From: an uncultured bacterium
GTDB taxonomy: Bacteria; Cyanobacteriota; Vampirovibrionia; Gastranaerophilales; Gastranaerophilaceae
Direction: 5' to 3'
Assembly: GCA_902760645.1 (NCBI GenBank)
Contig: CACWHC010000001.1
Coordinates: forward strand, 62,001-126,000
DNA: 64,000 nucleotides
Of this stretch, positions 1 to 64,000 are shown one piece after another (the stretch's first letter is position 1; each line of letters begins with the position of its first letter). Position numbers and translations under genes: made by a program. The notes under the pieces are model-generated. The model ran no database searches, was not told the DNA's origin, and saw nothing but the letters and a program-made list of their open reading frames with translations.

Positions 1-206
1 CAGCCGCCGCTTTTTCCGTGTCCCCTGAAATCAAAACTTAATACATCAAACTGTTCAGAAAACATCTGAGCAATACTTTTAAAAGCACCCGAATCTTTTG
101 TCATACACCAACCGGGACTGATAATAACAATGCCGTCATTTTGGTTTTCATAATAGTCTGCTGCAATTTTTACATTATCATTTGTTGTTAAACTTATAAT
201 TTCCAT
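1..206 (-). CDS. alpha/beta hydrolase, N-terminal part (runs off window)
   Basis: An open frame begins with ATG at 206 and runs off the left edge, giving 68 residues. The segment ISPGW near residue 28 and DFRGHGKSGG near residues 58-68 fit the N-terminal strand and oxyanion region of alpha/beta hydrolases of the lysophospholipase/esterase kind. The nucleophile elbow lies outside the window, so substrate and activity cannot be judged. It is divergent from the flavoprotein gene that follows. Confidence 0.7.
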   Translation of the reverse strand, partial: MEIISLTTNDNVKIAADYYENQNDGIVIISPGWCMTKDSGAFKSIAQMFSEQFDVLSFDFRGHGKSGG

Positions 207-259
207 ACAATTTATTATAATATTCATAAATTCAATCTGCAAATACTTTATATATATGG

Positions 260-288
260 TTGAGCAGTATGAAAAAATATGTTATAAT
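260..288 (+). promoter_or_regulatory. sigma70-type promoter for the flavoprotein gene
   Basis: TTGAGC at 260-265 and TATAAT at 283-288 are separated by 17 bp. The predicted transcript starts near 295 and leaves a 40-nt leader with GGAGG before the ATG at 335. This argues against the longer frame starting with TTG at 260, which lies inside the promoter. Confidence 0.65.
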
Positions 289-334
289 AAACAATAGTTT
301 TAAAGTACAATCCATATTATCCGGAGGGCAATTA

Positions 335-874
335 ATGAAAAAGATAGTGATAATATCCGCATCACCAAGGAAAGAAGGTAACTCAGATATTTTATGTGAC
401 AAATTTGTAGAAGGAGCAACCGATGCGGGTCACCAAACAGAAAAAATATTTTTAAGAGATAAAGATATAAATTACTGTATGGGATGTGGTTATTGCAGCA
501 TTAGCGGCTTTAACGGATGTGCAAAAAATGATGATATGGATTCTATTTTAGACAAGATGATAGCAGCAGATGTTATAGTTTTTGCAACACCGATATATTT
601 TTGTGCAATAGCAGGGCAATTAAAAACCTTTATTGACAGAATTTATGCAAAATATACAAAGATTAAAAACAAAGAATTTTATTATATTATGACTGCCGGA
701 AAAGACGATTATGAAACCATACAGCATGCTCTTGGGGAATTTAAAGGGTTGCTCAGATATTTGGCAAACTCTCAGGAAAAAGGATACGTTTTTGCCGGCG
801 GAGTAACCCAAAAAGGTGATATTAAAGATACGGAATATATGCAGCAAGCCTATAATATGGGTAAAAACGTATAA
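335..874 (+). CDS. NAD(P)H-dependent flavoprotein, iron-sulfur flavoprotein-like
   Basis: This 179-residue protein has the flavodoxin-like fold of NADPH-dependent FMN reductases. ASPRKEGNSD at residues 9-18 is the FMN phosphate loop, and ATPIYFCAIAG is the second FMN-contacting segment. Four cysteines, C48-x2-C51-x2-C54-x7-C62, match the compact cysteine motif of iron-sulfur flavoproteins that carry a [4Fe-4S] cluster. The start at 335 is chosen because GGAGG lies 7 nt upstream and the protein then begins at the conserved first strand. It is probably a cytosolic electron-transfer or quinone/disulfide reductase; partner unknown. Confidence 0.8.
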   Translation: MKKIVIISASPRKEGNSDILCDKFVEGATDAGHQTEKIFLRDKDINYCMGCGYCSISGFNGCAKNDDMDSILDKMIAADVIVFATPIYFCAIAGQLKTFIDRIYAKYTKIKNKEFYYIMTAGKDDYETIQHALGEFKGLLRYLANSQEKGYVFAGGVTQKGDIKDTEYMQQAYNMGKNV

Positions 875-960
875 TAAAACCATATTAAATACACCGCTTG
901 CTTGATGTTAAAAAACTTTCGTCATTATACAATAGTAAAATATTTTAGCGGAAGGTTTTT

Positions 961-1716
961 ATGGCTGCAAATTTTGATTTTTTAAAAAAAACAGACAAAG
1001 ATATATTTGATATTATTGATGAAGCCGAATCATTATATCGTGATGAATATTTTGATCAGTGTATGGCTCAGGCAAGAAGATTTGGAGAAAATGTATGCAA
1101 AAAAGTTTTGGGCGACAAACGCACAACAGAGGATACATTTGACGAAATGCTTGCAACATTAAAAGACACAAGTTCAGGAGAAGAACAGGAAAAAGAATTT
1201 ATTGACGACTTATACTTCCTAAAAAAATACGGGAATGATGCCGTGCATTCATCCAAAGTAAACAAAAGCGGAATGGATGCACTTGAATGCTTAAAACGTG
1301 CATTCGAAGTTGCTATAAATTATGCTGTTTATACCAAGGGTGCTGATAAAGACATTTTAAAATTAAGATATGATACAGAACTTTTAGTTACCGGTAAAAA
1401 AGCTAAAAAATCTTTGTCTGAAAAATATCAGGAAGAAAGCCGCAAAACAACCTCAATAAAAGCAGAAAAGAAATCAACAGGAAATAAACGGGGAAGAAAA
1501 TCTAAAAAATCCATAAATATATTTCCGATAGGCTGGGGATTACAGAAGGAAAAACCTCAAAAGAAGGAACCAAAGAAAAAATTCACAAAGCAATCCTATT
1601 CTATGTCTGTACAAAATTCAGGGAAAAAGCATTCAATATTTTGGGTAATGGTAGGAATAACATCATTTATATCTATGATAATTATTTTGGGATTATTTGT
1701 TGCTACACGTTTGTAA
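961..1716 (+). CDS. DUF4145/HEPN-like protein with C-terminal membrane anchor
   Basis: The N-terminal 130 residues are helical and resemble DUF4145, a HEPN-related domain often found at the N-terminus of restriction subunits. Recognisable parts are the segment around ARRFGENVCKKVLG and a later KKYGNDAVHS resembling the family's GN-x-A/V-H end. A strongly basic Lys/Arg-rich linker (about 140-220) follows, then one hydrophobic helix near the C-terminus (about 224-248). GGAAGG precedes the ATG. No nuclease partner is adjacent. Function unknown; RNA or nucleotide-related activity is only an inference from the fold. Confidence 0.6.
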   Translation: MAANFDFLKKTDKDIFDIIDEAESLYRDEYFDQCMAQARRFGENVCKKVLGDKRTTEDTFDEMLATLKDTSSGEEQEKEFIDDLYFLKKYGNDAVHSSKVNKSGMDALECLKRAFEVAINYAVYTKGADKDILKLRYDTELLVTGKKAKKSLSEKYQEESRKTTSIKAEKKSTGNKRGRKSKKSINIFPIGWGLQKEKPQKKEPKKKFTKQSYSMSVQNSGKKHSIFWVMVGITSFISMIIILGLFVATRL

Positions 1717-1778
1717 AATTAAAAATATAGATGTATAATATAGTTCCAAACTATATTTTTAAAGTGAAAGGTTTTTAT

Positions 1779-3041
1779 ATGAAAAAGGTTTTCCTGATTG
1801 TTATACTTGCATTGTTATTGCCAAGTGCCGGTTTTGCAGATATATATAACAGTTCGTATAACAATGGGCAACAATATATATCCCTGCATGCACCCGAATA
1901 TATGAAATTTTACGATTTAAATCCGACTGAAATTACTATCAAATTCAACCGGCTAAACGAAACTGCCGAAAAGCAATTATCGGGAAAAACCAAGGAAATA
2001 TATAAAAAAGCAAAAAAAATAGAACGTTATATTTCGGAAAACAATTTTGAAAAAGCATTAAAAGAAGATAATGATTTCTTACCGACACACATCCAATATT
2101 ACAATTACCACCTTGATAAAGGGGACTACCGCTCTGCAATGAATGAAATTATCTCAATAAAAAGGATAAACGTAACGGACAAGATTTTAAATGATGATAT
2201 AGTTTCTTACAAACTCGGAATGCTATATTACATAAACAAAAATTATCAGGTGGCATTGACCTATTTGACTCACTATACAGACAGTCATAACCCGTCTGAA
2301 GATAATTTATGGTATGTATTATCCGATATATATTTTAATCTTGGTAATTATGATGACAGCATAAAATATGCAGGGAAAATTCCGAAAACTTCAATTAACT
2401 ATTCTCCTGCACAGGAAGTTTTATTTAATGATTACTACAATACAAATAATGTAGAAGAAGCGTACAAATGTGCAAAAGAACTTGTAAACAGAAATCCAAA
2501 TGCACATAACTATATAAGACTTGCAGCAACATCAAACGATAATGATACAAAAAAATTGGAAATGCTTAACAAGGCAAGAAATCTGGCTCTCACAAATGAT
2601 GATTACGATAATCTGATGAGAGCAGACATAGGAATTGCAAGACTTGAACAGAAAAAAATTGACGGTGCTGTTGCAAAATTAAACGGCTTCGTTGAAAAAC
2701 CCGACTGGAACAAAATTTACAACCAAATATCACAGATAACAGAACCGCTTGAACTAAGTCAAAGACAAGCAAATTTCTTTAAATCCGCAAATTACTGCAT
2801 GGAAAAATATTCGGGACAAGACTTAATAAAATGTTTTGAATATATGGACAGAGAAGAAGACAAAATTACAAATAAAATATTAGCCGATTATCAGCAGGAA
2901 ATAATTGAAAAACAAAAAGAACTTGATAATATCAGAGCTCAACAACAATTTTTGGAACAAACTTACTTTCAGAGAATGTATATGGATGACTTTTTATACA
3001 TGAGAGAACCATATCCGTACTTTTACGGAAATTACTGGTAA
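1779..3041 (+). CDS. secreted TPR-like repeat protein
   Basis: The start at 1779 gives a clean signal peptide (MKKVFLIVILALLLPSAGFA, likely cleaved after residue 20) preceded by a weak GAAAGG. The mature part, about 400 residues, consists of paired helices of TPR type (for example GDYRSAMNEI, KNYQVALTYL, GNYDDSIKYA), then a charged coiled coil (about 370-400), and ends in a Tyr/Met/Pro-rich tail. TPR proteins of this kind act as protein-binding scaffolds in the envelope. No partner is evident. Confidence 0.65.
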   Translation: MKKVFLIVILALLLPSAGFADIYNSSYNNGQQYISLHAPEYMKFYDLNPTEITIKFNRLNETAEKQLSGKTKEIYKKAKKIERYISENNFEKALKEDNDFLPTHIQYYNYHLDKGDYRSAMNEIISIKRINVTDKILNDDIVSYKLGMLYYINKNYQVALTYLTHYTDSHNPSEDNLWYVLSDIYFNLGNYDDSIKYAGKIPKTSINYSPAQEVLFNDYYNTNNVEEAYKCAKELVNRNPNAHNYIRLAATSNDNDTKKLEMLNKARNLALTNDDYDNLMRADIGIARLEQKKIDGAVAKLNGFVEKPDWNKIYNQISQITEPLELSQRQANFFKSANYCMEKYSGQDLIKCFEYMDREEDKITNKILADYQQEIIEKQKELDNIRAQQQFLEQTYFQRMYMDDFLYMREPYPYFYGNYW

Positions 3042-3106
3042 TTTCACCATTCATAGAAAAACATATCAATCTGTTTACAACCGGAGGTTAAATATGCTTA
3101 ATATCA

Positions 3107-3135
3107 TTGACATTTAAAACGATACGCTATAAAAT
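3107..3135 (+). promoter_or_regulatory. consensus-like promoter for the acyl synthetase gene
   Basis: TTGACA at 3107-3112 and TAAAAT at 3130-3135 have 17-bp spacing. Transcription would start near 3142, leaving a short leader with AAGGGG before ATG 3165. Confidence 0.7.
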
Positions 3136-3164
3136 TATAGTGTTAATGATTAAGGGGTTTGTGT

Positions 3165-4841
3165 ATGGAATTGAGAAACAGTCATATTTTATCGTTATTA
3201 GAAACTAAAACGGGTGATTTCCAGGACAGAATAGCTCTTGGAATGAAAGGTCTATACGGGTGGAGAGAATTTACTTACAAAGGTATCGGATTACTTTCCA
3301 GACGAATTGCAAGATACCTGATTGAAGACGTGGGAATTAAAAAAGGTGAATGCCTTGCTATACTTTCAGAATCAAAACCTGAATACGGGGCATGTGTTTT
3401 CGCCTCTGTACTGACAGGTACGATTACGGTACCATTAGATATAAAATTGTCCAAATATGAATTGGTATCAATACTTTCCGATTGTATGCCGAGTGTAATG
3501 CTTGCATCTCAAGAATATCTTGAAATGGCACTTGCTATACAAAAAGAAATACCGTCAATCAAACATATTCTTGTAATTGATGAACATGTATCCAATGAAA
3601 ATGTAAAAAATATCTATAATTTACCTGAAAAATATGATGCAAAATGGAGACAAAGAAGTTCAAAATCCACTGCGTTTATTATATATACATCAGGTACAAC
3701 CGGCGCACCTAAAGGTGTAGAAATTTCGTTCAGAAATATTAAAGCCCAAATTGAAGATTGTACTGATGCAATTAATACAATTCTGCCTAACGGTGAAAGA
3801 ATTAATTTGTTGTCAATTTTGCCGATGAATCATTTGTTTGAGATGACGATTGGATTTTCAACATTTTTGCATTTCGGTCATACTGTTTATTATACAAGCA
3901 GTCTTAAACCGAAAGATATCACCGGAATTATGAGAGAAAAACACATTCAATTCATGATTGTTGTTCCTGCGTTTTTAAAATTGTTAAAAGCAGGTATTGA
4001 AAAAGAAATTAATGCAAATCCGCCATTTATCAGATATATGTTTAAATTTATGTATCATCTTGCGAAATTTGTTCCGTTCTACTCCGTTAAGAAAGTTATG
4101 TTCAAAAAAATTCATGAGAACTTAGGCGGCAAATTTATGGGATGCATCTCAGGCGGGGCACCGTTAGATATTGATGTCGGCAGATTCTTTGAAAGAATCG
4201 GTATAAAAGTATATCAGGGTTACGGATTATCTGAAACAAGTCCTGTTGTTTCAGTAAATCTTGATAAACGTCACGAATTGGCATCAGTAGGACATCCTTT
4301 GAAACACTTTGAAGCAAGAGTAGACAAAGAATCCGGGGAATTGTTGCTCAGAGGACCTTCTGTTATGAAGGGTTACCATAATCAACCTGAAATGACTGCA
4401 GAAGTTATTGATTCCGATGGCTGGCTGCATACAGGTGATATTGCAAAGATTGATAAAGACGGTCATCTGTACATTACAGGCCGTATCAAGAATATGATAG
4501 TTCTGTCAGGCGGTAAAAAAGTATTCCCTGAAGAAGTTGAAGCCGTTCTTGAAAAGAGTCATTACATCGCAGAAACATGCGTACTTGGAGTTTCAAGAAG
4601 CTTCGGTTCAAAAGACGGTACAGAAGAAATTACTGCCGTTATAGTTCCTAAAGATGAATTATATAATTCCTACTCCGATGAGGATATTGAAAGAATGATT
4701 AAGCTTGATATTAAGACTTTATCTATGCATCTTGCACAATATAAACGTCCGACAAATATAATCATCTCTAAAGAAGCACTTCCAAAAACGACTACAAGAA
4801 AAGTTAAACGAAAAGAAGTAAGAGCTTTGATTAACGCTTAA
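3165..4841 (+). CDS. long-chain acyl-CoA (or acyl-ACP) synthetase
   Basis: This 558-residue AMP-forming adenylating enzyme activates fatty acids through acyl-AMP. Family motifs are present in order: YTSGTTGAPKG (about 174-184, P-loop-like), QGYGLSETSPV, GWLHTGDIAKID (about 418), and GRIKNMIVLSGGKKVFPEEVE with the C-terminal catalytic lysine region. The start at 3165 is preferred over the in-frame TTG two codons earlier because AAGGGG is 8 nt upstream. It has its own promoter and a strong terminator, so it is probably monocistronic. The sequence does not decide between CoA and ACP as acceptor; in cyanobacteria the homologue is an acyl-ACP synthetase that recycles fatty acids. Confidence 0.85.
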   Translation: MELRNSHILSLLETKTGDFQDRIALGMKGLYGWREFTYKGIGLLSRRIARYLIEDVGIKKGECLAILSESKPEYGACVFASVLTGTITVPLDIKLSKYELVSILSDCMPSVMLASQEYLEMALAIQKEIPSIKHILVIDEHVSNENVKNIYNLPEKYDAKWRQRSSKSTAFIIYTSGTTGAPKGVEISFRNIKAQIEDCTDAINTILPNGERINLLSILPMNHLFEMTIGFSTFLHFGHTVYYTSSLKPKDITGIMREKHIQFMIVVPAFLKLLKAGIEKEINANPPFIRYMFKFMYHLAKFVPFYSVKKVMFKKIHENLGGKFMGCISGGAPLDIDVGRFFERIGIKVYQGYGLSETSPVVSVNLDKRHELASVGHPLKHFEARVDKESGELLLRGPSVMKGYHNQPEMTAEVIDSDGWLHTGDIAKIDKDGHLYITGRIKNMIVLSGGKKVFPEEVEAVLEKSHYIAETCVLGVSRSFGSKDGTEEITAVIVPKDELYNSYSDEDIERMIKLDIKTLSMHLAQYKRPTNIIISKEALPKTTTRKVKRKEVRALINA

Positions 4842-4860
4842 TAAAATAATATTATTATTT

Positions 4861-4899
4861 AAAAATCGGGCAGGTTAAATGATGACTTGCCCGATTTTT
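4861..4899 (+). terminator. rho-independent terminator after the acyl synthetase
   Basis: A 15-bp stem (AAAAATCGGGCAGGT paired with ACTTGCCCGATTTTT, one G-T pair) encloses a 9-nt loop and ends in a T run. Confidence 0.85.
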
Positions 4900-4953
4900 G
4901 TATATCAAATAATGAAATATTAACTTTTGTTACAAAAAATACACTTTGTGAAA

Positions 4954-4982
4954 TTGAGTATTTTCAAAATACTTTATATATG
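4954..4982 (+). promoter_or_regulatory. promoter with a palindromic operator-like spacer
   Basis: TTGAGT (4954-4959) and TATATG (4977-4982) are 17 bp apart. The perfect palindrome AGTATTTTCAAAATACT covers 4957-4973 between them, where a repressor dimer would block RNA polymerase. The regulator is unknown. Confidence 0.45.
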
Positions 4983-5015
4983 CAAGAGAGTAAAAATAAC
5001 ATAAGGAGAGCGACT

Positions 5016-5366
5016 ATGACATTCATGGCACAATATTCACAGTTTATGCTACTTAAACTGGAACAAAATGAAATGAAACATAAAGTATTGATTACCCAAA
5101 ACAGAATGACTCAATTATCCAGAGAAAGTCAGTTGTTGGAAGAAGAATACGAATCACTTGGAATTTCCGATCAAAACGAATATAACGCTGAAGATTATGC
5201 ATATTACAAATATTTGGAGCATGAAAGTAACAGACTGGAAGTTTTAAACACAAGTTACCAACAGCAATTAGATGAATTGACTGAAATGGCAAATACTTTA
5301 AAAACGCAAGTTAATAACGGTATTAAAGACTCTTGTGCTATGACATTCAGTGGCGGCGGTAAATAA
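5016..5366 (+). CDS. small coiled-coil protein of unknown function
   Basis: The 116-residue product is chosen to start at 5016 because AAGGAG lies 8 nt upstream; a longer open frame back to 4887 overlaps the preceding terminator. The protein is Glu/Gln/Leu rich with long amphipathic helices (QLSRESQLLEEEYESL and RLEVLNTSYQQQLDEL) and a glycine tail. No signal peptide or membrane segment is visible. It is followed by a terminator shared with folD. I do not recognise a family. Confidence 0.65.
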   Translation: MTFMAQYSQFMLLKLEQNEMKHKVLITQNRMTQLSRESQLLEEEYESLGISDQNEYNAEDYAYYKYLEHESNRLEVLNTSYQQQLDELTEMANTLKTQVNNGIKDSCAMTFSGGGK

Positions 5367-5398
5367 TAACAAATAAACCCTTAAATATATAAAAATTT

Positions 5399-5462
5399 AA
5401 AAAAAGCGAAGTTTGTGGTGTTTGTTCTGATTAATTCAGATTACTATGAGCTTCGCTTTTTT
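5399..5462. terminator. bidirectional terminator between the coiled-coil gene and folD
   Basis: AAAAAAAGCGAAG at 5399-5411 pairs with CTTCGCTTTTTT at 5451-5462, with a loop of about 39 nt. The right arm overlaps the last codons of folD, so it can end transcripts from both sides. Confidence 0.6.
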
Positions 5463-6291
5463 GAACCATATATAACTCATAAGTATTCAGCATCAAAGAA
5501 GCAATGGTCATTGGACCAACACCACCCGGAACGGGTGATATATAAGAAACCACATTAACTACATCCTTAAATTCTACATCCCCTCTAACTTTTCCGTTTT
5601 TATCACGGAAAATACCAACATCTACTATTACACTATTTTCTCTAACCATATTTTCTTCTATTAATACTTCACCTACTGCAGAAATTAATACATCTGCAGT
5701 TTTTGTTATCTGTGCGAGATTTTTTGTATGACTATGACAAGTCGTAACGGTTGCATTCCTGCCTAAAGCCATCAAAGACATCGGCTTACCGACGAGGTTT
5801 GAACGACCGACTACAACAACATTTTTGCCGTCTAAATCAATTCCGTACTCATCCAGCAACAGCAATATACCCTTTGGAGTACAAGGATAAACATACGGCT
5901 TCAGACCGGCTGCAAGTTTACCATAATTTACTGAAGTAAAGCAATCCACATCCTTCTTAGGTTCTATCGCATCAATAATTTTTTGTTTATTAATATGAGC
6001 AGGCAACGGTAATTGCACAAGAATAGCGTTCACTGATTTGTCATTATTTAATTCTGCAATCTTGTTGAGTAAAATTTCTTCCTTGACATCCGCAGAAAAT
6101 TTAATAACCTCGGATTGGATACCAAGTTTTTCGGCAGTTTTTTTCTTGTTGTTAACGTACAGCACGCTTGCAGGATTATCACCGACTAAAATAACCGATA
6201 ATTTCGGCTTTACTGTCAGCACATCAATATCTTTTTTTAATTTTAAAAGGATTTTATCTCTTAAAGCCTTTCCATCTAAAATTACTGCCAA
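5431..6291 (-). CDS. folD: bifunctional methylenetetrahydrofolate dehydrogenase/cyclohydrolase FolD
   Basis: FolD interconverts 5,10-methylene-, methenyl- and 10-formyl-tetrahydrofolate in the cytosol. The 286-residue length is normal. Motifs include VILVGDNPAS, the catalytic Y45-x3-K49 pair, LVQLPLPAH, GRSNLVGKPM of the dinucleotide-binding domain, and the C-terminal SPVPGGVGPMT. The start codon is TTG at 6291, supported by GGAGGTG 7 nt upstream. It lies 14 nt downstream of the CooC-like ATPase gene, as the last member of the rplI-led cluster. Confidence 0.95.
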   Translation of the reverse strand: MAVILDGKALRDKILLKLKKDIDVLTVKPKLSVILVGDNPASVLYVNNKKKTAEKLGIQSEVIKFSADVKEEILLNKIAELNNDKSVNAILVQLPLPAHINKQKIIDAIEPKKDVDCFTSVNYGKLAAGLKPYVYPCTPKGILLLLDEYGIDLDGKNVVVVGRSNLVGKPMSLMALGRNATVTTCHSHTKNLAQITKTADVLISAVGEVLIEENMVRENSVIVDVGIFRDKNGKVRGDVEFKDVVNVVSYISPVPGGVGPMTIASLMLNTYELYMVQKSEAHSNLN

Positions 6292-6305
6292 AATAACACC
6301 TCCGA

Positions 6306-7067
6306 CTACATATTTTCGCCGTTATTCTGCGGCAAATTCAAACGATAATAAAACTGTTTTATAGCATTTTGAATTGACACAGACTCTCGTGACATTGAAT
6401 TTTGTTCAAGCGTATCATCATAAGGTATCACACCAAGAACTTCCAAATCAAACCTCTTTAGCATTCCATAAACATGCTCTAACGCATTATTATCAACCTT
6501 ATTCAAAATAACTCCCAACTGATTACCTGCAGCATATTTTGCACTAAATTCTTCAATACGTTTTGCCAAATGTGCAGAATCTTCAGTAGGATTTGCAACA
6601 ATAAGTGTAGCATCTATCTGCGTATCAACAAGCTGATTTAGATATTTTAAATCAAATTCGCAGTCAAAAATTACTATATCATACCTGTCGATAAGTTTTT
6701 GAACTGCATAATTAATTTGACCGGTTATAGGACATCTGCAATCTTTTGAACCGACAAACCATGAAACAATCAAATCAACATTCTCATCTAAAGATACAAG
6801 AATATCCTCCATTGCCCATTCTATAAATTCCTGCTTAGACATATTTTCAGGAATACCTGTTTTATATTCATGCTTACCGCTTCTGATACCATATATGGTA
6901 TTTCTAACATCCAGCCCAAAACTGTGCCCAAGTTCCCCTGATAAATCATTATCAAATAATAATATTGATTTCTCAGGAAACATATCTTGAAATATTCTTA
7001 GAAAAGCTTTTGTTATTGTCGTTTTACCGCTTCCGCTTTTCCCTGTTATTGCCAGTTTATATGTCAT
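6306..7067 (-). CDS. CooC/AcsF-like nickel-insertion type ATPase (SIMIBI class)
   Basis: This 253-residue P-loop protein has a deviant Walker A, GKSGSGKTT at residues 9-17, with the signature lysine of MinD/ParA/CooC ATPases. A CxC pair, C110-R-C112-P, lies where CooC maturation factors of Ni-containing CO dehydrogenase/acetyl-CoA synthase bind metal between monomers. Later motifs are IVIFDCEFDL (Walker B region) and VILNKVDNN (base recognition). It overlaps the upstream methyltransferase gene by 11 nt, so the two are translationally coupled. No CODH/ACS gene is in the window, so the client enzyme is unknown. A generic ATPase of the CobQ/MinD family is the alternative. Confidence 0.7.
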   Translation of the reverse strand: MTYKLAITGKSGSGKTTITKAFLRIFQDMFPEKSILLFDNDLSGELGHSFGLDVRNTIYGIRSGKHEYKTGIPENMSKQEFIEWAMEDILVSLDENVDLIVSWFVGSKDCRCPITGQINYAVQKLIDRYDIVIFDCEFDLKYLNQLVDTQIDATLIVANPTEDSAHLAKRIEEFSAKYAAGNQLGVILNKVDNNALEHVYGMLKRFDLEVLGVIPYDDTLEQNSMSRESVSIQNAIKQFYYRLNLPQNNGENM

Positions 7068-8136
7068 TATACCTCTCTTTTAAACTACATGATATTTCTT
7101 TTGTCAGGCTGAATGCCTTTTGGGCAAGCTCAATACTCAAACTTCCCGCACCGCATGATGTTGAAACAAGTGAATTATCTATAATAAGTTTCTCATTAAT
7201 ACCTTTATCAGTCAAATATTTAACAGCAGAATAGAATTTACTTTCAATAATTTTTACATCTGCTTTTTCAAGAGCAACTTTATCTAAAGTCGGGACAACA
7301 CCCCAAACTATCTTGCCGCCATGCAGTAAGAATTTTTCGACATCCTTAGAGTACACACTCAAATTTTTTGCATAGCTGTATGCATCAAGATTTAGCATAT
7401 TCACACCGCTTTCAACAGGGACTTTCCAGTCACACTTACCGCAACAATGAATTGCACTGAAAGCTCCGGCAGACTTTATTGCATCCGATACCTCTTTCAG
7501 CATGCATAAAACATCCTCCTCGGATATTGTTACATATGCAGAAGTACCAAGCTGAGAAATCGAAGGCTCATCAATAAAAATTATAGGCGTAATATCAGGA
7601 TTTGCTTCTTTCATTTTTCTAATCTGCCATAATGCTTTTATTGTAAGGATTTTTTGTATAATCTCTTTTAAAGTATCATCATATATTGCACAACGCCCAT
7701 CTTTATCAACCAACGTAGTAGATAAAGTGAACGGACCTACAATTTGTCCTTTCGCATACTTTGCATTTGCAGCCAATTTTAAAAATTCATTAAATGAAGA
7801 TGAACAGGTGCTTGATATTCCGTATTTTGAAATAATTTCACCGCTATTATCCTCACCAGAAACTATTTTCTCATAATCAACGAAAAAAGTTTCTAAATCA
7901 TCATAAAAAGCATCATAATCAACATCCAAGTAGGATTTACCAACAAAAAACGAAGGCATACCCTCCAAAAATTGGATAATCATGTCTTCGTTTTTTGATA
8001 ATTTTACCATCTGCGGCCAGAAAGGTATTCTGTTAAAATATCTGCCTACAATGGACATTGCATCATTGAGGTTATTATGGGGCATAGAACCGATTGCTAT
8101 ACATTCAAGTTTCAGGTCTTCAAAATTTGCTCCCAT
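7057..8136 (-). CDS. MetE/UROD-superfamily methyltransferase (core MetE-like)
   Basis: This 359-residue TIM-barrel protein resembles the C-terminal catalytic half of cobalamin-independent methionine synthase. The zinc-site pattern is visible: H230-x-C232 in IHCCGKCDW and C328 in STSCGAGS. It lacks the N-terminal half of full MetE, as do core-MetE proteins that take methyl groups from corrinoid proteins. The start at 8136 has GAGGG 5-6 nt upstream; a longer frame to 8196 would overlap rplI. It sits between rplI and a CooC-like ATPase, with folD downstream. Substrate specificity cannot be read from the sequence. Confidence 0.7.
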   Translation of the reverse strand: MGANFEDLKLECIAIGSMPHNNLNDAMSIVGRYFNRIPFWPQMVKLSKNEDMIIQFLEGMPSFFVGKSYLDVDYDAFYDDLETFFVDYEKIVSGEDNSGEIISKYGISSTCSSSFNEFLKLAANAKYAKGQIVGPFTLSTTLVDKDGRCAIYDDTLKEIIQKILTIKALWQIRKMKEANPDITPIIFIDEPSISQLGTSAYVTISEEDVLCMLKEVSDAIKSAGAFSAIHCCGKCDWKVPVESGVNMLNLDAYSYAKNLSVYSKDVEKFLLHGGKIVWGVVPTLDKVALEKADVKIIESKFYSAVKYLTDKGINEKLIIDNSLVSTSCGAGSLSIELAQKAFSLTKEISCSLKERYNDI

Positions 8137-8158
8137 TAAATCCCTCGTTAGCAATAAA

Positions 8159-8662
8159 CTATGCTTCTGCTTCAGTACCTTCAACAACTTCTTCAACAGA
8201 TTCTTTCAATATTTCAGAAGCTGTAACAGTAACTGCTAATTCGCATTTTACTTTTGAAGTTAATTTAATAAGCATTTTATATGAACCAACTTTGTTGATA
8301 GGAGCGTTCAATGAAACATTCTTTCTGTCAACAACGATTCCTGACTGAGCCTGTAATTCTTCAGTCAATTTCTTAGTAGTAATTGTACCGAACAATTTAC
8401 CGGATTCACCTGCTTTTGCAGACAATTTCAATTCAGCAAATTTTTCAATTTTTTCAGCTGTAGCAAGAGCTTCCTGATGAAGTTTTTCTTGTTTTGCTTT
8501 AATTCTTGCAAGATCTTTTTCTCTGTTCTTGATAGCACCTTCAGTAGCTACTTCAGCAGCATTCTGAGGAAGTAAAAAGTTTCTTGCATAACCGTCTTTA
8601 ACGTTTACCATATCACCGGCTTCACCGAGATTTTGAACGTCTTTTTTCAATATAACTTGCAT
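8159..8662 (-). CDS. rplI: 50S ribosomal protein L9
   Basis: The N-terminal domain MQVILKKDVQNLGEAGD with GYARNFLLP is diagnostic of L9, followed by the long connecting helix and the C-terminal domain. At 167 residues it is slightly longer than usual because of an acidic tail (EEVVEGTEAEA). AAGGAG precedes the start. It is the first gene of a minus-strand unit running into the methyltransferase gene 22 nt later. Confidence 0.95.
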   Translation of the reverse strand: MQVILKKDVQNLGEAGDMVNVKDGYARNFLLPQNAAEVATEGAIKNREKDLARIKAKQEKLHQEALATAEKIEKFAELKLSAKAGESGKLFGTITTKKLTEELQAQSGIVVDRKNVSLNAPINKVGSYKMLIKLTSKVKCELAVTVTASEILKESVEEVVEGTEAEA

Positions 8663-8799
8663 TTCATATTCTCCTTTTTCTATTTATATTTCTAACCGTG
8701 AAAAAATATTACAACAAAGAAAACCGTTTGTCGATAGTTTTTTGCCGAATGTTAAGATTAACTACATTGAACAGCAGGTATTTATAACATTTTAAACTA

Positions 8800-9648
8800 T
8801 TACCATTTTAAAGGATAATTTTTTGGAAACTGCCAGCCGTTATTCACAATTTCATACGCACAATATGAACCTACATTGTCGCATTTATCCCAATCACTTC
8901 TGCGTTCATCTGCAGTCCTGTCATGTCCGTCAGGAAGAATTCTTCCATCAGGCATAAAATCGAATACAAAAATATCTTTACCTATCCAATTTGGACGTCT
9001 ATCTACTCCGTTTACATCTATAATGAACCAATGACGCTGATCATTATTCCCGTTCCAAGTCCATCCTTGACGAGATTGCAATTGAACACACGCACCATTA
9101 GTTAAATGCCATACATAATCAAATCCCGGATTATGTGTTAAATAACCGCCTCCTGTAATTTTACCGGCACCGGCAGTTACTGCATCAAATGATTCCGCAT
9201 CTTTGTAGCACGCAATACCTTCCGGGTCAGATCTATGCCAGTCAGTTGGAAGATATTTTGCAAACTCAGGACCGAATAATGTCGTATCAATATACTTTGC
9301 ACCGTCATATCGGGTTTTCATATATGTAGATATTTGCGACGGATCGACATTATCATTATGGGCTTTTAACATTTGAACAGCCTGATTTAATATTGCATAA
9401 TTCTTTTTTAACTGAGTCAGGATAACCTGCTTTTGGTAATTTTGGATTAAACCCGGTAACGTCATTGCCGCAACAACACCGATTATACCAAGGGTTATTA
9501 AAACTTCTGCTAGGGTAAATGCAGCACGACGAGGCTTTGCAGACTTAGCTACGTGCGTAGCACCCTCAGCTAGGGTAAACGCGGCTTTTCTTTTTAGTGA
9601 ACAGTAACCTGTGAACCGTGAACAGTTCTTATCGGTGCTGTCGCACAT
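8800..9648 (-). CDS. type IV pilin-like protein with duplicated signal motif
   Basis: The body is a class III-signal pilin/pseudopilin: a basic stretch, then FTLAEVLITLGIIGVVAAMTLP forming the hydrophobic helix, then a globular domain ending in WQFPKNYPLKW, like the intact pilin near 61 kb. The signal motif occurs twice in frame, AAFTLAEG (F24) and AAFTLAEV (F44), 20 residues apart. The listed ATG at 9648 lies inside an inserted repeat and has no Shine-Dalgarno; the good SD-ATG is at 9818 but its frame is closed. Expression is therefore uncertain, and the gene may be switched off or interrupted. Product, if made: a surface filament subunit exported through the neighbouring pilus machinery. 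Confidence 0.6.
   Translation of the reverse strand: MCDSTDKNCSRFTGYCSLKRKAAFTLAEGATHVAKSAKPRRAAFTLAEVLITLGIIGVVAAMTLPGLIQNYQKQVILTQLKKNYAILNQAVQMLKAHNDNVDPSQISTYMKTRYDGAKYIDTTLFGPEFAKYLPTDWHRSDPEGIACYKDAESFDAVTAGAGKITGGGYLTHNPGFDYVWHLTNGACVQLQSRQGWTWNGNNDQRHWFIIDVNGVDRRPNWIGKDIFVFDFMPDGRILPDGHDRTADERRSDWDKCDNVGSYCAYEIVNNGWQFPKNYPLKW
9507..9585 (-). repeat. 60-bp period duplication of the prepilin signal region
   Basis: The segments 9507-9525 and 9567-9585 differ at only 3 of 19 positions and lie exactly 60 bp apart. They encode the two AAFTLAE motifs. The intervening DNA contains the hairpin GCTACGCACGTAGC. Confidence 0.75.
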
Positions 9649-9798
9649 TTGGGATTGCTTATCAACCCGTAATGATGACGTAAAATAGGCGTAATTCTTT
9701 CATCACCGTGGTTTAAAAAATTCCACGAGCGAAGCATCTCTAAAGGCAGGCTAGCCTGTAAACCCTTACTGCAAGAGGTTTTGCCCCCCCCCCCTAGG
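9594..9798 (-). repeat. pilin-leader repeat element, copy A, with 11-base G tract
   Basis: On the minus strand the element follows an SD-ATG (GGAGG, ATG at 9818) and a few leader codons. It starts with CCTA plus eleven G, contains the palindrome CAGGCTAGCCTG and the hairpin GTGGAATTTTTTAAACCAC, and ends with a segment rich in TGTTCAC and GGTTCAC units. The core 9674-9798 is nearly identical to 18465-18599, and 9601-9646 matches 18014-18059. Frames through it depend on G number: with 11 or 12 G the leader frame stops early, with 13 G it runs about 70 codons. Confidence 0.75.
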
Positions 9799-9898
9799 CT
9801 GAAATTCAATTATAGTCATAATATCCTCCTTTTTTACATATAGTACTATTATAACATATTTTTAAAACATTCGCAAGATGATGCCGATTAAACACGCA

Positions 9899-10720
9899 TT
9901 ATATTAATCCTCTTTTCTTTAATCCGGTTTTAACAAGCCAATTTATCCAGTCTTGCGGAAGTTTAGACACAAGCTCGGCAGCTTTTGCATCGATACCAAC
10001 AGTATATGATGCTTTTGGATTTTCTGACTCTATAACTTTTTTGATGACATTCACAACTTTTTCTACGGATAATCCTCGTTGACCGTTTTTCAAGGCATTA
10101 CGCTTCATATAATCCATCTGCTTTTCATAGGATTTATCTTCTGAAATACTGTCTTTATTAATTTCAATAGATTTTTGCCACAAAGGAGTAGCTATGACAC
10201 CGGGTTTGACCGAAACCACTTTTATCTTGTTACCTGTTTCCAATTCAAGTGCGGTAAATAATATATCAAGCGCTCTTTTAGAAGCACAATATGGAGAAAC
10301 ATACGGGAATATCCCAAAACTTGCCATAGAACTTATATTTATTACTTTTGAGCCGTCCAGTAAATCTAATAACTTCTGAGTAAACCTTAAATGAGAGAAT
10401 GTATTAACCTGAAATTGTTTCTCTAATTTAGACAAAGGCATGTTTTCCATCGGTCCTGCCATAACACACCCTGCAACATTCAGCAGAATATCAATTTTTT
10501 TAACCTGACGCTTGATGAAAATAGCCGCCCCGTCAATAATCGAAGGTTTTTCCATATCTATGAAAAAGGGAATAACATTCGATGAAATTTTTATAAGACT
10601 TCTTTCGTAATCAGGATTTCTGTATCCGGCAAAAATTATATAATCATCTGCCAAACTCTCAACAAGAGCCCTGCCTATACCGGACGTAGCACCGGTAATT
10701 ACGATAACCTTTTTTTCCAT
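9899..10720 (-). CDS. SDR-family NAD(P)-dependent oxidoreductase
   Basis: A classical short-chain dehydrogenase of 273 residues. It has TGATSGIG (8-15) for cofactor binding, NVAG for fold stabilisation, a catalytic Ser in ISSMASF and the Y-x3-K pair in SPYCASKRAL. The tail is like oxidoreductases acting on lipids or retinol-like substrates, but the substrate is not deducible. It starts 11 nt after pilC and is probably cotranscribed with the pilus genes without being an obvious pilus component. Confidence 0.85.
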   Translation of the reverse strand: MEKKVIVITGATSGIGRALVESLADDYIIFAGYRNPDYERSLIKISSNVIPFFIDMEKPSIIDGAAIFIKRQVKKIDILLNVAGCVMAGPMENMPLSKLEKQFQVNTFSHLRFTQKLLDLLDGSKVINISSMASFGIFPYVSPYCASKRALDILFTALELETGNKIKVVSVKPGVIATPLWQKSIEINKDSISEDKSYEKQMDYMKRNALKNGQRGLSVEKVVNVIKKVIESENPKASYTVGIDAKAAELVSKLPQDWINWLVKTGLKKRGLI

Positions 10721-10731
10721 AATACTCTTTT

Positions 10732-11955
10732 CTAGTCTACATAAGATCCGAACAACGGTAAGTACAATGCAAGAGCCAATGTCAATACGATAGAACCGAT
10801 TACGATTAACATCAAAGGCTCAATCATTTTTGTCATTGTATCAACAATATCATCTAATTTTTTATCAATATATCTTGTTGCCTGCAATAACATTTCACCT
10901 AAACGACCTGACTGTTCACCTGTAGCTATCATAAACAGAATCATCTTCGGAACAGCCTCCGTAGAACGCAACGCAACTGAAAGGTGCTGCCCCTGCTGAA
11001 CTAACTCGGTAGCCGACTCAACTTTATCCTTCAAAGTATAATTTGTTAATGTCAAAACAGCTAAGTGCAAACATTCAACAATAGGAACACCCGCATCATA
11101 TGCAACCTGCATTACCGCAACGAAGTTCGCAAAATTTGAAAATTGAACCAAATCCCTCAATAAAGGAATTTCAAGCGAAAACTTATCAATTTTTTTTCTG
11201 CTTGGCGGCCAATTAAATAAATATATAATACCGTATACAACTGAACCCAATAACAACGGTACCAAATACCAAAATTCTTTTAATTTTTTACCAATTTCCA
11301 TTAATGTAGCGGTGATTAACGGCAATTCTTTACCCATACTCTTGAACATATCATCAAATACAGGGAATACGAACATTAACATGACAAGTACAATAAGAAC
11401 CGCCAAACAGATTACGAATGCCGGATACATTAATGTACCGATAACCTTACTCTTAATAGCCTGCTGTTTACCAAGAATTTCCAACAAACGGTCCAGAGTT
11501 TTTTCCAATTCACCGGCATCTTCACCGGCTTTACAAAGACCTATATAAATCTGACCAAACTGTGCAGGATATTTCGCTATGGTATCCGCAAATGTTGAAC
11601 CTGCCATAATTTGTGTTCTTAATTCTCTTGCTACAAGTCTGATTTTAAGTTTTGCAGCATCCTGCTCAATAAACAGTAAAGACTCAATCATAGGAATACC
11701 TGAAGCAGCCAATATTTGAAGGGTTGAAGTAAATTCAATCTTATCACTCAAACCCATGGTCTTCATTTGACCTGTTTTGGTCGTAGCCGCAGCATCCTCT
11801 TTGGCGTCTTTTCCCATACGCTCTTCGTAAATCTTAGTAGGCATAAAGCCGAGTTTTCGGACATTGTCCTTCGCCTCATGGACGTCTTCCGCCTCAACTT
11901 TACCTTTTACAATTTCTTTACCGTCTTTTAATGCTTCGTAATTATATATAGCCAT
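10732..11955 (-). CDS. pilC: type IV pilus inner-membrane platform protein PilC (GspF family)
   Basis: This 407-residue protein has two repeated T2SSF domains with characteristic motifs (FTSTLQILAASGIPMIESL and FVAVMQVAYDAGVPIVECL) and three hydrophobic segments, the last at the extreme C-terminus. It sits in the inner membrane, couples the PilB ATPase to pilin extrusion, and lies 15 nt downstream of pilB, as usual. Confidence 0.93.
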   Translation of the reverse strand: MAIYNYEALKDGKEIVKGKVEAEDVHEAKDNVRKLGFMPTKIYEERMGKDAKEDAAATTKTGQMKTMGLSDKIEFTSTLQILAASGIPMIESLLFIEQDAAKLKIRLVARELRTQIMAGSTFADTIAKYPAQFGQIYIGLCKAGEDAGELEKTLDRLLEILGKQQAIKSKVIGTLMYPAFVICLAVLIVLVMLMFVFPVFDDMFKSMGKELPLITATLMEIGKKLKEFWYLVPLLLGSVVYGIIYLFNWPPSRKKIDKFSLEIPLLRDLVQFSNFANFVAVMQVAYDAGVPIVECLHLAVLTLTNYTLKDKVESATELVQQGQHLSVALRSTEAVPKMILFMIATGEQSGRLGEMLLQATRYIDKKLDDIVDTMTKMIEPLMLIVIGSIVLTLALALYLPLFGSYVD

Positions 11956-11970
11956 AATTCAATATTATTC

Positions 11971-14022
11971 CTATTCATTTACAATACCGAGTACACGAAC
12001 AAATTCATCAATAGTAGTATATCCGTTCACAATATGACCCTTACATGAATTATTCAATGTAACCATACCGTTCTTTACCGCTAAATCTTCAATTTCAATA
12101 TCATGGGCACCTGATGCAATCAATTTTCTGATACCCTTGTTAATTGCCATAATTTCATATACGCCTAAACGACCTTTATAGCCTGAGAAATTACATTTAT
12201 TACATCCGACAGGTCTATATAAAGGCGTTTTCATTAATCTTTCAATTTCTTCTTCGTCAACAGTTATTTTAGAAACTTCTTCCCTTGTAGGATAATATTC
12301 TTCTTTACAATCGTCACACAATCTTCTCACAAGTCTTTGAGCAATTACACCTGACAAAGTGGATGCAACAAGATAATCCTTAGCACCCATTTCTACCAAA
12401 CGTGTAACAGTAGCTGCTGCAGAGTTTGTGTGGACCGTACTTAATACAAGGTGACCGGTAAGTGCCGCTGCAATAGCAATTTCCAAAGTTTCGTAGTCAC
12501 GAATTTCACCGACCAATATAATATCAGGGTCCTGACGTAATATAGCTCTCATACATGAAGCAAACGTGATACCCGCTTTAGCATTAATCTGCGACTGGTT
12601 AATACCCTCTAATTTAATTTCTATCGGGTCTTCAATCGTCGTAATATTAACATCTTCATTATTTAAGCTCTTTAATACAGAATACAGAGTTGTAGTTTTA
12701 CCTGAACCTGTAGGACCCGAAGTAAGAATAATACCGTTCGGACAGGATATCATATTTTTAATCTTATCAATATCTTCTTCTGTACCGCCGACAAGACTAA
12801 TATCTTTATCAGCAGAATTCAATGAAACAGCAGGTGCAAGTACACGGATACAGACCTTCTCTTTACCGGAAACAGGCAAAGTATTAATACGGAAATCAAA
12901 CGACTGATTTTTGTATTTTATAGAGAAAGTACCATCCTGTGGACGTCTATGCTCTGCGATATTCATTCTGGATAATACTTTGAAACGTGATATAACAGAA
13001 GTTTCAACCTTTGACGGAATATCCAATACCTTAGACAGCATACCGTCCTTTCTGTAACGGACAATATAGCCCGCCAGTCTTGGCTCAATATGAATATCGG
13101 AAACATGTGTGTCAATTGCCGTGGTAATAATTTGGTTTACAAATTTTGCAATGGAACCGCTTGAATCTTCAAGTTCTTTATCAACTTGCTGCCACAATGA
13201 TTCCTCAACCTGAAGTGCAGCTGTTTCATCCTGAATGTCTTTAATAATTTTCTGAGTTTCTTTTTTATGCTCAGAAAAGAAGGTATCCATACAAGTCTGA
13301 AACTCGAAATGAGTCATCAACAACTGTTTTGGATTTTGACCTGTTAAATAAATGATTTCTTTTAAAACATCAGGTTTTACGGGTGCAACAACACCAAGTA
13401 CAAGATTTTTACCATCCGATGAAACCGGAACTACCTTATTAGTCTTAATAAAATCTTCAGGCAAAATATTAATAAAAGCAGACTGTTTTGCAAGCTGATC
13501 AGCTGTAACGACATCAAATCCGGTCTGATTATGCAAAACCTCTTTTAATTGTTCAAGAGTAATAAACCCTAATTTGTAAAGCATTGAACCGACGGGAATC
13601 TTTTGTCGTTTACTTTCAGCTAATGCCTGAAGCAACTGTACATCAGTAATATATCCACGTTCAATGAATAATTCACCCAGTTTTGACTGAGGCTGAGATA
13701 CCACATCATTACTTGCAGAAGAAGGCGGCATATCAGTAAGGGATTCCCCTGTAGGCTCAGGTTCAGACTTAGGCATTAAATTGTCAATAAGTTCATCCAA
13801 ATCCTTGTCCGGCACCTGAATAAATTTTATCTGATATTGAAAAGTAACCCGCAATTTTTCACTTATTGTATCCTTATCAGATGCAGAATTAATGGCAACG
13901 AACAAAAAACCGTCTTTTACACTGATAGGAACAAACTTATGTTGTTCCATCAGTGATTTATCGACCTGATTCAAAATCTGTTTATTTATACTGTTTTTTA
14001 ATCTGTTTTGTAGTTCGTTCAT
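11971..14022 (-). CDS. pilB: type IV pilus assembly ATPase PilB (GspE family)
   Basis: At 683 residues it drives pilus extension. An N-terminal MshEN-like region (KLGELFIERGYITDVQLLQAL, then VGSMLYKLGFITLEQL, about 110-170) resembles c-di-GMP-binding modules. The ATPase core follows: Walker A GPTGSGKTTT near residue 436, Asp box IEDPIE, Walker B ILVGEIRD, and a zinc site (CDDC and CNKC, about 570-640). The ATG is preceded by AAGAAG. It acts at the cytoplasmic face with PilC. Confidence 0.95.
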   Translation of the reverse strand: MNELQNRLKNSINKQILNQVDKSLMEQHKFVPISVKDGFLFVAINSASDKDTISEKLRVTFQYQIKFIQVPDKDLDELIDNLMPKSEPEPTGESLTDMPPSSASNDVVSQPQSKLGELFIERGYITDVQLLQALAESKRQKIPVGSMLYKLGFITLEQLKEVLHNQTGFDVVTADQLAKQSAFINILPEDFIKTNKVVPVSSDGKNLVLGVVAPVKPDVLKEIIYLTGQNPKQLLMTHFEFQTCMDTFFSEHKKETQKIIKDIQDETAALQVEESLWQQVDKELEDSSGSIAKFVNQIITTAIDTHVSDIHIEPRLAGYIVRYRKDGMLSKVLDIPSKVETSVISRFKVLSRMNIAEHRRPQDGTFSIKYKNQSFDFRINTLPVSGKEKVCIRVLAPAVSLNSADKDISLVGGTEEDIDKIKNMISCPNGIILTSGPTGSGKTTTLYSVLKSLNNEDVNITTIEDPIEIKLEGINQSQINAKAGITFASCMRAILRQDPDIILVGEIRDYETLEIAIAAALTGHLVLSTVHTNSAAATVTRLVEMGAKDYLVASTLSGVIAQRLVRRLCDDCKEEYYPTREEVSKITVDEEEIERLMKTPLYRPVGCNKCNFSGYKGRLGVYEIMAINKGIRKLIASGAHDIEIEDLAVKNGMVTLNNSCKGHIVNGYTTIDEFVRVLGIVNE

Positions 14023-14101
14023 TGTTCTTCTTATCTGAAAGAGTATTTACATGCCTAATGCCACTATGCAATTATTATTTAATTTATATGAATTGACTTT
14101 A

Positions 14102-15985
14102 CTATAAAGTTGGTCTTTCCATTGCAGTAGCCGGAGCATCATTATCGTTAATAATCTTCGGTGTAATCAAGATAACTAACTCTGTTTTGGTTTTTTCAGT
14201 ACTTGAAGTTCTGAATAAAGTACCAAGTCCAGGAATATCACCTAAGAAAGGTATCTTGCTGACAGATTTAGTTTCATTTTCTTTCATCATACCTGCAATT
14301 ACAAGTGTATCACCATCTTTAATTCTTATATTCTTTAACTCAATATTGTTCTTTCTGAGTAATGTAGCCTGTAAGTCTTCTTCACCTGTTTCAGCATTCT
14401 TAACTTTTACGTCACCTGCTTTTGTTGAATAATCAGGTTTTACATTCAAGTAAACGAATCCATCCGGAGATATGAACGGAGTTACATTGATTTTAAGACC
14501 CATATCATCACCGATTTCGTAAGTTCTTTCTACTGTCGGAACATTAGAATAAGAACCCTGAACAATCTGAGATGTTACGGTTTTTACATAATCTTCAGTC
14601 ATATCAACTGTTGATTCCTGACCGTTAGTAACAAGAACTCTCGGATTAGAAATAGTTCTTGCTTTACCGTTTTTCAACATCAAGCTGAGTGAGTATAACA
14701 ACGTAGTACTACCTGTTGTATAAGTAGGTTTGTCACCAAATAAAGCAATTTTGTTGAAATTAGTACCGGTAGAATCATAATTGAATTTAAAGTGCTTACT
14801 TACAAATGACCATTCATTATTAAATTCTCTTGTACCTGTTTCAGATAATTCTATAATAGAAAATTCAATATATGCCTGAGGCTGACGTTTGTCATTAGCA
14901 GCAATAAATTCCTTAATAAGTTCTACCTGATGCGGAGAACCACCAATCAAATTAATTGTACCTAATTGTGTATAATAAGCAACTGTCAAACCATGCAAGC
15001 CTAAAGGTTCAGCAGAAGTACCACCTGAACCGGAACCGGAACCGCTTCCGCCTGATGTAACTGAACTTGAACAAGCTATAGCACCTTCACCAAGAGTAAT
15101 ACTACTGCCACTACCACCTGAAGAAGAAGATGATGATGATGATGAGTCACTTGCACCACCGGTTACAACACCTGCGGCACCACCTGTTGATTTACCATCA
15201 GGAACATCACCTGTACTTGGCAACAACATACCGCAAATCATTTCAGCCATCTGCTGAGGAGTGGTATGATTTACCTTGAATGAAGTTACGGAAGGTTTTT
15301 TATCAAATTGAGCAATAACTCTGCGTGCAACTGCAACATCATTGTCATTACCAAATATTAATATTTCATTAGTAGCAGGATTTACTGATGCTATATTTGA
15401 ACTTGACAGTCCCGGTTTTTGCATACCGTAAATGTTCTTATTCAAAAAGTTAGCAATTTGAGTCGCATTTATGTATCTGACCGGAACAACAGCCATTTCT
15501 TGTTTGCCAATACTTGAAGAATCCTTTGCATCAGCAACTATAATAGTGTTATCTTGCAATGTATATGTTAAATCAGAAGCTGCCAATACCATATTAAAAG
15601 CAGAATTCAACGGAATATTAACTAAGTCCATTGTAATTTTGCCCTTGCCGCTGCCGCCACCTTCGGAACTGCCAGAGCTGCTATTACCAACATCACCTTT
15701 GAATATAATATTCTTGCCGGCTTTATCAGCAAACATTCTCAAAACTTGTTTTACGTCTGAATCTCTCAAGCTCAAACTTATAGTAGGATTAGTATCAGAT
15801 ATTACCCCTCCTGCAGATTCAAACGAAACTATTGAAGGCTGACTGCCTCTAATTTCAGGCATATAGTCCATGCTATAGCCTAAATCTCCACCAGCGGCGA
15901 ATACCAATGATGAAGAAACCTGTGTTGTTAAAGTAAATGATAACAACATCGTTAATGCCATAAATTTTTTAATCGAATTTCTCAT
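14102..15985 (-). CDS. pilQ: type IV pilus secretin PilQ
   Basis: A signal peptide (about 1-31, ending SSSLVFAAG) leads a 627-residue outer-membrane secretin. Parts in order: secretin/STN-type N domains with ISLSLRDSDVKQVLRMFADKAGKNI, a second N domain, a long Ser/Gly low-complexity linker (about 275-330), and the secretin channel domain with VLVTNGQESTVDM and VTPFISPDGFVYLNVKPD. The last strand region is typical (ELVILITPKII). It forms the pilus exit pore and lies between the PilP-like lipoprotein and pilB. Confidence 0.93.
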   Translation of the reverse strand: MRNSIKKFMALTMLLSFTLTTQVSSSLVFAAGGDLGYSMDYMPEIRGSQPSIVSFESAGGVISDTNPTISLSLRDSDVKQVLRMFADKAGKNIIFKGDVGNSSSGSSEGGGSGKGKITMDLVNIPLNSAFNMVLAASDLTYTLQDNTIIVADAKDSSSIGKQEMAVVPVRYINATQIANFLNKNIYGMQKPGLSSSNIASVNPATNEILIFGNDNDVAVARRVIAQFDKKPSVTSFKVNHTTPQQMAEMICGMLLPSTGDVPDGKSTGGAAGVVTGGASDSSSSSSSSSGGSGSSITLGEGAIACSSSVTSGGSGSGSGSGGTSAEPLGLHGLTVAYYTQLGTINLIGGSPHQVELIKEFIAANDKRQPQAYIEFSIIELSETGTREFNNEWSFVSKHFKFNYDSTGTNFNKIALFGDKPTYTTGSTTLLYSLSLMLKNGKARTISNPRVLVTNGQESTVDMTEDYVKTVTSQIVQGSYSNVPTVERTYEIGDDMGLKINVTPFISPDGFVYLNVKPDYSTKAGDVKVKNAETGEEDLQATLLRKNNIELKNIRIKDGDTLVIAGMMKENETKSVSKIPFLGDIPGLGTLFRTSSTEKTKTELVILITPKIINDNDAPATAMERPTL

Positions 15986-16018
15986 TGCTGCTCCTGCTTA
16001 TCTTCTTATTTAATTACA

Positions 16019-16687
16019 TTACTTTTTATTACCGCCAAATTTAGTAGATAAATTTGCAACAGTATTATAATTTACAAGGTTTCTGCCTTCTTCTACAAGC
16101 TGACCGACCCCTGCTTTATAAACATTTGAACCGACCTGAACTGTGACAACGGATTTACTTATGGAAAGAACTTTATATCCGTTTAAAACGTCACCGGATC
16201 TGACAAAATAATCCAAACCGTCTATATTAAGAATAGCTGACGGGTTATTTTTGTCAAACATTATACCGGAAATTCTTGTCGTAGCCGCCCTTCTTGCGTT
16301 TTCATCAACCGCTTTTGCCGGTGTTTCCAAAGGAGGCAACACATCATACTGTAATCTCTGCTGCGGAATTGATGCTACAGCATTTTTTGCTGATTCGCTC
16401 ATCTCCGGCTTTTCTCCCGGCGGCATAAAAGGATTAGCTCTGCCAACATTATCTACTGATACAGAAACCATCTTATCCATATCAGCATCGTCAGGTATGC
16501 TAATCTCATGAGAATTTGCCTGTTGCTGATCCTGAGATTCATCAGACACCGGAATATCTACTTCCTGCTGAGGAATACTATCCGTCAAATCCTCTGTACC
16601 GCTACCACTTGTACATCCCGAAAGATTTAATGCTACTATAAATGCGAAGGCAATAGTACTACAAATCGCCCAAAATTTCCTTTTCAT
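16019..16687 (-). CDS. PilP-like type IV pilus lipoprotein
   Basis: Starting at the third in-frame ATG (16687, with AGGA upstream) gives a lipoprotein signal with lipobox LSGC, lipidated at C25. A long Gln/Glu/Pro-rich disordered region follows. The C-terminal domain (ISGIMFDKNNPSAILNIDGL to GVGQLVEEG) is a small beta fold like PilP, which links the secretin to the inner-membrane PilNO complex. It lies immediately upstream of pilQ, the expected position. pilM, pilN and pilO are not in this window. Confidence 0.75.
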   Translation of the reverse strand: MKRKFWAICSTIAFAFIVALNLSGCTSGSGTEDLTDSIPQQEVDIPVSDESQDQQQANSHEISIPDDADMDKMVSVSVDNVGRANPFMPPGEKPEMSESAKNAVASIPQQRLQYDVLPPLETPAKAVDENARRAATTRISGIMFDKNNPSAILNIDGLDYFVRSGDVLNGYKVLSISKSVVTVQVGSNVYKAGVGQLVEEGRNLVNYNTVANLSTKFGGNKK

Positions 16688-17009
16688 AAGCATTCCTGTA
16701 ATATTTCCCATACTTTGTTTTATCCACTTCTCTCTTTTTTGTACAAATTACACATTTGTCATTTTGATTATATTAGAATTAATTAATTTGTGTATCAATC
16801 TTTTAGTGTATTTATTTAGAAATTACCACAATAAAACTAATAATATCATACTTTATATAATAACATATATTATAAATTTTGGCAAAATTGTTTAATATAC
16901 AAAGATTTGCGGTATTAATAAAATACATAATTCAGGCTTATTTATTGAAATAATTGAGATAAAACGCATATAAAACCCATGCTTTTATATAAAATTTTAT
17001 TAAGTTATA
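16688..17009. other. AT-rich intergenic region, no feature recognised
   Basis: About 320 bp with no convincing ORF, RNA or repeat. It must hold the promoter of the minus-strand pilus operon, but several AT-rich hexamers are possible and none stands out. Confidence 0.5.
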
Positions 17010-17885
17010 TTAAGATACAACCGGTGTTTGCTCATAATTATTAGTAAAAGTATAAATATATTCCAAAATATCTGCAAAATATTCCAAATCAGCATTTCCG
17101 TTCAAGACTATATCCGACTGATTTCTAAACGGTTTGACATATTTACAGCCCACATCATTCAAATAATTCCAATGCTTAATAGCATTTTCTTCATCCTGAT
17201 TTCTTTCATTGCATGCTCTGGAAATAAATCTTTGTTTACGAATATCATTTTCTGTTTCGACATATATTTTTATATCAAACACATCCTGGACGGTATCATA
17301 CATGGTTGCAATACCTTCTACAACAATAATTTTATTTGATTTTATATCCAAAGCATTCGGAACCGAAACTCCGGTACCATTTGGAAGATACATGGGAGCC
17401 TTTATATTATCACCGTCAGACAAACTCATCAAATCTTTTTTTAATATATCAAGCTGGAAATTAGACGGAGCATCCAAGTCATAGCCTGCATCTCTGAGGT
17501 TATCAAACCCGCCGTATTCTTTTATTTCTTTAGAAATATCGTTAAAATAATTATCCGTACTTAACACTGAAACCGGAAGACTAAATTTTTCAATATCTTT
17601 TTTAATTTCTCTGCAAATGGTTGATTTGCCGGAGGCTGACTCGCCTGTAATACCTATCAATAATCGTTTGGAAGGATTGTCGATTAATCTTCTTGAAAAT
17701 TTACTCGCAAAATTAGGATTAATTCCTCTAAACAGAGGATTTTTACAATGACTGTCATAAGAAAGTATCTGTTTAAATTTCGCCTGCAGATAAAAAACCA
17801 AAAATTCCCTGCCGCTTTTTGAGCTAAAATCAGGCTTTAAAATTTTATCGGCAGATTGTAATTCTTTTTCAATTAATGATTTCAT
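17010..17885 (-). CDS. uridine kinase-like P-loop kinase
   Basis: At 291 residues this is a nucleoside/phosphoribulokinase-family protein. Walker A GITGESASGKST covers residues 79-89, followed by VLSTDNYFND (substrate Asp), APSNFQLDIL, and IVVEGIATMYD, a Walker B strand typical of Udk. The N-terminal extension of about 75 residues is unusual for plain uridine kinase. The start at 17885 (MKSLIEKEL) is preferred over an upstream frame without a ribosome site. Substrate is uncertain; uridine/cytidine is the default inference. Confidence 0.7.
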   Translation of the reverse strand: MKSLIEKELQSADKILKPDFSSKSGREFLVFYLQAKFKQILSYDSHCKNPLFRGINPNFASKFSRRLIDNPSKRLLIGITGESASGKSTICREIKKDIEKFSLPVSVLSTDNYFNDISKEIKEYGGFDNLRDAGYDLDAPSNFQLDILKKDLMSLSDGDNIKAPMYLPNGTGVSVPNALDIKSNKIIVVEGIATMYDTVQDVFDIKIYVETENDIRKQRFISRACNERNQDEENAIKHWNYLNDVGCKYVKPFRNQSDIVLNGNADLEYFADILEYIYTFTNNYEQTPVVS

Positions 17886-18060
17886 TCTTATGATTTCCAA
17901 ACAACAAGTATTTATATAAATAAAGTGATGTTTAGAATAATACACCAGAAATTATTTTTTTGCTAGGTTTTAGGTTAATTGTTAATAATTATTAAAATCA
18001 GGTAATTGCGTGAACAGTAAACCGTGAACTGTGAACAGTTCTTTTCGGTGCTGTCGCACG

Positions 18061-18206
18061 AGTAAGGCTTCTCCCATCGGGAGAACATTTGCGAGAAAAC
18101 TTGTTTTCTCTGCAAATGTTGATGAGGGGTTGAATAAAATTTACCATAATCTGTACGTTTGACCCCTCACCAATTTTTCTAAGTTCACTTCGTTCACTAA
18201 GAAATC
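18061..18206. repeat. block of tandem hairpins inside the composite repeat
   Basis: Four dyads stand side by side: TTCTCCCATCGGGAGAA, ACATTTGCGAGAAAAC with GTTTTCTCTGCAAATGT, GATGAGGGGT with ACCCCTCACC, and TTCTAAGTTCAC with a GTTCACTAAGAA partner. The density of palindromes is far above the surrounding sequence. Confidence 0.6.
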
Positions 18207-18212
18207 TTTTTC

Positions 18213-18401
18213 ATGTCATTGCGAGCGAAAGCGAAGCAATCCAGCCGTTTGGTTATTCATGTTTTATAAATATTTACTTCCTTACTCATTTTTTAAATTT
18301 TTTGGATTGTCTTATATTTTTATAATTATGGCTTCTAAATAGCTGGATTACGTCGTCGGGCAAGCCTTTGCCCTCCTCGTAATGACTCCTCGTAATGACA
18401 T
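18213..18401. mobile_element. MITE-like inverted-repeat element, CATTGCGAG type
   Basis: ATGTCATTGCGAG...GCAATCCAGC at 18213-18245 is mirrored by GCTGGATTACGTC...CGTAATGACAT at 18342-18401. This arm sequence is a well-known dispersed palindrome in many bacterial genomes. No coding potential is seen. It is nested inside the larger composite. Confidence 0.65.
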
Positions 18402-18732
18402 GGTTTAATTAATCGTGTGGCAGCACCGATACGAACTGTTCACTGTTTACTGGTCCCTGTTCGGGATGACGTAAAATAGGCGTAATTCTTTCATCACCGT
18501 GGTTTAAAAAATCCCACGAGCGAAGCATCTCTAAAGGCAGGCTAGCCTGCAAATCCTGTAAGCCCTTACTGCGAGAGGTTCTTACCCCCCCCCCCTAGGT
18601 GAAAACTTAGTCATAATAATAACCTCCGCTATTTTTGTAATACATTATCATTATACATTATTTTTTGAATTTTTCAAGGGGGTGTCCTGGTTCAATACAT
18701 ATTAGATTAAGCTGCATTTTCTATTATCCTAT

Positions 18733-18764
18733 AAAAATACAGGGCGGTATAATTACCGCCCTGT
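18733..18764 (-). terminator. terminator of rpsA
   Basis: An 11-bp perfect stem ACAGGGCGGTA/TACCGCCCTGT (18739-18764) with a 4-nt loop is followed on the minus strand by ATTTTT. Confidence 0.9.
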
Positions 18765-18787
18765 CTTTAGTATTTAACATTGAAAAC

Positions 18788-19861
18788 TTACGCTTCTTTA
18801 TTAATATCTTTAACACTCAATGCAATTCTGTGTTCTTGCGGAGTGAATTTCTTAATAAGAACTTCAACGCTGTCACCAACTTTGAATTCGTTGAACGGAT
18901 TAACGTTTTCGTCACTCATTTCAGAAACAGGCAACAATGCTTCTACACCTGGGAAAATGTTAATAAATGCACCAAAACCTGTAACTTTATTAACAGTACC
19001 CGTAATTACCTGACCCTCTTCAAATTGACCTTCAATTTGCTGCCAAGGATCTTCGCCCATTCTCTTTAATGAAAGTGAAATTCTCTTTAATTCGCTGTCA
19101 ATCTTAATTATTTTAACTTCCAATGTTTCACCAAGAGATATTACATCTGACGGATGTTTAATTCTCTGCCAAGAAATTTCGGAAATAGGAAGCAAGCCGT
19201 CAATACCGTTGATATCGATGAATGCACCAAAATCAGCAATTCTTACTACTTCACCTTTAACTACCTGATCTTCTTCAAGTGTTGAAAGAATATTATCAAC
19301 AACCTGATCTCTTTGTTCTGCAACAGCTAATCTCTGAGAAAGAATTAATTTGTTCTTCTTAGGATCAGCTTCAAGAACTTTAACTTCAATCTTAGTATCA
19401 ATAAGACCGTCAAACGGCTGACCTGTTCTCAACTGGCTTGAAGGAATGAAACCTTTCAAATCAGCAACGTCAACCAAAACACCGCCCTTAACAACAGAAA
19501 CAACTTTTGCCAAAATTGTATCACCCTGAACTTTTGCATCATTCAACTGTGCCCAAGCCTGAGCAAATGCCAATCTCTTCAATGAAAGAAGCATACCCTC
19601 TTCATCATTTTCTTCTTTTAATACATAGAATTCTTTTTCATCACCGACTTCAAGAACATTTTCACCTTCCATAGAAGATAATTCTCTGTTTGGCAAGAAA
19701 GCTTCTGTCTTTGCACCACGAACACTTACCAAATATCCGTCGTTATCTTTTTTCATAACAGTACCTTCTACGATATCTGCTACAGTGTATGATTTTGAAA
19801 AAGATTCTTCCAGTAATTTTTCAAATTCATCCAAATTGGTTTTTCCTAATGTTGTTGTCAT
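18788..19861 (-). CDS. rpsA: 30S ribosomal protein S1
   Basis: At 357 residues it has four S1 OB-fold repeats, beginning roughly at 25, 110, 190 and 275. The last two carry the clearest cores (RIADFGAFIDINGIDGLLP and KVTGFGAFINIFPGVEALLP). Six-domain S1 of proteobacteria is longer; short versions occur in Gram-positives and cyanobacteria. It binds mRNA at the ribosome. AAGGAG precedes the ATG. It follows ispH by 21 nt, a linkage also seen in clostridia, where the two may be fused. Confidence 0.93.
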   Translation of the reverse strand: MTTTLGKTNLDEFEKLLEESFSKSYTVADIVEGTVMKKDNDGYLVSVRGAKTEAFLPNRELSSMEGENVLEVGDEKEFYVLKEENDEEGMLLSLKRLAFAQAWAQLNDAKVQGDTILAKVVSVVKGGVLVDVADLKGFIPSSQLRTGQPFDGLIDTKIEVKVLEADPKKNKLILSQRLAVAEQRDQVVDNILSTLEEDQVVKGEVVRIADFGAFIDINGIDGLLPISEISWQRIKHPSDVISLGETLEVKIIKIDSELKRISLSLKRMGEDPWQQIEGQFEEGQVITGTVNKVTGFGAFINIFPGVEALLPVSEMSDENVNPFNEFKVGDSVEVLIKKFTPQEHRIALSVKDINKEA

Positions 19862-19882
19862 TTTTATTTTCTCCTTTTCTTT

Positions 19883-20743
19883 TTATTTTATTTTTTCTAT
19901 AACTTTTTCGATTACATTTTGCGGAGTGGAAGCACCCGCAGTAATTGATATTTTTTCAGAACCTGCAATAATATCTTTGTAATTATCAAGTTCACTGTCA
20001 TTTTCTATATGAATAGTATTAGTAATATTTTTCAGAATTTCAGCCAAATGAGTAGTATTTGCACTTTTCTTTGAACCCACAACTATCATAAGGTCACTTT
20101 CTTTAGCCAATTCTTTTGCCTCAGACTGACGCATAGCGGTACTTTGGCATATTGTATTTGCGACATGCAATTCTTTGGAAATGGAAGTCAAATATTCCAC
20201 AATCGGATTAAGAGTTTTCAGCATCTGAGTCGTCTGAACAACTATTCCTACTTTTTTATGAGCCTTAATATCATTTTCATAAGCTTTTAACTGTTCAACA
20301 GAACTTGCAACCACAACATTATCACTCCATAATTTTGCATTTGCGTTTATGCCGATTACTTCAGGGTGTTCTGATTTGCCGACAATAACAACATAATAAT
20401 CATCTTTTGCAAGCTCAATTGCCTTTTGCTGAACCTTTTTAACGTCAGGGCATGTCAAATCAACAAGCTCAAATCCTGCATTACGGATTTTTTCAATCAC
20501 TTCAGGACTTTCACCATGACTTCTTACAACACAAATACCGTCACCCTTTTCGGGAACTTCCGTAATGGTTTTTATACCCAAAGCCTCCAATTCATTAATA
20601 ACATCAGTATTATGAATAAGCTCACCCAATACAAAAACATTTCTGTCAGGGTTTTCTGATTTTAATTTTTTTGCAGTTTCAACGGCTCTTTTTACACCGT
20701 AACAAAATCCTGCGAACTTGGCTAGTTTTATATTTTTAGGCAA
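19883..20743 (-). CDS. ispH: 4-hydroxy-3-methylbut-2-enyl diphosphate reductase IspH (LytB)
   Basis: This enzyme performs the last step of the MEP isoprenoid pathway, using a [4Fe-4S] cluster. The three cluster cysteines are in AGFCYGVKRA (C14), VDLTCPDVKK and TICQSTAMRQ. Other conserved parts are VRSHGESP and the C-terminal ITAGASTPQNVI. Its 286-residue length is typical. The start is TTG at 20743, immediately after an in-frame stop, with only a weak ribosome site. First gene of an ispH-rpsA pair. Confidence 0.93.
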   Translation of the reverse strand: MPKNIKLAKFAGFCYGVKRAVETAKKLKSENPDRNVFVLGELIHNTDVINELEALGIKTITEVPEKGDGICVVRSHGESPEVIEKIRNAGFELVDLTCPDVKKVQQKAIELAKDDYYVVIVGKSEHPEVIGINANAKLWSDNVVVASSVEQLKAYENDIKAHKKVGIVVQTTQMLKTLNPIVEYLTSISKELHVANTICQSTAMRQSEAKELAKESDLMIVVGSKKSANTTHLAEILKNITNTIHIENDSELDNYKDIIAGSEKISITAGASTPQNVIEKVIEKIK

Positions 20744-20843
20744 CTAAAATTGTCTTCTTTCTGTTGGACTCGCAAATATAATTTGCTGTAAAAAGATTAC
20801 AACACAAACAAAAGAAAATAGCAAGGTATATAAGATAATTCAA

Positions 20844-21257
20844 CTATGCCTGAGTTTTGTCTGCGTGTTTTCTCAAGAAAGAGTTAGCAATACCGTCACC
20901 AATCGCACCGATTGCCAATCCTGCACCAAGTTTCAGCGCTGCAACAACAGGAATACCAATCCTTATACCGTTTACAAAAGCGGTTCTTCTTACTGCTCTG
21001 AAATCAGCTCTTTGTAATGGTTTTGATTTTGTGTAATCATCGATAGATTTTGCAATAGAATCAAAAACAGGGATAAACATACGTTTCAAATCTGCCGATT
21101 TCGATACTTTTGAAGCATCATAAAGAAACTTTGACGCAAAACCTGCACCTGCAAGTCCGCCAACATATTTACCTATATTAGATTTTTTATAATCATTGCC
21201 TTGACTTGTTTTTTGAGGGGTCATTATTCTTAATGAACTAATCGGATCTATTGCCAT
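20844..21257 (-). CDS. small hydrophobic-patch protein of unknown function
   Basis: The 137-residue product starts at 21257, where AAGGAG is well placed; an upstream ATG at 21326 has none. It begins MAIDPISSLRI, has a Gly/Ala segment (KYVGGLAGAGFASKFLYDAS), and a second alanine/glycine-rich hydrophobic stretch near the C-terminus (IPVVAALKLGAGLAIGAIG) that could touch a membrane. No family recognised. Confidence 0.6.
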   Translation of the reverse strand: MAIDPISSLRIMTPQKTSQGNDYKKSNIGKYVGGLAGAGFASKFLYDASKVSKSADLKRMFIPVFDSIAKSIDDYTKSKPLQRADFRAVRRTAFVNGIRIGIPVVAALKLGAGLAIGAIGDGIANSFLRKHADKTQA

Positions 21258-21358
21258 GCTAACACTCCTTGTATATTTATTTACCGTGTATAATACATCT
21301 AAAAATGAATTTTTGCTATCATGCAAAAAATATATTTATAAAAATTTACAAAATACCG

Positions 21359-21740
21359 CTACACTTCATCACAATAAGAGATTTTAACCTTTTCAAAACC
21401 TGATAACAAGGCTTCCACATTACTTTTTCCTGCAGAAAGTGCTTTATCAATATGTTTGTTTGAAATCCATACCTCATCAAGTGAAGTTTTGTATGCAACA
21501 TGAGTTGAAGTTTTACCCGAATACAAAATTGTCGCCGGAATATTAAAATTCCTCAAAAAATTTATAAATCCATCAAACAAAGTCTTGGCTTCTTTACCTG
21601 AAGAACCACCAATAAGCACTGCCTGAAGAAATAACCCATGGATAATCCACGAAATTATCTCTGTTAAACGTTGACGTCCGCACAGAAAAATCTACAGACC
21701 TTACAGGAACAAGTTTTGATGTAAAAGTTATTTCAGACAT
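21359..21740 (-). pseudogene. frameshifted small gene (two-part frame)
   Basis: An ATG at 21740 opens a frame of 48 codons (start MSEITFTSKLVPV, with FVDYPWVISS) that stops at 21594. Another frame continues from about 21640 to 21359 with LIGGSSGKEAKTLFDGF and STHVAYKTSLDEVWISNKHI. Joined near 21630 the pieces would give about 125 residues of continuous sequence. The second frame alone has only a GTG at 21619 and no ribosome site. This suggests one base or a short segment was lost. No function recognised. Confidence 0.55.
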
Positions 21741-21777
21741 AGGATAAATAAATAACCTAAAAATAATTATTTGCTAA

Positions 21778-21808
21778 AAAAACCCGAGGAAATCACCTCG
21801 GGCTTTTT
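21778..21808 (-). terminator. terminator of pgk
   Basis: CCCGAGG (21783-21789) and CCTCGGG (21796-21802) form a stem with A/T runs on both sides; on the minus strand it is followed by a T run. Confidence 0.85.
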
Positions 21809-21830
21809 AAATATTAAATTAACCGAATTA

Positions 21831-23033
21831 TTAAGCTTCATCTAAAGCTGCAACACCCGGAAGTACTTTACCTTCAATAAATTCTAATGATGCACCGCCG
21901 CCTGTTGAAACGTGAGTGAAATCTTCTGCCTTAAAGAATTTCTTAGCGGCAGAAACGGAATCACCACCACCTATAACAGAAGTTGCACCATTTTTTGTAG
22001 CTTCAACAACGGCAGCAAGAACAGCCTTTGTTCCTTCTGCAAATGCAGGATTTTCAAAAGCACCTACAGGGCCGTTCATCAAAATAGTTTTTGAAGTTTT
22101 AAGAACTTCAGCAAATGCTTTTCTTGATTCTTCACCTGCATCAACACCTTCAAATCCGTCAGGGATTTCGTTAATCTTAACAAATTTATTTGTTCCGTTG
22201 CCTGAGAAATCGTCTGTTACAAGAACGTCAGTAGCCATAACAAGTTTAACACCCTTATCTGCAGCTTTCTTTTCTATAGCCTTTGCAACTTCAATCTGGT
22301 CATCTTCACAAATTGAATTACCGATTTTACCACCGTTAGCTTTAACAAATGTATAAGCCATACCGCCGCCGATAATCATGTTATCAACTTTATCCAACAA
22401 GTTTTCCAAAACACCGATTTTAGAAGAAACTTTAGCACCGCCGACAACAGCCGTGAATGGACGTGTAGGATTGTCAAGAGCCTGAGATAAGCATCTCAAT
22501 TCTTTTTCCATCAACAAGCCTGATACAGCAGGTTTAAGAACTTTAGCCAATTTTGCTGTTGAAGTATGATTTCTGTGAGCAGCACCAAACGCATCATTTA
22601 CATAGAAATCGCCAAGTTTTGCCAATTCATTTGCAAAAGTCATATCATCATCTTTTGCTTCTTCTGCTTTGTAGTAACGAATATTTTCCAATAAAGCTAC
22701 CTGACCGTCTTTTAAGTTTGCAAGTTCTTTTTCTGCACCTTCACCTACAGGGGTAGAAACAAATAAAACTTCTTCACCTAAAACTTTAGACATATGTTTT
22801 GCAACAGGTGCTAAAGTAAATTCAGGATTCCATTCACCTTTTGGTCTGCCCAAGTGAGCCATTAAAATAATCTTTGCACCCTTTTCCTGTAAAGCTCTTA
22901 CGGTAGGTACAATAGCCTGAATTCTTGTGTCATCGGTAACATTTTTATCTGCATCAAGAGGAACATTAACGTCAACTCTGACTAACGCTCTTTTACCTCT
23001 AACGTCACCTAAATCGTTAATTGATTTTTTCAT
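21831..23033 (-). CDS. pgk: phosphoglycerate kinase
   Basis: This glycolytic kinase of 400 residues transfers phosphate from 1,3-bisphosphoglycerate to ADP. Diagnostic motifs are RVDVNVPLD near the N-terminus, LMAHLGRPKG, VNDAFGAAHR, and the C-terminal IGGGDSVSAAKKF with STGGGASLEFIEGK. The start at 23033 (MKKSINDLG) has AAGGAG upstream; the longer frame to 23093 lacks one. It has its own terminator. Fructose-bisphosphate aldolase is elsewhere in the window. Confidence 0.96.
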   Translation of the reverse strand: MKKSINDLGDVRGKRALVRVDVNVPLDADKNVTDDTRIQAIVPTVRALQEKGAKIILMAHLGRPKGEWNPEFTLAPVAKHMSKVLGEEVLFVSTPVGEGAEKELANLKDGQVALLENIRYYKAEEAKDDDMTFANELAKLGDFYVNDAFGAAHRNHTSTAKLAKVLKPAVSGLLMEKELRCLSQALDNPTRPFTAVVGGAKVSSKIGVLENLLDKVDNMIIGGGMAYTFVKANGGKIGNSICEDDQIEVAKAIEKKAADKGVKLVMATDVLVTDDFSGNGTNKFVKINEIPDGFEGVDAGEESRKAFAEVLKTSKTILMNGPVGAFENPAFAEGTKAVLAAVVEATKNGATSVIGGGDSVSAAKKFFKAEDFTHVSTGGGASLEFIEGKVLPGVAALDEA

Positions 23034-23195
23034 AGTTTTCTCCTTATTTATAACAAATAAACATCTCTCGCATGTCAATCGTACAAGAAACATAAAAGAT
23101 TATCAAATTTTAAATTACAACCGAAAATTACATTTTTTGCACCTGAAACAAAAAATCCACAAATACTTATATTTTTATCCGGAGAATTAATCCCT

Positions 23196-23344
23196 GCGAT
23201 GTAGCTGATTTTGCTCCTGTAGAGTTTTTTTCAAAAACTCTTACGTCGCTATCGTAGTGTTCACCTGCTCGTCTTTGCCGAAGCAAAGCCGACACCGTGA
23301 ACACCGGCTCACGCATTTTAGCGACTTTACAGGGCTTTTATCGC
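23196..23344. repeat. highly structured inverted-repeat element
   Basis: GCGAT ends frame the element. CCTGTAGAG (23216-23224) pairs with CTTTACAGG (23325-23333), and GTGTTCAC (23257-23264) with GTGAACAC (23297-23304). Inside lie AGAGTTTTTTTCAAAAACTCT and CTTTGCCGAAGCAAAG. The nested dyads suit either a MITE-like element or a folded RNA; no second copy is in the window. Confidence 0.5.
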
Positions 23345-23414
23345 ATGTCATAATCGAAATATTGTATTAATACAGATTTTACACAATTTTTAAACCAAAT
23401 AAGGAGGAAATATA

Positions 23415-23777
23415 ATGGAGCCAAGAAATTACGAATACGAACATGAACAAGATTATTGAGTGATATTCAAGCGTTAGAAATTGGAGTAAACAGATATATC
23501 GACAGATTACCTGAACTTGGCAGAAATAGTAACGAAAAAATGTTTCAGAATAAATCATTTGAATTAATACAAACGGTTCCGTTCTTGTGTAAAACTTTGC
23601 TTACCTTGTAAATACGAGTTTCGATCTCCAGATAATGTTCAGCTTTAAAGAATTACAAACGGGGACTTATCTACGAAACAGTTTTTAAAAACTTTGGGTG
23701 CGTGCAGCCTTATTCCGTTTTTTAATTCATTTGTATTCTACTATCTTTTACAAATTCATGATACAAGGTTGCAGTAA
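23415..23777 (+). pseudogene. decayed ORF of about 120 codons
   Basis: A perfect AAGGAGG precedes ATG at 23415, but the frame stops after 14 codons (MEPRNYEYEHEQDY). Sensible sequence continues in a second frame (LSDIQALEIGVNRYIDRLPE) and returns to the first (KYEFRSPDNVQL, one stop, then RITNGDLSTKQFLKTLG). Two frame changes and one nonsense codon indicate a dead gene. I do not recognise the family. Confidence 0.4.
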
Positions 23778-23928
23778 ATCATAGATTTACCGCAACCTAC
23801 AAACTTACAGCTCAGCAAGTGCAAATTTTTTGTAACGAAATATTACATTTCATATGAGAAAAAGCAAATCTATATAGCAAAATGATTTATAATATATATA
23901 TAATATATATAAGAGAGAAAGGAGTAAT

Positions 23929-24294
23929 ATGGCATACACATATCAATTAGGTGCAAATCAAATGAATCCTTCAAACTGGTTTCCGCAATGGTCAGGTGCC
24001 GGAAATACAACAGGTGGTAAAGTCGGTAATTCTGATACTGTTTTTGAACAATTTGAAAATAGTAATGGAAAGATATTTAATCACACTTGTGCAGAATCCA
24101 ATGCCGAGCAAACTCTGAGCGATGCAGAATATAAAGCAGTTTCTGAACTTGTTCAATCCGGAGCGGTTAATTCGGTAGACGAAGCGATTCAAAAAGTCAC
24201 AGGTAAAACTGCAAAACAGATTGAAACTGACTATTTTTCAAATCCAAAAGAAAACATCCGTTCTTTGGGTGGGTATATTCCCGACTGGGCTTAG
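23929..24294 (+). CDS. small protein of unknown function
   Basis: A 121-residue protein with a well-placed AAAGGAG. The N-terminal half is polar and Asn/Gly/Trp rich (NPSNWFPQWSGAGN); the C-terminal half is helical (LSDAEYKAVSELVQSGAVNSVDEAI) and ends GGYIPDWA. No signal peptide, membrane helix or known domain is apparent. Its style, with short polar sequence and no homologue I know, matches other small genes in this window. Confidence 0.65.
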   Translation: MAYTYQLGANQMNPSNWFPQWSGAGNTTGGKVGNSDTVFEQFENSNGKIFNHTCAESNAEQTLSDAEYKAVSELVQSGAVNSVDEAIQKVTGKTAKQIETDYFSNPKENIRSLGGYIPDWA

Positions 24295-24302
24295 TATAAT
24301 TA

Positions 24303-24332
24303 GAATGGGTTGAATATTTTCATTCAACCCAT
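24303..24332. terminator. hairpin after the small gene
   Basis: ATGGGTTGAAT and ATTCAACCCAT form an 11-bp stem with a 6-nt loop. There is no strong T run, so termination is plausible but not certain. Confidence 0.5.
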
Positions 24333-24366
24333 CAATATAATACAAAAAACAACAAAATTTCAGTAA

Positions 24367-24810
24367 TTATGCTTCCAATTCTCTGCGTATGTCTTCTACA
24401 GTTACATGAACCACAGGGGTATTTTCATCCTTTTTCAAATAAACATCTTTTATTCCGGACTGAACAATAAATCTTTTGCACAGAATACAAATAAAATTAT
24501 GTCCCCAAATATACATTGTGGAACCCTTACATCTGTCCTGTCCCGCCTGAATGATTGCATTTTGTTCAGCATGGATGGAACGGCAGGTTTCGTATCTTGT
24601 ACCGGATTCGATATTATTTTCTATACGATAGCATTTTCCACGCTCGTAGCAAGATTCTACTTTTGATGGAGTACCGTTATAACCTGTTGCTTTAATTTTT
24701 TTATCGTCGCCCACAATAACAGCTCCGACTTGAGCCCTTAAACAATTAGAACGGCTTGCACAAGTTTTTGCCAAATCCAAAAAATATTCTTCCCAGCTTT
24801 TTATTTCCAT
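24367..24810 (-). CDS. deoxycytidylate (dCMP) deaminase family protein
   Basis: A zinc-dependent deaminase of 147 residues. The catalytic HAEQNAI holds H80 and E82; the other zinc ligands are C108 and C111 in ICILCKRF, where the usual Pro before Cys is replaced. The extra Cys-rich insertion (CYERGKCYR) is typical of ComEB/dCMP deaminases. It supplies dUMP for thymidylate synthesis. It starts 10 nt after the AICAR transformylase gene, so both nucleotide genes form one unit. Confidence 0.88.
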   Translation of the reverse strand: MEIKSWEEYFLDLAKTCASRSNCLRAQVGAVIVGDDKKIKATGYNGTPSKVESCYERGKCYRIENNIESGTRYETCRSIHAEQNAIIQAGQDRCKGSTMYIWGHNFICILCKRFIVQSGIKDVYLKKDENTPVVHVTVEDIRRELEA

Positions 24811-24820
24811 AATCTTATCC

Positions 24821-25816
24821 TTAGTGTTTATAATTTTTAATTCCTGTCAAAATCATTGCGATATTATATTTATCTGCAAGTTCAATAATTTTATCCTCGT
24901 TAGCTGCACCACCCGGCTGAATAATTGCGGAAATTCTGCCCTGAGCCGCAGCATAAACGCAATCTGCGATAGGTAAAACCGTATCAGATGCAAGCACGGC
25001 ATCCTTAGCCGCATCACAGGCTGTATTCAGTGCAACCTCAACAGCCGTAACGGGAGTAATAAATCCCTGAGTAATAGCTGCCGTTTTAAAATCCTTTGCA
25101 ATAACAATTGAATTTGAGCGTGCATATTTTGAAACTTTCCAGGCAAAAACAATATCCTCAATTTGTTCTTTTGTAGGTTTTGTTTTAGTTACAACTCTGA
25201 ATGAATTTTTGCCAAGACGACTCTTATTTGAATCCTGATATAATGTTCCGAAAGGTGTCACATGAATATCCTTTTGAAGTAAATTTTTAAATTCTTCCAA
25301 AGGTGTATTGAGTTTTATAATCTTAATCAGAGGATTTGCCTTAAATATATCCAAAGCTTTTTCTTCATAATCAGGAGCCAAAACCATTTTAACAGCCATT
25401 GAATTTAAATGTTTTGCTAAATCCGCAGTAACTGTTTTGGTACAACCTATTGAACCAAAGAATGATGCCATAGGATCACAATCAAATGCCTTTGTGTATG
25501 CTTCACCTATAGTAGGAGCCAAAGCAACTCCGCAGGGAGCTGCATGTTTTACAATGGCAACCGCACATACATCATAAAATTCACCCAGAATATTTGCAAG
25601 TTCCGTTAAGCTCAAAACTTCATTATAAGAAAGTGTTTTATTAAACATTACTTCATAATCAGCCATACCGTCAGTTTTCAGTATTCCTGCACGCTGCTGA
25701 GGATTTTCACCGTAAAACATATCCCACAACGGAGTAAATTCTCTATTTTCCTCCAGTTCCCAACTCAACATTTCGTTTAAATTATCATATACTTTTACAC
25801 TTGCCTTTTTAGCCAT
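24821..25816 (-). CDS. stand-alone AICAR transformylase (PurH C-terminal domain only)
   Basis: The 331-residue protein matches only the formyltransferase half of PurH. It has YGENPQQRA, the catalytic pair K90-H91 in IVKHAAPCGVA, IIQPGGAANED and the C-terminal LTGIKNYKH. The usual DPxSAFGG stretch reads DPMASFFGSIG. The N-terminal IMP cyclohydrolase domain is absent, so ring closure must be done by another protein. The start at 25816 has GAGGG upstream. It uses 10-formyl-THF, the product pool of FolD. Confidence 0.85.
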   Translation of the reverse strand: MAKKASVKVYDNLNEMLSWELEENREFTPLWDMFYGENPQQRAGILKTDGMADYEVMFNKTLSYNEVLSLTELANILGEFYDVCAVAIVKHAAPCGVALAPTIGEAYTKAFDCDPMASFFGSIGCTKTVTADLAKHLNSMAVKMVLAPDYEEKALDIFKANPLIKIIKLNTPLEEFKNLLQKDIHVTPFGTLYQDSNKSRLGKNSFRVVTKTKPTKEQIEDIVFAWKVSKYARSNSIVIAKDFKTAAITQGFITPVTAVEVALNTACDAAKDAVLASDTVLPIADCVYAAAQGRISAIIQPGGAANEDKIIELADKYNIAMILTGIKNYKH

Positions 25817-25881
25817 AACAAACCCTCTTATAGAAAAACATAACATAAATAATATATTTTGTAAAATTATAAAATTGTCGG

Positions 25882-25910
25882 TTGAAATAATTTTACCTTT
25901 TTAATATAAT
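25882..25910 (+). promoter_or_regulatory. promoter for the 206-aa protein gene
   Basis: TTGAAA (25882-25887) and TATAAT (25905-25910) have 17-bp spacing, giving a transcript start near 25917 and a 32-nt leader with AAAAGGA. Confidence 0.7.
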
Positions 25911-25948
25911 GCAATAGTTAGGAAGTAAAATAAAAAGGATTTAGAAAT

Positions 25949-26569
25949 ATGAGTAGCAACAAAATGACTGAAGGTGTCGGCAAGAAGATTGTAGAAGCTT
26001 TAAAACAGCAATCATCAGATGTCGATATTATTCCTGTAGCTGAAACGGCAGAGGATATGAATATTTCGGATATTAATACCGTTAATATCAAGAATGAATA
26101 TTCTGAAGAAACTCCTGCTGCAGTAAATACTTATGATGAAGCTAACAGCAACATCACATCATCATTAAATATGGCAAACGCAATTGACAATGCCTTTAAT
26201 CGTACAATGTTAAACTTCAGACAACCGATGCAGGATAACAATTTGTCTGCGGTTGATGATATGGATTTACCTACAAATGTTGCCGTACTCAAACAATTAA
26301 TCACTAAAATCCCTGCAGGCGTTTCAAAACAAACAGGGGCTTTAATTATTAAGCAAACAATGGAAGCTCTTGGAATTTCAATGACTAACGTTTTGCAGGA
26401 AGCTCAACAGGTTCAGGAAACATTAACTCAATCTGTTAAAGATTGCCAGAATAATGTTCTTGAATACAAAAAACAAATTAATATGCTTGAAGTTCAGGCT
26501 CAGAAATATCAAAGACAATTCGCAGCAATTAACGATATAATCAGCCTTTTCATTCAAACAGGTAATTAA
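25949..26569 (+). CDS. unknown protein with C-terminal coiled coil
   Basis: A 206-residue acidic protein. The first 90 residues look disordered (Asn/Ser/Asp/Glu rich). A predicted helical region follows (NVAVLKQLITKIPAGVSKQ), then a long coiled coil (about 140-195, EAQQVQETLTQSVKDCQNNV). There are no membrane segments. It has its own promoter and terminator. No family recognised. Confidence 0.65.
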   Translation: MSSNKMTEGVGKKIVEALKQQSSDVDIIPVAETAEDMNISDINTVNIKNEYSEETPAAVNTYDEANSNITSSLNMANAIDNAFNRTMLNFRQPMQDNNLSAVDDMDLPTNVAVLKQLITKIPAGVSKQTGALIIKQTMEALGISMTNVLQEAQQVQETLTQSVKDCQNNVLEYKKQINMLEVQAQKYQRQFAAINDIISLFIQTGN

Positions 26570-26594
26570 TTTTAATAAATTATTTTAAACTGTA

Positions 26595-26625
26595 AAAGAG
26601 GTCGGAATTAGATTCCGGCCTCTTT
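26595..26625 (+). terminator. terminator after the 206-aa protein gene
   Basis: AAAGAGGTCGGAA pairs with TTCCGGCCTCTTT (one G-T pair) and ends in a T run. Confidence 0.85.
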
Positions 26626-26659
26626 ATACTTATAACATATTTTTTATGACCCGCAATAA

Positions 26660-27394
26660 TTAACTTATTTTTAAGACAGCACTATGACGGTTTGTTGTTG
26701 CATTTTCTTTCCTGTATGAAAAGAACAAGTCATTATTACAGCAGGTACAGTATGGGGCAATATCAATATTTTCAACACCGCATTCCATAATCTGACGTGC
26801 ATTTATATTTTTTAAATCAACATATATTTCACCGTTACGAATCTCATACAAACCGCTAAAATCGGATACCGTAGTCCTTAATTGATTATAAACCTCCTGT
26901 CCGACATTATAACAACACATTCCTATTGCAGGTCCAATAGCGACAGATATATTTTTAGGACTACAACCGAATTCATCAACCATTTTACGAACAGTTTTTG
27001 TAGCTATGTTCGCTGCAGTACCCCGCCATCCTGCATGAGAAACAGCTCCTACCTTTTTGACCTCATCATAGAAAATCAAAGGGGTACAATCAGCAAAATT
27101 CAAAAATACTGCTATATCCGGATTATTTACAATTAATCCGTCCGTTTCAGGATAATCCGATTTACCTTTTTGTGCCAAAACAACATTGGAAGAATGCGTC
27201 TGCGAAGGATATATAAGATTTTCACAATCAATTTTCAAATAATTACAAATATCCTGCTTATTATCCGAAACAAAATCAGACATATCAGGTTCTTTCGACT
27301 TGATACAGCATTGTCTGGTCGTAAAAAAATGTTCGGCTTTGATTAAATCTGATTTCAAAACCTTTTTATCATTAATTCTTTCAAAATAAAACAT
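26660..27394 (-). CDS. pgeF: peptidoglycan editing factor PgeF (laccase-domain, YfiH family)
   Basis: This 244-residue protein carries the Cu/Zn-binding laccase-domain motifs QTHSSNV, ADCTPLIFYD, HAGWRGTA, GPAIGMCCYNVG and FFSYRKE. Family members remove mis-incorporated amino acids from muropeptide precursors or have purine nucleoside phosphorylase activity. It is the last gene of the hisS unit and starts 10 nt after the preceding stop without a clear ribosome site, suggesting translational coupling. Confidence 0.9.
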   Translation of the reverse strand: MFYFERINDKKVLKSDLIKAEHFFTTRQCCIKSKEPDMSDFVSDNKQDICNYLKIDCENLIYPSQTHSSNVVLAQKGKSDYPETDGLIVNNPDIAVFLNFADCTPLIFYDEVKKVGAVSHAGWRGTAANIATKTVRKMVDEFGCSPKNISVAIGPAIGMCCYNVGQEVYNQLRTTVSDFSGLYEIRNGEIYVDLKNINARQIMECGVENIDIAPYCTCCNNDLFFSYRKENATTNRHSAVLKIS

Positions 27395-27404
27395 TTAATA
27401 TTAA

Positions 27405-27593
27405 TTACTTTTTAACGTCTTCTTTAATCACGATAAGATTGTTCATTATCTTCATTGCACAAGTAGGAAGAACAACATGTTCCAACCCGTCAGCAATACT
27501 GATAATTTTACCTGCACCGAGAATAACGTCTTCTCCTTTATACATAAATTTATAATCTTCTTTTCTGTCAGAACGAATAGTAATTTTATCCAT
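27405..27593 (-). CDS. small 62-residue protein
   Basis: GAAAGGA precedes the ATG. The sequence contains alternating strands (FMYKGEDVILGAGKIISIADG) suggesting a small beta fold. It lies between a nucleotidyltransferase-like gene and pgeF in the hisS transcription unit. No known domain. Confidence 0.6.
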   Translation of the reverse strand: MDKITIRSDRKEDYKFMYKGEDVILGAGKIISIADGLEHVVLPTCAMKIMNNLIVIKEDVKK

Positions 27594-27629
27594 TGTTTTT
27601 CCTTTCTGTTTACCAAACTAATTTATATA

Positions 27630-27965
27630 CTAATCTTTTTTTGAAATTCCTAAAGGATTATAAAATATTCCTTCCGAAATAACTTCATCATACAAAACAT
27701 CATCATTCTTGAATTCTTCTTCCGTATAAGGATACACGTCTAAAGATACGTCTAATTCCGTTTCTATTTTACCTATAACAGGCCAGATGTTTTCTCTTTT
27801 TGCTTTATCCGTGTTATCAAAAAGTGCAACTATTTCGATATCTTCATCTTCATGCTCTTGTCCGTCAAGATACGCACCAAAAAGATATAAGCCTTTATAG
27901 TCGTTAAATCTTCTTCTAAATGCTCCCGAGAGCAGTTTTATTACTTCATGAACCTTGTTTGACAT
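27630..27965 (-). CDS. minimal nucleotidyltransferase-like protein (MNT type)
   Basis: At 111 residues it resembles the NTP_transf_2 domain of stand-alone MNT proteins: LYLFGAYLDGQ followed by acidic EDEDIEIVALFD (about 26-50), then strand DVSLDVYPYTEEEF. The usual GS before the helix is GA and the acidic pair is D-x-E rather than D-x-D, so activity may be altered. MNT proteins usually pair with HEPN toxins, but the neighbours here are hisS and a 62-residue protein. A -10-like TATGAT lies 6 nt before the ATG. Confidence 0.6.
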   Translation of the reverse strand: MSNKVHEVIKLLSGAFRRRFNDYKGLYLFGAYLDGQEHEDEDIEIVALFDNTDKAKRENIWPVIGKIETELDVSLDVYPYTEEEFKNDDVLYDEVISEGIFYNPLGISKKD

Positions 27966-27992
27966 ACTTATATCATAGACCCCTTATACTTA

Positions 27993-29228
27993 TTAGACCA
28001 TTTTAGCCGCATCACTTCTTGATACTGTTTTTTGCTCGGAAGTTTCCAAGTTCTTAACCGAAACCTCATTTGCTTTTATTTCATCTTCACCTAAAATCAA
28101 AGCAAAACGAGCGACTTTTGAAGCTTTTTCAAGCTGTTTCGTAAATTTTTTATTTGCCAAATCAAATTCAACTTTCTTACCCTCGGCACGAAGTTCTTCC
28201 GCAAGAGCAAATGCCTCTGTCGGCGAATTTGATACTATATATCCGTCAAGCAATTCCGGTTCAACTTTAGGCAGCAAAGCGTTTAATCTTTCCATACCCA
28301 TAGCCCAACCGATAGCCGGAATATCATCCCCACCCAGGTTTTTGACCAAACTATCGTATCTGCCGCCGCCGCACACTGCATTTTGAGAACCCAAATTGTT
28401 TGATTTAATCTCAAAAACAGTCCTGTTATAGTAATCCAAACCTCTGACAAGAAGTTTATTTTCTACATATTTAACATTGGCTCTGTCAAGATACTCTTTT
28501 AACTGAGTGTAATGCTCTGAACATTCTTCGCACAAGAAATCCGAAAATATAACATCTCTGATTTCAGGCTTATTAAATATTAACTGACAGGATTCAACTT
28601 TGCAATCTAAAAGCCTTAAAGGATTTTTTTCGTATCTTGTTTGGCAATCTTCGCACAAATTATTAAATTCAGGTTTCAAAACCTCTTTAATTTTTGCTTT
28701 ATATTCTTCCCGGCATTTAGGACATCCCAAAGAATTTAATTCTACTTCCAAATCATTTAGTCCTAAAGCTTTTAAATAATTTATCGCAAGTAAAATCACT
28801 TCAGCATCGGCAGCAGGCTGTTTAATTCCGAACATTTCAACACCAACCTGATGGAATTGACGCTGACGGCCTGCCTGCGGACGTTCATAACGAAACATCG
28901 GTCCTTTATACCATAACTTAACAGGTGCAGACAATCTGGACATCCCGTTTTCAATAAACGAACGAACAACCCCTGCAGTATTTTCGGGTCTTAATGTAAG
29001 AGAACGGTCGCTTTTTTCAAAAGTATACATTTCTTTATTGACGATATCGGTAGTATCACCCACACCACGGGCAAACAATTCTGTCGCTTCAAAAATCGGA
29101 GTTCTGATTTCCTGATAACCGTATCTGGAAAAAACATTAAGTGCTGTTTCTTCTAATCTGTGCCATTCACCGACATCCTGAGGTAATATATCCTTCGTTC
29201 CCTTAATAACGTTTATAATTTTTGCCAT
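27993..29228 (-). CDS. hisS: histidyl-tRNA synthetase
   Basis: A class II aminoacyl-tRNA synthetase of 411 residues. Motif 2 is FRYERPQAGRQRQFHQVG; the histidine A loop is LVRGLDYYNRTVFE; GGGRYD and a short C-terminal anticodon-binding domain follow. A middle segment has two CxxC-like pairs (CPKCREEY and CEDCQTRYE). The ATG has no Shine-Dalgarno and lies 6 nt after a perfect -10, so the mRNA is probably leaderless. It heads a unit with the MNT-like gene, the 62-residue gene and pgeF. Confidence 0.96.
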   Translation of the reverse strand: MAKIINVIKGTKDILPQDVGEWHRLEETALNVFSRYGYQEIRTPIFEATELFARGVGDTTDIVNKEMYTFEKSDRSLTLRPENTAGVVRSFIENGMSRLSAPVKLWYKGPMFRYERPQAGRQRQFHQVGVEMFGIKQPAADAEVILLAINYLKALGLNDLEVELNSLGCPKCREEYKAKIKEVLKPEFNNLCEDCQTRYEKNPLRLLDCKVESCQLIFNKPEIRDVIFSDFLCEECSEHYTQLKEYLDRANVKYVENKLLVRGLDYYNRTVFEIKSNNLGSQNAVCGGGRYDSLVKNLGGDDIPAIGWAMGMERLNALLPKVEPELLDGYIVSNSPTEAFALAEELRAEGKKVEFDLANKKFTKQLEKASKVARFALILGEDEIKANEVSVKNLETSEQKTVSRSDAAKMV

Positions 29229-29234
29229 ACGAAA

Positions 29235-29263
29235 ATTATAGACACATTAAAGGGAAATGTCAA
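29235..29263 (-). promoter_or_regulatory. perfect consensus promoter of hisS, leaderless start
   Basis: On the minus strand TTGACA (29263-29258) and TATAAT (29240-29235) are exactly 17 bp apart. The hexamer is followed by TTTCGT and then the ATG of hisS, putting the predicted transcript start on the start codon itself. Confidence 0.85.
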
Positions 29264-29288
29264 TAACTGTTTGAAATACAAGCTGCTG

Positions 29289-32285
29289 CTATGCAAGATA
29301 AGCATTCAGATTAGCTTTGGTTTTCCAGTAATCACCTTCATCTCTGTTCAAATTAGTTCTTGTAGAACCTGACTGAGAACCGAATACGGCAGAAGCCTGA
29401 TATGACTGCTCATCATCCGTATTTTTCTGTTTATTGGCTTTAACATTATCATAATCATCGCCTTCTCTTTCGGCAACAATCTTGTTATAAAAGTCTTTTA
29501 CTGAATCACTGAAGTTTCCGCCTGAATTGCTCTTAATATATTCCATAGCATCAGCACGCTTGCTCGGAGTTTTCAGCATTTCCATCAAAATAGCATTTTT
29601 TGTTGCAATGTTAACCTGTCCAAATCCTGTTAATAATTTTATACCGTATCTGTCAATGAACATTGTAAGCAGTTTAGGACTATATTTTGCAATCTTATCT
29701 AATATTGATGTTTGTAATGAAGTAGGCCAAGTTCTGAAATCCGTACAAATTCTCTGATACAATTCGGTTTGAGGTAATTTTTTCAATTCTGCAATGTATG
29801 CTTTAACTTTGTCGGAATACTCCGGACTTTTTTGACTAATACCTTCAAGTTCTCTGCCAAGCTTTTTCTTCGTGTAATCGCTCAGCAAATCTTCAAAATG
29901 ACGGCTTTCCATAGCTTCTATCTGAGTATTGATTTCATTTCTCAAAGCCGCAACCGCAGATGCAGAAATCAAATCCAAATTAGATATTACAATTTCAATA
30001 GCTCTTTCATCACCGGTTGCAAAAGTTAATCTCATTGCATCAGCCTGAACAGAAACATCATATTTGTGAATATTTTGAGCTGCATGTTCTACAACAGCAC
30101 TATATTTAGACGTTGAAATCTCCTTGTGCATTGCAAGCTGATTTGATGCATCACACTGTACAATTTGGTCGGATAATTTATTTAAAGACGAAACAGCCTC
30201 ATTTTTAGGTAAGTTCTTTTCAATACTGTTTTTTAAAGAGCTGAACATAGCTGTCTGGTTTTCTTTACGATATTTAGAAGGAATACCGTTATCAACCATA
30301 TATGCGGCAGTTTCACCGTTATCTTTAACGTATGCGGCACCATATTCAGCTTCATGTGGAGAACCGACAGTACCCAAAGCTGCTTCCTGCTGACATTGCT
30401 GAGAGGCATGCTCTTTAGCACTATTGATAGCATTTATACCGTCATCTACGTTTTCGCAATGATTTCCTCTGTCAAATACAAGCGTCATACTGGTATCTAA
30501 TAATTTTTGGTCTTTGACATTGGAACCGATTGCACCCGCAGCCGTATCTAAATCTTTATCCTGAACCGTATTTATGCCGTAATGATTAAATAAGTTTGTT
30601 AAATTTTCCTCGCCTAACAACGAAGCACCCAATTTGACAGCTGTCTGCATGTGTTCGGGTTGTAAATGACCAAGACCTGAATTATTTAAAACAGCAATAT
30701 TTTTATCTCTTGATTCGGCTAATTCTTTTGAAAGATTTTCGTCATTTCCGACAAGAGCATGTATAGCAATTGCAGTTTCTATATTACTGTGTTTAATTTC
30801 ATCCAACATTATCTCTTTAATTTTTGCAGGTTCATTTTTATATTTTTCCGTAATATATTGCAATTTATAAACCTGACGCAATGCAGGAGTAGCATTATTA
30901 AATTTGTCCGCATATTTTGAATCTTCTGCTATTTCTTCATCTATTGAAGATTTACCGGCTTCACTACCGTAAGCTTCAATTAAAGACGGCTCCAGTTTAT
31001 TTAATGCCGCAAATTCCAATTTCTCTAAATCAGTTAAATCACCGGATTCTGATTTATTAGCCAAATATTCTTTTGTCGCAACTGCCATATTTACTTTGTT
31101 ATTTTTGACATACTCTGCTACGTTTTCGTGACAAAGCCCGTCCGCACCATCCATACCCTGCTTCTTAGCATAATACTGTAATGCGGATAAAGATGTATCT
31201 TCTTTATCCATAAATAATTTTTCTGCTACAGAAAATTGCGAATAATCATAATCCTTAGCATCATTAGATTCAGCGAATTTATCATTCGTTTTACGTTTTA
31301 AATCGAGCATTTCATACTTTGCAGAATTTCGCTCATTCTTATCAAGCTTATTAAACTCTGATAAAGTAGTACCGTTTGCCGATGCTGTCTGTAAATCTAT
31401 CATACGGGTATTCAGCATTATTTTTGCGATAAATTCATCATCCATAGCTGCAGAGAATGACTTGTCCGCATATACTTGCTGCTTCGCCTGCTCAATATAT
31501 TTTTGTTTTTCATCTTCCGGTAATTTTACCCAATCAGCATCTGATTTAGGTTCATCAGGATTTCCGAAAAGAAAATTGTTTTTTGCATATTGACGAATAT
31601 AAACCTGTTCCATTTCAGGTTTTGTCAATTTTTCGCTGTAAGTTTTTGTATCAAAATCTGTCTGGCGGTCAAAATACTCCGCTATTGTTTCGTTTTTCTG
31701 CTTACCGTCTTTTGCTGCGACAGCAGGAGCTTTATCCTGTTTATCTTCCGTCTTGACAGATTCCTCAGCGGCAGGCTTAGTTTCAGCTTGTTTAGCAGAT
31801 TCAGGCTGAGTTTCAGCTTTTGCTGCAAATAAATTCTTTGCAGCAGGTTCAGAATTTTCTTCTGCTGCATTTTCGGCCTTTTCTAAATTTTTGAGTAAAG
31901 CTTCTATATCAGTATCAGAGGCAACCTCAAAAGGATTTGCAGGTTGCGAGGTTTCTGTTTCAGATGATGCAGCCGCATTTTTAGCACCGGATTCAGCTTC
32001 CGGCGTTGGATTAGGAACTTGTGCTGCACTACTTTGAGAAGATATAAAATTTTTGAATGCTTTATTTAATTCTTCAGGAGTTTTAGACAGAATATCAGGA
32101 TTTGCATTAATAAATTCCTGAACCTTCTCTGTAGAAAGTTCAAAACCTAATTTTTTAGCGTACTTTTTAAAACCCTCAAATACACTTGTAACAGCGTTTG
32201 ATTTTTGAGGTTCCGCCTTTTGAGCAGATTGCCCCGCACGCACAGCTTGCACATTCAAATCTAATTTTACTTCCTCATTGACCAT
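29289..32285 (-). CDS. large helical protein of unknown function
   Basis: A 998-residue protein with no signal peptide or membrane helix. Residues 1-85 hold a helical head (VFEGFKKYAKKLGFELSTEKV). A long Ala/Glu/Pro/Lys-rich disordered linker (about 90-215) follows. The remaining 780 residues look like helical repeats without a motif I can name. The C-terminus is polar and Asn/Ser rich (SQSGSTRTNLNRDEGDYWK). AGAGGA lies 11 nt before the ATG. Probably a lineage-specific scaffold or surface-associated protein; I assign no function. Confidence 0.6.
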   Translation of the reverse strand: MVNEEVKLDLNVQAVRAGQSAQKAEPQKSNAVTSVFEGFKKYAKKLGFELSTEKVQEFINANPDILSKTPEELNKAFKNFISSQSSAAQVPNPTPEAESGAKNAAASSETETSQPANPFEVASDTDIEALLKNLEKAENAAEENSEPAAKNLFAAKAETQPESAKQAETKPAAEESVKTEDKQDKAPAVAAKDGKQKNETIAEYFDRQTDFDTKTYSEKLTKPEMEQVYIRQYAKNNFLFGNPDEPKSDADWVKLPEDEKQKYIEQAKQQVYADKSFSAAMDDEFIAKIMLNTRMIDLQTASANGTTLSEFNKLDKNERNSAKYEMLDLKRKTNDKFAESNDAKDYDYSQFSVAEKLFMDKEDTSLSALQYYAKKQGMDGADGLCHENVAEYVKNNKVNMAVATKEYLANKSESGDLTDLEKLEFAALNKLEPSLIEAYGSEAGKSSIDEEIAEDSKYADKFNNATPALRQVYKLQYITEKYKNEPAKIKEIMLDEIKHSNIETAIAIHALVGNDENLSKELAESRDKNIAVLNNSGLGHLQPEHMQTAVKLGASLLGEENLTNLFNHYGINTVQDKDLDTAAGAIGSNVKDQKLLDTSMTLVFDRGNHCENVDDGINAINSAKEHASQQCQQEAALGTVGSPHEAEYGAAYVKDNGETAAYMVDNGIPSKYRKENQTAMFSSLKNSIEKNLPKNEAVSSLNKLSDQIVQCDASNQLAMHKEISTSKYSAVVEHAAQNIHKYDVSVQADAMRLTFATGDERAIEIVISNLDLISASAVAALRNEINTQIEAMESRHFEDLLSDYTKKKLGRELEGISQKSPEYSDKVKAYIAELKKLPQTELYQRICTDFRTWPTSLQTSILDKIAKYSPKLLTMFIDRYGIKLLTGFGQVNIATKNAILMEMLKTPSKRADAMEYIKSNSGGNFSDSVKDFYNKIVAEREGDDYDNVKANKQKNTDDEQSYQASAVFGSQSGSTRTNLNRDEGDYWKTKANLNAYLA

Positions 32286-32445
32286 ATAATAAACATCCTC
32301 TGATTATTCTCTCTAAACATGTAAAAACATGTTGTGGTACGGGATTTCATCATGTAACAAATATTGTAATAAATATTTACAATTTATATATTAATTATAT
32401 AGAAATATTATTTTGTACTCCGGTCACAAATCCGCAGATACACTT

Positions 32446-33639
32446 TTATTCCTTAATTTTACCGGAAATTTTCGGTGCATTATTTATTTTTGAAGCACCA
32501 AACACTGAAGATAATTCTTTTTTGGACATTGTAACAATAGCATTATTATTCATAGGAGATTCTGCCAGCCGTAACAGACAACTTCCTATTGAAGACGGCA
32601 CTTTACATATCTGGTTTTTCATCTGAGCACCGTCTGCGTTCACTTTGGTATACACAACTATGTACTGTCCATCAGATGTTTTTGCAGGGCAAATAGCCTG
32701 AAAAGCTCCCCTCATCTTGCTGTTACGACCATTTTTCATATTTGCACTATAATCAAAACCTATTACTTCATAATTAGCATAATTGGCATCTGATGTATAG
32801 GCTTTGAAATCATATTTTTCATTCCCGACAATTTTTGTATCACTTGCAAGCAAAAACAAACTTTTAAACGGATCTTTGTTTGCCTGTTGACTATGATTAA
32901 CATTATTTACACGAACTTTTTTAACTGCTGTCCTGTTCTGCTCGGATGGCCTGTTGATAACCCTTATAGTTCCATCCCAGTCCTGAACTCTATTAATCTC
33001 ATCTTCTATTTTTGGAACATTCACAATTGCGTCTTTGCCAAACGAAGCAATATAATCAGCTTTTTTAGCAACTTTTACCGCATCATTATTTTGTTCGGAA
33101 TTTGCAAAATTTATTATATATTTTGCAAAACTTGACGGAATCGAACACAATCTTACATTATTGTCGAATTTATTATCAGCTACACCTACATAAGTAGCCA
33201 ACACTCTGCCATCTGAATTCTGAGTATTACAAACAGAATAGAAAAAGCCGTCCAATAAACCTTTGTACCCTCCTTCGGACTGGTAATGATATTTAAAGGC
33301 CAAAAGTTCGGCATCGTTTCTTACCTTATCCGAATCATATTTAATAAATGTACAATGCTCATAATTGCTGTCAACAGTCTTTTGTCCTATAATATTACTT
33401 TGAGTTTTTGAACGTTGCTGCTCCATTAGTTCAATTCCGGAATACCCGTATTCGACAGGTGTTTTAGAAAAACTGTCGCTTACTGATATAGGACTCATTG
33501 CAATAAGCAGCACTACCGGAACTCTTTTATACGCAGACGGACTATTTTGATGTGCAGGTTCAACATTCTTGCTTCTGTTCCCAAAATTAACAGGACTAAT
33601 TCTGTTTATAGAAAAACCTGTCACAGGTTTTATTGCCAT
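32446..33639 (-). CDS. unknown protein with an internal duplication
   Basis: A 397-residue protein with an N-terminal leader-like stretch (MAIKPVTGFSINRISPVNFG). Two copies of a domain of about 120 residues follow, roughly 90-215 and 262-385. Paired elements are RLCSIPSSFAKYIINFANS with QICKVPSSIGSCLLRLAES, and YIASFGKDAIVNVPKI with SVFGASKINNAPKI. Between them is a basic Arg/Asn linker. No known domain; the duplication suggests a binding or structural module. Confidence 0.6.
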   Translation of the reverse strand: MAIKPVTGFSINRISPVNFGNRSKNVEPAHQNSPSAYKRVPVVLLIAMSPISVSDSFSKTPVEYGYSGIELMEQQRSKTQSNIIGQKTVDSNYEHCTFIKYDSDKVRNDAELLAFKYHYQSEGGYKGLLDGFFYSVCNTQNSDGRVLATYVGVADNKFDNNVRLCSIPSSFAKYIINFANSEQNNDAVKVAKKADYIASFGKDAIVNVPKIEDEINRVQDWDGTIRVINRPSEQNRTAVKKVRVNNVNHSQQANKDPFKSLFLLASDTKIVGNEKYDFKAYTSDANYANYEVIGFDYSANMKNGRNSKMRGAFQAICPAKTSDGQYIVVYTKVNADGAQMKNQICKVPSSIGSCLLRLAESPMNNNAIVTMSKKELSSVFGASKINNAPKISGKIKE

Positions 33640-33874
33640 ATATACCCCTTAACATTTTATACACTAAAGAGATTATAACAGCTGAACTAAATTTTTTGCA
33701 AATAATATATACTATTTTAATAAATATTTACAGTTTTTAAAACAGCCTGTATTAAAGGATTATACACTACTTGTAACTACATTATGTTTGTTATATTCTA
33801 AACATGTAAACAAGAGCAATTATGTAGGTCGAATTTATATTCGGCAAAATTATAAAAGAAGGAGAACAAACAAA

Positions 33875-34834
33875 ATGGCTGAAAGAAAATTAGTCGGAAC
33901 AAATGAAATGTTCAAAAAAGCATTAGCCGGCGGATACGCTATCGGTGCTTACAACGTAAACAACATGGAAATTTTACAGGGAATTGCAGAAGCTGCTGAA
34001 GAAACTCAATCACCTATTATTTTGCAGGTATCAGCAGGTGCAAGAAAATATGCTAATCAAACATATTTAATCAAATTGGTTGAAGCAGCATTAGCTACAA
34101 CTACTGTACCTATCGCATTACACTTAGATCACGGTGCAGATTTTGAAATTTGTAAAGCATGTATTGATGGCGGTTTTTCATCAGTTATGATTGACGGTTC
34201 AAGATTCCCGTTTGAAGAAAACGTAAAAGTAACAAAACAAGTTGTAGATTATGCTCACGCAAGAGGAGTTTCAGTCGAAGCTGAACTCGGTAAATTAGCA
34301 GGTGTTGAAGATGACGTTAATGTTTCTGATAAAGATGCTAAATATACTAACGTTAAAGAAGCTGTTGAATTTGTTAAACAAACAGGCTGCGACTCTTTGG
34401 CAATTGCTATCGGTACTTCTCACGGTGCATACAAATTCAAAGGCGAAGCTAAATTAGACTTTGAAAGACTAAAAGAGATTAAAGATGCATTGAAAGAAGC
34501 AGGATTTGGTGATTATCCAATCGTTCTTCACGGTTCTTCATCAGTACCGAAAGAATTTGTTGAAAAATGTAATAAATTCGGCGGTAACTTGCCTGATGCA
34601 CAAGGTGTTCCTGAAGAAATGCTTAATTATGCTTCTAAACACGGTGTTGCTAAAATTAACATTGATACAGATTTAAGATTAGCAATGACTTCCACTATCA
34701 GAGAATTCTTTATTGAACATCCTGAAAAATTCGACCCGAGAGAATATATGGGACCGGGCAGAACTGCTGTTAAAGAAATGGTTATGCACAAAATGCGTGA
34801 CGTATTAGGCACAGCAGGACATGCTAAAGACTAA
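33875..34834 (+). CDS. fba: class II fructose-bisphosphate aldolase
   Basis: This 319-residue zinc-dependent aldolase cleaves fructose 1,6-bisphosphate. Motifs: GAYNVNNMEILQG, the zinc-site LHLDHGADFE, VMIDGSRFPFEEN, IAIGTSHGAYKF and VLHGSSSVP. The ATG at 33875 has AAGGAG upstream; the frame is open further upstream but without a start signal. It has its own terminator. Codon use looks like that of a highly expressed gene. Confidence 0.95.
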   Translation: MAERKLVGTNEMFKKALAGGYAIGAYNVNNMEILQGIAEAAEETQSPIILQVSAGARKYANQTYLIKLVEAALATTTVPIALHLDHGADFEICKACIDGGFSSVMIDGSRFPFEENVKVTKQVVDYAHARGVSVEAELGKLAGVEDDVNVSDKDAKYTNVKEAVEFVKQTGCDSLAIAIGTSHGAYKFKGEAKLDFERLKEIKDALKEAGFGDYPIVLHGSSSVPKEFVEKCNKFGGNLPDAQGVPEEMLNYASKHGVAKINIDTDLRLAMTSTIREFFIEHPEKFDPREYMGPGRTAVKEMVMHKMRDVLGTAGHAKD

Positions 34835-34860
34835 TTCATAGAAATTAATTAATATAAAAA

Positions 34861-34894
34861 TGATCCTGTCTTAAAAAGACAGGGTCATTTTTTA
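34861..34894 (+). terminator. terminator of fba
   Basis: TGATCCTGTCTT and AGACAGGGTCA form a stem (with a G-T pair) around a short A loop, followed by six T. Confidence 0.85.
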
Positions 34895-34912
34895 CTTTTT
34901 TAAATACGTTTA

Positions 34913-35191
34913 TTATTCTACATGAAAGCTTTTGTTATAAGCAGCCATAATATCACTTGAATTTATTGCTCTATCTTTGAATGCGTACAACATTGATGAA
35001 ATATTCTCATCTCCTCTGCCGCCTTGTGCTGATATAATTTTCCCGTCTTTCATATGCCAAACATGGGTAAGACCTGATTTGACATCATTCAGAATTTTTA
35101 CGCTGGAACCGTCTTTCAATCCAAAATTGCCGATACCATAATTATATTTTTTTGCAAACGCACGAATATCAACTTTTAAACCGTAACTCAT
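34913..35191 (-). CDS. small protein of unknown function
   Basis: A 92-residue soluble protein with a mixed beta/alpha look: VDIRAFAKKYNYGIGNFG, then VWHMKDGKIISAQGG, then an amphipathic helix. GAAAGGA precedes the ATG. It lies between fba and ftsZ, on the ftsZ strand but beyond the ftsZ terminator region. No family known to me. Confidence 0.55.
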   Translation of the reverse strand: MSYGLKVDIRAFAKKYNYGIGNFGLKDGSSVKILNDVKSGLTHVWHMKDGKIISAQGGRGDENISSMLYAFKDRAINSSDIMAAYNKSFHVE

Positions 35192-35284
35192 ATTTTAATC
35201 CTTTCACTATATTTACTTTTCGCATGATATACAAAACATGGGGAAATAATTTTTTGCTACCAAAAAATTAATTTACACTTTATA

Positions 35285-35315
35285 AAATAAAACGGGCAAC
35301 CTCCCGATTACCCGT
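35285..35315 (-). terminator. terminator of ftsZ
   Basis: ACGGGCAA (35292-35299) pairs with TTACCCGT (35308-35315), one G-T pair, followed on the minus strand by a T-rich stretch. Confidence 0.6.
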
Positions 35316-35355
35316 ATAAAATTTTTCATACTTCAATTTTTATCATAATGATAAA

Positions 35356-36561
35356 TTACTTCTTTAAGAAATCAGGTATTTCAATGTTAGAAAATCCTGA
35401 TGAAAACTGAGGTACAGAACTTCTCTTAGGAGAAGATGAAGAACTACTGCCTAAAGAGCTTGAACCTAAATTGCTTGAGAATGAACTGCTGCCGAAGAAA
35501 TCAGCTGCATTTAACTGTTTAACATCAGCTTTGGTAAGTTCTTCTTTCTTAATTTTGAAACCTGTTGCAATAACCGTAACATTAATTTCATTCTGAATAT
35601 TTTCATTAACTGCGGTACCGATTATAACAGTAGCATCATCCGTAACTGCATCGTGAATAATATTTGCAGCATCTGAAATTTCGTGCAATGTCATATCAGG
35701 TCCGCCTGTAATATTAACGATAACACCTGTTGCACCATTGATAGAAGACTCTAACAATTGAGAATTAATAGCAATTTCAGCAGCCTTGATAGCTCTGCCT
35801 TCACCCTGAGCACGACCGATGCCCATCAATGCTGAACCTGAACCCTGCATTACACTCTTAACATCGGCAAAGTCAACGTTAATCATACCAGGGATTGTAA
35901 TTATATCAGAAATACCCTGAACACCTCTTAACAATACTTCGTCAACAATCAGGAATGATTCAGTCAATGAAACTTGTCTGTCAACAACCTGCAACAATTT
36001 ATCGTTAGGAACAACGATAACTGCATCAACACATTCTCTGAGTTTTTCCAAACCTTGTTCTGCCTGATTTTGTCTTTTACGACCTTCCCAAGAGAAAGGT
36101 TTTGTAACAACTGCAATAGTTAATACACCCAATTCTTTTGCAATTTTAGCAACAACAGGAGCAGCTCCGGTACCGGTTCCGCCACCCATACCTGCAGTGA
36201 TAAATACCATGTCAGCACCGTCTAATGCTTCTGTAATTTCTTGCTGAGCTTCTTCAGCAGCCTTTTCACCTACCGAAGGATCTCCACCTGCACCAAGACC
36301 TTCTGTTGACTTAGCACCAAGCTGAATTTTATTTTTAGTCTGGCCATATTCCAGAACTTGTAAATCTGTATTCATTAACCAAAATTCAACACCTGAAAGA
36401 CCTGATTTAATCATTCGGTTAACAGCGTTACCGCCGCCGCCGCCAACACCTACTACTTTAATTTTTGTAGGGTTAACACCTGAACGAGACGTCTGGTCTG
36501 AAGTTGAATTTGTTTGAGTTTCATCTTTTTTCGCAAAGATATCTGACACGAAATTTTCCAC
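35356..36561 (-). CDS. ftsZ: cell division protein FtsZ
   Basis: This tubulin-like GTPase of 401 residues forms the division ring. Motifs: [13 protein letters not shown], the tubulin signature [25 protein letters not shown], and the C-terminal conserved peptide IEIPDFLKK that binds SepF-type partners. A serine-rich linker ([19 protein letters not shown]) precedes it. The start is GTG at 36561 with AAGAGG upstream. sepF and nadK lie just upstream on the same strand. Confidence 0.97.
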
Positions 36562-36732
36562 TGATACATACCTCTTATACTATATATTACTTATTTTTCA
36601 TACCTTACACCCAATTCTATATTAGGTATCTTAATTATATACTAACATACTATTTTAAATAAAAAAAAAGTACAATAAATTTACACGAATTATGAACAAA
36701 AGTTAAGGAATAAACCCAAAAGGCACATATAA

Positions 36733-37533
36733 CTATATGTTTGCAGGCGGAATACCCCAATGCAATTTATCTCTGAGCACCGAATAAAATTCTCTGCCGT
36801 TTAACAGTGCAAGTTTCACGGAATATTTTGATTTAGAAATATTAATTTCGGAATTTACTTCCAAAAATTCCTGACCATCGGCAGAAAAGAAATACGTTGA
36901 TTCTTCTTCCAAGCCGCAAATCGTTATTTTTTCCGTATCGGGAACAACAATAGGTCTTGCCGTCAACGTATGCGGACAAATCGGAACAATTACAAACGCA
37001 TCCAAAGACGGAACCAAAACGGGACCACCTGCAGATAAACCGTATGCCGTAGAACCGGTAGGAGTAGAAATTATTATACCGTCAGCAAGATAATCACACA
37101 CCTTTTTACCGTTAATCTTCAGAGAAAATTTCGAAGTTCTGCCGGATAATGAACTTTTTATTACAAAATCATTTAATGCGGTATAATTACCAAATTCGAG
37201 CATTATCCTGTCTTCTAAAGTATACGCACCCTCTAATATCTTATTTACGGCAGCGGAAATATTTTCAGCCGAACACTGCGAAAGAAATCCTAACCGCCCG
37301 AGATTAATACCAAATATCGGAGTACCGAATTTTGCAAAAAATCTTGATGTTTTAAGTATGGTACCGTCACCGCCCACAACTATTACAAAGTCATAACCGC
37401 TTTTTAAATTATCTACATCAAGAGCTTCCGCCTGAATATTATTTTCAGCCAGAACAGAAATTACGGACTCTTTCACATCTACGGAATGAGAAATATTATC
37501 GTTATAAACTACAGCAAATTTACTAAAATTCAT
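36733..37533 (-). CDS. nadK: NAD kinase
   Basis: At 266 residues this ATP-NAD kinase makes NADP+. Motifs are the GGDGTILKT ATP/NAD site, GINLGRLGFLS and SKPTGSTAYG-like TPTGSTAYGLSAGGP, plus SADGQEF near the C-terminus. No Shine-Dalgarno precedes the ATG; a TATATT hexamer lies 6 nt upstream, so the mRNA may be leaderless. Confidence 0.94.
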   Translation of the reverse strand: MNFSKFAVVYNDNISHSVDVKESVISVLAENNIQAEALDVDNLKSGYDFVIVVGGDGTILKTSRFFAKFGTPIFGINLGRLGFLSQCSAENISAAVNKILEGAYTLEDRIMLEFGNYTALNDFVIKSSLSGRTSKFSLKINGKKVCDYLADGIIISTPTGSTAYGLSAGGPVLVPSLDAFVIVPICPHTLTARPIVVPDTEKITICGLEEESTYFFSADGQEFLEVNSEINISKSKYSVKLALLNGREFYSVLRDKLHWGIPPANI

Positions 37534-37600
37534 AAGGCAAATATATCACGAATAAATAAAACTTTCAGTTTAATTTTTGGATACATTTACAATAATCAAT

Positions 37601-37625
37601 AAAAAAGCCGTATAAAATACGGCTT
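37601..37625 (-). terminator. terminator of sepF
   Basis: AAGCCGTAT and ATACGGCTT form a 9-bp stem with a 3-nt loop, followed on the minus strand by TTTTAT. Confidence 0.85.
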
Positions 37626-37693
37626 ACAAATTAAACTATCCTCTATCTCTTCTTGATTTTTGCATAAGATTATTGTGTAAACTCAACTTACTA

Positions 37694-38206
37694 TTATTGT
37701 AAAGGAGCTCTCCACAATGAATCGCTAAATTTTGTCTGAACTTCGTTCATATCTACTGATAAAGTAACGTTGCTCGGAGTGAATACGAATACTAAATCTC
37801 CGACTTTTTGAGGTTTGCCGTTTAATGCATGAGCAGCACCGCAAACGAAATCGATTGTTCTCTGAGATTGTTCTTTATCTAATAAGTGGAGGTTTAGTAC
37901 AATAGTTTTTCTTTCTTTCAAATACTGAACAATTTGAGCAGCATCGTCAAAAGAACGAGGTTCCATAACCATTACTTCGTAACCTTTGTAGTTAGGGTGA
38001 TTTACAACTTTTAAATCGTTAGTCGTATCTTGTTTTGCCTGATATGAATAAGCAGGATCAACAGCTAAGTTTCTGTCAACTTCATAGCCGTCTTCGCCTT
38101 CCATTCCTTCATCCATATCATCCCAAAATTCTTCATCATCTCTTGATTCAAAACCTTTTACAAAGAAATCTACAACTGATTTGATTTTATCTGTAACTGC
38201 TGCCAC
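37694..38206 (-). CDS. sepF: cell division protein SepF
   Basis: A 170-residue FtsZ membrane-anchoring factor. Residues about 1-20 form the amphipathic membrane-binding helix (VTDKIKSVVDFFVKGF). After an acidic linker comes the SepF domain, with VMEPRSFDDAAQIVQYL, TIVLNLHLLDKEQSQRTIDF and GKPQKVGDLVFVF. The start codon is GTG with GGAGG upstream. It follows yggS by 43 nt; FtsZ is encoded 1.1 kb downstream. Confidence 0.93.
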   Translation of the reverse strand: MAAVTDKIKSVVDFFVKGFESRDDEEFWDDMDEGMEGEDGYEVDRNLAVDPAYSYQAKQDTTNDLKVVNHPNYKGYEVMVMEPRSFDDAAQIVQYLKERKTIVLNLHLLDKEQSQRTIDFVCGAAHALNGKPQKVGDLVFVFTPSNVTLSVDMNEVQTKFSDSLWRAPLQ

Positions 38207-38249
38207 CGTATTTGCCTCCGTCCTTTATTTTAATTTATTTTTACTCTCT

Positions 38250-38912
38250 CTAACTAAATAATTTGTGTCCTATCCTCAACATAGTCGCACCCTGCGTCAC
38301 TGCAATTTTGTAATCCTGACTCATTCCCATGGATAACTCAGGAAGTTTACAAGCAAACTCAATCTCTAACTCATCCCTTACCCTTTTAACATCAGAAAAA
38401 AGCTCTCTCAACTTTATCTCCTCCGCTCCTAAAGGTGCCATATTCATTAAACCCAGAATGTTCAAATTAGGAAGTTTTTTTATATCCTCGAAACTATCAA
38501 AAAGCTCCTCTTTGGAAAATCCTGATTTCTGAACTTCGTTAGCATTATTCAGCTGCAATAATATATCCTGTGTTTTGCCAATCTCGGAAGCACTCTCTGA
38601 AATAATCGCCGCCAGTTTGTACGAATCAACCGAATGAATAACGTCAAATCTTGCTACAGCCTTCCTTGCTTTATTACTCTGAAGATGTCCTATAAAATGG
38701 AATTTTGAATTTTTTTGAACATCCTCCGGCAATCCGTTGATTTTTTCGGTTGCTTCAATAACTCTTGACTCCCCGAAGTTTCTCAACCCTGCCTGATATG
38801 CTTCCACAATAGCATTTCCATCAAAATACTTTGTTACTGCAATGATATTTGGTTTATAAGGTACGATTTCTTCTTGTATAAGTCTAAGATTTTCTTTCAC
38901 GTTGTATTGCAT
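38250..38912 (-). CDS. YggS/PipY family PLP-binding protein
   Basis: A 220-residue alanine-racemase-like TIM barrel that binds pyridoxal phosphate and helps PLP homeostasis. PLP lysine region IIAVTKYF, FGESRVIEA, FHFIGHLQSNK, SMGMSQDYKIAV and GATMLRIG are present. AGAGG precedes the ATG. Its pairing with sepF is common in Firmicutes and Cyanobacteria (PipY in the latter). Confidence 0.93.
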   Translation of the reverse strand: MQYNVKENLRLIQEEIVPYKPNIIAVTKYFDGNAIVEAYQAGLRNFGESRVIEATEKINGLPEDVQKNSKFHFIGHLQSNKARKAVARFDVIHSVDSYKLAAIISESASEIGKTQDILLQLNNANEVQKSGFSKEELFDSFEDIKKLPNLNILGLMNMAPLGAEEIKLRELFSDVKRVRDELEIEFACKLPELSMGMSQDYKIAVTQGATMLRIGHKLFS

Positions 38913-39342
38913 TATCTAACCTCTACAAGAAACTGCCCATTTAAGAGCATATTTTAATTCTAGCTTATCGCCATGATATGGACAACTATTTTATTTTTTA
39001 CACTTATTTCCCCCGAGTCCATTCCCCCAAAACCATGATAAACACATGCTTTTGCGGAATTTAATATTTCTTAAAAGTTGGTTAACATTCTGTAACAATA
39101 CGTTAAGTACCCATGCTTTCAGATATCTTCCCCAATCTTTTGGTTTTAAAGTACAAAAAATAATTACAATGATAGAATAAACTATATTTAATAAAATTTG
39201 TTCCTACAAACAGACGATATTTTGAAAGATAAATTAAAGTTTATAAAATTTAACCAAAGGAAAATTTACATCAATTATATGAACGGATTTTGGCATATAT
39301 ATGGTAAAATTCTAGGGATTAATTAACAATACAGAGGTGATT
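38913..39342. other. AT-rich divergent intergenic region
   Basis: About 430 bp between yggS and clpB. No CIRCE-type inverted repeat, tRNA or ORF is visible. A TAAAAT at 39305-39310 is a possible -10 for clpB, without a good -35. Confidence 0.5.
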
Positions 39343-42006
39343 ATGCAATTAACCGAGCATTTACAATATATAATACATTCAGCAAAAACAATTGCTTATG
39401 CAAGGGATTTCAAGTTTGTAGAACCTGAACACATAATGCTGGCACTATTCATGGATGAAAATGACTTGCCAAAACTCATACTTGAAAAAATAGGATTGAA
39501 TAATCCCAGATTAATAAGAGATTTTAATGACAGTATTCCGAGAAATAACAACGTGCATCAGGCTCGTTCGGGAGATATGCCGCTTTCCCCATCAACCATA
39601 ATATTAATGGAAAATGCGGAAAAAGAAAGCTTGGTATTTGATGATGACATTGTAGGGTTGGAATACATGTTTATGGCATTGTTCAAATCAGGCAATCAAA
39701 CAATGCGTAAGGTGTTTAAAGCATACGGAATTACCCTTGGAGAGCTGTACAACAAAATGACAGAAGTAGTTCAGGGAATTGAACGAGTTGACATAATAAA
39801 CGGTCAGACAATTTCAAAGGGTAAGAAATCAGACAAAGTGACAGAGAATGTTTCTGCTTCACAGGAAATAAATTCTGCATCCGAAAAAAGGACTTCTAAT
39901 AAAGAAGTGAAAGAACAGGACTCAGCTCTTGCAAAATATACAACAGACTTAACAAAAATTGCCGCACTAAACAAACTTGATCCTGTTATAGGCAGAGATG
40001 ACGAAATAAGAAGGGTTATCCAAATCCTTAACAAACGTTCTAAAAATAACCCTGTTATAGTAGGTGAACCCGGAGTCGGTAAAACAGCCGTAGTAGAAGG
40101 GCTTGCTCAAAGAATTATAAGCGGAGAAGTCCCCGACAGTTTAAAAAATGACAAAATTTTATCTCTTAATCTCGGTTCATTACTTGCCGGAGCATCATAC
40201 AGAGGTGAATTTGAAGAGCGGCTTAAAAAAGTATTACAGGAAATTGAAGATAAAACAGACGATTTGATGCTGTTTATAGATGAAATTCATTCAATTATGG
40301 GAATGGGTGCATCAGAAGGGTCCGTAGATGCCGGAAATATGCTCAAACCAATGCTTGCCAGAGGCAGGATAAGGGTAATCGGTGCAACAACATTGGATGA
40401 ATACAGAAAATATATAGAAAAAGATAAAGCTTTAGAAAGACGATTCCAGCCAGTATTGGTTGATGAACCGCCTATAGATGTTGCAATCAGCATTTTAAGA
40501 GGACTTAAACATAACTATGAAGTATTCCACGGTATAAAAATCCTTGATGATGCTATTGTTCAGGCAGTTAAATTATCACACAGATACATATCCGAAAGAT
40601 ATTTGCCTGATAAAGCTATAGACCTTATAGATGAAGCAGCAAGCTCCCTGAGAATTAATATTGATACAATGCCTGAAGAAATTGATAATTGCACAAGAGA
40701 GAAACTTCAGCTCGAAATTGAAAGAAAAGCTATTACGGAAGAAAATTCAAATGATTCCAAAATTGTTAAACTTTCAAAAAAAATCGATTCCTTGGAAGCT
40801 AAAATCGGTACATTAAGATATCAATGGGAACAAGAAAAAAAGATAATTAAGGCAACAACAAAAGTTAAAGAAAATCTTGAAGTACTTAACTCACAGATAG
40901 AAAAAGCCAAAAAGCAGGGGGAATTAACCTCCGCACTTGAAGAAAAATTAAAAGAAATGCAAGCTATGCAGGAAAAATTAAAAAAACTTCAGGGTGATAA
41001 CTCTAAAAAGCACTTGCTAAAAGAATATCTTGATGGAGATGATATATCACAAATTGTTGCAAAATGGACAGGAATCCCTACAACAAGACTTGTCGAAAAT
41101 GAATCCGAAAAACTAATAAATATGGAAGAATATATGCATAAACGACTAATCGGACAAGACGAGGCTGTAAATAAGCTTGCAAATGCAATACGACTTTCCC
41201 GCTCAGGATTGCGTGACGGCAAACGTCCGATAGGTTCATTCCTGTTTTTAGGACCTACAGGTGTTGGTAAAACAGAATTAGGCAAAACCCTTGCAGAATT
41301 TTTATTTAATGATGAAGATGCACTCATCAGAATCGACATGAGTGAATTTATGGAAAAGCAATCTGTATCTCGTTTAACAGGAACTACCGCAGGGTATGTC
41401 GGGTATGATGAAGGCGGACAATTAACAGAAGCTGTACGCAGAAAACCTTATTCCGTAATCCTTTTTGATGAAATAGAAAAGGCACATTCGGACATTTTTA
41501 ATATTATGCTCCAAATGTTTGATGACGGACGATTAACAGACGGGCAAGGGAAACTTATAGATTTTAAAAATACAGTTATCATTATGACCAGTAACCTTGG
41601 AAGTGATATTTTACTTGATGAAAGGTTGACCGATAATGATAAAAAAATGCAGGTTAATCAGCTTCTGAAAGAAAAATTCAAACCTGAATTTATAAACAGA
41701 ATTGATGAAATAATAACCTTTAAACCACTTACAATAGAAAATCTGAGCAAAATTGTCGACATACAAACCGCATCCTTAAAGAAACGTATAGAAGAACAAG
41801 GTATGGGGCTTGTAATTACGGATAAAGCCAAAGAATTTTTAGCAAATGAAGGCTATGAACCGCTTTATGGTGCAAGACCATTAAGACGTGTAATCAGAAA
41901 TAATATAGAGATACCTTTGTCAATGAAAATTCTTGCAAATGAATTTAAAACAGGCGATACAATAACTGTTGACAGCGAAAACAATCAGCTTGTATTCAGA
42001 AAATAA
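39343..42006 (+). CDS. clpB: ATP-dependent disaggregase ClpB
   Basis: A 888-residue class I Clp ATPase. A Clp N-domain (about 1-150) is followed by NBD1 with [13 protein letters not shown] near residue 243, a coiled-coil middle domain (about 440-565, with heptads [18 protein letters not shown]) and NBD2 with [13 protein letters not shown] near residue 640. The long middle domain indicates ClpB rather than ClpA or ClpC. It rescues aggregated proteins with DnaK. The ATG at 39343 has AGAGG; a GTG two codons earlier is possible. No heat-shock operator was recognised. Confidence 0.9.
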
Positions 42007-42053
42007 AGCTATTAAATACCTTACATAAGTAAATGATTAAGATTTTAAGGGAA

Positions 42054-43457
42054 TTACTTAAATCTTCTCATCATTTTCATAGCTTTACTCATGGCATGCC
42101 TGCCCTGTTTACTGTGAGGATTAAAATTTTCACCTGATTTACCGGCATGGGCAAACATACCTTTTAACCCAGCCATACCGGACATCATAGCTCTCATTTG
42201 ATTGAATTGTTTTATGAATTGTGTAATTTCAGACAATTCAACACCACAACCCTTTGCAATTCTTTTTCTGCGGCTGTTATCAATTATATCAGGGTTTTCA
42301 CGTTCTTCCGGAGTCATACTCTGAATGAAAACTTCCATTTTTTTAAACTGTTTTTCACTTTCATGGGATAGTTTATCTTTCATATCTTTGCCGATATTTA
42401 ATCCCGGAAGCATTCCCAAAATATTTCCCATAGAACCAAACATTTTCATTTGCTTTTGCATTTTAAGGAAATCGTTGAAAGAAAATCTGTCCTTACTCAT
42501 TTTTTCTTCCAGTTCCATAGCCTGCTTCTCGTCAAAAACTTCCTGAGCACGTTCTACAAGCGAAACTATATCCCCCATGCCAAGAATTCTTGTAGCCATT
42601 CTTTCAGGATAAAAATCTTCTAACGCATTAAGTTTTTCGCCGGTACCCGTCAATTTAATAGGTTTACCTGTACAGTGAACAACACTGAGTGCAGAACCGC
42701 CTCTTGAATCTCCATCAAGTTTTGTCAAAACAAGACCGGTAAGTCCTAATTGAGCATCGAAATTTTCTGCTACATTAACAGCTTCCTGACCTGTCATAGC
42801 GTCAATTACAAGTAATTTTTCCTGAGGATTAAAGATTCTGTCAATCAGCAATAATTCTGCCATCATATCAACATCAATCTGCAACCTGCCTGCAGTATCC
42901 AAAATAAGAACATTATAGTTATTACTATTGGCATATTCTATTGCATTTCTGACAATACCCTGAACATCCTTTGAATCGGGAACTGTGAATACCTCAACGT
43001 CAATTTCCTTACCTAATGTCTGTAACTGGGTAATCGCCGCAGGTCTGTATACGTCACATGCAACCAATAACGGATTTTTACCTTCTTTTTTCAATTTAAC
43101 GGCAAGTTTAGCAGAAGATGTAGTTTTACCTGCACCCTGTAAACCAAGCATCATAATAAGTGAAGGATTACCCGATAAATCAAGAGGTTTTAATTCTTTC
43201 CCCAATAATTCAACCAGTTCGTCATTTACAATTTTGATAAGCTGCTGTGAAGGATTTACACCCTCAACAATATTCTCGCCCTCAGCCTTATCCTTAATCG
43301 CAGAAATAAAAGCTTTTACAACCCTTAAATTAACATCAGCCTCAAGTAATGCCCTTCTTATTTCTCTGAGAGCATCCTGCATGTTGTCACGAGTTAATTC
43401 TTTTGCACCCGTATTTCGTATTATCCCTTGTAATTTTTCACTTAAACTTTCAAACAT
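42054..43457 (-). CDS. ffh: signal recognition particle protein Ffh
   Basis: At 467 residues this GTPase targets nascent membrane proteins. An N-domain is followed by the G-domain with GLQGAGKTTSSAKLA, DTAGRLQ and TKLDGDSRGG. The Met-rich M-domain contains RRKRIAKGCG for 4.5S RNA binding. The start at 43457 lies 6 nt after TATGAT and lacks a ribosome site, so it may be leaderless. The classical ffh-rimM-trmD neighbourhood is kept, but ffh is turned to face the other way. Confidence 0.95.
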   Translation of the reverse strand: MFESLSEKLQGIIRNTGAKELTRDNMQDALREIRRALLEADVNLRVVKAFISAIKDKAEGENIVEGVNPSQQLIKIVNDELVELLGKELKPLDLSGNPSLIMMLGLQGAGKTTSSAKLAVKLKKEGKNPLLVACDVYRPAAITQLQTLGKEIDVEVFTVPDSKDVQGIVRNAIEYANSNNYNVLILDTAGRLQIDVDMMAELLLIDRIFNPQEKLLVIDAMTGQEAVNVAENFDAQLGLTGLVLTKLDGDSRGGSALSVVHCTGKPIKLTGTGEKLNALEDFYPERMATRILGMGDIVSLVERAQEVFDEKQAMELEEKMSKDRFSFNDFLKMQKQMKMFGSMGNILGMLPGLNIGKDMKDKLSHESEKQFKKMEVFIQSMTPEERENPDIIDNSRRKRIAKGCGVELSEITQFIKQFNQMRAMMSGMAGLKGMFAHAGKSGENFNPHSKQGRHAMSKAMKMMRRFK

Positions 43458-43463
43458 ATAAAT

Positions 43464-43469
43464 ATCATA
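43464..43469 (-). promoter_or_regulatory. -10 hexamer of ffh, 6 nt from the start codon
   Basis: TATGAT on the minus strand is followed by ATTTAT and the ATG. A -35-like TTTGGT lies 16 bp upstream. This fits a leaderless transcript. Confidence 0.5.
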
Positions 43470-43533
43470 ACACGAACATAATTCTACCAAATAAAGATTT
43501 ACAAATTTAGATATTTATGATAAATGTTAAGAT

Positions 43534-43971
43534 ATGAAAGCGCTGATTCAAAGAGTTAAAAAAGCTTCCGTAACCATTAATGCCGAATTATATTCATCTG
43601 TCGGTTTTGGATTACTGGTTTTTTTAGGGGTTGAGAAGGGTGATACGGAAGAAAATGCCAAAAATCTTGCTCAAAAACTCGTCAATTTAAGAATATTTGA
43701 AGATGAAAATGAAAAGATGAACCTTTCTTTAAAAGACGTTCATGGTGAAATGCTGGTAGTATCACAATTTACTCTGTGCGGTGATTGTAAAAAGGGAACA
43801 CGACCCAGTTTTGATAAATCTGCCCCGCCGGATATTGCGGAAAAGTTATATGAACGCTTTGTTGAATATGTAAAAGAATTTAATATAAAAACTCAAACAG
43901 GTAAATTCCGTGCTATGATGGATGTAGAACTCGTTAATGACGGACCTGTAACCTTTATGGTGGAAAAATAA
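43534..43971 (+). CDS. dtd: D-aminoacyl-tRNA deacylase
   Basis: This 145-residue enzyme removes D-amino acids and glycine from mischarged tRNA. Both active-site motifs are present: SQFTLCGDCKKGTRPSF and NDGPVTFMVE. The length is exactly that of the family. The ATG has no clear Shine-Dalgarno; TATGAT at 43516-43521 suggests a very short leader. Confidence 0.95.
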   Translation: MKALIQRVKKASVTINAELYSSVGFGLLVFLGVEKGDTEENAKNLAQKLVNLRIFEDENEKMNLSLKDVHGEMLVVSQFTLCGDCKKGTRPSFDKSAPPDIAEKLYERFVEYVKEFNIKTQTGKFRAMMDVELVNDGPVTFMVEK

Positions 43972-43981
43972 ATTTGGCATC

Positions 43982-44010
43982 TTGATTATATTTGACATTT
44001 GTGTTATAAT
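43982..44010 (+). promoter_or_regulatory. promoter of the RGG protein-rimM-trmD operon
   Basis: TTGATT (43982-43987) and TATAAT (44005-44010) are 17 bp apart. The predicted 5' leader is about 110 nt, long enough for regulation, but I see no named riboswitch in it. Confidence 0.65.
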
Positions 44011-44127
44011 AATAACATTAAGATATATCGTTAATTATTTTCACAGAGGATTAATAGTATTTTTTAAGATTTTGAACCACTTTATTTTAGTTTATGATTT
44101 TATTTTTCAATTAAGAGGCTTTTAATT

Positions 44128-45066
44128 ATGTATGTAAACAAATGCGTCAAGTGCGGTCGGGAATTTGAAACAAAAAACCCCAAAAGAGTAATATGTCCGG
44201 ATTGTTTGTATCCTGATAAAAAGATGATGATTAATGCACCATCAGGAGAAGGAGATGAAGCTCCCGCTCAGAATGCTTCTGAAACACCGCAGGAATCAGG
44301 TTATACAACCGAAAACCAACCGCAATTCTATAGCAGTTATAGTGCAGGAGAAGAAAGACCGCGTCCTCAAAGAAATTATAACCCGCAAGGCGGATATAAT
44401 AACCGTCAGGGCGGATATCAAAGACGTGATAATCAGGGCGGCGGATACAACCGTGGCGGATATAATAACCGTCAGGGCGGATTTAATCGCGGCGGATTCA
44501 ACAATAACAGAAGACCTCAACAGGGCGGATTTAACCGCGGCGGATTTGGCAACAAGCGTCCGATGAACAGAAGTAAAGCACCAAAACAGCTTTTGGTAAG
44601 CAAGGAGCAATTAGAACAAATTGAATTATTATATAAAACCATGCTTCCGCTTCCAAATCCGGATGCACATGAAGTTATTGGCGAAAAAATCGGTTTAGAA
44701 CCAAGAAAAGTATTTTTTGGGATTAATCTTGTAAGACAAAAGATGATGCTTCCAAAATTACCGTTCCCTAAACGTAAGTTGGCAATAACACCTGATCAGT
44801 TGTTCGCTATTAAAAATTTATATGAACCACTTTTGCCTCTGCCTCCAATCGGATGCCACAAAATTATTGCTGCACAATTAAAAATGGATGAGTGGCGTGT
44901 ACATGTCGGTATCGGATTAATTCGTTCTCAAATGGGCTTACAGCGTTGGAATCAGGAAAGAGATGACGCTCCCGAAGAATTTAAAAATCAGGCAAAAGCT
45001 GTGGAAGAAGATAAACCTAAACGCGGCAGAAAAGCTAAAAAAGAAGAAGAACCGACTGAAGAATAA
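44128..45066 (+). CDS. zinc-ribbon, RGG-rich putative RNA-binding protein
   Basis: A 312-residue protein in three parts. A zinc ribbon has C6-x2-C9 and C23-x2-C26. A disordered Arg/Gly/Asn/Tyr-rich region (about 82-150) repeats GGYNNRQGG and GGFNRGGF. Two copies of a helical repeat follow (about 155-205 and 216-268), sharing LLYKTMLPLPNPDAHEVIG and NLYEPLLPLPPIGCHKIIA. A basic-acidic tail closes it. It lies directly upstream of rimM and trmD, where rpsP and a KH-domain gene usually stand, so a role at RNA or the ribosome is likely but inferred. Confidence 0.7.
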   Translation: MYVNKCVKCGREFETKNPKRVICPDCLYPDKKMMINAPSGEGDEAPAQNASETPQESGYTTENQPQFYSSYSAGEERPRPQRNYNPQGGYNNRQGGYQRRDNQGGGYNRGGYNNRQGGFNRGGFNNNRRPQQGGFNRGGFGNKRPMNRSKAPKQLLVSKEQLEQIELLYKTMLPLPNPDAHEVIGEKIGLEPRKVFFGINLVRQKMMLPKLPFPKRKLAITPDQLFAIKNLYEPLLPLPPIGCHKIIAAQLKMDEWRVHVGIGLIRSQMGLQRWNQERDDAPEEFKNQAKAVEEDKPKRGRKAKKEEEPTEE

Positions 45067-45068
45067 TT

Positions 45069-45581
45069 ATGGATAAATACATTTCCGTTGGTAAAATCTT
45101 GAATTTTCATGGAATTAAAGGGGAAGCCAAGGTCGGTTTCAGCCGTGGGCAGGAAGATTTTATCCTCGGACTTAAAGAGGTTTTTGTAAGGAAAGATAAT
45201 GAGTACATCCCTTTTGTTGTTCAGAATGTAAGGCTTAACAAAAATTTTGCTTTATTTAAATTTAAAGGAATTGACTCAATTAATGAACTTATGGATTATA
45301 AAGGTTCACTAATTTTTGTTGAAGAAAGTTTTATAAGAGAAAATCTTGAAGAAAACGAATTTTTGATAGATGAACTTGTTGGTATGAGTATATATGATAA
45401 TGACGGCAACAAATTAGGTTTTGTGATAGGAGTTTCCAATAACGGTGCAAATGACTTGCTGTCAGTAAAAACAAATACAAAACATGTCTCACTTATACCG
45501 TTTGTCGAAGCATTTATCAAAAAAGTTGACATAAAAGAAAAAGCCATAACGATAAATAATATTGCGGGGTTGTTAGAATGA
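45069..45581 (+). CDS. rimM: 16S rRNA processing protein RimM
   Basis: This 170-residue 30S maturation factor has the N-terminal RimM beta-barrel (ISVGKILNFHGIKGEAKV) and the C-terminal PRC-barrel (ELVGMSIYDNDGNKLGFV). It starts 2 nt after the upstream stop and overlaps trmD by 4 nt, so translation is coupled. Confidence 0.93.
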   Translation: MDKYISVGKILNFHGIKGEAKVGFSRGQEDFILGLKEVFVRKDNEYIPFVVQNVRLNKNFALFKFKGIDSINELMDYKGSLIFVEESFIRENLEENEFLIDELVGMSIYDNDGNKLGFVIGVSNNGANDLLSVKTNTKHVSLIPFVEAFIKKVDIKEKAITINNIAGLLE

Positions 45582-46279
45582 TATTTGACGTTATGACATT
45601 ATTTCCGGAAATGGTGGAAAATTATTTTCAATACAGCATATTAAAACGTGCCGTTGACAGTAGAATAATAGAAATTAATACGGTTAATCCGAGAGATTAT
45701 ACTGAGAATAAACACAAAAAAGTTGATGATATCCCATATGGCGGCGGTGCGGGAATGGTATTAATGGTACAACCGTATGTGGATGCATTTGAGAGTATTG
45801 AAAAATTAGAAAATTCAGTAACCGTAATGCTTTCACCGCAGGGAGAACCATTGAATGACAAATTAGTGAATGATTTTACGAAATATGAACAAATTGTATT
45901 GATGTGCGGACATTACGAGGGTTTTGATGAAAGAATACGGGAAATAATAAAACCCAAAGAAATTTCCATTGGTGATTTTGTATTAACAGGAGGAGAATTA
46001 CCGGCATTATGCCTGATTGATGCCGTAAGCAGAAAAATTGAGGGAACTCTCGGACATATAGAATCTGCAGATGAAGACAGCTTTTCAAACGGGTTAATAG
46101 AATATCCGCACTACACAAGACCCAGAGAATACAGAGGCTTAAAGGTTCCGGAGGTTCTTCTTAACGGAAATCATAAGGAAATTAACGAATACAGATTACA
46201 AAAATCTTTAGAACGGACACAATCACGCCGTCCTGACTTATACTTAAAATATATTACAGAAAGAGATACAGCAAAATGA
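45578..46279 (+). CDS. trmD: tRNA (guanine-37-N1)-methyltransferase
   Basis: A 233-residue SPOUT-fold methyltransferase that modifies G37 next to the anticodon. Motifs: DDIPYGGGAGMVL, LMCGHYEGFDERI, SIGDFVLTGGELPAL, and PHYTRPREYRGLKVPEVLL. The ATG overlaps the rimM stop by 4 nt. The next gene again overlaps by 4 nt. Confidence 0.96.
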   Translation: MIFDVMTLFPEMVENYFQYSILKRAVDSRIIEINTVNPRDYTENKHKKVDDIPYGGGAGMVLMVQPYVDAFESIEKLENSVTVMLSPQGEPLNDKLVNDFTKYEQIVLMCGHYEGFDERIREIIKPKEISIGDFVLTGGELPALCLIDAVSRKIEGTLGHIESADEDSFSNGLIEYPHYTRPREYRGLKVPEVLLNGNHKEINEYRLQKSLERTQSRRPDLYLKYITERDTAK

Positions 46280-46665
46280 TAAAAAAAATTATGACAGTCT
46301 TATTATGTACAGTTATAAGTGCCGGAGCTTATGCGGCAAGAGATAAAGTTTTGGAAGAACATGTTAACAATGAACTTGCTTTTTACAAAAATGTCAGCAC
46401 ATGTACTCCGACTGAATCTTCAGAAGAAAATTCACATTCCGCCAGAAAAATATATGGTATGGAAAATAATACCTGTCATTTTTTGTACAGAAACAACATA
46501 GATTGCCATTTACCAATGGACGTTGCAAACAAATTTTCAGAAATCGGATTAAGGGTGTATAATGATTACAGTGATTACGGAATGATAACATCCACTACTG
46601 CTGATATAAAATATTTGGATAATGAAGTTTTGTACAACACACGATACTGCAGGATAATAAAATAA
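46276..46665 (+). CDS. small secreted Cys-containing protein
   Basis: At 129 residues it begins with a signal peptide (MIKKIMTVLLCTVISAGAYA), giving a mature protein of about 109 residues with four cysteines (in STCTPT, NTCHFL, IDCHLP and RYCRII) that could form two disulfides. It overlaps trmD by 4 nt and so is cotranslated with it. Function unknown. Confidence 0.65.
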   Translation: MIKKIMTVLLCTVISAGAYAARDKVLEEHVNNELAFYKNVSTCTPTESSEENSHSARKIYGMENNTCHFLYRNNIDCHLPMDVANKFSEIGLRVYNDYSDYGMITSTTADIKYLDNEVLYNTRYCRIIK

Positions 46666-46739
46666 ATCAATTTATCAAATTAGAATAAATTAATTGTTAT
46701 ATGATAATATAATTATTGTAAAATAGGAGAATATGAATT

Positions 46740-47510
46740 ATGGAACAAAATTTAGAAACTAAAACTCCAAATGCTGATTTCCAAGACATCAGAGAAATTC
46801 AAAAATTTAATTGGGGTGCATTATTTTTCTGGTGGATTTGGGGGATATTTAACGGTGCCTTTAAACAAACATTCATACCATTTATAATATTGCTTGTTGT
46901 AAGTTTTATTCCTATTATCAATTTATGTGTTATATTTGCATCGGTAGGGATAATGGTATATTTCGGATTAAACGGAAACCAATGGGCATGGGAAGGTAAA
47001 ACCTGGAATAGTACGGAACATTTTAACAGCATCCAGAAGAGATGGGCTATTGGGGGAACCGTTTTAGGTACAACTGCTATAATGTTCCTGATATTATCTG
47101 TATTTGCAACTATAACTACTCTGAAAGCGATGAATAACTATATTACAGAAGATTATAAAACAGACAATTATATTTCAACAATTAATTTAAGCAGTGAACT
47201 GAAATATTCGCCTGACAGTAAAACACTGACAAGTAATATGATTAGTTCATTAAAAACAGTGAATAACAAAACACAAAATCATGAATTGTATAACGAGAAT
47301 ACAATATCGGTAAAAACATATGACAAAACTACTGGGAAAATTGCTACCAACGAATTATACTCTTTTGTCAAAAAAGGGAAAGAATGCAGTCTTAAAAAGA
47401 AAAATTGTTACATTGTAAAATATGAAATACAAGGTACTAAAGCCGTTCCGGAAAGAAAAACATTCTTTGACAGCAATGGTAAGACCAATGTGATAATAAT
47501 GAAAAAATAG
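46740..47510 (+). CDS. membrane protein of unknown function
   Basis: At 256 residues it has an N-terminal motif FNWGALFFWWIWGIFNGAF seen in small DUF2628-like membrane proteins. There are three to four hydrophobic segments (about 28-45, 47-80, 105-128) and a soluble C-terminal domain of about 120 residues with a beta-rich, Lys-rich look. AGGAG precedes the ATG. Role not deducible. Confidence 0.6.
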   Translation: MEQNLETKTPNADFQDIREIQKFNWGALFFWWIWGIFNGAFKQTFIPFIILLVVSFIPIINLCVIFASVGIMVYFGLNGNQWAWEGKTWNSTEHFNSIQKRWAIGGTVLGTTAIMFLILSVFATITTLKAMNNYITEDYKTDNYISTINLSSELKYSPDSKTLTSNMISSLKTVNNKTQNHELYNENTISVKTYDKTTGKIATNELYSFVKKGKECSLKKKNCYIVKYEIQGTKAVPERKTFFDSNGKTNVIIMKK

Positions 47511-47523
47511 CAAATATCAAAAT

Positions 47524-47556
47524 AAAAAAAGACAGAACATAAGTTCTGTCTTTTTT
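47524..47556. terminator. bidirectional terminator
   Basis: AAAAGACAGAAC and GTTCTGTCTTTT form a perfect 12-bp stem with a 4-nt loop. A and T runs on both sides serve the converging genes. Confidence 0.9.
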
Positions 47557-47569
47557 GGTATTCATATAA

Positions 47570-47836
47570 TTAAACTGATGCAGAAGCCTTATATGAAACA
47601 AGGCACTGAGCCAATTGATCGGGACAACTCGTAATTTTACCGCCGCATGTTGTTCCCTGCAATTTTTCTATTACATCATCAATCTTCATACCCTTTATCA
47701 AGGCTTTTATACCTTGTAAATTACCGTTACAACCGCCAAAAAATTCCGCATTTTCAATAATACCATCCTCACTTATCTGTACCTGCATAAGCTGGCAACA
47801 CACACCCTGCGGTTGATATTCAATAACTCTGCTCAT
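47570..47836 (-). CDS. TSCPD domain protein (TIGR03905 family)
   Basis: An 88-residue protein with the name-giving motif in ITSCPDQLA, a conserved CC pair near the N-terminus (QGVCCQLMQV), FGGCNGNLQGI and TTCGGK. TSCPD domains also occur at the C-terminus of class II ribonucleotide reductases; stand-alone versions have no settled function. AAGGAG precedes the ATG. Confidence 0.85.
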   Translation of the reverse strand: MSRVIEYQPQGVCCQLMQVQISEDGIIENAEFFGGCNGNLQGIKALIKGMKIDDVIEKLQGTTCGGKITSCPDQLAQCLVSYKASASV

Positions 47837-47882
47837 AACTTTCTCCTTTTTGCAGATTATACCATAAAGGTTAATTTTATGC

Positions 47883-47888
47883 TATAAT
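47883..47888 (+). promoter_or_regulatory. -10 hexamer before the AP-endonuclease-like gene
   Basis: TATAAT is followed by a short leader with AAGGG and the GTG start at 47911. It overlaps the upstream ATG, which decides the start. No convincing -35 is seen. Confidence 0.5.
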
Positions 47889-47910
47889 GAAAACCTTGAA
47901 AGGGATAATT

Positions 47911-48756
47911 GTGAAAAAAGATTATAAATTTGAAAGATTAAATTTTATAACAGCGGGGATGCCTTTAAGAACAGGTAAAGGCAGCTACCCTGAAGCATTC
48001 AATATCCTGCGGGAAATGAATTTGGACGGAATGGAATTAGAATTTGTCCACGGAGTCAGAATGAGTCCCGAAAGTCAAAGTATTGTAAAAGGTAATGTTG
48101 ATAACCATAATATGATTATTACCGCACACGCACCATTTTACATAAATTTGAATTCAAAAGAAGAAGAAAAAATTGAAGCAAGTGTGCAAAGAATTATTGA
48201 AACCGCAGCAACGGCATTTTCTGCAGGCGGTTTTAGCATAACGTTTCACGCTGCATTTTACATGGGGAAAGAAAAAGAAGCGGTATATGAACAGGTAAAA
48301 ACTCAGATAGAAAAAATTAATAATACATTAAAAAAAGGTAATATTGATATCTGGGTCAGACCGGAAACAACCGGGAAAGCAACGCAGTGGGGTGATATTG
48401 ATGAAATTGTAAGACTATCAAAAGAATTTGATAATGTACTTCCCTGTATAGATTTTTCACACATACATGCCAGAACAGCCGGTAAATACAATACTTATGA
48501 TGAATTTTGCGAAATTCTTGAAAAACTGGGGTCAATAGGTAATTACGCTATAGACAACTTTCATGGACATCTTGCAGGAATTGATTACGGTGCAAAAGGC
48601 GAAAAGAAGCACCTTGACCTTGAAGAATCCGATATGAACTATAAAGACCTCCTCAAAGCAATGAAATCTTTTGGAATTAAAGGAGCACTTGTTTGTGAAA
48701 GCCCAAGCATAGAAGATGATGCTTTATTGTTAAAGCAATACTACATGAGTCTTTAA
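47911..48756 (+). CDS. TIM-barrel AP-endonuclease/sugar-isomerase family protein
   Basis: A 281-residue AP_endonuc_2-fold protein resembling endonuclease IV. Metal-ligand strands are visible: AHAPFYIN, ITFHAAFYMG, RPETTGK, CIDFSHIHAR, NFHGHLAGID and VCESPS. It either incises abasic DNA or acts on a sugar substrate; the HIHAR and LAGIDYGAKGEKKHL segments lean to the endonuclease IV group. The GTG at 47911 with AAGGG is preferred because the ATG at 47887 lies inside the TATAAT of the promoter. Confidence 0.7.
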   Translation: MKKDYKFERLNFITAGMPLRTGKGSYPEAFNILREMNLDGMELEFVHGVRMSPESQSIVKGNVDNHNMIITAHAPFYINLNSKEEEKIEASVQRIIETAATAFSAGGFSITFHAAFYMGKEKEAVYEQVKTQIEKINNTLKKGNIDIWVRPETTGKATQWGDIDEIVRLSKEFDNVLPCIDFSHIHARTAGKYNTYDEFCEILEKLGSIGNYAIDNFHGHLAGIDYGAKGEKKHLDLEESDMNYKDLLKAMKSFGIKGALVCESPSIEDDALLLKQYYMSL

Positions 48757-48843
48757 TCTGTAATACATTTAATGTATTTTTTTAAAGTTTTACCTGAAAA
48801 ATGACGTATAATGTCATGCGTTTATCAAAAAGAGGCATCTTAT

Positions 48844-49212
48844 ATGTTCAATTCCGTAAACAATCCTTTCAACAGACGTATAGAATCATCAACATCGTCT
48901 GACACAAATGGCAGACAGCAACGTCAGCAGGAACAAAAACAGCAGGAAAGAAATCTTTTGGATGAAGAAGAACAGGACGAAGTCAGAATCGGCGGACGAC
49001 CTATTATGAGCGAAGATGATATAATCTATATGACAAAAGATTACATAAAAAGGCTGAAAGACGAATATCCGGGAGATGAAAAAGTCGCCCTAAAAGCTGA
49101 CCGATGGCTTGAAAAGTTTGATGTTAAAAAATTTATGAAGAAAAATCCGGATATAACAATATCAGACTTTAACATGATTATGTTTATGGAAACTGAATCA
49201 ATACGAAAATAA
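48844..49212 (+). CDS. small soluble protein of unknown function
   Basis: A 122-residue protein starting at 48844 with AAGAGG upstream; TATAAT at 48808-48813 is a likely -10. The first 50 residues are polar and Gln-rich (RQQRQQEQKQQER). The rest is helical with an alternating charged pattern (LKDEYPGDEKVALKADRWLEKF). No known domain. Confidence 0.6.
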   Translation: MFNSVNNPFNRRIESSTSSDTNGRQQRQQEQKQQERNLLDEEEQDEVRIGGRPIMSEDDIIYMTKDYIKRLKDEYPGDEKVALKADRWLEKFDVKKFMKKNPDITISDFNMIMFMETESIRK

Positions 49213-49219
49213 CTTTTTA

Positions 49220-49861
49220 TTATTTTATATCAGGGAAAAGATATTTAATGCCGTCATCACTTCTCCAACGAATAAAACCTGTTTTTGGAGTTCTGTCAAT
49301 ATCAACAACGGTAACGAGCATCCAATTACCTCTTACAAAATTCAAGTTAATCATACTTGGATGATTAATTGTGGAAATCTTCTTTTGGCTATCCGGAGAA
49401 CCATACATATATGTAACACTTTCCGGAGAACCTTTCAAAATTTTCAACCCGTATTTACGACCGTACATATTATAAAAATTCACCCAGGTATTAAATTTAT
49501 ACGGATCATCTTTTTTAATCCAACCTCTGTCACCTGTAGAACTGTTATATATAACTTCTACCCAGTCCTCAGTTTCATCTGTTACAGCCATCAGCGCGAA
49601 GTCACTTTTTTCCAGATATAAAACAAACAAATCCTGCTTCCTCAAATTCTGAGGAATAACATTGTCTTTACTCCATACAATTTTTTCTTTTACAGCAGAA
49701 TTTTCATCAGGTTCACTATACAATACAATAGAATTACCTACCTGATAAACTCCGAATGTATTAGTGTTACTTATACTGACATCTTCAGGTATAACATTTG
49801 CAGCCATTGCGGCAACACTAATCAGTAAAAATGTAAATAAAGATAAAACTGTTTTTTTCAT
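49220..49861 (-). CDS. secreted SH3-like domain protein
   Basis: Starting at 49861 (GGGAG upstream) gives a signal peptide MKKTVLSLFTFLLISVAAMA and a mature protein of about 190 residues. An SH3b-like segment runs from VYQVGNSIVLYSEPDENS to WVEVIYNSSTGDRGWIKKDD, followed by a second beta-rich domain ending GFIRWRSDDGIKYLFPDI. Such proteins often bind cell-wall peptides. It begins 4 nt after the pheT stop and is cotranscribed with it. Confidence 0.65.
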   Translation of the reverse strand: MKKTVLSLFTFLLISVAAMAANVIPEDVSISNTNTFGVYQVGNSIVLYSEPDENSAVKEKIVWSKDNVIPQNLRKQDLFVLYLEKSDFALMAVTDETEDWVEVIYNSSTGDRGWIKKDDPYKFNTWVNFYNMYGRKYGLKILKGSPESVTYMYGSPDSQKKISTINHPSMINLNFVRGNWMLVTVVDIDRTPKTGFIRWRSDDGIKYLFPDIK

Positions 49862-49865
49862 AAAA

Positions 49866-52346
49866 TTACTCCCTGAACGAAATATCTGCATATGCCTTTT
49901 GAAGTTTTTCTCTCACAGACTGCATATTTCTTTCAATTACATCATCAGTCAAAGTTGCATTTTCGTCTAACATTTTTATTCTGAATGCTAAACTTTTGTA
50001 TCCGTTTTCGATATTATCACCCTGATAAACATCAAATACTTCACTTCCTTTGAAAATGTTTTGCTGGACACCACTTTTTATAACTCTTTGGATATCTTCG
50101 CATGAAACTTTTTCGTTTATAACAAATGCCAAATCACGTTTTACCTCAGGGAACTGCGGCAAATGTTTAAATCTTGGTGTACTTTCTTTTATTATGGAAA
50201 TCAAAGCATCCACATCAACACTAAATATAAATGCATCCTGGTTCAACTTCAACTTATCCTTTAACAGCGGATGAATTTGACCGATATAACCTATTTCGGT
50301 TAATTGTTTACCGAGAAGTCCGATAGCTGCACTTCTGTACGGATGAAGAATAGTATTGGAATCCTTCATTGAAGATTCTTCCAGCGGAACAATTTTAATA
50401 CGTTTTTGTACCCCGAATTCTTCAAATAAGTTTTCTACAATACCTTTTACGGTAAAGAAATCAGGCTGAGTTTTAACCTGCCATTTTGAGTTTTCGATTT
50501 CGCCGGTAATTATGCCCTGAAGAACCTGAGTTTCTTTAACTCCGGAAAATTTTACATCAGCATCTTTTTCTACGACATAAGTTTTACCTATTTCGTAAGC
50601 CCAGAAATTCTTTTGTCCGTTATCGTAATTATATTTCATACAATTAAGAGAAGATACGGCTAAATTTTGCCTTAGCATAGTACATTCTTCACTAATCGGA
50701 TTCATAACCTTAACTGCTTTTTCATCGTCATACGATAACATATATTTATCCAAGAGCGGTTTGCCGACAAATGAAGTTGTTATAATCTCATTTAATCCTG
50801 CAGCCTGCATTAATCCGTGAAGTTTTCCGATAACTTTTTCTTCCAAAGAAATAACAGGGGTCATCATCTTTTGAGGAAGAGTCGGCGTAATTTTATCATA
50901 ACCGTTAATTCTTGCAATTTCCTCAATCAAATCAACTTCTCTTGTAACATCGTACGCTCTGAATGACGGAACAAGGAATTTAGCTGCTGCAACATTACCG
51001 CCTAATTTTTCAAACCCGAGTTTTTCTAAAATTGCATCACATCTTTCGGGAGCAATTTCACAACCCAAAAGTTTTGTAACCTGATTGTACCTCAACGTAA
51101 TTTCTATAGGTTCCAGTTTGTTTTTACCTGCTTCCACAACACCTTCCACTTCAGCATCAGCTAACTCAATTAATAACTGAATAGCTCGCATAAGTGCCGG
51201 TTTTACAGCTTCAATATCAATTCCTCTTTCAAATCTTGCACTTGCTTCACTTCTGTATCCTACACTTCTTGCACTTTTTCTGTTAAAAGCAGGAGTAAAA
51301 TATGCAGCTTCTAAAGCTATAGATGTTGTATTATCATCGATTTCCGAATTCAAACCGCCAAATACGCCGCCAATACATACAGGTTTTTCTTTTGTAGCAA
51401 TAACAACCGTATCATTGGTTAAATCTCTTTCAACTTCATCAAGCGTAACAAGTTTTTCACCAACTTTTGCACGTCTTACACAAAGATATCCGTCCAATTT
51501 ATTCAAATCAAATGCGTGCAGAGGACATCCGTATTCCAGTAAAACATAATTTGTAATATCAACAACGTTATTTATTGCTCTTATACCGGATGCCAATAAT
51601 CTCTTTTGCATCCAATCAGGTGACGGTTTGATTTTAATATTTTCTAAAATACCTACGGAATAATATTTACAAACATCTTCGTCAATAATTTCGACCTTAA
51701 ACTTATCAGTAGTTAAATCTCTTGTAGCTTCAATAGGATTAAATTTTAAAGGAGTGTTGAAAAGAGAACTCAATTCTCTTGCAACACCTATTACAGACAT
51801 CTGATCTCCGCGGTTAGCTGTCGGAGCAACATCAATTACTGTATCTTTTTCAAATCCCAAAACATTTTCAACTTTTTCGCCTAATTTTACATCAGGGAAA
51901 ATTCTGTTAAGAACGAGTATTCCATCTTCTTCCTGATAATTTCTGTCAGAAACTCCAAGTTCATCAGCAGAACACAACATACCTTGAGATTCAACTCCAC
52001 GAATTACCGCCGGAGTAAGCTCAAACTGCTCACCTGTCTTTCTGTCAAGCACTTTACTGCCAACACTTGCATAAGGTACAATTTGACCCACCTGAATATT
52101 CTGAGCACCACAGACAACCGTTTTTGTTGCAGAACCTGTATTTACAGTAACCAAATGTAAGTGATCAGAATTCGGGTGATTATCTATTTTCTCAATCTTG
52201 ACCGTAATAATATTAGTAAACTGAGGTTTTACTTCCTCAACACTTTCTACTTCCAAACCGCTCATAGTCAGTTCATGAGCTAATTGAGAATCCTCTATAT
52301 TTGATAAATCAACAAATTCATTTAACCAGTTTACCGATACTTGCAT
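49866..52346 (-). CDS. pheT: phenylalanyl-tRNA synthetase beta subunit
   Basis: An 826-residue long-type PheT. Domains in order: N-terminal tRNA-binding OB fold (about 40-150, VVCGAQNIQVGQIVPYA), B3/B4 editing domain, B5 (about 400-475), catalytic-like core, and the C-terminal FDX-ACB anticodon domain (FKHLPQFPEVKRDLAFVI). It pairs with PheS, which is not in the window. GAGGGG precedes the ATG. Confidence 0.96.
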   Translation of the reverse strand: MQVSVNWLNEFVDLSNIEDSQLAHELTMSGLEVESVEEVKPQFTNIITVKIEKIDNHPNSDHLHLVTVNTGSATKTVVCGAQNIQVGQIVPYASVGSKVLDRKTGEQFELTPAVIRGVESQGMLCSADELGVSDRNYQEEDGILVLNRIFPDVKLGEKVENVLGFEKDTVIDVAPTANRGDQMSVIGVARELSSLFNTPLKFNPIEATRDLTTDKFKVEIIDEDVCKYYSVGILENIKIKPSPDWMQKRLLASGIRAINNVVDITNYVLLEYGCPLHAFDLNKLDGYLCVRRAKVGEKLVTLDEVERDLTNDTVVIATKEKPVCIGGVFGGLNSEIDDNTTSIALEAAYFTPAFNRKSARSVGYRSEASARFERGIDIEAVKPALMRAIQLLIELADAEVEGVVEAGKNKLEPIEITLRYNQVTKLLGCEIAPERCDAILEKLGFEKLGGNVAAAKFLVPSFRAYDVTREVDLIEEIARINGYDKITPTLPQKMMTPVISLEEKVIGKLHGLMQAAGLNEIITTSFVGKPLLDKYMLSYDDEKAVKVMNPISEECTMLRQNLAVSSLNCMKYNYDNGQKNFWAYEIGKTYVVEKDADVKFSGVKETQVLQGIITGEIENSKWQVKTQPDFFTVKGIVENLFEEFGVQKRIKIVPLEESSMKDSNTILHPYRSAAIGLLGKQLTEIGYIGQIHPLLKDKLKLNQDAFIFSVDVDALISIIKESTPRFKHLPQFPEVKRDLAFVINEKVSCEDIQRVIKSGVQQNIFKGSEVFDVYQGDNIENGYKSLAFRIKMLDENATLTDDVIERNMQSVREKLQKAYADISFRE

Positions 52347-52449
52347 TTATATTCCCCTCTACTGTCTTAATTCATATTATAAATTTACAACAAACAGACA
52401 TTGATGTAAATACAACGAAAATTAAACAATAAATGTTCAAATTTACATA

Positions 52450-52487
52450 TAAAAGCAGCGGTCGATATACAAACAACCGCTGCTTTA
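52450..52487 (-). terminator. terminator of thrS
   Basis: AAAGCAGCGGT (52452-52462) pairs with ACCGCTGCTTT (52476-52486), an 11-bp perfect stem with flanking A/T runs. Confidence 0.85.
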
Positions 52488-52503
52488 TATTTAGAAATGT
52501 TTA

Positions 52504-54303
52504 TTATGCATCTTTTTTGGCAAAAGATTCATTGGCTCTTGATTTAATCTCTTTTTCGAGAATATCAATAAATTCTTCCACCTTGAAAGTACCGACTTGT
52601 CCGATACCTCTTGCACGAACCGCTACAGAACCTGATTCGATTTCCTTATCACCGATTACGCAAACATAAGGAATTTTCTTATCCTGTAAACTTTCACGAA
52701 TTTTGTAATTCATGCTTTCGGATCTGTCGTCCAATGATGCTCGGATACCTGCATCACGCATCTTTTTGTAAACAGTTTCTGCATAATCGGTATGTTTATC
52801 ATTACTGATTGGAACAATATTTACCTGAGTTGGAGCAAGCCAAGTCGGAAATGCTCCGGCATAGTGTTCAATAAGAATTCCGTGAAATCTCTCCATAGAA
52901 CCGAATATTACACGATGCAACATCAAAGGAGTCTTTAATTGTCCGTCCTTATCCTGATATTTTATATCGAATCTTGCAGGCAAATTAAAGTCTAACTGAA
53001 TAGTTGCACATTGCCAAGTTCTGCCGATTGCATCTTTTACCTTGAAGTCAATCTTAGGACCGTAGAACGCACCATCACCCTCGTTGATGTCATATTTCAT
53101 GCCTCTGCGATCCATAGCTTCTTTCAACCCTGCTTCTGCCTTGTTCCAATTTTCAATTTCCCCTACATAGCTTTCGGGACGTGTAGAAAGTTCAACTTCA
53201 AAATCCATTTTGAAAATTGCCATAGTATCAGCAACAAAATCAATGATTGCATTAATTTCATCAACTAATTGTTCAGGAGTACAGAAGATATGAGCATCAT
53301 CCTGAGTAAAGCCCTGAACACGAGTCAAACCTGATAAAGCACCTGATTTTTCTTTTCTGTATACCGTACCCAGTTCAGCCATTCTCAACGGTAATGAACG
53401 GTATGAATGCCTGTTTGCCTGATAAATCAAGATATGAAACGGACAATTCATAGGTTTGATTACATACTGGTCATCAGAATCCTCATCTTTTTGGACAAAG
53501 AACATATTTTCTTTGTAGTGATCCATATGTCCTGAAATTTCCCACAATTTTGATTTTGCAATTTGAGGAGAATAAACGGTAACATAACCGCGTTTTCTGT
53601 GTTCAGTTCTCCAGTAGTTTTCAATTTCTTCTCTTACAATAGCAAGATTTGGGTGCCATAGAACCAAGCCGCCGCCCAATTCTTCACGGGTTGAGAACAA
53701 GTCTAATTTGGCACCTAATTTTCTGTGATCACGTTTTTCAGCTTCTTCAATAAAAGTTAAATATGCAGCCAAATCTTCCTTTGTCCAGTATGCAGTAGCA
53801 TAAATTCTCTGAAGCATTTTATTTTTTTCATTACCCCTCCAGTATGCACCTGCAACTTTAAGTAACTTAATAGCATTTCCTTTTATATAAGAAGTGTTAG
53901 GAATGTGAGGACCTGCACAAAGGTCATTAAACAATACATGTCCGTCTTTATCTTTTGTCAAATACAAAGTAGGATTATCGTTTCGGTGTTCTTCCAGTAA
54001 TTCCGCCTTGTAAATTTCACCTTGCTCTTTAAATTCTTTAATTTGTGCATCAACATCAGGAATAACATATTTTTCGAAAGTAAGATTTTGTTTAATAATC
54101 TCTTTCATCTTTTCTTCGATTTTAACTAAATCTTCAGATGTGAATGCATGACCGTCCGTTAAATCAAAATCATAGTAAAAACCTTCATCAGTAGCAGGTC
54201 CGATAGCTAACTTTGCTGACGGAAACAAGCTCTGAACAGCTTGTGCCATAATGTGTGAAGTTGAGTGCCTCAACGTACGGAGCGTTTCGTTGTTCTTTTC
54301 CAT
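52504..54303 (-). CDS. thrS: threonyl-tRNA synthetase lacking the TGS domain
   Basis: At 599 residues it starts directly at the editing (N2/SAD) domain with HSTSHIMAQAVQSLFP; the usual N-terminal TGS domain of about 60 residues is missing. The catalytic core has PMNCPFHILIY, RMAELGTVYRKEKSGAL, GFTQDDAHIFC and HRVIFGSMERFHG, with zinc ligands in NCPFH and DDAH. A C-terminal anticodon domain follows. AAGGA precedes the ATG and an in-frame stop lies just upstream, so the shorter start is real. Confidence 0.95.
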   Translation of the reverse strand: MEKNNETLRTLRHSTSHIMAQAVQSLFPSAKLAIGPATDEGFYYDFDLTDGHAFTSEDLVKIEEKMKEIIKQNLTFEKYVIPDVDAQIKEFKEQGEIYKAELLEEHRNDNPTLYLTKDKDGHVLFNDLCAGPHIPNTSYIKGNAIKLLKVAGAYWRGNEKNKMLQRIYATAYWTKEDLAAYLTFIEEAEKRDHRKLGAKLDLFSTREELGGGLVLWHPNLAIVREEIENYWRTEHRKRGYVTVYSPQIAKSKLWEISGHMDHYKENMFFVQKDEDSDDQYVIKPMNCPFHILIYQANRHSYRSLPLRMAELGTVYRKEKSGALSGLTRVQGFTQDDAHIFCTPEQLVDEINAIIDFVADTMAIFKMDFEVELSTRPESYVGEIENWNKAEAGLKEAMDRRGMKYDINEGDGAFYGPKIDFKVKDAIGRTWQCATIQLDFNLPARFDIKYQDKDGQLKTPLMLHRVIFGSMERFHGILIEHYAGAFPTWLAPTQVNIVPISNDKHTDYAETVYKKMRDAGIRASLDDRSESMNYKIRESLQDKKIPYVCVIGDKEIESGSVAVRARGIGQVGTFKVEEFIDILEKEIKSRANESFAKKDA

Positions 54304-54582
54304 TTTTAATATCCTTTCATATCCTTTTACGCCTGCTTAGTTAAACAAAAACCCTCGTATTAACTAATTATCTGCAAACGCTTTTTGGGGCGGATCCCCC
54401 TAACTGTTAACAATTATTTTATATCACGGAAAAATATAAGAGTAAAGGAAATGTTATTTATCCTTAATTTCAGGCATTTTATAATATATTAAGTTTTGTT
54501 AATAATAATTTTACAAAAAACGCAAATTTTCTGAAATTATATACTTAATATATATAAGAGATAAATCGAGAGGTATAAGACT

Positions 54583-54876
54583 ATGGCAAATGATAGTCCG
54601 ATATCCGGCGTATCCGGAATTTCACAAATGCGAATGGTATTTCCAAACGATGTAGTTAATACTTACTCATCACGAATTTTGGACATTGATGCAGACGTCC
54701 AAACACAGAGTACCATGAGAATCGCAACTTATGTAAATTGCAAAACATTACCGACAAATATTACGGGACTGAACGGTCTGACACCACCTGATTCGGATTA
54801 TACAACCAACCCTATGCTGGGAACGATGGCACATAATGCACGGGGTGACGGCTCAACAATTGAACTTTTCGGATAA
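54583..54876 (+). CDS. small protein of unknown function
   Basis: A 97-residue polar protein (MANDSPISGVSGISQMRMVF at the start) with AGAGG upstream. It is rich in Thr, Asn, Ser and Pro and has no membrane segment. The next small gene follows 29 nt later, so the two probably form one unit. Not recognised. Confidence 0.55.
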   Translation: MANDSPISGVSGISQMRMVFPNDVVNTYSSRILDIDADVQTQSTMRIATYVNCKTLPTNITGLNGLTPPDSDYTTNPMLGTMAHNARGDGSTIELFG

Positions 54877-54905
54877 ATAAAAATATAAAGGACAGAGAGA
54901 AACGA

Positions 54906-55145
54906 ATGCAATTAAACGGAATCAACATACAACCAAAAATAGGCTCAGATTTTCAGGCACAATACGGTGCCGTTGATTCTGCTATTAATGCAAATACAAT
55001 GGTTCAGGTTTCTAATCCTTCAGCACAGCACTACGATCAGACAAGAGTAACCCAAAATACAAACCCTGAAAAAATTGCGGAAAATATTTCAAAATACGAA
55101 ACAGCACAGGGTAATTATATGAAAATGTTTCACGGAATAAATTAA
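54906..55145 (+). CDS. small protein of unknown function
   Basis: A 79-residue Gln/Asn-rich protein (QLNGINIQPKIGSDFQAQYG) with a C-terminal helix (KIAENISKYETAQGNYMKMF). AAGGA precedes the ATG. Second gene of a two-gene unit closed by a terminator at 55149-55180. Confidence 0.55.
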   Translation: MQLNGINIQPKIGSDFQAQYGAVDSAINANTMVQVSNPSAQHYDQTRVTQNTNPEKIAENISKYETAQGNYMKMFHGIN

Positions 55146-55148
55146 TAT

Positions 55149-55180
55149 AAAAAAACCTGAGAATTAATCTCAGGTTTTTT
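55149..55180. terminator. terminator after the small-gene pair
   Basis: AAAAAACCTGAGA and TCTCAGGTTTTTT form a long perfect stem with a short loop; it can also serve the minus-strand pilin remnant. Confidence 0.9.
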
Positions 55181-55194
55181 ATTTATAATTTGCT

Positions 55195-55749
55195 TTATTT
55201 CCATTTATAATCGTGTTTTATTTGCCATCCGTCATCAATAATTTTCTTGGCACAGGCATATCCTGAAGTCATCCATCCTGATGCACTGCTTAAGCAATCA
55301 TTTCCATGATCCCCGGCGTAAGGAATTACACTTCCACTATGAGTCAGTTCGAACATAAATGTGTCTTTTCCTAACTGATTAGGATTTTTATCACTACCGT
55401 TAATATCTATATATATTAATATATGAGTGTTTGCATCCCACGTCCAGCCACCACGACTATTTATTGCAAGGCAACTGCCATCATTAAGAATCCACCAAAT
55501 ATTTACTACATTCCATGAGTTTAGCTTACCACCACTGGCATACTTATAATATTTTGTAGTATCATCAGGCAAGCACATTTTTACTTCTGTCGAATATGTA
55601 GGATGCTCACCTCGTTCCGAATAATTTAAGTGCTTACTCAATTCATCGGCAAACATACCCTGGTCAAAATATTGAGGATGATTAAACTGTTGATGTACAA
55701 ACGGCATACCTAACATATCAGAACCGCCGTAATCGGCTCTTATAAATTT
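55195..55749 (-). pseudogene. pilin remnant lacking its signal and N-terminal helix
   Basis: The frame encodes the globular part of a pilin (MLGMPFVHQQFNHPQYFDQG to CAKKIIDDGWQIKHDYKWK), parallel in its end to the two other pilins here (WQFPKNYPLKW and WKIPKDYPLKF). It continues back without an FTLAE motif directly to the stop codon of the GGDEF gene (55750), in the same frame (KFIRADYGGSD). No ribosome site precedes the internal ATG at 55716. The N-terminal 60-90 residues appear deleted. Confidence 0.65.
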
Positions 55750-57756
55750 TTACACAATAGTAGACAAAGACGGAGCAATCGCAATAAAGTGTCTTACCAA
55801 ATCGGCATCCCAAAGTTTACCTGCACCTTCCTGCAATATCTGACAAGCTTTTTCTACAGACATACCTTTACGATACGGTCTGTCGCTGATTAGTGCGTGG
55901 TATGTATCAGCAACCGCAACAATTTTTGCGGTTAACGGGATATCATTACCCTTTAAACCTTCCGGATAACCGCTTCCGTCAACGTGTTCATGGTGATATT
56001 TTACTATAGGAATCAAATGAGCAAGTGCTTCATTTGGAGCAAGCACCTTTTCCGCACCGATAACAGGGTGCTGTTTCATAATATTCCATTCATCAGGTTC
56101 TAACTTACCCGGCTTTCTGAGAACAGTTTCAGGAATACCTATTTTACCAACATCATGAAGCAATCCGCCCAATCTGATTTTCTGAACTTCATCTTCCGGC
56201 AAATTAATAGCTCTTGCTAGAGCTTCGGCATACCTTGAAACACTTGTTGAATGACCTTTTGTATAAGGGTCTTTCGCATCAATAGCACCTGCCAACGAAG
56301 TAACCATTTCTATTAAGTGGTTTTGAGAAATTATTTCTTCATTGTTGAACTTATGTACAAGTTCATCTTCAAAATTAATACCTAACTGAGCGTGACGTTT
56401 CGCAATAACTTCAGCAAACGAATTTAATGCGGTATCATCCCAGAAATTAAAGTCTGACGAACTGATAATAGCAGACATACCTTCTTTATAACCTTTTGCC
56501 TGCGATATAAACATAGCCTGTTCTGCAAGTATCAGTAATTTTTCCTGATCCTTTGTATTATCAGGATAAGTCGAAATACCGACCGATACTTTTACAGGTC
56601 CTACATCATCAACAAAACAGCAAGATAATGTATAGGTAATATATTCTGCCAGATATTTGGCATCGGCAGTAGATGTATTAGGTAAAATTACCGCAATTTC
56701 ATCACCGCCATAGCGGCCTGCTTTATCATTAGATCGGATATTCTGTTTAATTTTTTCAGCAAGAAGTTTGATTACCTCATCACCCTTTGCATGTCCTAAT
56801 TCTCTGTTAATCTTTGATATGTTATTAATATCAAACATCACAATAGAAAGCTGAGTATCATTTTCTTTCGCTTTCTGAAGTTCACTTGCAAGAACCTCCT
56901 GAAATCCTCTGTGATTATAAAGATTTGTAAGATTATCCGCATTAGCGTATTTATTTGTCTTTTCTTTCAGTTCAATATTTTGCATATACATTGCAGCATA
57001 ACTTGCTATAAAAGAAAGTACATCCAGATTACAATCTTCATCTTCTTTTCCCAAAAGCATAACGCCCAAAGGCTGATTTAAAGAAATCAACGGAAGAACA
57101 ACTGTTGAAGAATTTTTCATATACGGAATATTCAGAAATTTATTGTCATTCTTTACAAAGGCGGAGGAATTCATAAAACATTGAATAACCGGATTGTCCG
57201 TTTCGGATAAAAATATTTTGGAGGAATAAGTTCTTCCCATAGAACCGGTAAGTTTAAGATTTATACATTTTGATTTGTCATGATAAATTCCGAAAGCTAC
57301 AAAACTGCAACGTAATCTTGACATCAAAGTGTTATTAAATGAAACAAAAAGATCATTTAATGTATTTTTATTAAGCAAAGCAGCATTCAATTCTCTGATT
57401 ATTGAAATATAATCAACAGACTTTGAGTGAGAAGAAAGTGTATTGGTCAAATAACCGCCGTACATTTTGTTGGCGGATTTAACCATATTTGCATTATTAA
57501 TTTTTGCAACTATATCTCTGTTTCTGTTAACAATATTTTCAATAGGTGAAAGATTCTTAGGTGCCGAAGCTAAAACATCGGAAATTGCTTCTCTTTTTCT
57601 TGAACGAGAAGCTTTTTTTCTGACATTTTTATCCGCAGGCATGGTATCTCTTGCCGACGGGTTGGATACCGGTGCGGTTAAAGTCTTGTCTGATTCAGTT
57701 TTTTCCGGATTTTGTCCGCTAACCTTATTATTCAATTTCACCTGCCTGATACTCAC
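55750..57756 (-). CDS. GGDEF and HD-GYP domain signalling protein
   Basis: A 668-residue cytosolic protein. A GAF-like sensor region lies at about 130-270 (FVAFGIYHDKSKCINLKL and VVLPLISLNQPLGVMLLG). The diguanylate cyclase domain (about 285-430) carries GRYGGDEIAVILP, and the HD-GYP phosphodiesterase domain (about 490-660) carries HDVGKIGIPE and HHEHVDGSGYPEGLKG. The N-terminal 100 residues are basic and disordered. It may make and/or degrade c-di-GMP; both motifs look intact, though the last residue of the GGDEF box is Ile. Confidence 0.9.
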   Translation of the reverse strand: MSIRQVKLNNKVSGQNPEKTESDKTLTAPVSNPSARDTMPADKNVRKKASRSRKREAISDVLASAPKNLSPIENIVNRNRDIVAKINNANMVKSANKMYGGYLTNTLSSHSKSVDYISIIRELNAALLNKNTLNDLFVSFNNTLMSRLRCSFVAFGIYHDKSKCINLKLTGSMGRTYSSKIFLSETDNPVIQCFMNSSAFVKNDNKFLNIPYMKNSSTVVLPLISLNQPLGVMLLGKEDEDCNLDVLSFIASYAAMYMQNIELKEKTNKYANADNLTNLYNHRGFQEVLASELQKAKENDTQLSIVMFDINNISKINRELGHAKGDEVIKLLAEKIKQNIRSNDKAGRYGGDEIAVILPNTSTADAKYLAEYITYTLSCCFVDDVGPVKVSVGISTYPDNTKDQEKLLILAEQAMFISQAKGYKEGMSAIISSSDFNFWDDTALNSFAEVIAKRHAQLGINFEDELVHKFNNEEIISQNHLIEMVTSLAGAIDAKDPYTKGHSTSVSRYAEALARAINLPEDEVQKIRLGGLLHDVGKIGIPETVLRKPGKLEPDEWNIMKQHPVIGAEKVLAPNEALAHLIPIVKYHHEHVDGSGYPEGLKGNDIPLTAKIVAVADTYHALISDRPYRKGMSVEKACQILQEGAGKLWDADLVRHFIAIAPSLSTIV

Positions 57757-57993
57757 ATTTTAAAACACATCAATTTTTTTTATTGACAAATTTGAAAATG
57801 TTTTTAACATTACTTAAAATTATTCTACACTTTTAACCGTAAATTACAATCCATCATTCAGATGGCAACCTCATTCAATCCTTTCTACTAACCAAACATT
57901 TATACTACACTTGTAGTATAACATTAAATTTGTATTTTTTAAACCCTTTTTGACATTTTTTTTACAATAATTCATTATTTTATATAAAAAATC

Positions 57994-58022
57994 TTGTCAA
58001 AATCTGAAAAATGTCGTACAAT
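57994..58022 (+). promoter_or_regulatory. promoter of the zinc-ribbon gene, leaderless start
   Basis: TTGTCA (57994-57999) and TACAAT (58017-58022) are 17 bp apart. TTCGTT follows, then ATG at 58029, the predicted transcript start. Confidence 0.75.
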
Positions 58023-58028
58023 TTCGTT

Positions 58029-58229
58029 ATGTTCAGATGTAAAGAATGCGGCAAAATATATCCCAATCGCACACAATATTGTGAATGCGGAAGCAGCGAA
58101 TTTGTATTCACGGATAATAAGAGCAAACCTCAGCCCAAAAAACAAGTGGCATTAGATTCAAATCAGATGGTATCTTGGGCAATATTTGCTGTGTGTGTAA
58201 TTGCGGCAATTATAATATTGTGCCTGTAA
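58029..58229 (+). CDS. small zinc-ribbon membrane protein
   Basis: A 66-residue protein. A zinc-ribbon-like CKECGKIYPN and YCECGSS supply the Cys ligands, a Lys/Pro/Gln linker follows, and one C-terminal transmembrane helix ends it (WAIFAVCVIAAIIILCL). The ATG at 58029 is preferred because an upstream in-frame ATG at 58011 lies between the -35 and -10 of the promoter. No Shine-Dalgarno is present. Confidence 0.7.
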   Translation: MFRCKECGKIYPNRTQYCECGSSEFVFTDNKSKPQPKKQVALDSNQMVSWAIFAVCVIAAIIILCL

Positions 58230-58247
58230 TACAAAATTACAATATTT

Positions 58248-58811
58248 TTATATTTTACTTTCTACTATCGGAGGAATAGCAGAGATAATTATTTGTTCGA
58301 TTAAATCGTCATTTGCAGACTTTATTTCCTTACCTGCCGATACTATTTCGGACTCTGAAAACGTATAATAACGTGCGGTATATTTCAGTATCATAGTACC
58401 TTTTGACGGATGCGGTTCGTATTTATATATATTATGTTCTATGTAAGGCTTGCCGTCCGATTCTCCAACATCTATAAAGCTCAGTACGGCTTTATTTTGC
58501 TTTTTATTTTCAATAAATTTTAGTAAAACAACACTTGCTTTTGTTTCTATTTCTTTATCGGCATTTTCGGCAAATTTTATTGAGTTTTTTACTTCAGGAT
58601 AATAATAAATTCCAAGCATCTTGTCAGGATTTTTCAATTTGTGATTTTCGGGAAAATATTCATTTTCAAAACCTTTATTAACGTCAGAAAATGTTACATT
58701 TTCCAAAACATAAATATCGCTGTTAAAGTGTATATTTTCTGCTCTTGAACATTGGGCAAAAAAGATAAATACAAACAGCAGAGTAACGTATATAAACACA
58801 TTTAGTTTCAT
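58248..58811 (-). CDS. secreted or membrane-anchored protein of unknown function
   Basis: An N-terminal hydrophobic segment (NVFIYVTLLFVFIFFAQCSRA) is a signal peptide or possible lipoprotein signal. The mature part of about 165 residues is Lys/Glu rich with alternating strands (YVLENVTFSDVNKGFENEYF; ASVVLLKFIENK; YKYEPHPSKGTMILKYTARY). GAGG precedes the ATG. It converges with the zinc-ribbon gene. Not recognised. Confidence 0.6.
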   Translation of the reverse strand: MKLNVFIYVTLLFVFIFFAQCSRAENIHFNSDIYVLENVTFSDVNKGFENEYFPENHKLKNPDKMLGIYYYPEVKNSIKFAENADKEIETKASVVLLKFIENKKQNKAVLSFIDVGESDGKPYIEHNIYKYEPHPSKGTMILKYTARYYTFSESEIVSAGKEIKSANDDLIEQIIISAIPPIVESKI

Positions 58812-58914
58812 AATAACCTCTTACAGACATTCTAAAACTCATCTTAATAAACTTCTATTCCACAAAAGGATAATGTTAATTTCTTGCGTAAAAATTTACA
58901 TTATAGTAGTATAG

Positions 58915-60342
<1,428 letters not shown>

Positions 60343-60357
60343 TAGCAAGAGGGAAAA

Positions 60358-60750
60358 ATGCACTTAAAAATTATTACGCACCAAAAACTTGTATTTGATG
60401 AAGATGTAGATGAAATCTACACAAAAGGTACTGCCGGAGAGTTCGGCATCCTGCCTAATCATATTCCGATAATGTCCGCATTGGATATCGGAGTAACTAA
60501 AATCATACAAGACGGGAAGGCACGTTACTTTACCACAATGGGAGGTGTTTTGCAGTTTAAGGATAATGAAGCAATTATCTTAACCCCGACCGCTGAAGAC
60601 GGTAACGATATTGACGTTGCCCGTGCAAAAGAAGCTTTGGCAAGGGCAAGAGCAAAACTTGCGGAACGTGATGCGGAATTAGATGTTAAACGAACAGAAG
60701 CAGCCGTAGCCAGAGCATTGGCAAGACTAAAAGCTACTATGACTAATTAG
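60358..60750 (+). CDS. atpC: ATP synthase F1 subunit epsilon
   Basis: A 130-residue rotor-stalk subunit with the N-terminal beta sandwich (GTAGEFGILPNHIPIMSAL) and the C-terminal two-helix hairpin (RAKEALARARAKLAERDAEL). GAGGG precedes the ATG. It is cotranscribed with atpD. Confidence 0.95.
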   Translation: MHLKIITHQKLVFDEDVDEIYTKGTAGEFGILPNHIPIMSALDIGVTKIIQDGKARYFTTMGGVLQFKDNEAIILTPTAEDGNDIDVARAKEALARARAKLAERDAELDVKRTEAAVARALARLKATMTN

Positions 60751-60757
60751 TAAAATA

Positions 60758-61426
60758 CTAAAATTTCAACGGATAATCTTTTGGAATCTTCCAACCGTTC
60801 ATTTGGATTAATTTGGTACAATAGTTATTTTTTGTTCCGACACCGCATGCATAACTGTTAGAAGTATCTGTAAGACCCACTATTGTGCCGTCCCAAGCAT
60901 ATGAATAAGGCTCGAATGTTGGACCAATAGTACCTCTAATCCTGACATCATTTGGATTTCGATTGGTAGAAACGATTGGTGAAAATCTGAACGCAAAAGA
61001 GTAAACTCCCATGTTGTCAATATATTTTGGATTTGTATGGAAAATAATATCATATAAAGAATTATAAACCTGCAGTATACCACCATCATTTAAATATACA
61101 TAAAAGCTTTTCTCATCATCTGCATTTTCTATTTTTGATATAAGTAAATGATTACCTATATATTTATTAAACTTATCTTTTGCTTCATCAATTGAACAGA
61201 TTGGACTACTGGTTTTACCACAATCCCAATCCCAATATTGAGGCTCACCATATTCAACAGTAGAAAGTTTTATTGCCTGATTTACGACTGAATAGATTTT
61301 AGCTAACTTTGTTTCGACTTCATGTTTTCTGTGATTTTGTATGAGTGTCGGTAGAGTCATCGCAGCAACAACACCAATTATTCCGAGGGTAATCAAAACT
61401 TCCGCCAGAGTAAATCCTTTTTTCAT
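60758..61426 (-). CDS. type IV pilin-like protein (intact)
   Basis: A 222-residue pilin/pseudopilin with the short leader MKKG before FTLAEVLITLGIIGVVAAMTLP, cleaved between G4 and F5. The globular domain has four or more cysteines (CGKTSSPICS; YACGVGTKNNYC), probably disulfide-bonded, and ends WKIPKDYPLKF. GGAGG lies 4 nt before the ATG at 61426; a longer frame upstream is ignored. It is the undisturbed version of the gene whose leader is interrupted at 9.6 kb. Confidence 0.88.
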   Translation of the reverse strand: MKKGFTLAEVLITLGIIGVVAAMTLPTLIQNHRKHEVETKLAKIYSVVNQAIKLSTVEYGEPQYWDWDCGKTSSPICSIDEAKDKFNKYIGNHLLISKIENADDEKSFYVYLNDGGILQVYNSLYDIIFHTNPKYIDNMGVYSFAFRFSPIVSTNRNPNDVRIRGTIGPTFEPYSYAWDGTIVGLTDTSNSYACGVGTKNNYCTKLIQMNGWKIPKDYPLKF

Positions 61427-61603
61427 ATATCCTCCAATTGTATTTAATAAATTAGCCTTTGTGTAATAGTACATATTTATGATTTTAAATCTGATTACTA
61501 ATCTATATTATACGACTATCGAGCAATTTTGTCAATACTGATTATGCCTAATAATCTATTTATATGCTGATAGAAATGAATTATTATAATTAAGAGGTTA
61601 ATT

Positions 61604-61927
61604 ATGAATAATTTAAAAATCCGGCTGGGCAGAAGAATTAAAAATCTAAGAAAATCTAAAAATATTACTCAGGAAAAGCTCGCTGAAATTATCAGTATGG
61701 ATATAACGAGCTTGAGTAAAATAGAAACAGGGCGTAATTATCCGCAGCCGGAAACCGTTGAAAAGTTGGCAAATGCACTAAATGTAAGCATTGATAAATT
61801 ATTTTTATTTAAAGATGATTTTTCAAAAGAAGAATATCTTAATGAGATAAATAACAACATTAAGTTTATCAGTAATGATATTAATAAATTGAAGATTTTG
61901 TATAGTGTTTCATCTTCTTTAATATAA
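61604..61927 (+). CDS. Xre-family transcriptional regulator
   Basis: At 107 residues it has an N-terminal helix-turn-helix of the Xre/cI type (about 8-62): RIKNLRKSKNITQEKLAEII and SLSKIETGRNYPQPETVEKL. A short C-terminal helix (residues 70-100) may dimerise. AAGAGG precedes the ATG and TATAAT lies upstream. The chromate transporter genes follow at 24 nt, so it may control them. Confidence 0.85.
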   Translation: MNNLKIRLGRRIKNLRKSKNITQEKLAEIISMDITSLSKIETGRNYPQPETVEKLANALNVSIDKLFLFKDDFSKEEYLNEINNNIKFISNDINKLKILYSVSSSLI

Positions 61928-61939
61928 ACATTTTTTCGT

Positions 61940-61945
61940 TATAAT
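61940..61945 (+). promoter_or_regulatory. -10 hexamer 6 nt before the chromate transporter start
   Basis: TATAAT is followed by AAAACT and the ATG at 61952, the same spacing as in hisS. The -35 (CTTTAA at 17 bp) is weak. Confidence 0.45.
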
Positions 61946-61951
61946 AAAACT

Positions 61952-62509
61952 ATGCAAAAATCTGTTTGGAATATTTATAAAACTTTTTTTAAAATAGGAA
62001 CAATACTGCTTGGCGGCGGCTACGTTATTTTACCGCTTTTACAGTCTGAAATTGTTGATAAAAAAGGCTGGGCAAATTCCGAAGATATTGTCGAGTATTT
62101 TGCATTATCTCAGAGCCTTCCGGGAATTATTGCCGCAAATATTTCCATTTTTGTCGGTTATAAATTACAGGGAGTAAGAGGAGCTTTAGCGGCAATAACA
62201 GGGGTTATAACTCCTGCATTTTTGGCAATAGTACTGATTGCAAATATATTATCGGAGCTGGTTGCAAAACATTCAATACAAAGTATATTCTCAGGCGTTG
62301 CAGTCGGGGTTGTAATCCTTGTACTTTTAACCGTTAAAGAAATGTGGGGGAAAAGTTTGGTCGATAATTTTACCCGAATTGTTTTTCTTATATCAATGGT
62401 ACTTGCCTGTTTAAAGATTTCACCGGTATTAATAATACTGGGCAGTATTTTTGCAGGAATTATATACAGGAGCTTTAAGGATAATGATATATCTTCAGCT
62501 GATATTTGA
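61952..62509 (+). CDS. chromate transporter family protein, first half
   Basis: A 185-residue single-domain CHR protein with the motif LGGGYVILPLLQSEIV and five to six hydrophobic segments. Short-chain CHR proteins work as pairs encoded side by side. The ATG lacks a Shine-Dalgarno. It overlaps the second half by 26 nt. Chromate/sulfate exchange is the family assignment; the true substrate is unproven. Confidence 0.82.
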   Translation: MQKSVWNIYKTFFKIGTILLGGGYVILPLLQSEIVDKKGWANSEDIVEYFALSQSLPGIIAANISIFVGYKLQGVRGALAAITGVITPAFLAIVLIANILSELVAKHSIQSIFSGVAVGVVILVLLTVKEMWGKSLVDNFTRIVFLISMVLACLKISPVLIILGSIFAGIIYRSFKDNDISSADI

Positions 62510-63014
62510 ATATTTTAAAACAGGTCTTTTTTCTTTTGGCGGAGGGTATGCCACTATTCCGTTTTTGTACCATTTGGCAGAAAATTATGACTGGTTTACA
62601 ACAAAACAGCTGTCGGATATGATTGCGGTTGCATCAATCACACCCGGTCCGGTTGGGGTGAATGTTGCAACATATTCGGGATTTACTACAAGCGGAATAT
62701 TTGGGGCGTTAATTGCTACCGGAGCATTGATTTTTCCGTCATTTATTATCGCAGTCATTGTTGCCAAACTGCTTGCAAAATTCAGAGAGAATAAATACGT
62801 TCAATCTGCAATATATGCCTTGAAACCTGCCGGATGCGGTTTACTTGCTGCCGTTGCAATAGGCTTATTCAGGGAAAACGTAGTACAGTTATGGGCATAT
62901 ATTTTGTTTGGTTTACTCTTTTTAATGAGTTTAAAGGTTAAAAAAGATCCTCTTGTATATTTAGGTCTGTCCGGCATTATCGGATTAGTTCTCGGCGGAT
63001 TAAAAATATTATAA
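62484..63014 (+). CDS. chromate transporter family protein, second half
   Basis: A 176-residue CHR domain with FSFGGGYATIPFLYH and SITPGPVGVNVATYSGF. The start at 62484 has AAGGAT upstream and overlaps the first gene by 26 nt; an earlier in-frame ATG at 62451 would overlap by 59 nt. Together with the preceding gene it would form a heterodimeric inner-membrane anion exchanger. Confidence 0.82.
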   Translation: MIYLQLIFEYFKTGLFSFGGGYATIPFLYHLAENYDWFTTKQLSDMIAVASITPGPVGVNVATYSGFTTSGIFGALIATGALIFPSFIIAVIVAKLLAKFRENKYVQSAIYALKPAGCGLLAAVAIGLFRENVVQLWAYILFGLLFLMSLKVKKDPLVYLGLSGIIGLVLGGLKIL

Positions 63015-63120
63015 TAATATGTTATTTGCTGTTTACTTTAAATATTGAGCATGTTAGTATTTTGTCATAGAAAAGGATTTCTATATTAAGGTGATTATTA
63101 TAAACATGGAAAGGAACACT

Positions 63121-64000
63121 ATGACAGAAAAAAGAGTATGGCTTTTCCGCGAAGGTAACGCAAATATGCGTAGTCTTTTGGGTGGAAAAGGTGCAAACCT
63201 TGCAGAAATGACAAATTTAGGTCTTCCGGTACCTCCGGGATTAACTATCACTACAGAAACTTGTATGGATTACATTAACCACGGTAATGTTATGCCTGCA
63301 GGTCTGATGGATGAAGTCAAAGAAGCTTTGAAAGATGTTGAAGCTAAAGCAGGTAAAAAATTCGGAGATACCACAAATCCGCTTTTGGTTTCTGTTCGTT
63401 CAGGTGCAAGAGTTTCTATGCCGGGTATGATGGAAACTATTTTGAACCTTGGTTTGAATGATGAAACAGTTGAAGCTATGGTTAAATTAACTAATAATCC
63501 TCGTTTCTGCTATGATTCATACAGAAGATTTTTAACAATGTTTGGTTCAGTTGCTTGGGAAATGGACAGACAAAAATACTTCGAATCTGAAGTTGAAAAA
63601 GTTAAAGCAAGAGAAGGCGTTACAGAAGATACTCAAATCTCTGCTGAAGGCTGGAAATCTTTGATTCCTATTTACAAAGCCACTATTAAAGAAGTTACGG
63701 GCAAAGACTTCCCGCAAGATCCGTACGTTCAATTACAGGAAGCTATCGAAGCCGTATTCCGTTCCTGGAATATTCCTCGTGCCGTAGCATACAGAAATAT
63801 GAACAAAATTGACCACAATTTCGGTACAGCAGTTAACGTTCAGACAATGGTATTCGGTAATATGGGTAACGATTGTGCAACAGGTGTTTCTTTCACCCGT
63901 AACCCTGCTACCGGTGAAAATAAATTTTACGGTGAATATTTGGTAAATGCTCAGGGTGAAGACGTTGTTGCAGGTATCAGAACTCCGAAGCAAATCGCTG
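63121..64000 (+). CDS. ppdK: pyruvate phosphate dikinase, N-terminal part (runs off window)
   Basis: The frame runs from ATG 63121 (GAAAGGA upstream; an earlier ATG at 63106 precedes that site) to the right edge, 293 codons. KGANLAEMTNLGLPVPPG and SVRSGARVSMPGMMETILNLG match the ATP-binding domain of PPDK. NPRFCYDSYRRFLTMFG and SWNIPRAVAYR confirm it. The enzyme interconverts pyruvate with PEP using ATP and phosphate, so it can run glycolysis or gluconeogenesis. Confidence 0.93.
   Translation, partial: MTEKRVWLFREGNANMRSLLGGKGANLAEMTNLGLPVPPGLTITTETCMDYINHGNVMPAGLMDEVKEALKDVEAKAGKKFGDTTNPLLVSVRSGARVSMPGMMETILNLGLNDETVEAMVKLTNNPRFCYDSYRRFLTMFGSVAWEMDRQKYFESEVEKVKAREGVTEDTQISAEGWKSLIPIYKATIKEVTGKDFPQDPYVQLQEAIEAVFRSWNIPRAVAYRNMNKIDHNFGTAVNVQTMVFGNMGNDCATGVSFTRNPATGENKFYGEYLVNAQGEDVVAGIRTPKQIA

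Follow-up and report, generated by a model that had tools for sequence, protein, structure and literature searches.

The polyG and polyC tracts of Campylobacter and Neisseria sit in diverse genes. These tracts are contingency loci, and C. jejuni NCTC11168 has 29 polyG/C loci with at least seven repeats (PMC4965091; PMC5084427). In the sortase-dependent pilus loci of Bifidobacterium breve UCC2003 a G tract separates the pilin ORF from a short translated ORF 5' of it; the reference genome is out of frame, the default state is OFF, and a change of the G count joins the two ORFs and leads to pili (PMC9187656). Small repeats within genes have been described as well: Rickettsia palindromic elements lie in frame inside ORFs and are translated (reviewed in PMC10969869).

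The locus at 18.6 kb of the window, i.e., of the whole stretch of 64,000 nucleotides that was analyzed, belongs to a gene family that can be compared with all of these systems. Like the B. breve loci, its genes have a G tract near the start, an out-of-frame reference and, as judged from sequence, OFF as the default. However, B. breve has two loci with LPXTG/Sec pilins and represents an unrelated phylum, while here one genome contains 31 N-methyl (type IV-like) pilin genes, and the G tract is situated inside the prepilin leader, in contrast to B. breve, where the first of the two ORFs has a Sec signal. With the Campylobacter and Neisseria loci the family shares the many loci per genome and the probable intragenic switching of the frame (PMC4965091; PMC5084427), but every long G run occupies one position of one gene family. 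The core repeat found in some of the leaders resembles the Rickettsia palindromic elements in its behavior, being in frame and translated; unlike them, the repeats build up in the leader of a single gene family. The likeness to type IV pilins and pseudopilins (PF07963) consists of the FTLAEVLITLGIIGVVAAMTLP segment, nearby machinery genes, and a prepilin peptidase in the genome, but the leaders are as long as 170 residues and contain, in front of the cleavage site, a run of Gly and sequence derived from repeats. No paper describing a G-run pilin family was found in the literature searched, and the family is apparently an undescribed and notable variant of G-tract contingency loci.

Both strands of the genome that contains the window (1.96 Mb, 29 contigs) were searched for G runs of at least nine nucleotides. 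Thirty-one distinct runs with lengths of G9-G13 were found, whereas a first-order Markov estimate predicts approximately one run of this size (G or C), and thus a chance origin was ruled out. All 31 runs share one context, namely, a Shine-Dalgarno (SD) sequence, an ATG (in one case TTG), 17-27 nt (five to nine codons), the G run, and a conserved 3' flank that resembles (T)AAGAACCTCTCGCAGTAAGGGTTTACAGG. A TATAAT is located within 60 nt of the start of 30 of the 31 genes. In some members the flank leads almost directly into TTTACATTAGCAGAAGTATTGATTAC (FTLAEVLIT), the start of the pilin (L068, L072, L073, L074, L084, L086, L088, L095), and in the remaining members the two are separated by repeat modules. 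The common context and the flanks that run nearly straight into the pilin therefore show that SD, ATG, CCTA and G run natively form the 5' end of the genes of a pilin-like family. The earlier note on this DNA had taken the SD-ATG for the flank of an insertion, a view to be given up if the SD-ATG proved to be part of the repeated unit, and this is what the 31 shared 5' ends reveal. A prepilin peptidase is encoded in the genome (PF01478 at C11:21864-22259), and three of five open-phase proteins tried passed PF07963. In total the genome contains 51 PF07963 (N-methyl) matches, many of which are directly behind G runs; about half of the N-methyl genes have a G run in front of them. As roughly half of the matches are not preceded by a G run, the genome seems to combine switched pilins with constant ones.

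The influence of the G count, as derived from the assembly, was analyzed by changing it in silico by one in either direction. For 26 of the 31 members one G count modulo 3 opens an unbroken ORF of 250-400 codons, which leads from the ATG into an FTLAEVLITLG pilin. As assembled, five of these 26 genes are in frame, while the G count is too high by one in 16 and too low by one in five. Stop codons were counted in the 18 members in which run and pilin are more than 20 codons apart. The open phase contains no stop in 1267 leader codons, whereas the other two phases contain 80 and 123. Judged from these counts, the frame is held open through the inserted repeats by selection, which speaks for the importance of translating the pilin from the G-run ATG. 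None of the 21 OFF genes of this genome has an ATG in the pilin frame upstream of the run, and only one has an SD-preceded start downstream of it, so an alternative in-frame start that would make the G count irrelevant was ruled out here. In these in silico frames the length of an intragenic homopolymer sets the reading frame, as is characteristic for SSR contingency loci. Near-identical copies differ in tract length (G9-G13 in this genome, G9-G15 overall), and it also differs in three of four ortholog pairs between species (10/11, 11/10, 10/11), which have similar but likewise changed flanks on both sides and were represented by one genome per species. A systematic miscall of homopolymers is an unlikely reason for the out-of-frame state, because the sign of the offset is opposite in different genomes.

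We consider it probable that the 18.6 kb locus is a decayed member of a G-tract-switched pilin-like family, the intact members of which undergo phase variation with OFF as the default. Gain or loss of Gs probably switches each gene on or off. Translation of an intact member would begin at the SD-ATG and proceed across the G tract, which would encode Gly-Gly-Gly in the leader, and the pilin body would be reached only when the number of Gs is right modulo 3. Slippage during replication would flip each gene ON or OFF independently, as at contingency loci, and a single G separates most members from ON. Both the tract and the repeats behind it lie in the leader, which the prepilin peptidase would cut off, and the mature pilin, which may serve in surface pili, need not change. 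Two observations run counter to this explanation, i.e., ON is rarer than a random phase would predict, and the direction of the OFF state is consistent within some genomes. Random slippage alone is thus insufficient, and one would have to add either selection that favors OFF as the default or a preference for a certain tract length.

At 18.6 kb the -10 box TATAAT (TATAATGATAATG, 18650-18655) and the SD sequence AGCGGAGG (18623-18630) precede the ATG (18612-18614); all features of the window described here are on the minus strand. From 18614 onward the minus strand reads ATG ACT AAG TTT TCA CCT A, followed by G11 (18585-18595), the conserved 30-nt flank TAAGAACCTCTCGCAGTAAGGGCTTACAGG (18555-18584, VRTSRSKGLQ in the open phase), and the 93-nt core repeat (18465-18557, DLQASLPLEMLRSWDFLNHGDERITPILRH in the open phase), which is an insertion in the leader. 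The tract is out of frame; with G12, 68 codons would be open before a stop, i.e., a remnant ORF of 68 amino acids without a pilin body (18409-18614). An arm of a second repeat follows at about 18406-18456, inverted with respect to another arm at 18010-18059, where the retained sequence of the pilin gene stops. The earlier note had correctly recognized the pilin-like SD-ATG, now seen to be the 5' end common to the pilin genes, and the absence of the body. The two inverted arms belong to a repeat other than the core, and the core of the note (18465-18599), although the match to the 9.7 kb copy stands, shrinks to 18465-18557. No FTLAE/N-methyl coding sequence was found behind the G run before the next gene at 17945, and the copy, which lacks a body, does not match PF07963. 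The region 18010-18460 has the appearance of a MITE-like unit of about 450 nt with 50-nt inverted arms (GTGAACAGT...GTGCTGTCGCAC), and single arms also occur in other leaders. An Rfam search of positions 7000-21000 of the window yielded no match above the gathering score.

The neighboring genes served as synteny markers, upstream a gene for an S1-domain protein (rpsA-like, 18788-19861) and downstream a uridine kinase-like gene (PRK, 17010-17945). In a sister species (G012) the gap between these two genes contains a complete G-run pilin gene (L216) with a G10 tract, which ends with ...NWEFKDDYPWK and a stop codon. The sequence 3' of it aligns with the window from about 17996 (94.7% over 207 nt). 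The intact ortholog indicates that the 18.6 kb copy has lost its body: most likely, as judged from this alignment, a G-run pilin was once present, and its body was lost between the repeat arm at 18010 and the 3' end of the gene. The deletion would have extended from the end of the inserted repeat to approximately the old stop codon, leaving behind a dead 5' cassette. Misassembly is an unlikely cause of the missing body, because the order of the neighbors is the same in the sister species and the 3' flank aligns so well. The rpsA-like and uridine kinase-like genes also adjoin in two further sister species (G002, G004), where the gap is empty of a pilin. The breakpoint at 18.6 kb adjoins the repeat arm, and this single event is suggestive of a tie between arm and deletion. 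The locus itself is a dead member of the family and of modest interest.

The core at 18.6 kb is, as had been noted before, nearly identical to that of a second member at 9.7 kb and has the same orientation (18465-18557 versus 9674-9766, 97% identity over 93 nt). The latter member has an SD sequence (9829-9825), an ATG (9819-9817), a G11 tract (9784-9794), and a pilin body (8800-9648) with PF07963 at residues 40-63 (27.9 bits, cut-off 21.2). The body cannot be reached from the G-run ATG in any G phase, since the frame of the leader is interrupted inside the repeats. The member is adjoined by pilus/T2SS-type machinery (10732-15985), which comprises T2SSF (10732-11955), the T2SSE ATPase (11971-14022), and a secretin (14102-15985), and thus the window encodes assembly machinery for type IV pilin-like proteins. 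Both copies of the window are among the five of 31 members without any open phase. The body is absent at 18.6 kb and in L077, its start is deleted in L090, and it has been retained behind a broken leader frame at 9.7 kb and in L087.

The two copies had originally been interpreted as independent insertions of an element with a preference for pilin starts that promotes decay. The genomic search proposed in that context revealed 15 longer core copies, 11 of them directly behind a G run and four elsewhere. This distribution, the three G-run members in which the body is missing or N-terminally truncated, and the deletion end next to the repeat arm would fit a mobile repeat that inserted twice and promoted gene loss. 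However, we regard this explanation as extremely improbable. All 11 leader copies, in 11 of the 31 genes, occupy a single leader site in a single reading frame (DLQASLPLEMLRSWDFLNHG...), so independent insertions are not required and copying of a 5' cassette is suggested as the better explanation; neither boundaries that exclude the SD-ATG nor independent target sites, the marks of a mobile element, were seen. Furthermore, SD-ATG and G run occur without the core in 20 of the 31 members, which rules out an insertion element that carries or targets the SD-ATG, and they also occur in other genera with unrelated leader sequences. The body is open in most of the core-bearing members and intact behind the core in several (L070, L082, L089, L091, L093, L094), and from the damaged members (18.6 kb, L077, L090) a deletion-promoting effect of the core is only weakly suggested. 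Tolerance is a simpler reason than targeting for the build-up of repeats, because the leader is the part that the prepilin peptidase would remove. Several members (L069, L071, L075, L083, L085, and 9480-9590 of the window) contain another leader repeat, GGTGCTACGCACGTAGCTCAGTCTGCAAAGCCTCGTCGTGC, with a second copy of the FTLAE motif (FTLAEGATHVAQSAKPRRAAFTLAEV), which results in two possible cleavage sites.

The SD-ATG-G9 design was surveyed in 146 genomes of the order, including 40 genera of the window's family. It is present in 57 genomes, all of which belong to this Gastranaerophilales-type family (12 of the 40 genera), and in none of 22 genomes of six sister families. When 84,980 species genomes were scanned for SD-Gn-FTLAE, at least 109 stretches were retrieved, and the named records among the matches listed are Gastranaerophilales, 'Melainabacteria', Scatousia, and a cyanobacterial MAG, the others being uncultured bacteria. 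A sister species contains 57 pattern matches. In every search the control with the reversed pattern gave almost no matches. In all 80 distinct further genes among the matches listed, from about 29 Gastranaerophilales genomes, one phase opens the gene. Nine of the 80 are in phase as assembled (p = 8e-6 versus one third; genome-weighted 15%); when the genomes studied in detail are included, the count is 21 of 145, whereby genes within one genome are not independent. In one Scatousia genome 24 of 26 genes are one G too long, and in 18 a stop follows 5 nt past the run.

Both the offset by one base and the conservation of the stop show a regularity beyond that predicted for random switching, and for this reason programmed slippage has to be considered, although we think it unlikely. 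The one-base-off state would then be the normal genotype, and some transcripts or ribosomes would shift at the G run, yielding a little pilin per gene. This would be in agreement with the out-of-frame default of about 85% of the genes, the sign of which is consistent within some genomes, and with the stop between run and pilin, which occurs in the assembled frame of 66 of 71 OFF genes versus 43 of 71 in the other off frame (among the matches listed). It would also fit one genome (G011) with a default of mostly G13 and TAA directly after it, and another (G021), for which 33 of the 37 observations of the tract, with some loci counted twice, gave G11. However, shifts of both signs (OFF-1 and OFF+1) would be needed, some genes are in frame in the assembly, a fixed slippery motif other than the G run was not seen, and the B. 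breve precedent argued for DNA replication slippage (PMC9187656).

The latter genome (G021, genus g10 of the same family; L138-L166) exhibits a split form, in which most G-run ORFs are separate leaders of 16 codons. A G11-12 leader ORF is present at 27 of 30 loci, with CCTCC exactly 39 nt past the run in 27 of 27; the hairpin CCGTGCCAANNGACACGG before a T-rich sequence and the pilin's own SD-ATG follow. In the consensus fold CCTCCG pairs with the pilin's CGGAGG. The arrangement suggests a regulatory leader in this genome. Extended to the whole family, the G-run ORF would be a regulatory upstream ORF that controls the pilin gene by leader-peptide attenuation, and the fused forms would be derived. 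We hold this to be very unlikely, because in the window's genome the OFF genes, with the one exception in 21, lack a separate SD-ATG in the pilin frame, the open frame crosses the G tract and the inserts without stops, and even in the split form compensatory change is confined to two pairs of the fold, neither of them in the CCTCC-SD pairing. It is conceivable, albeit doubtful, that the Gastranaerophilales family has a dispersed pilin repertoire, the normal genotype of which is exactly one base out of frame, and that expression depends on programmed slippage or on a leader switch at the G run (with leader ORF and terminator-like hairpin in one genus), a scheme based on leaders of about G11 and not on classical random phase variation.

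If phase variation by changes of the G count is right, little-studied and mostly uncultured gut relatives of cyanobacteria would have very large sets of G-tract-switched surface genes, and strong cell-to-cell variation of pili would be predicted in gut populations. It would also explain why automatic annotation would call most G-run genes pseudogenes or choose wrong start codons. Two further observations were made. One genome (G014; L104, L115, L124) contains dozens of G-run modules, many of them at contig ends, which are followed by repeated peptide modules (GGALGSKGSQGADFALEDKGALG). In the window's genome, G-run genes are co-oriented within a contig (C1, C4, C5, C7, C9, C14, C26), as if they were aligned with the direction of replication.
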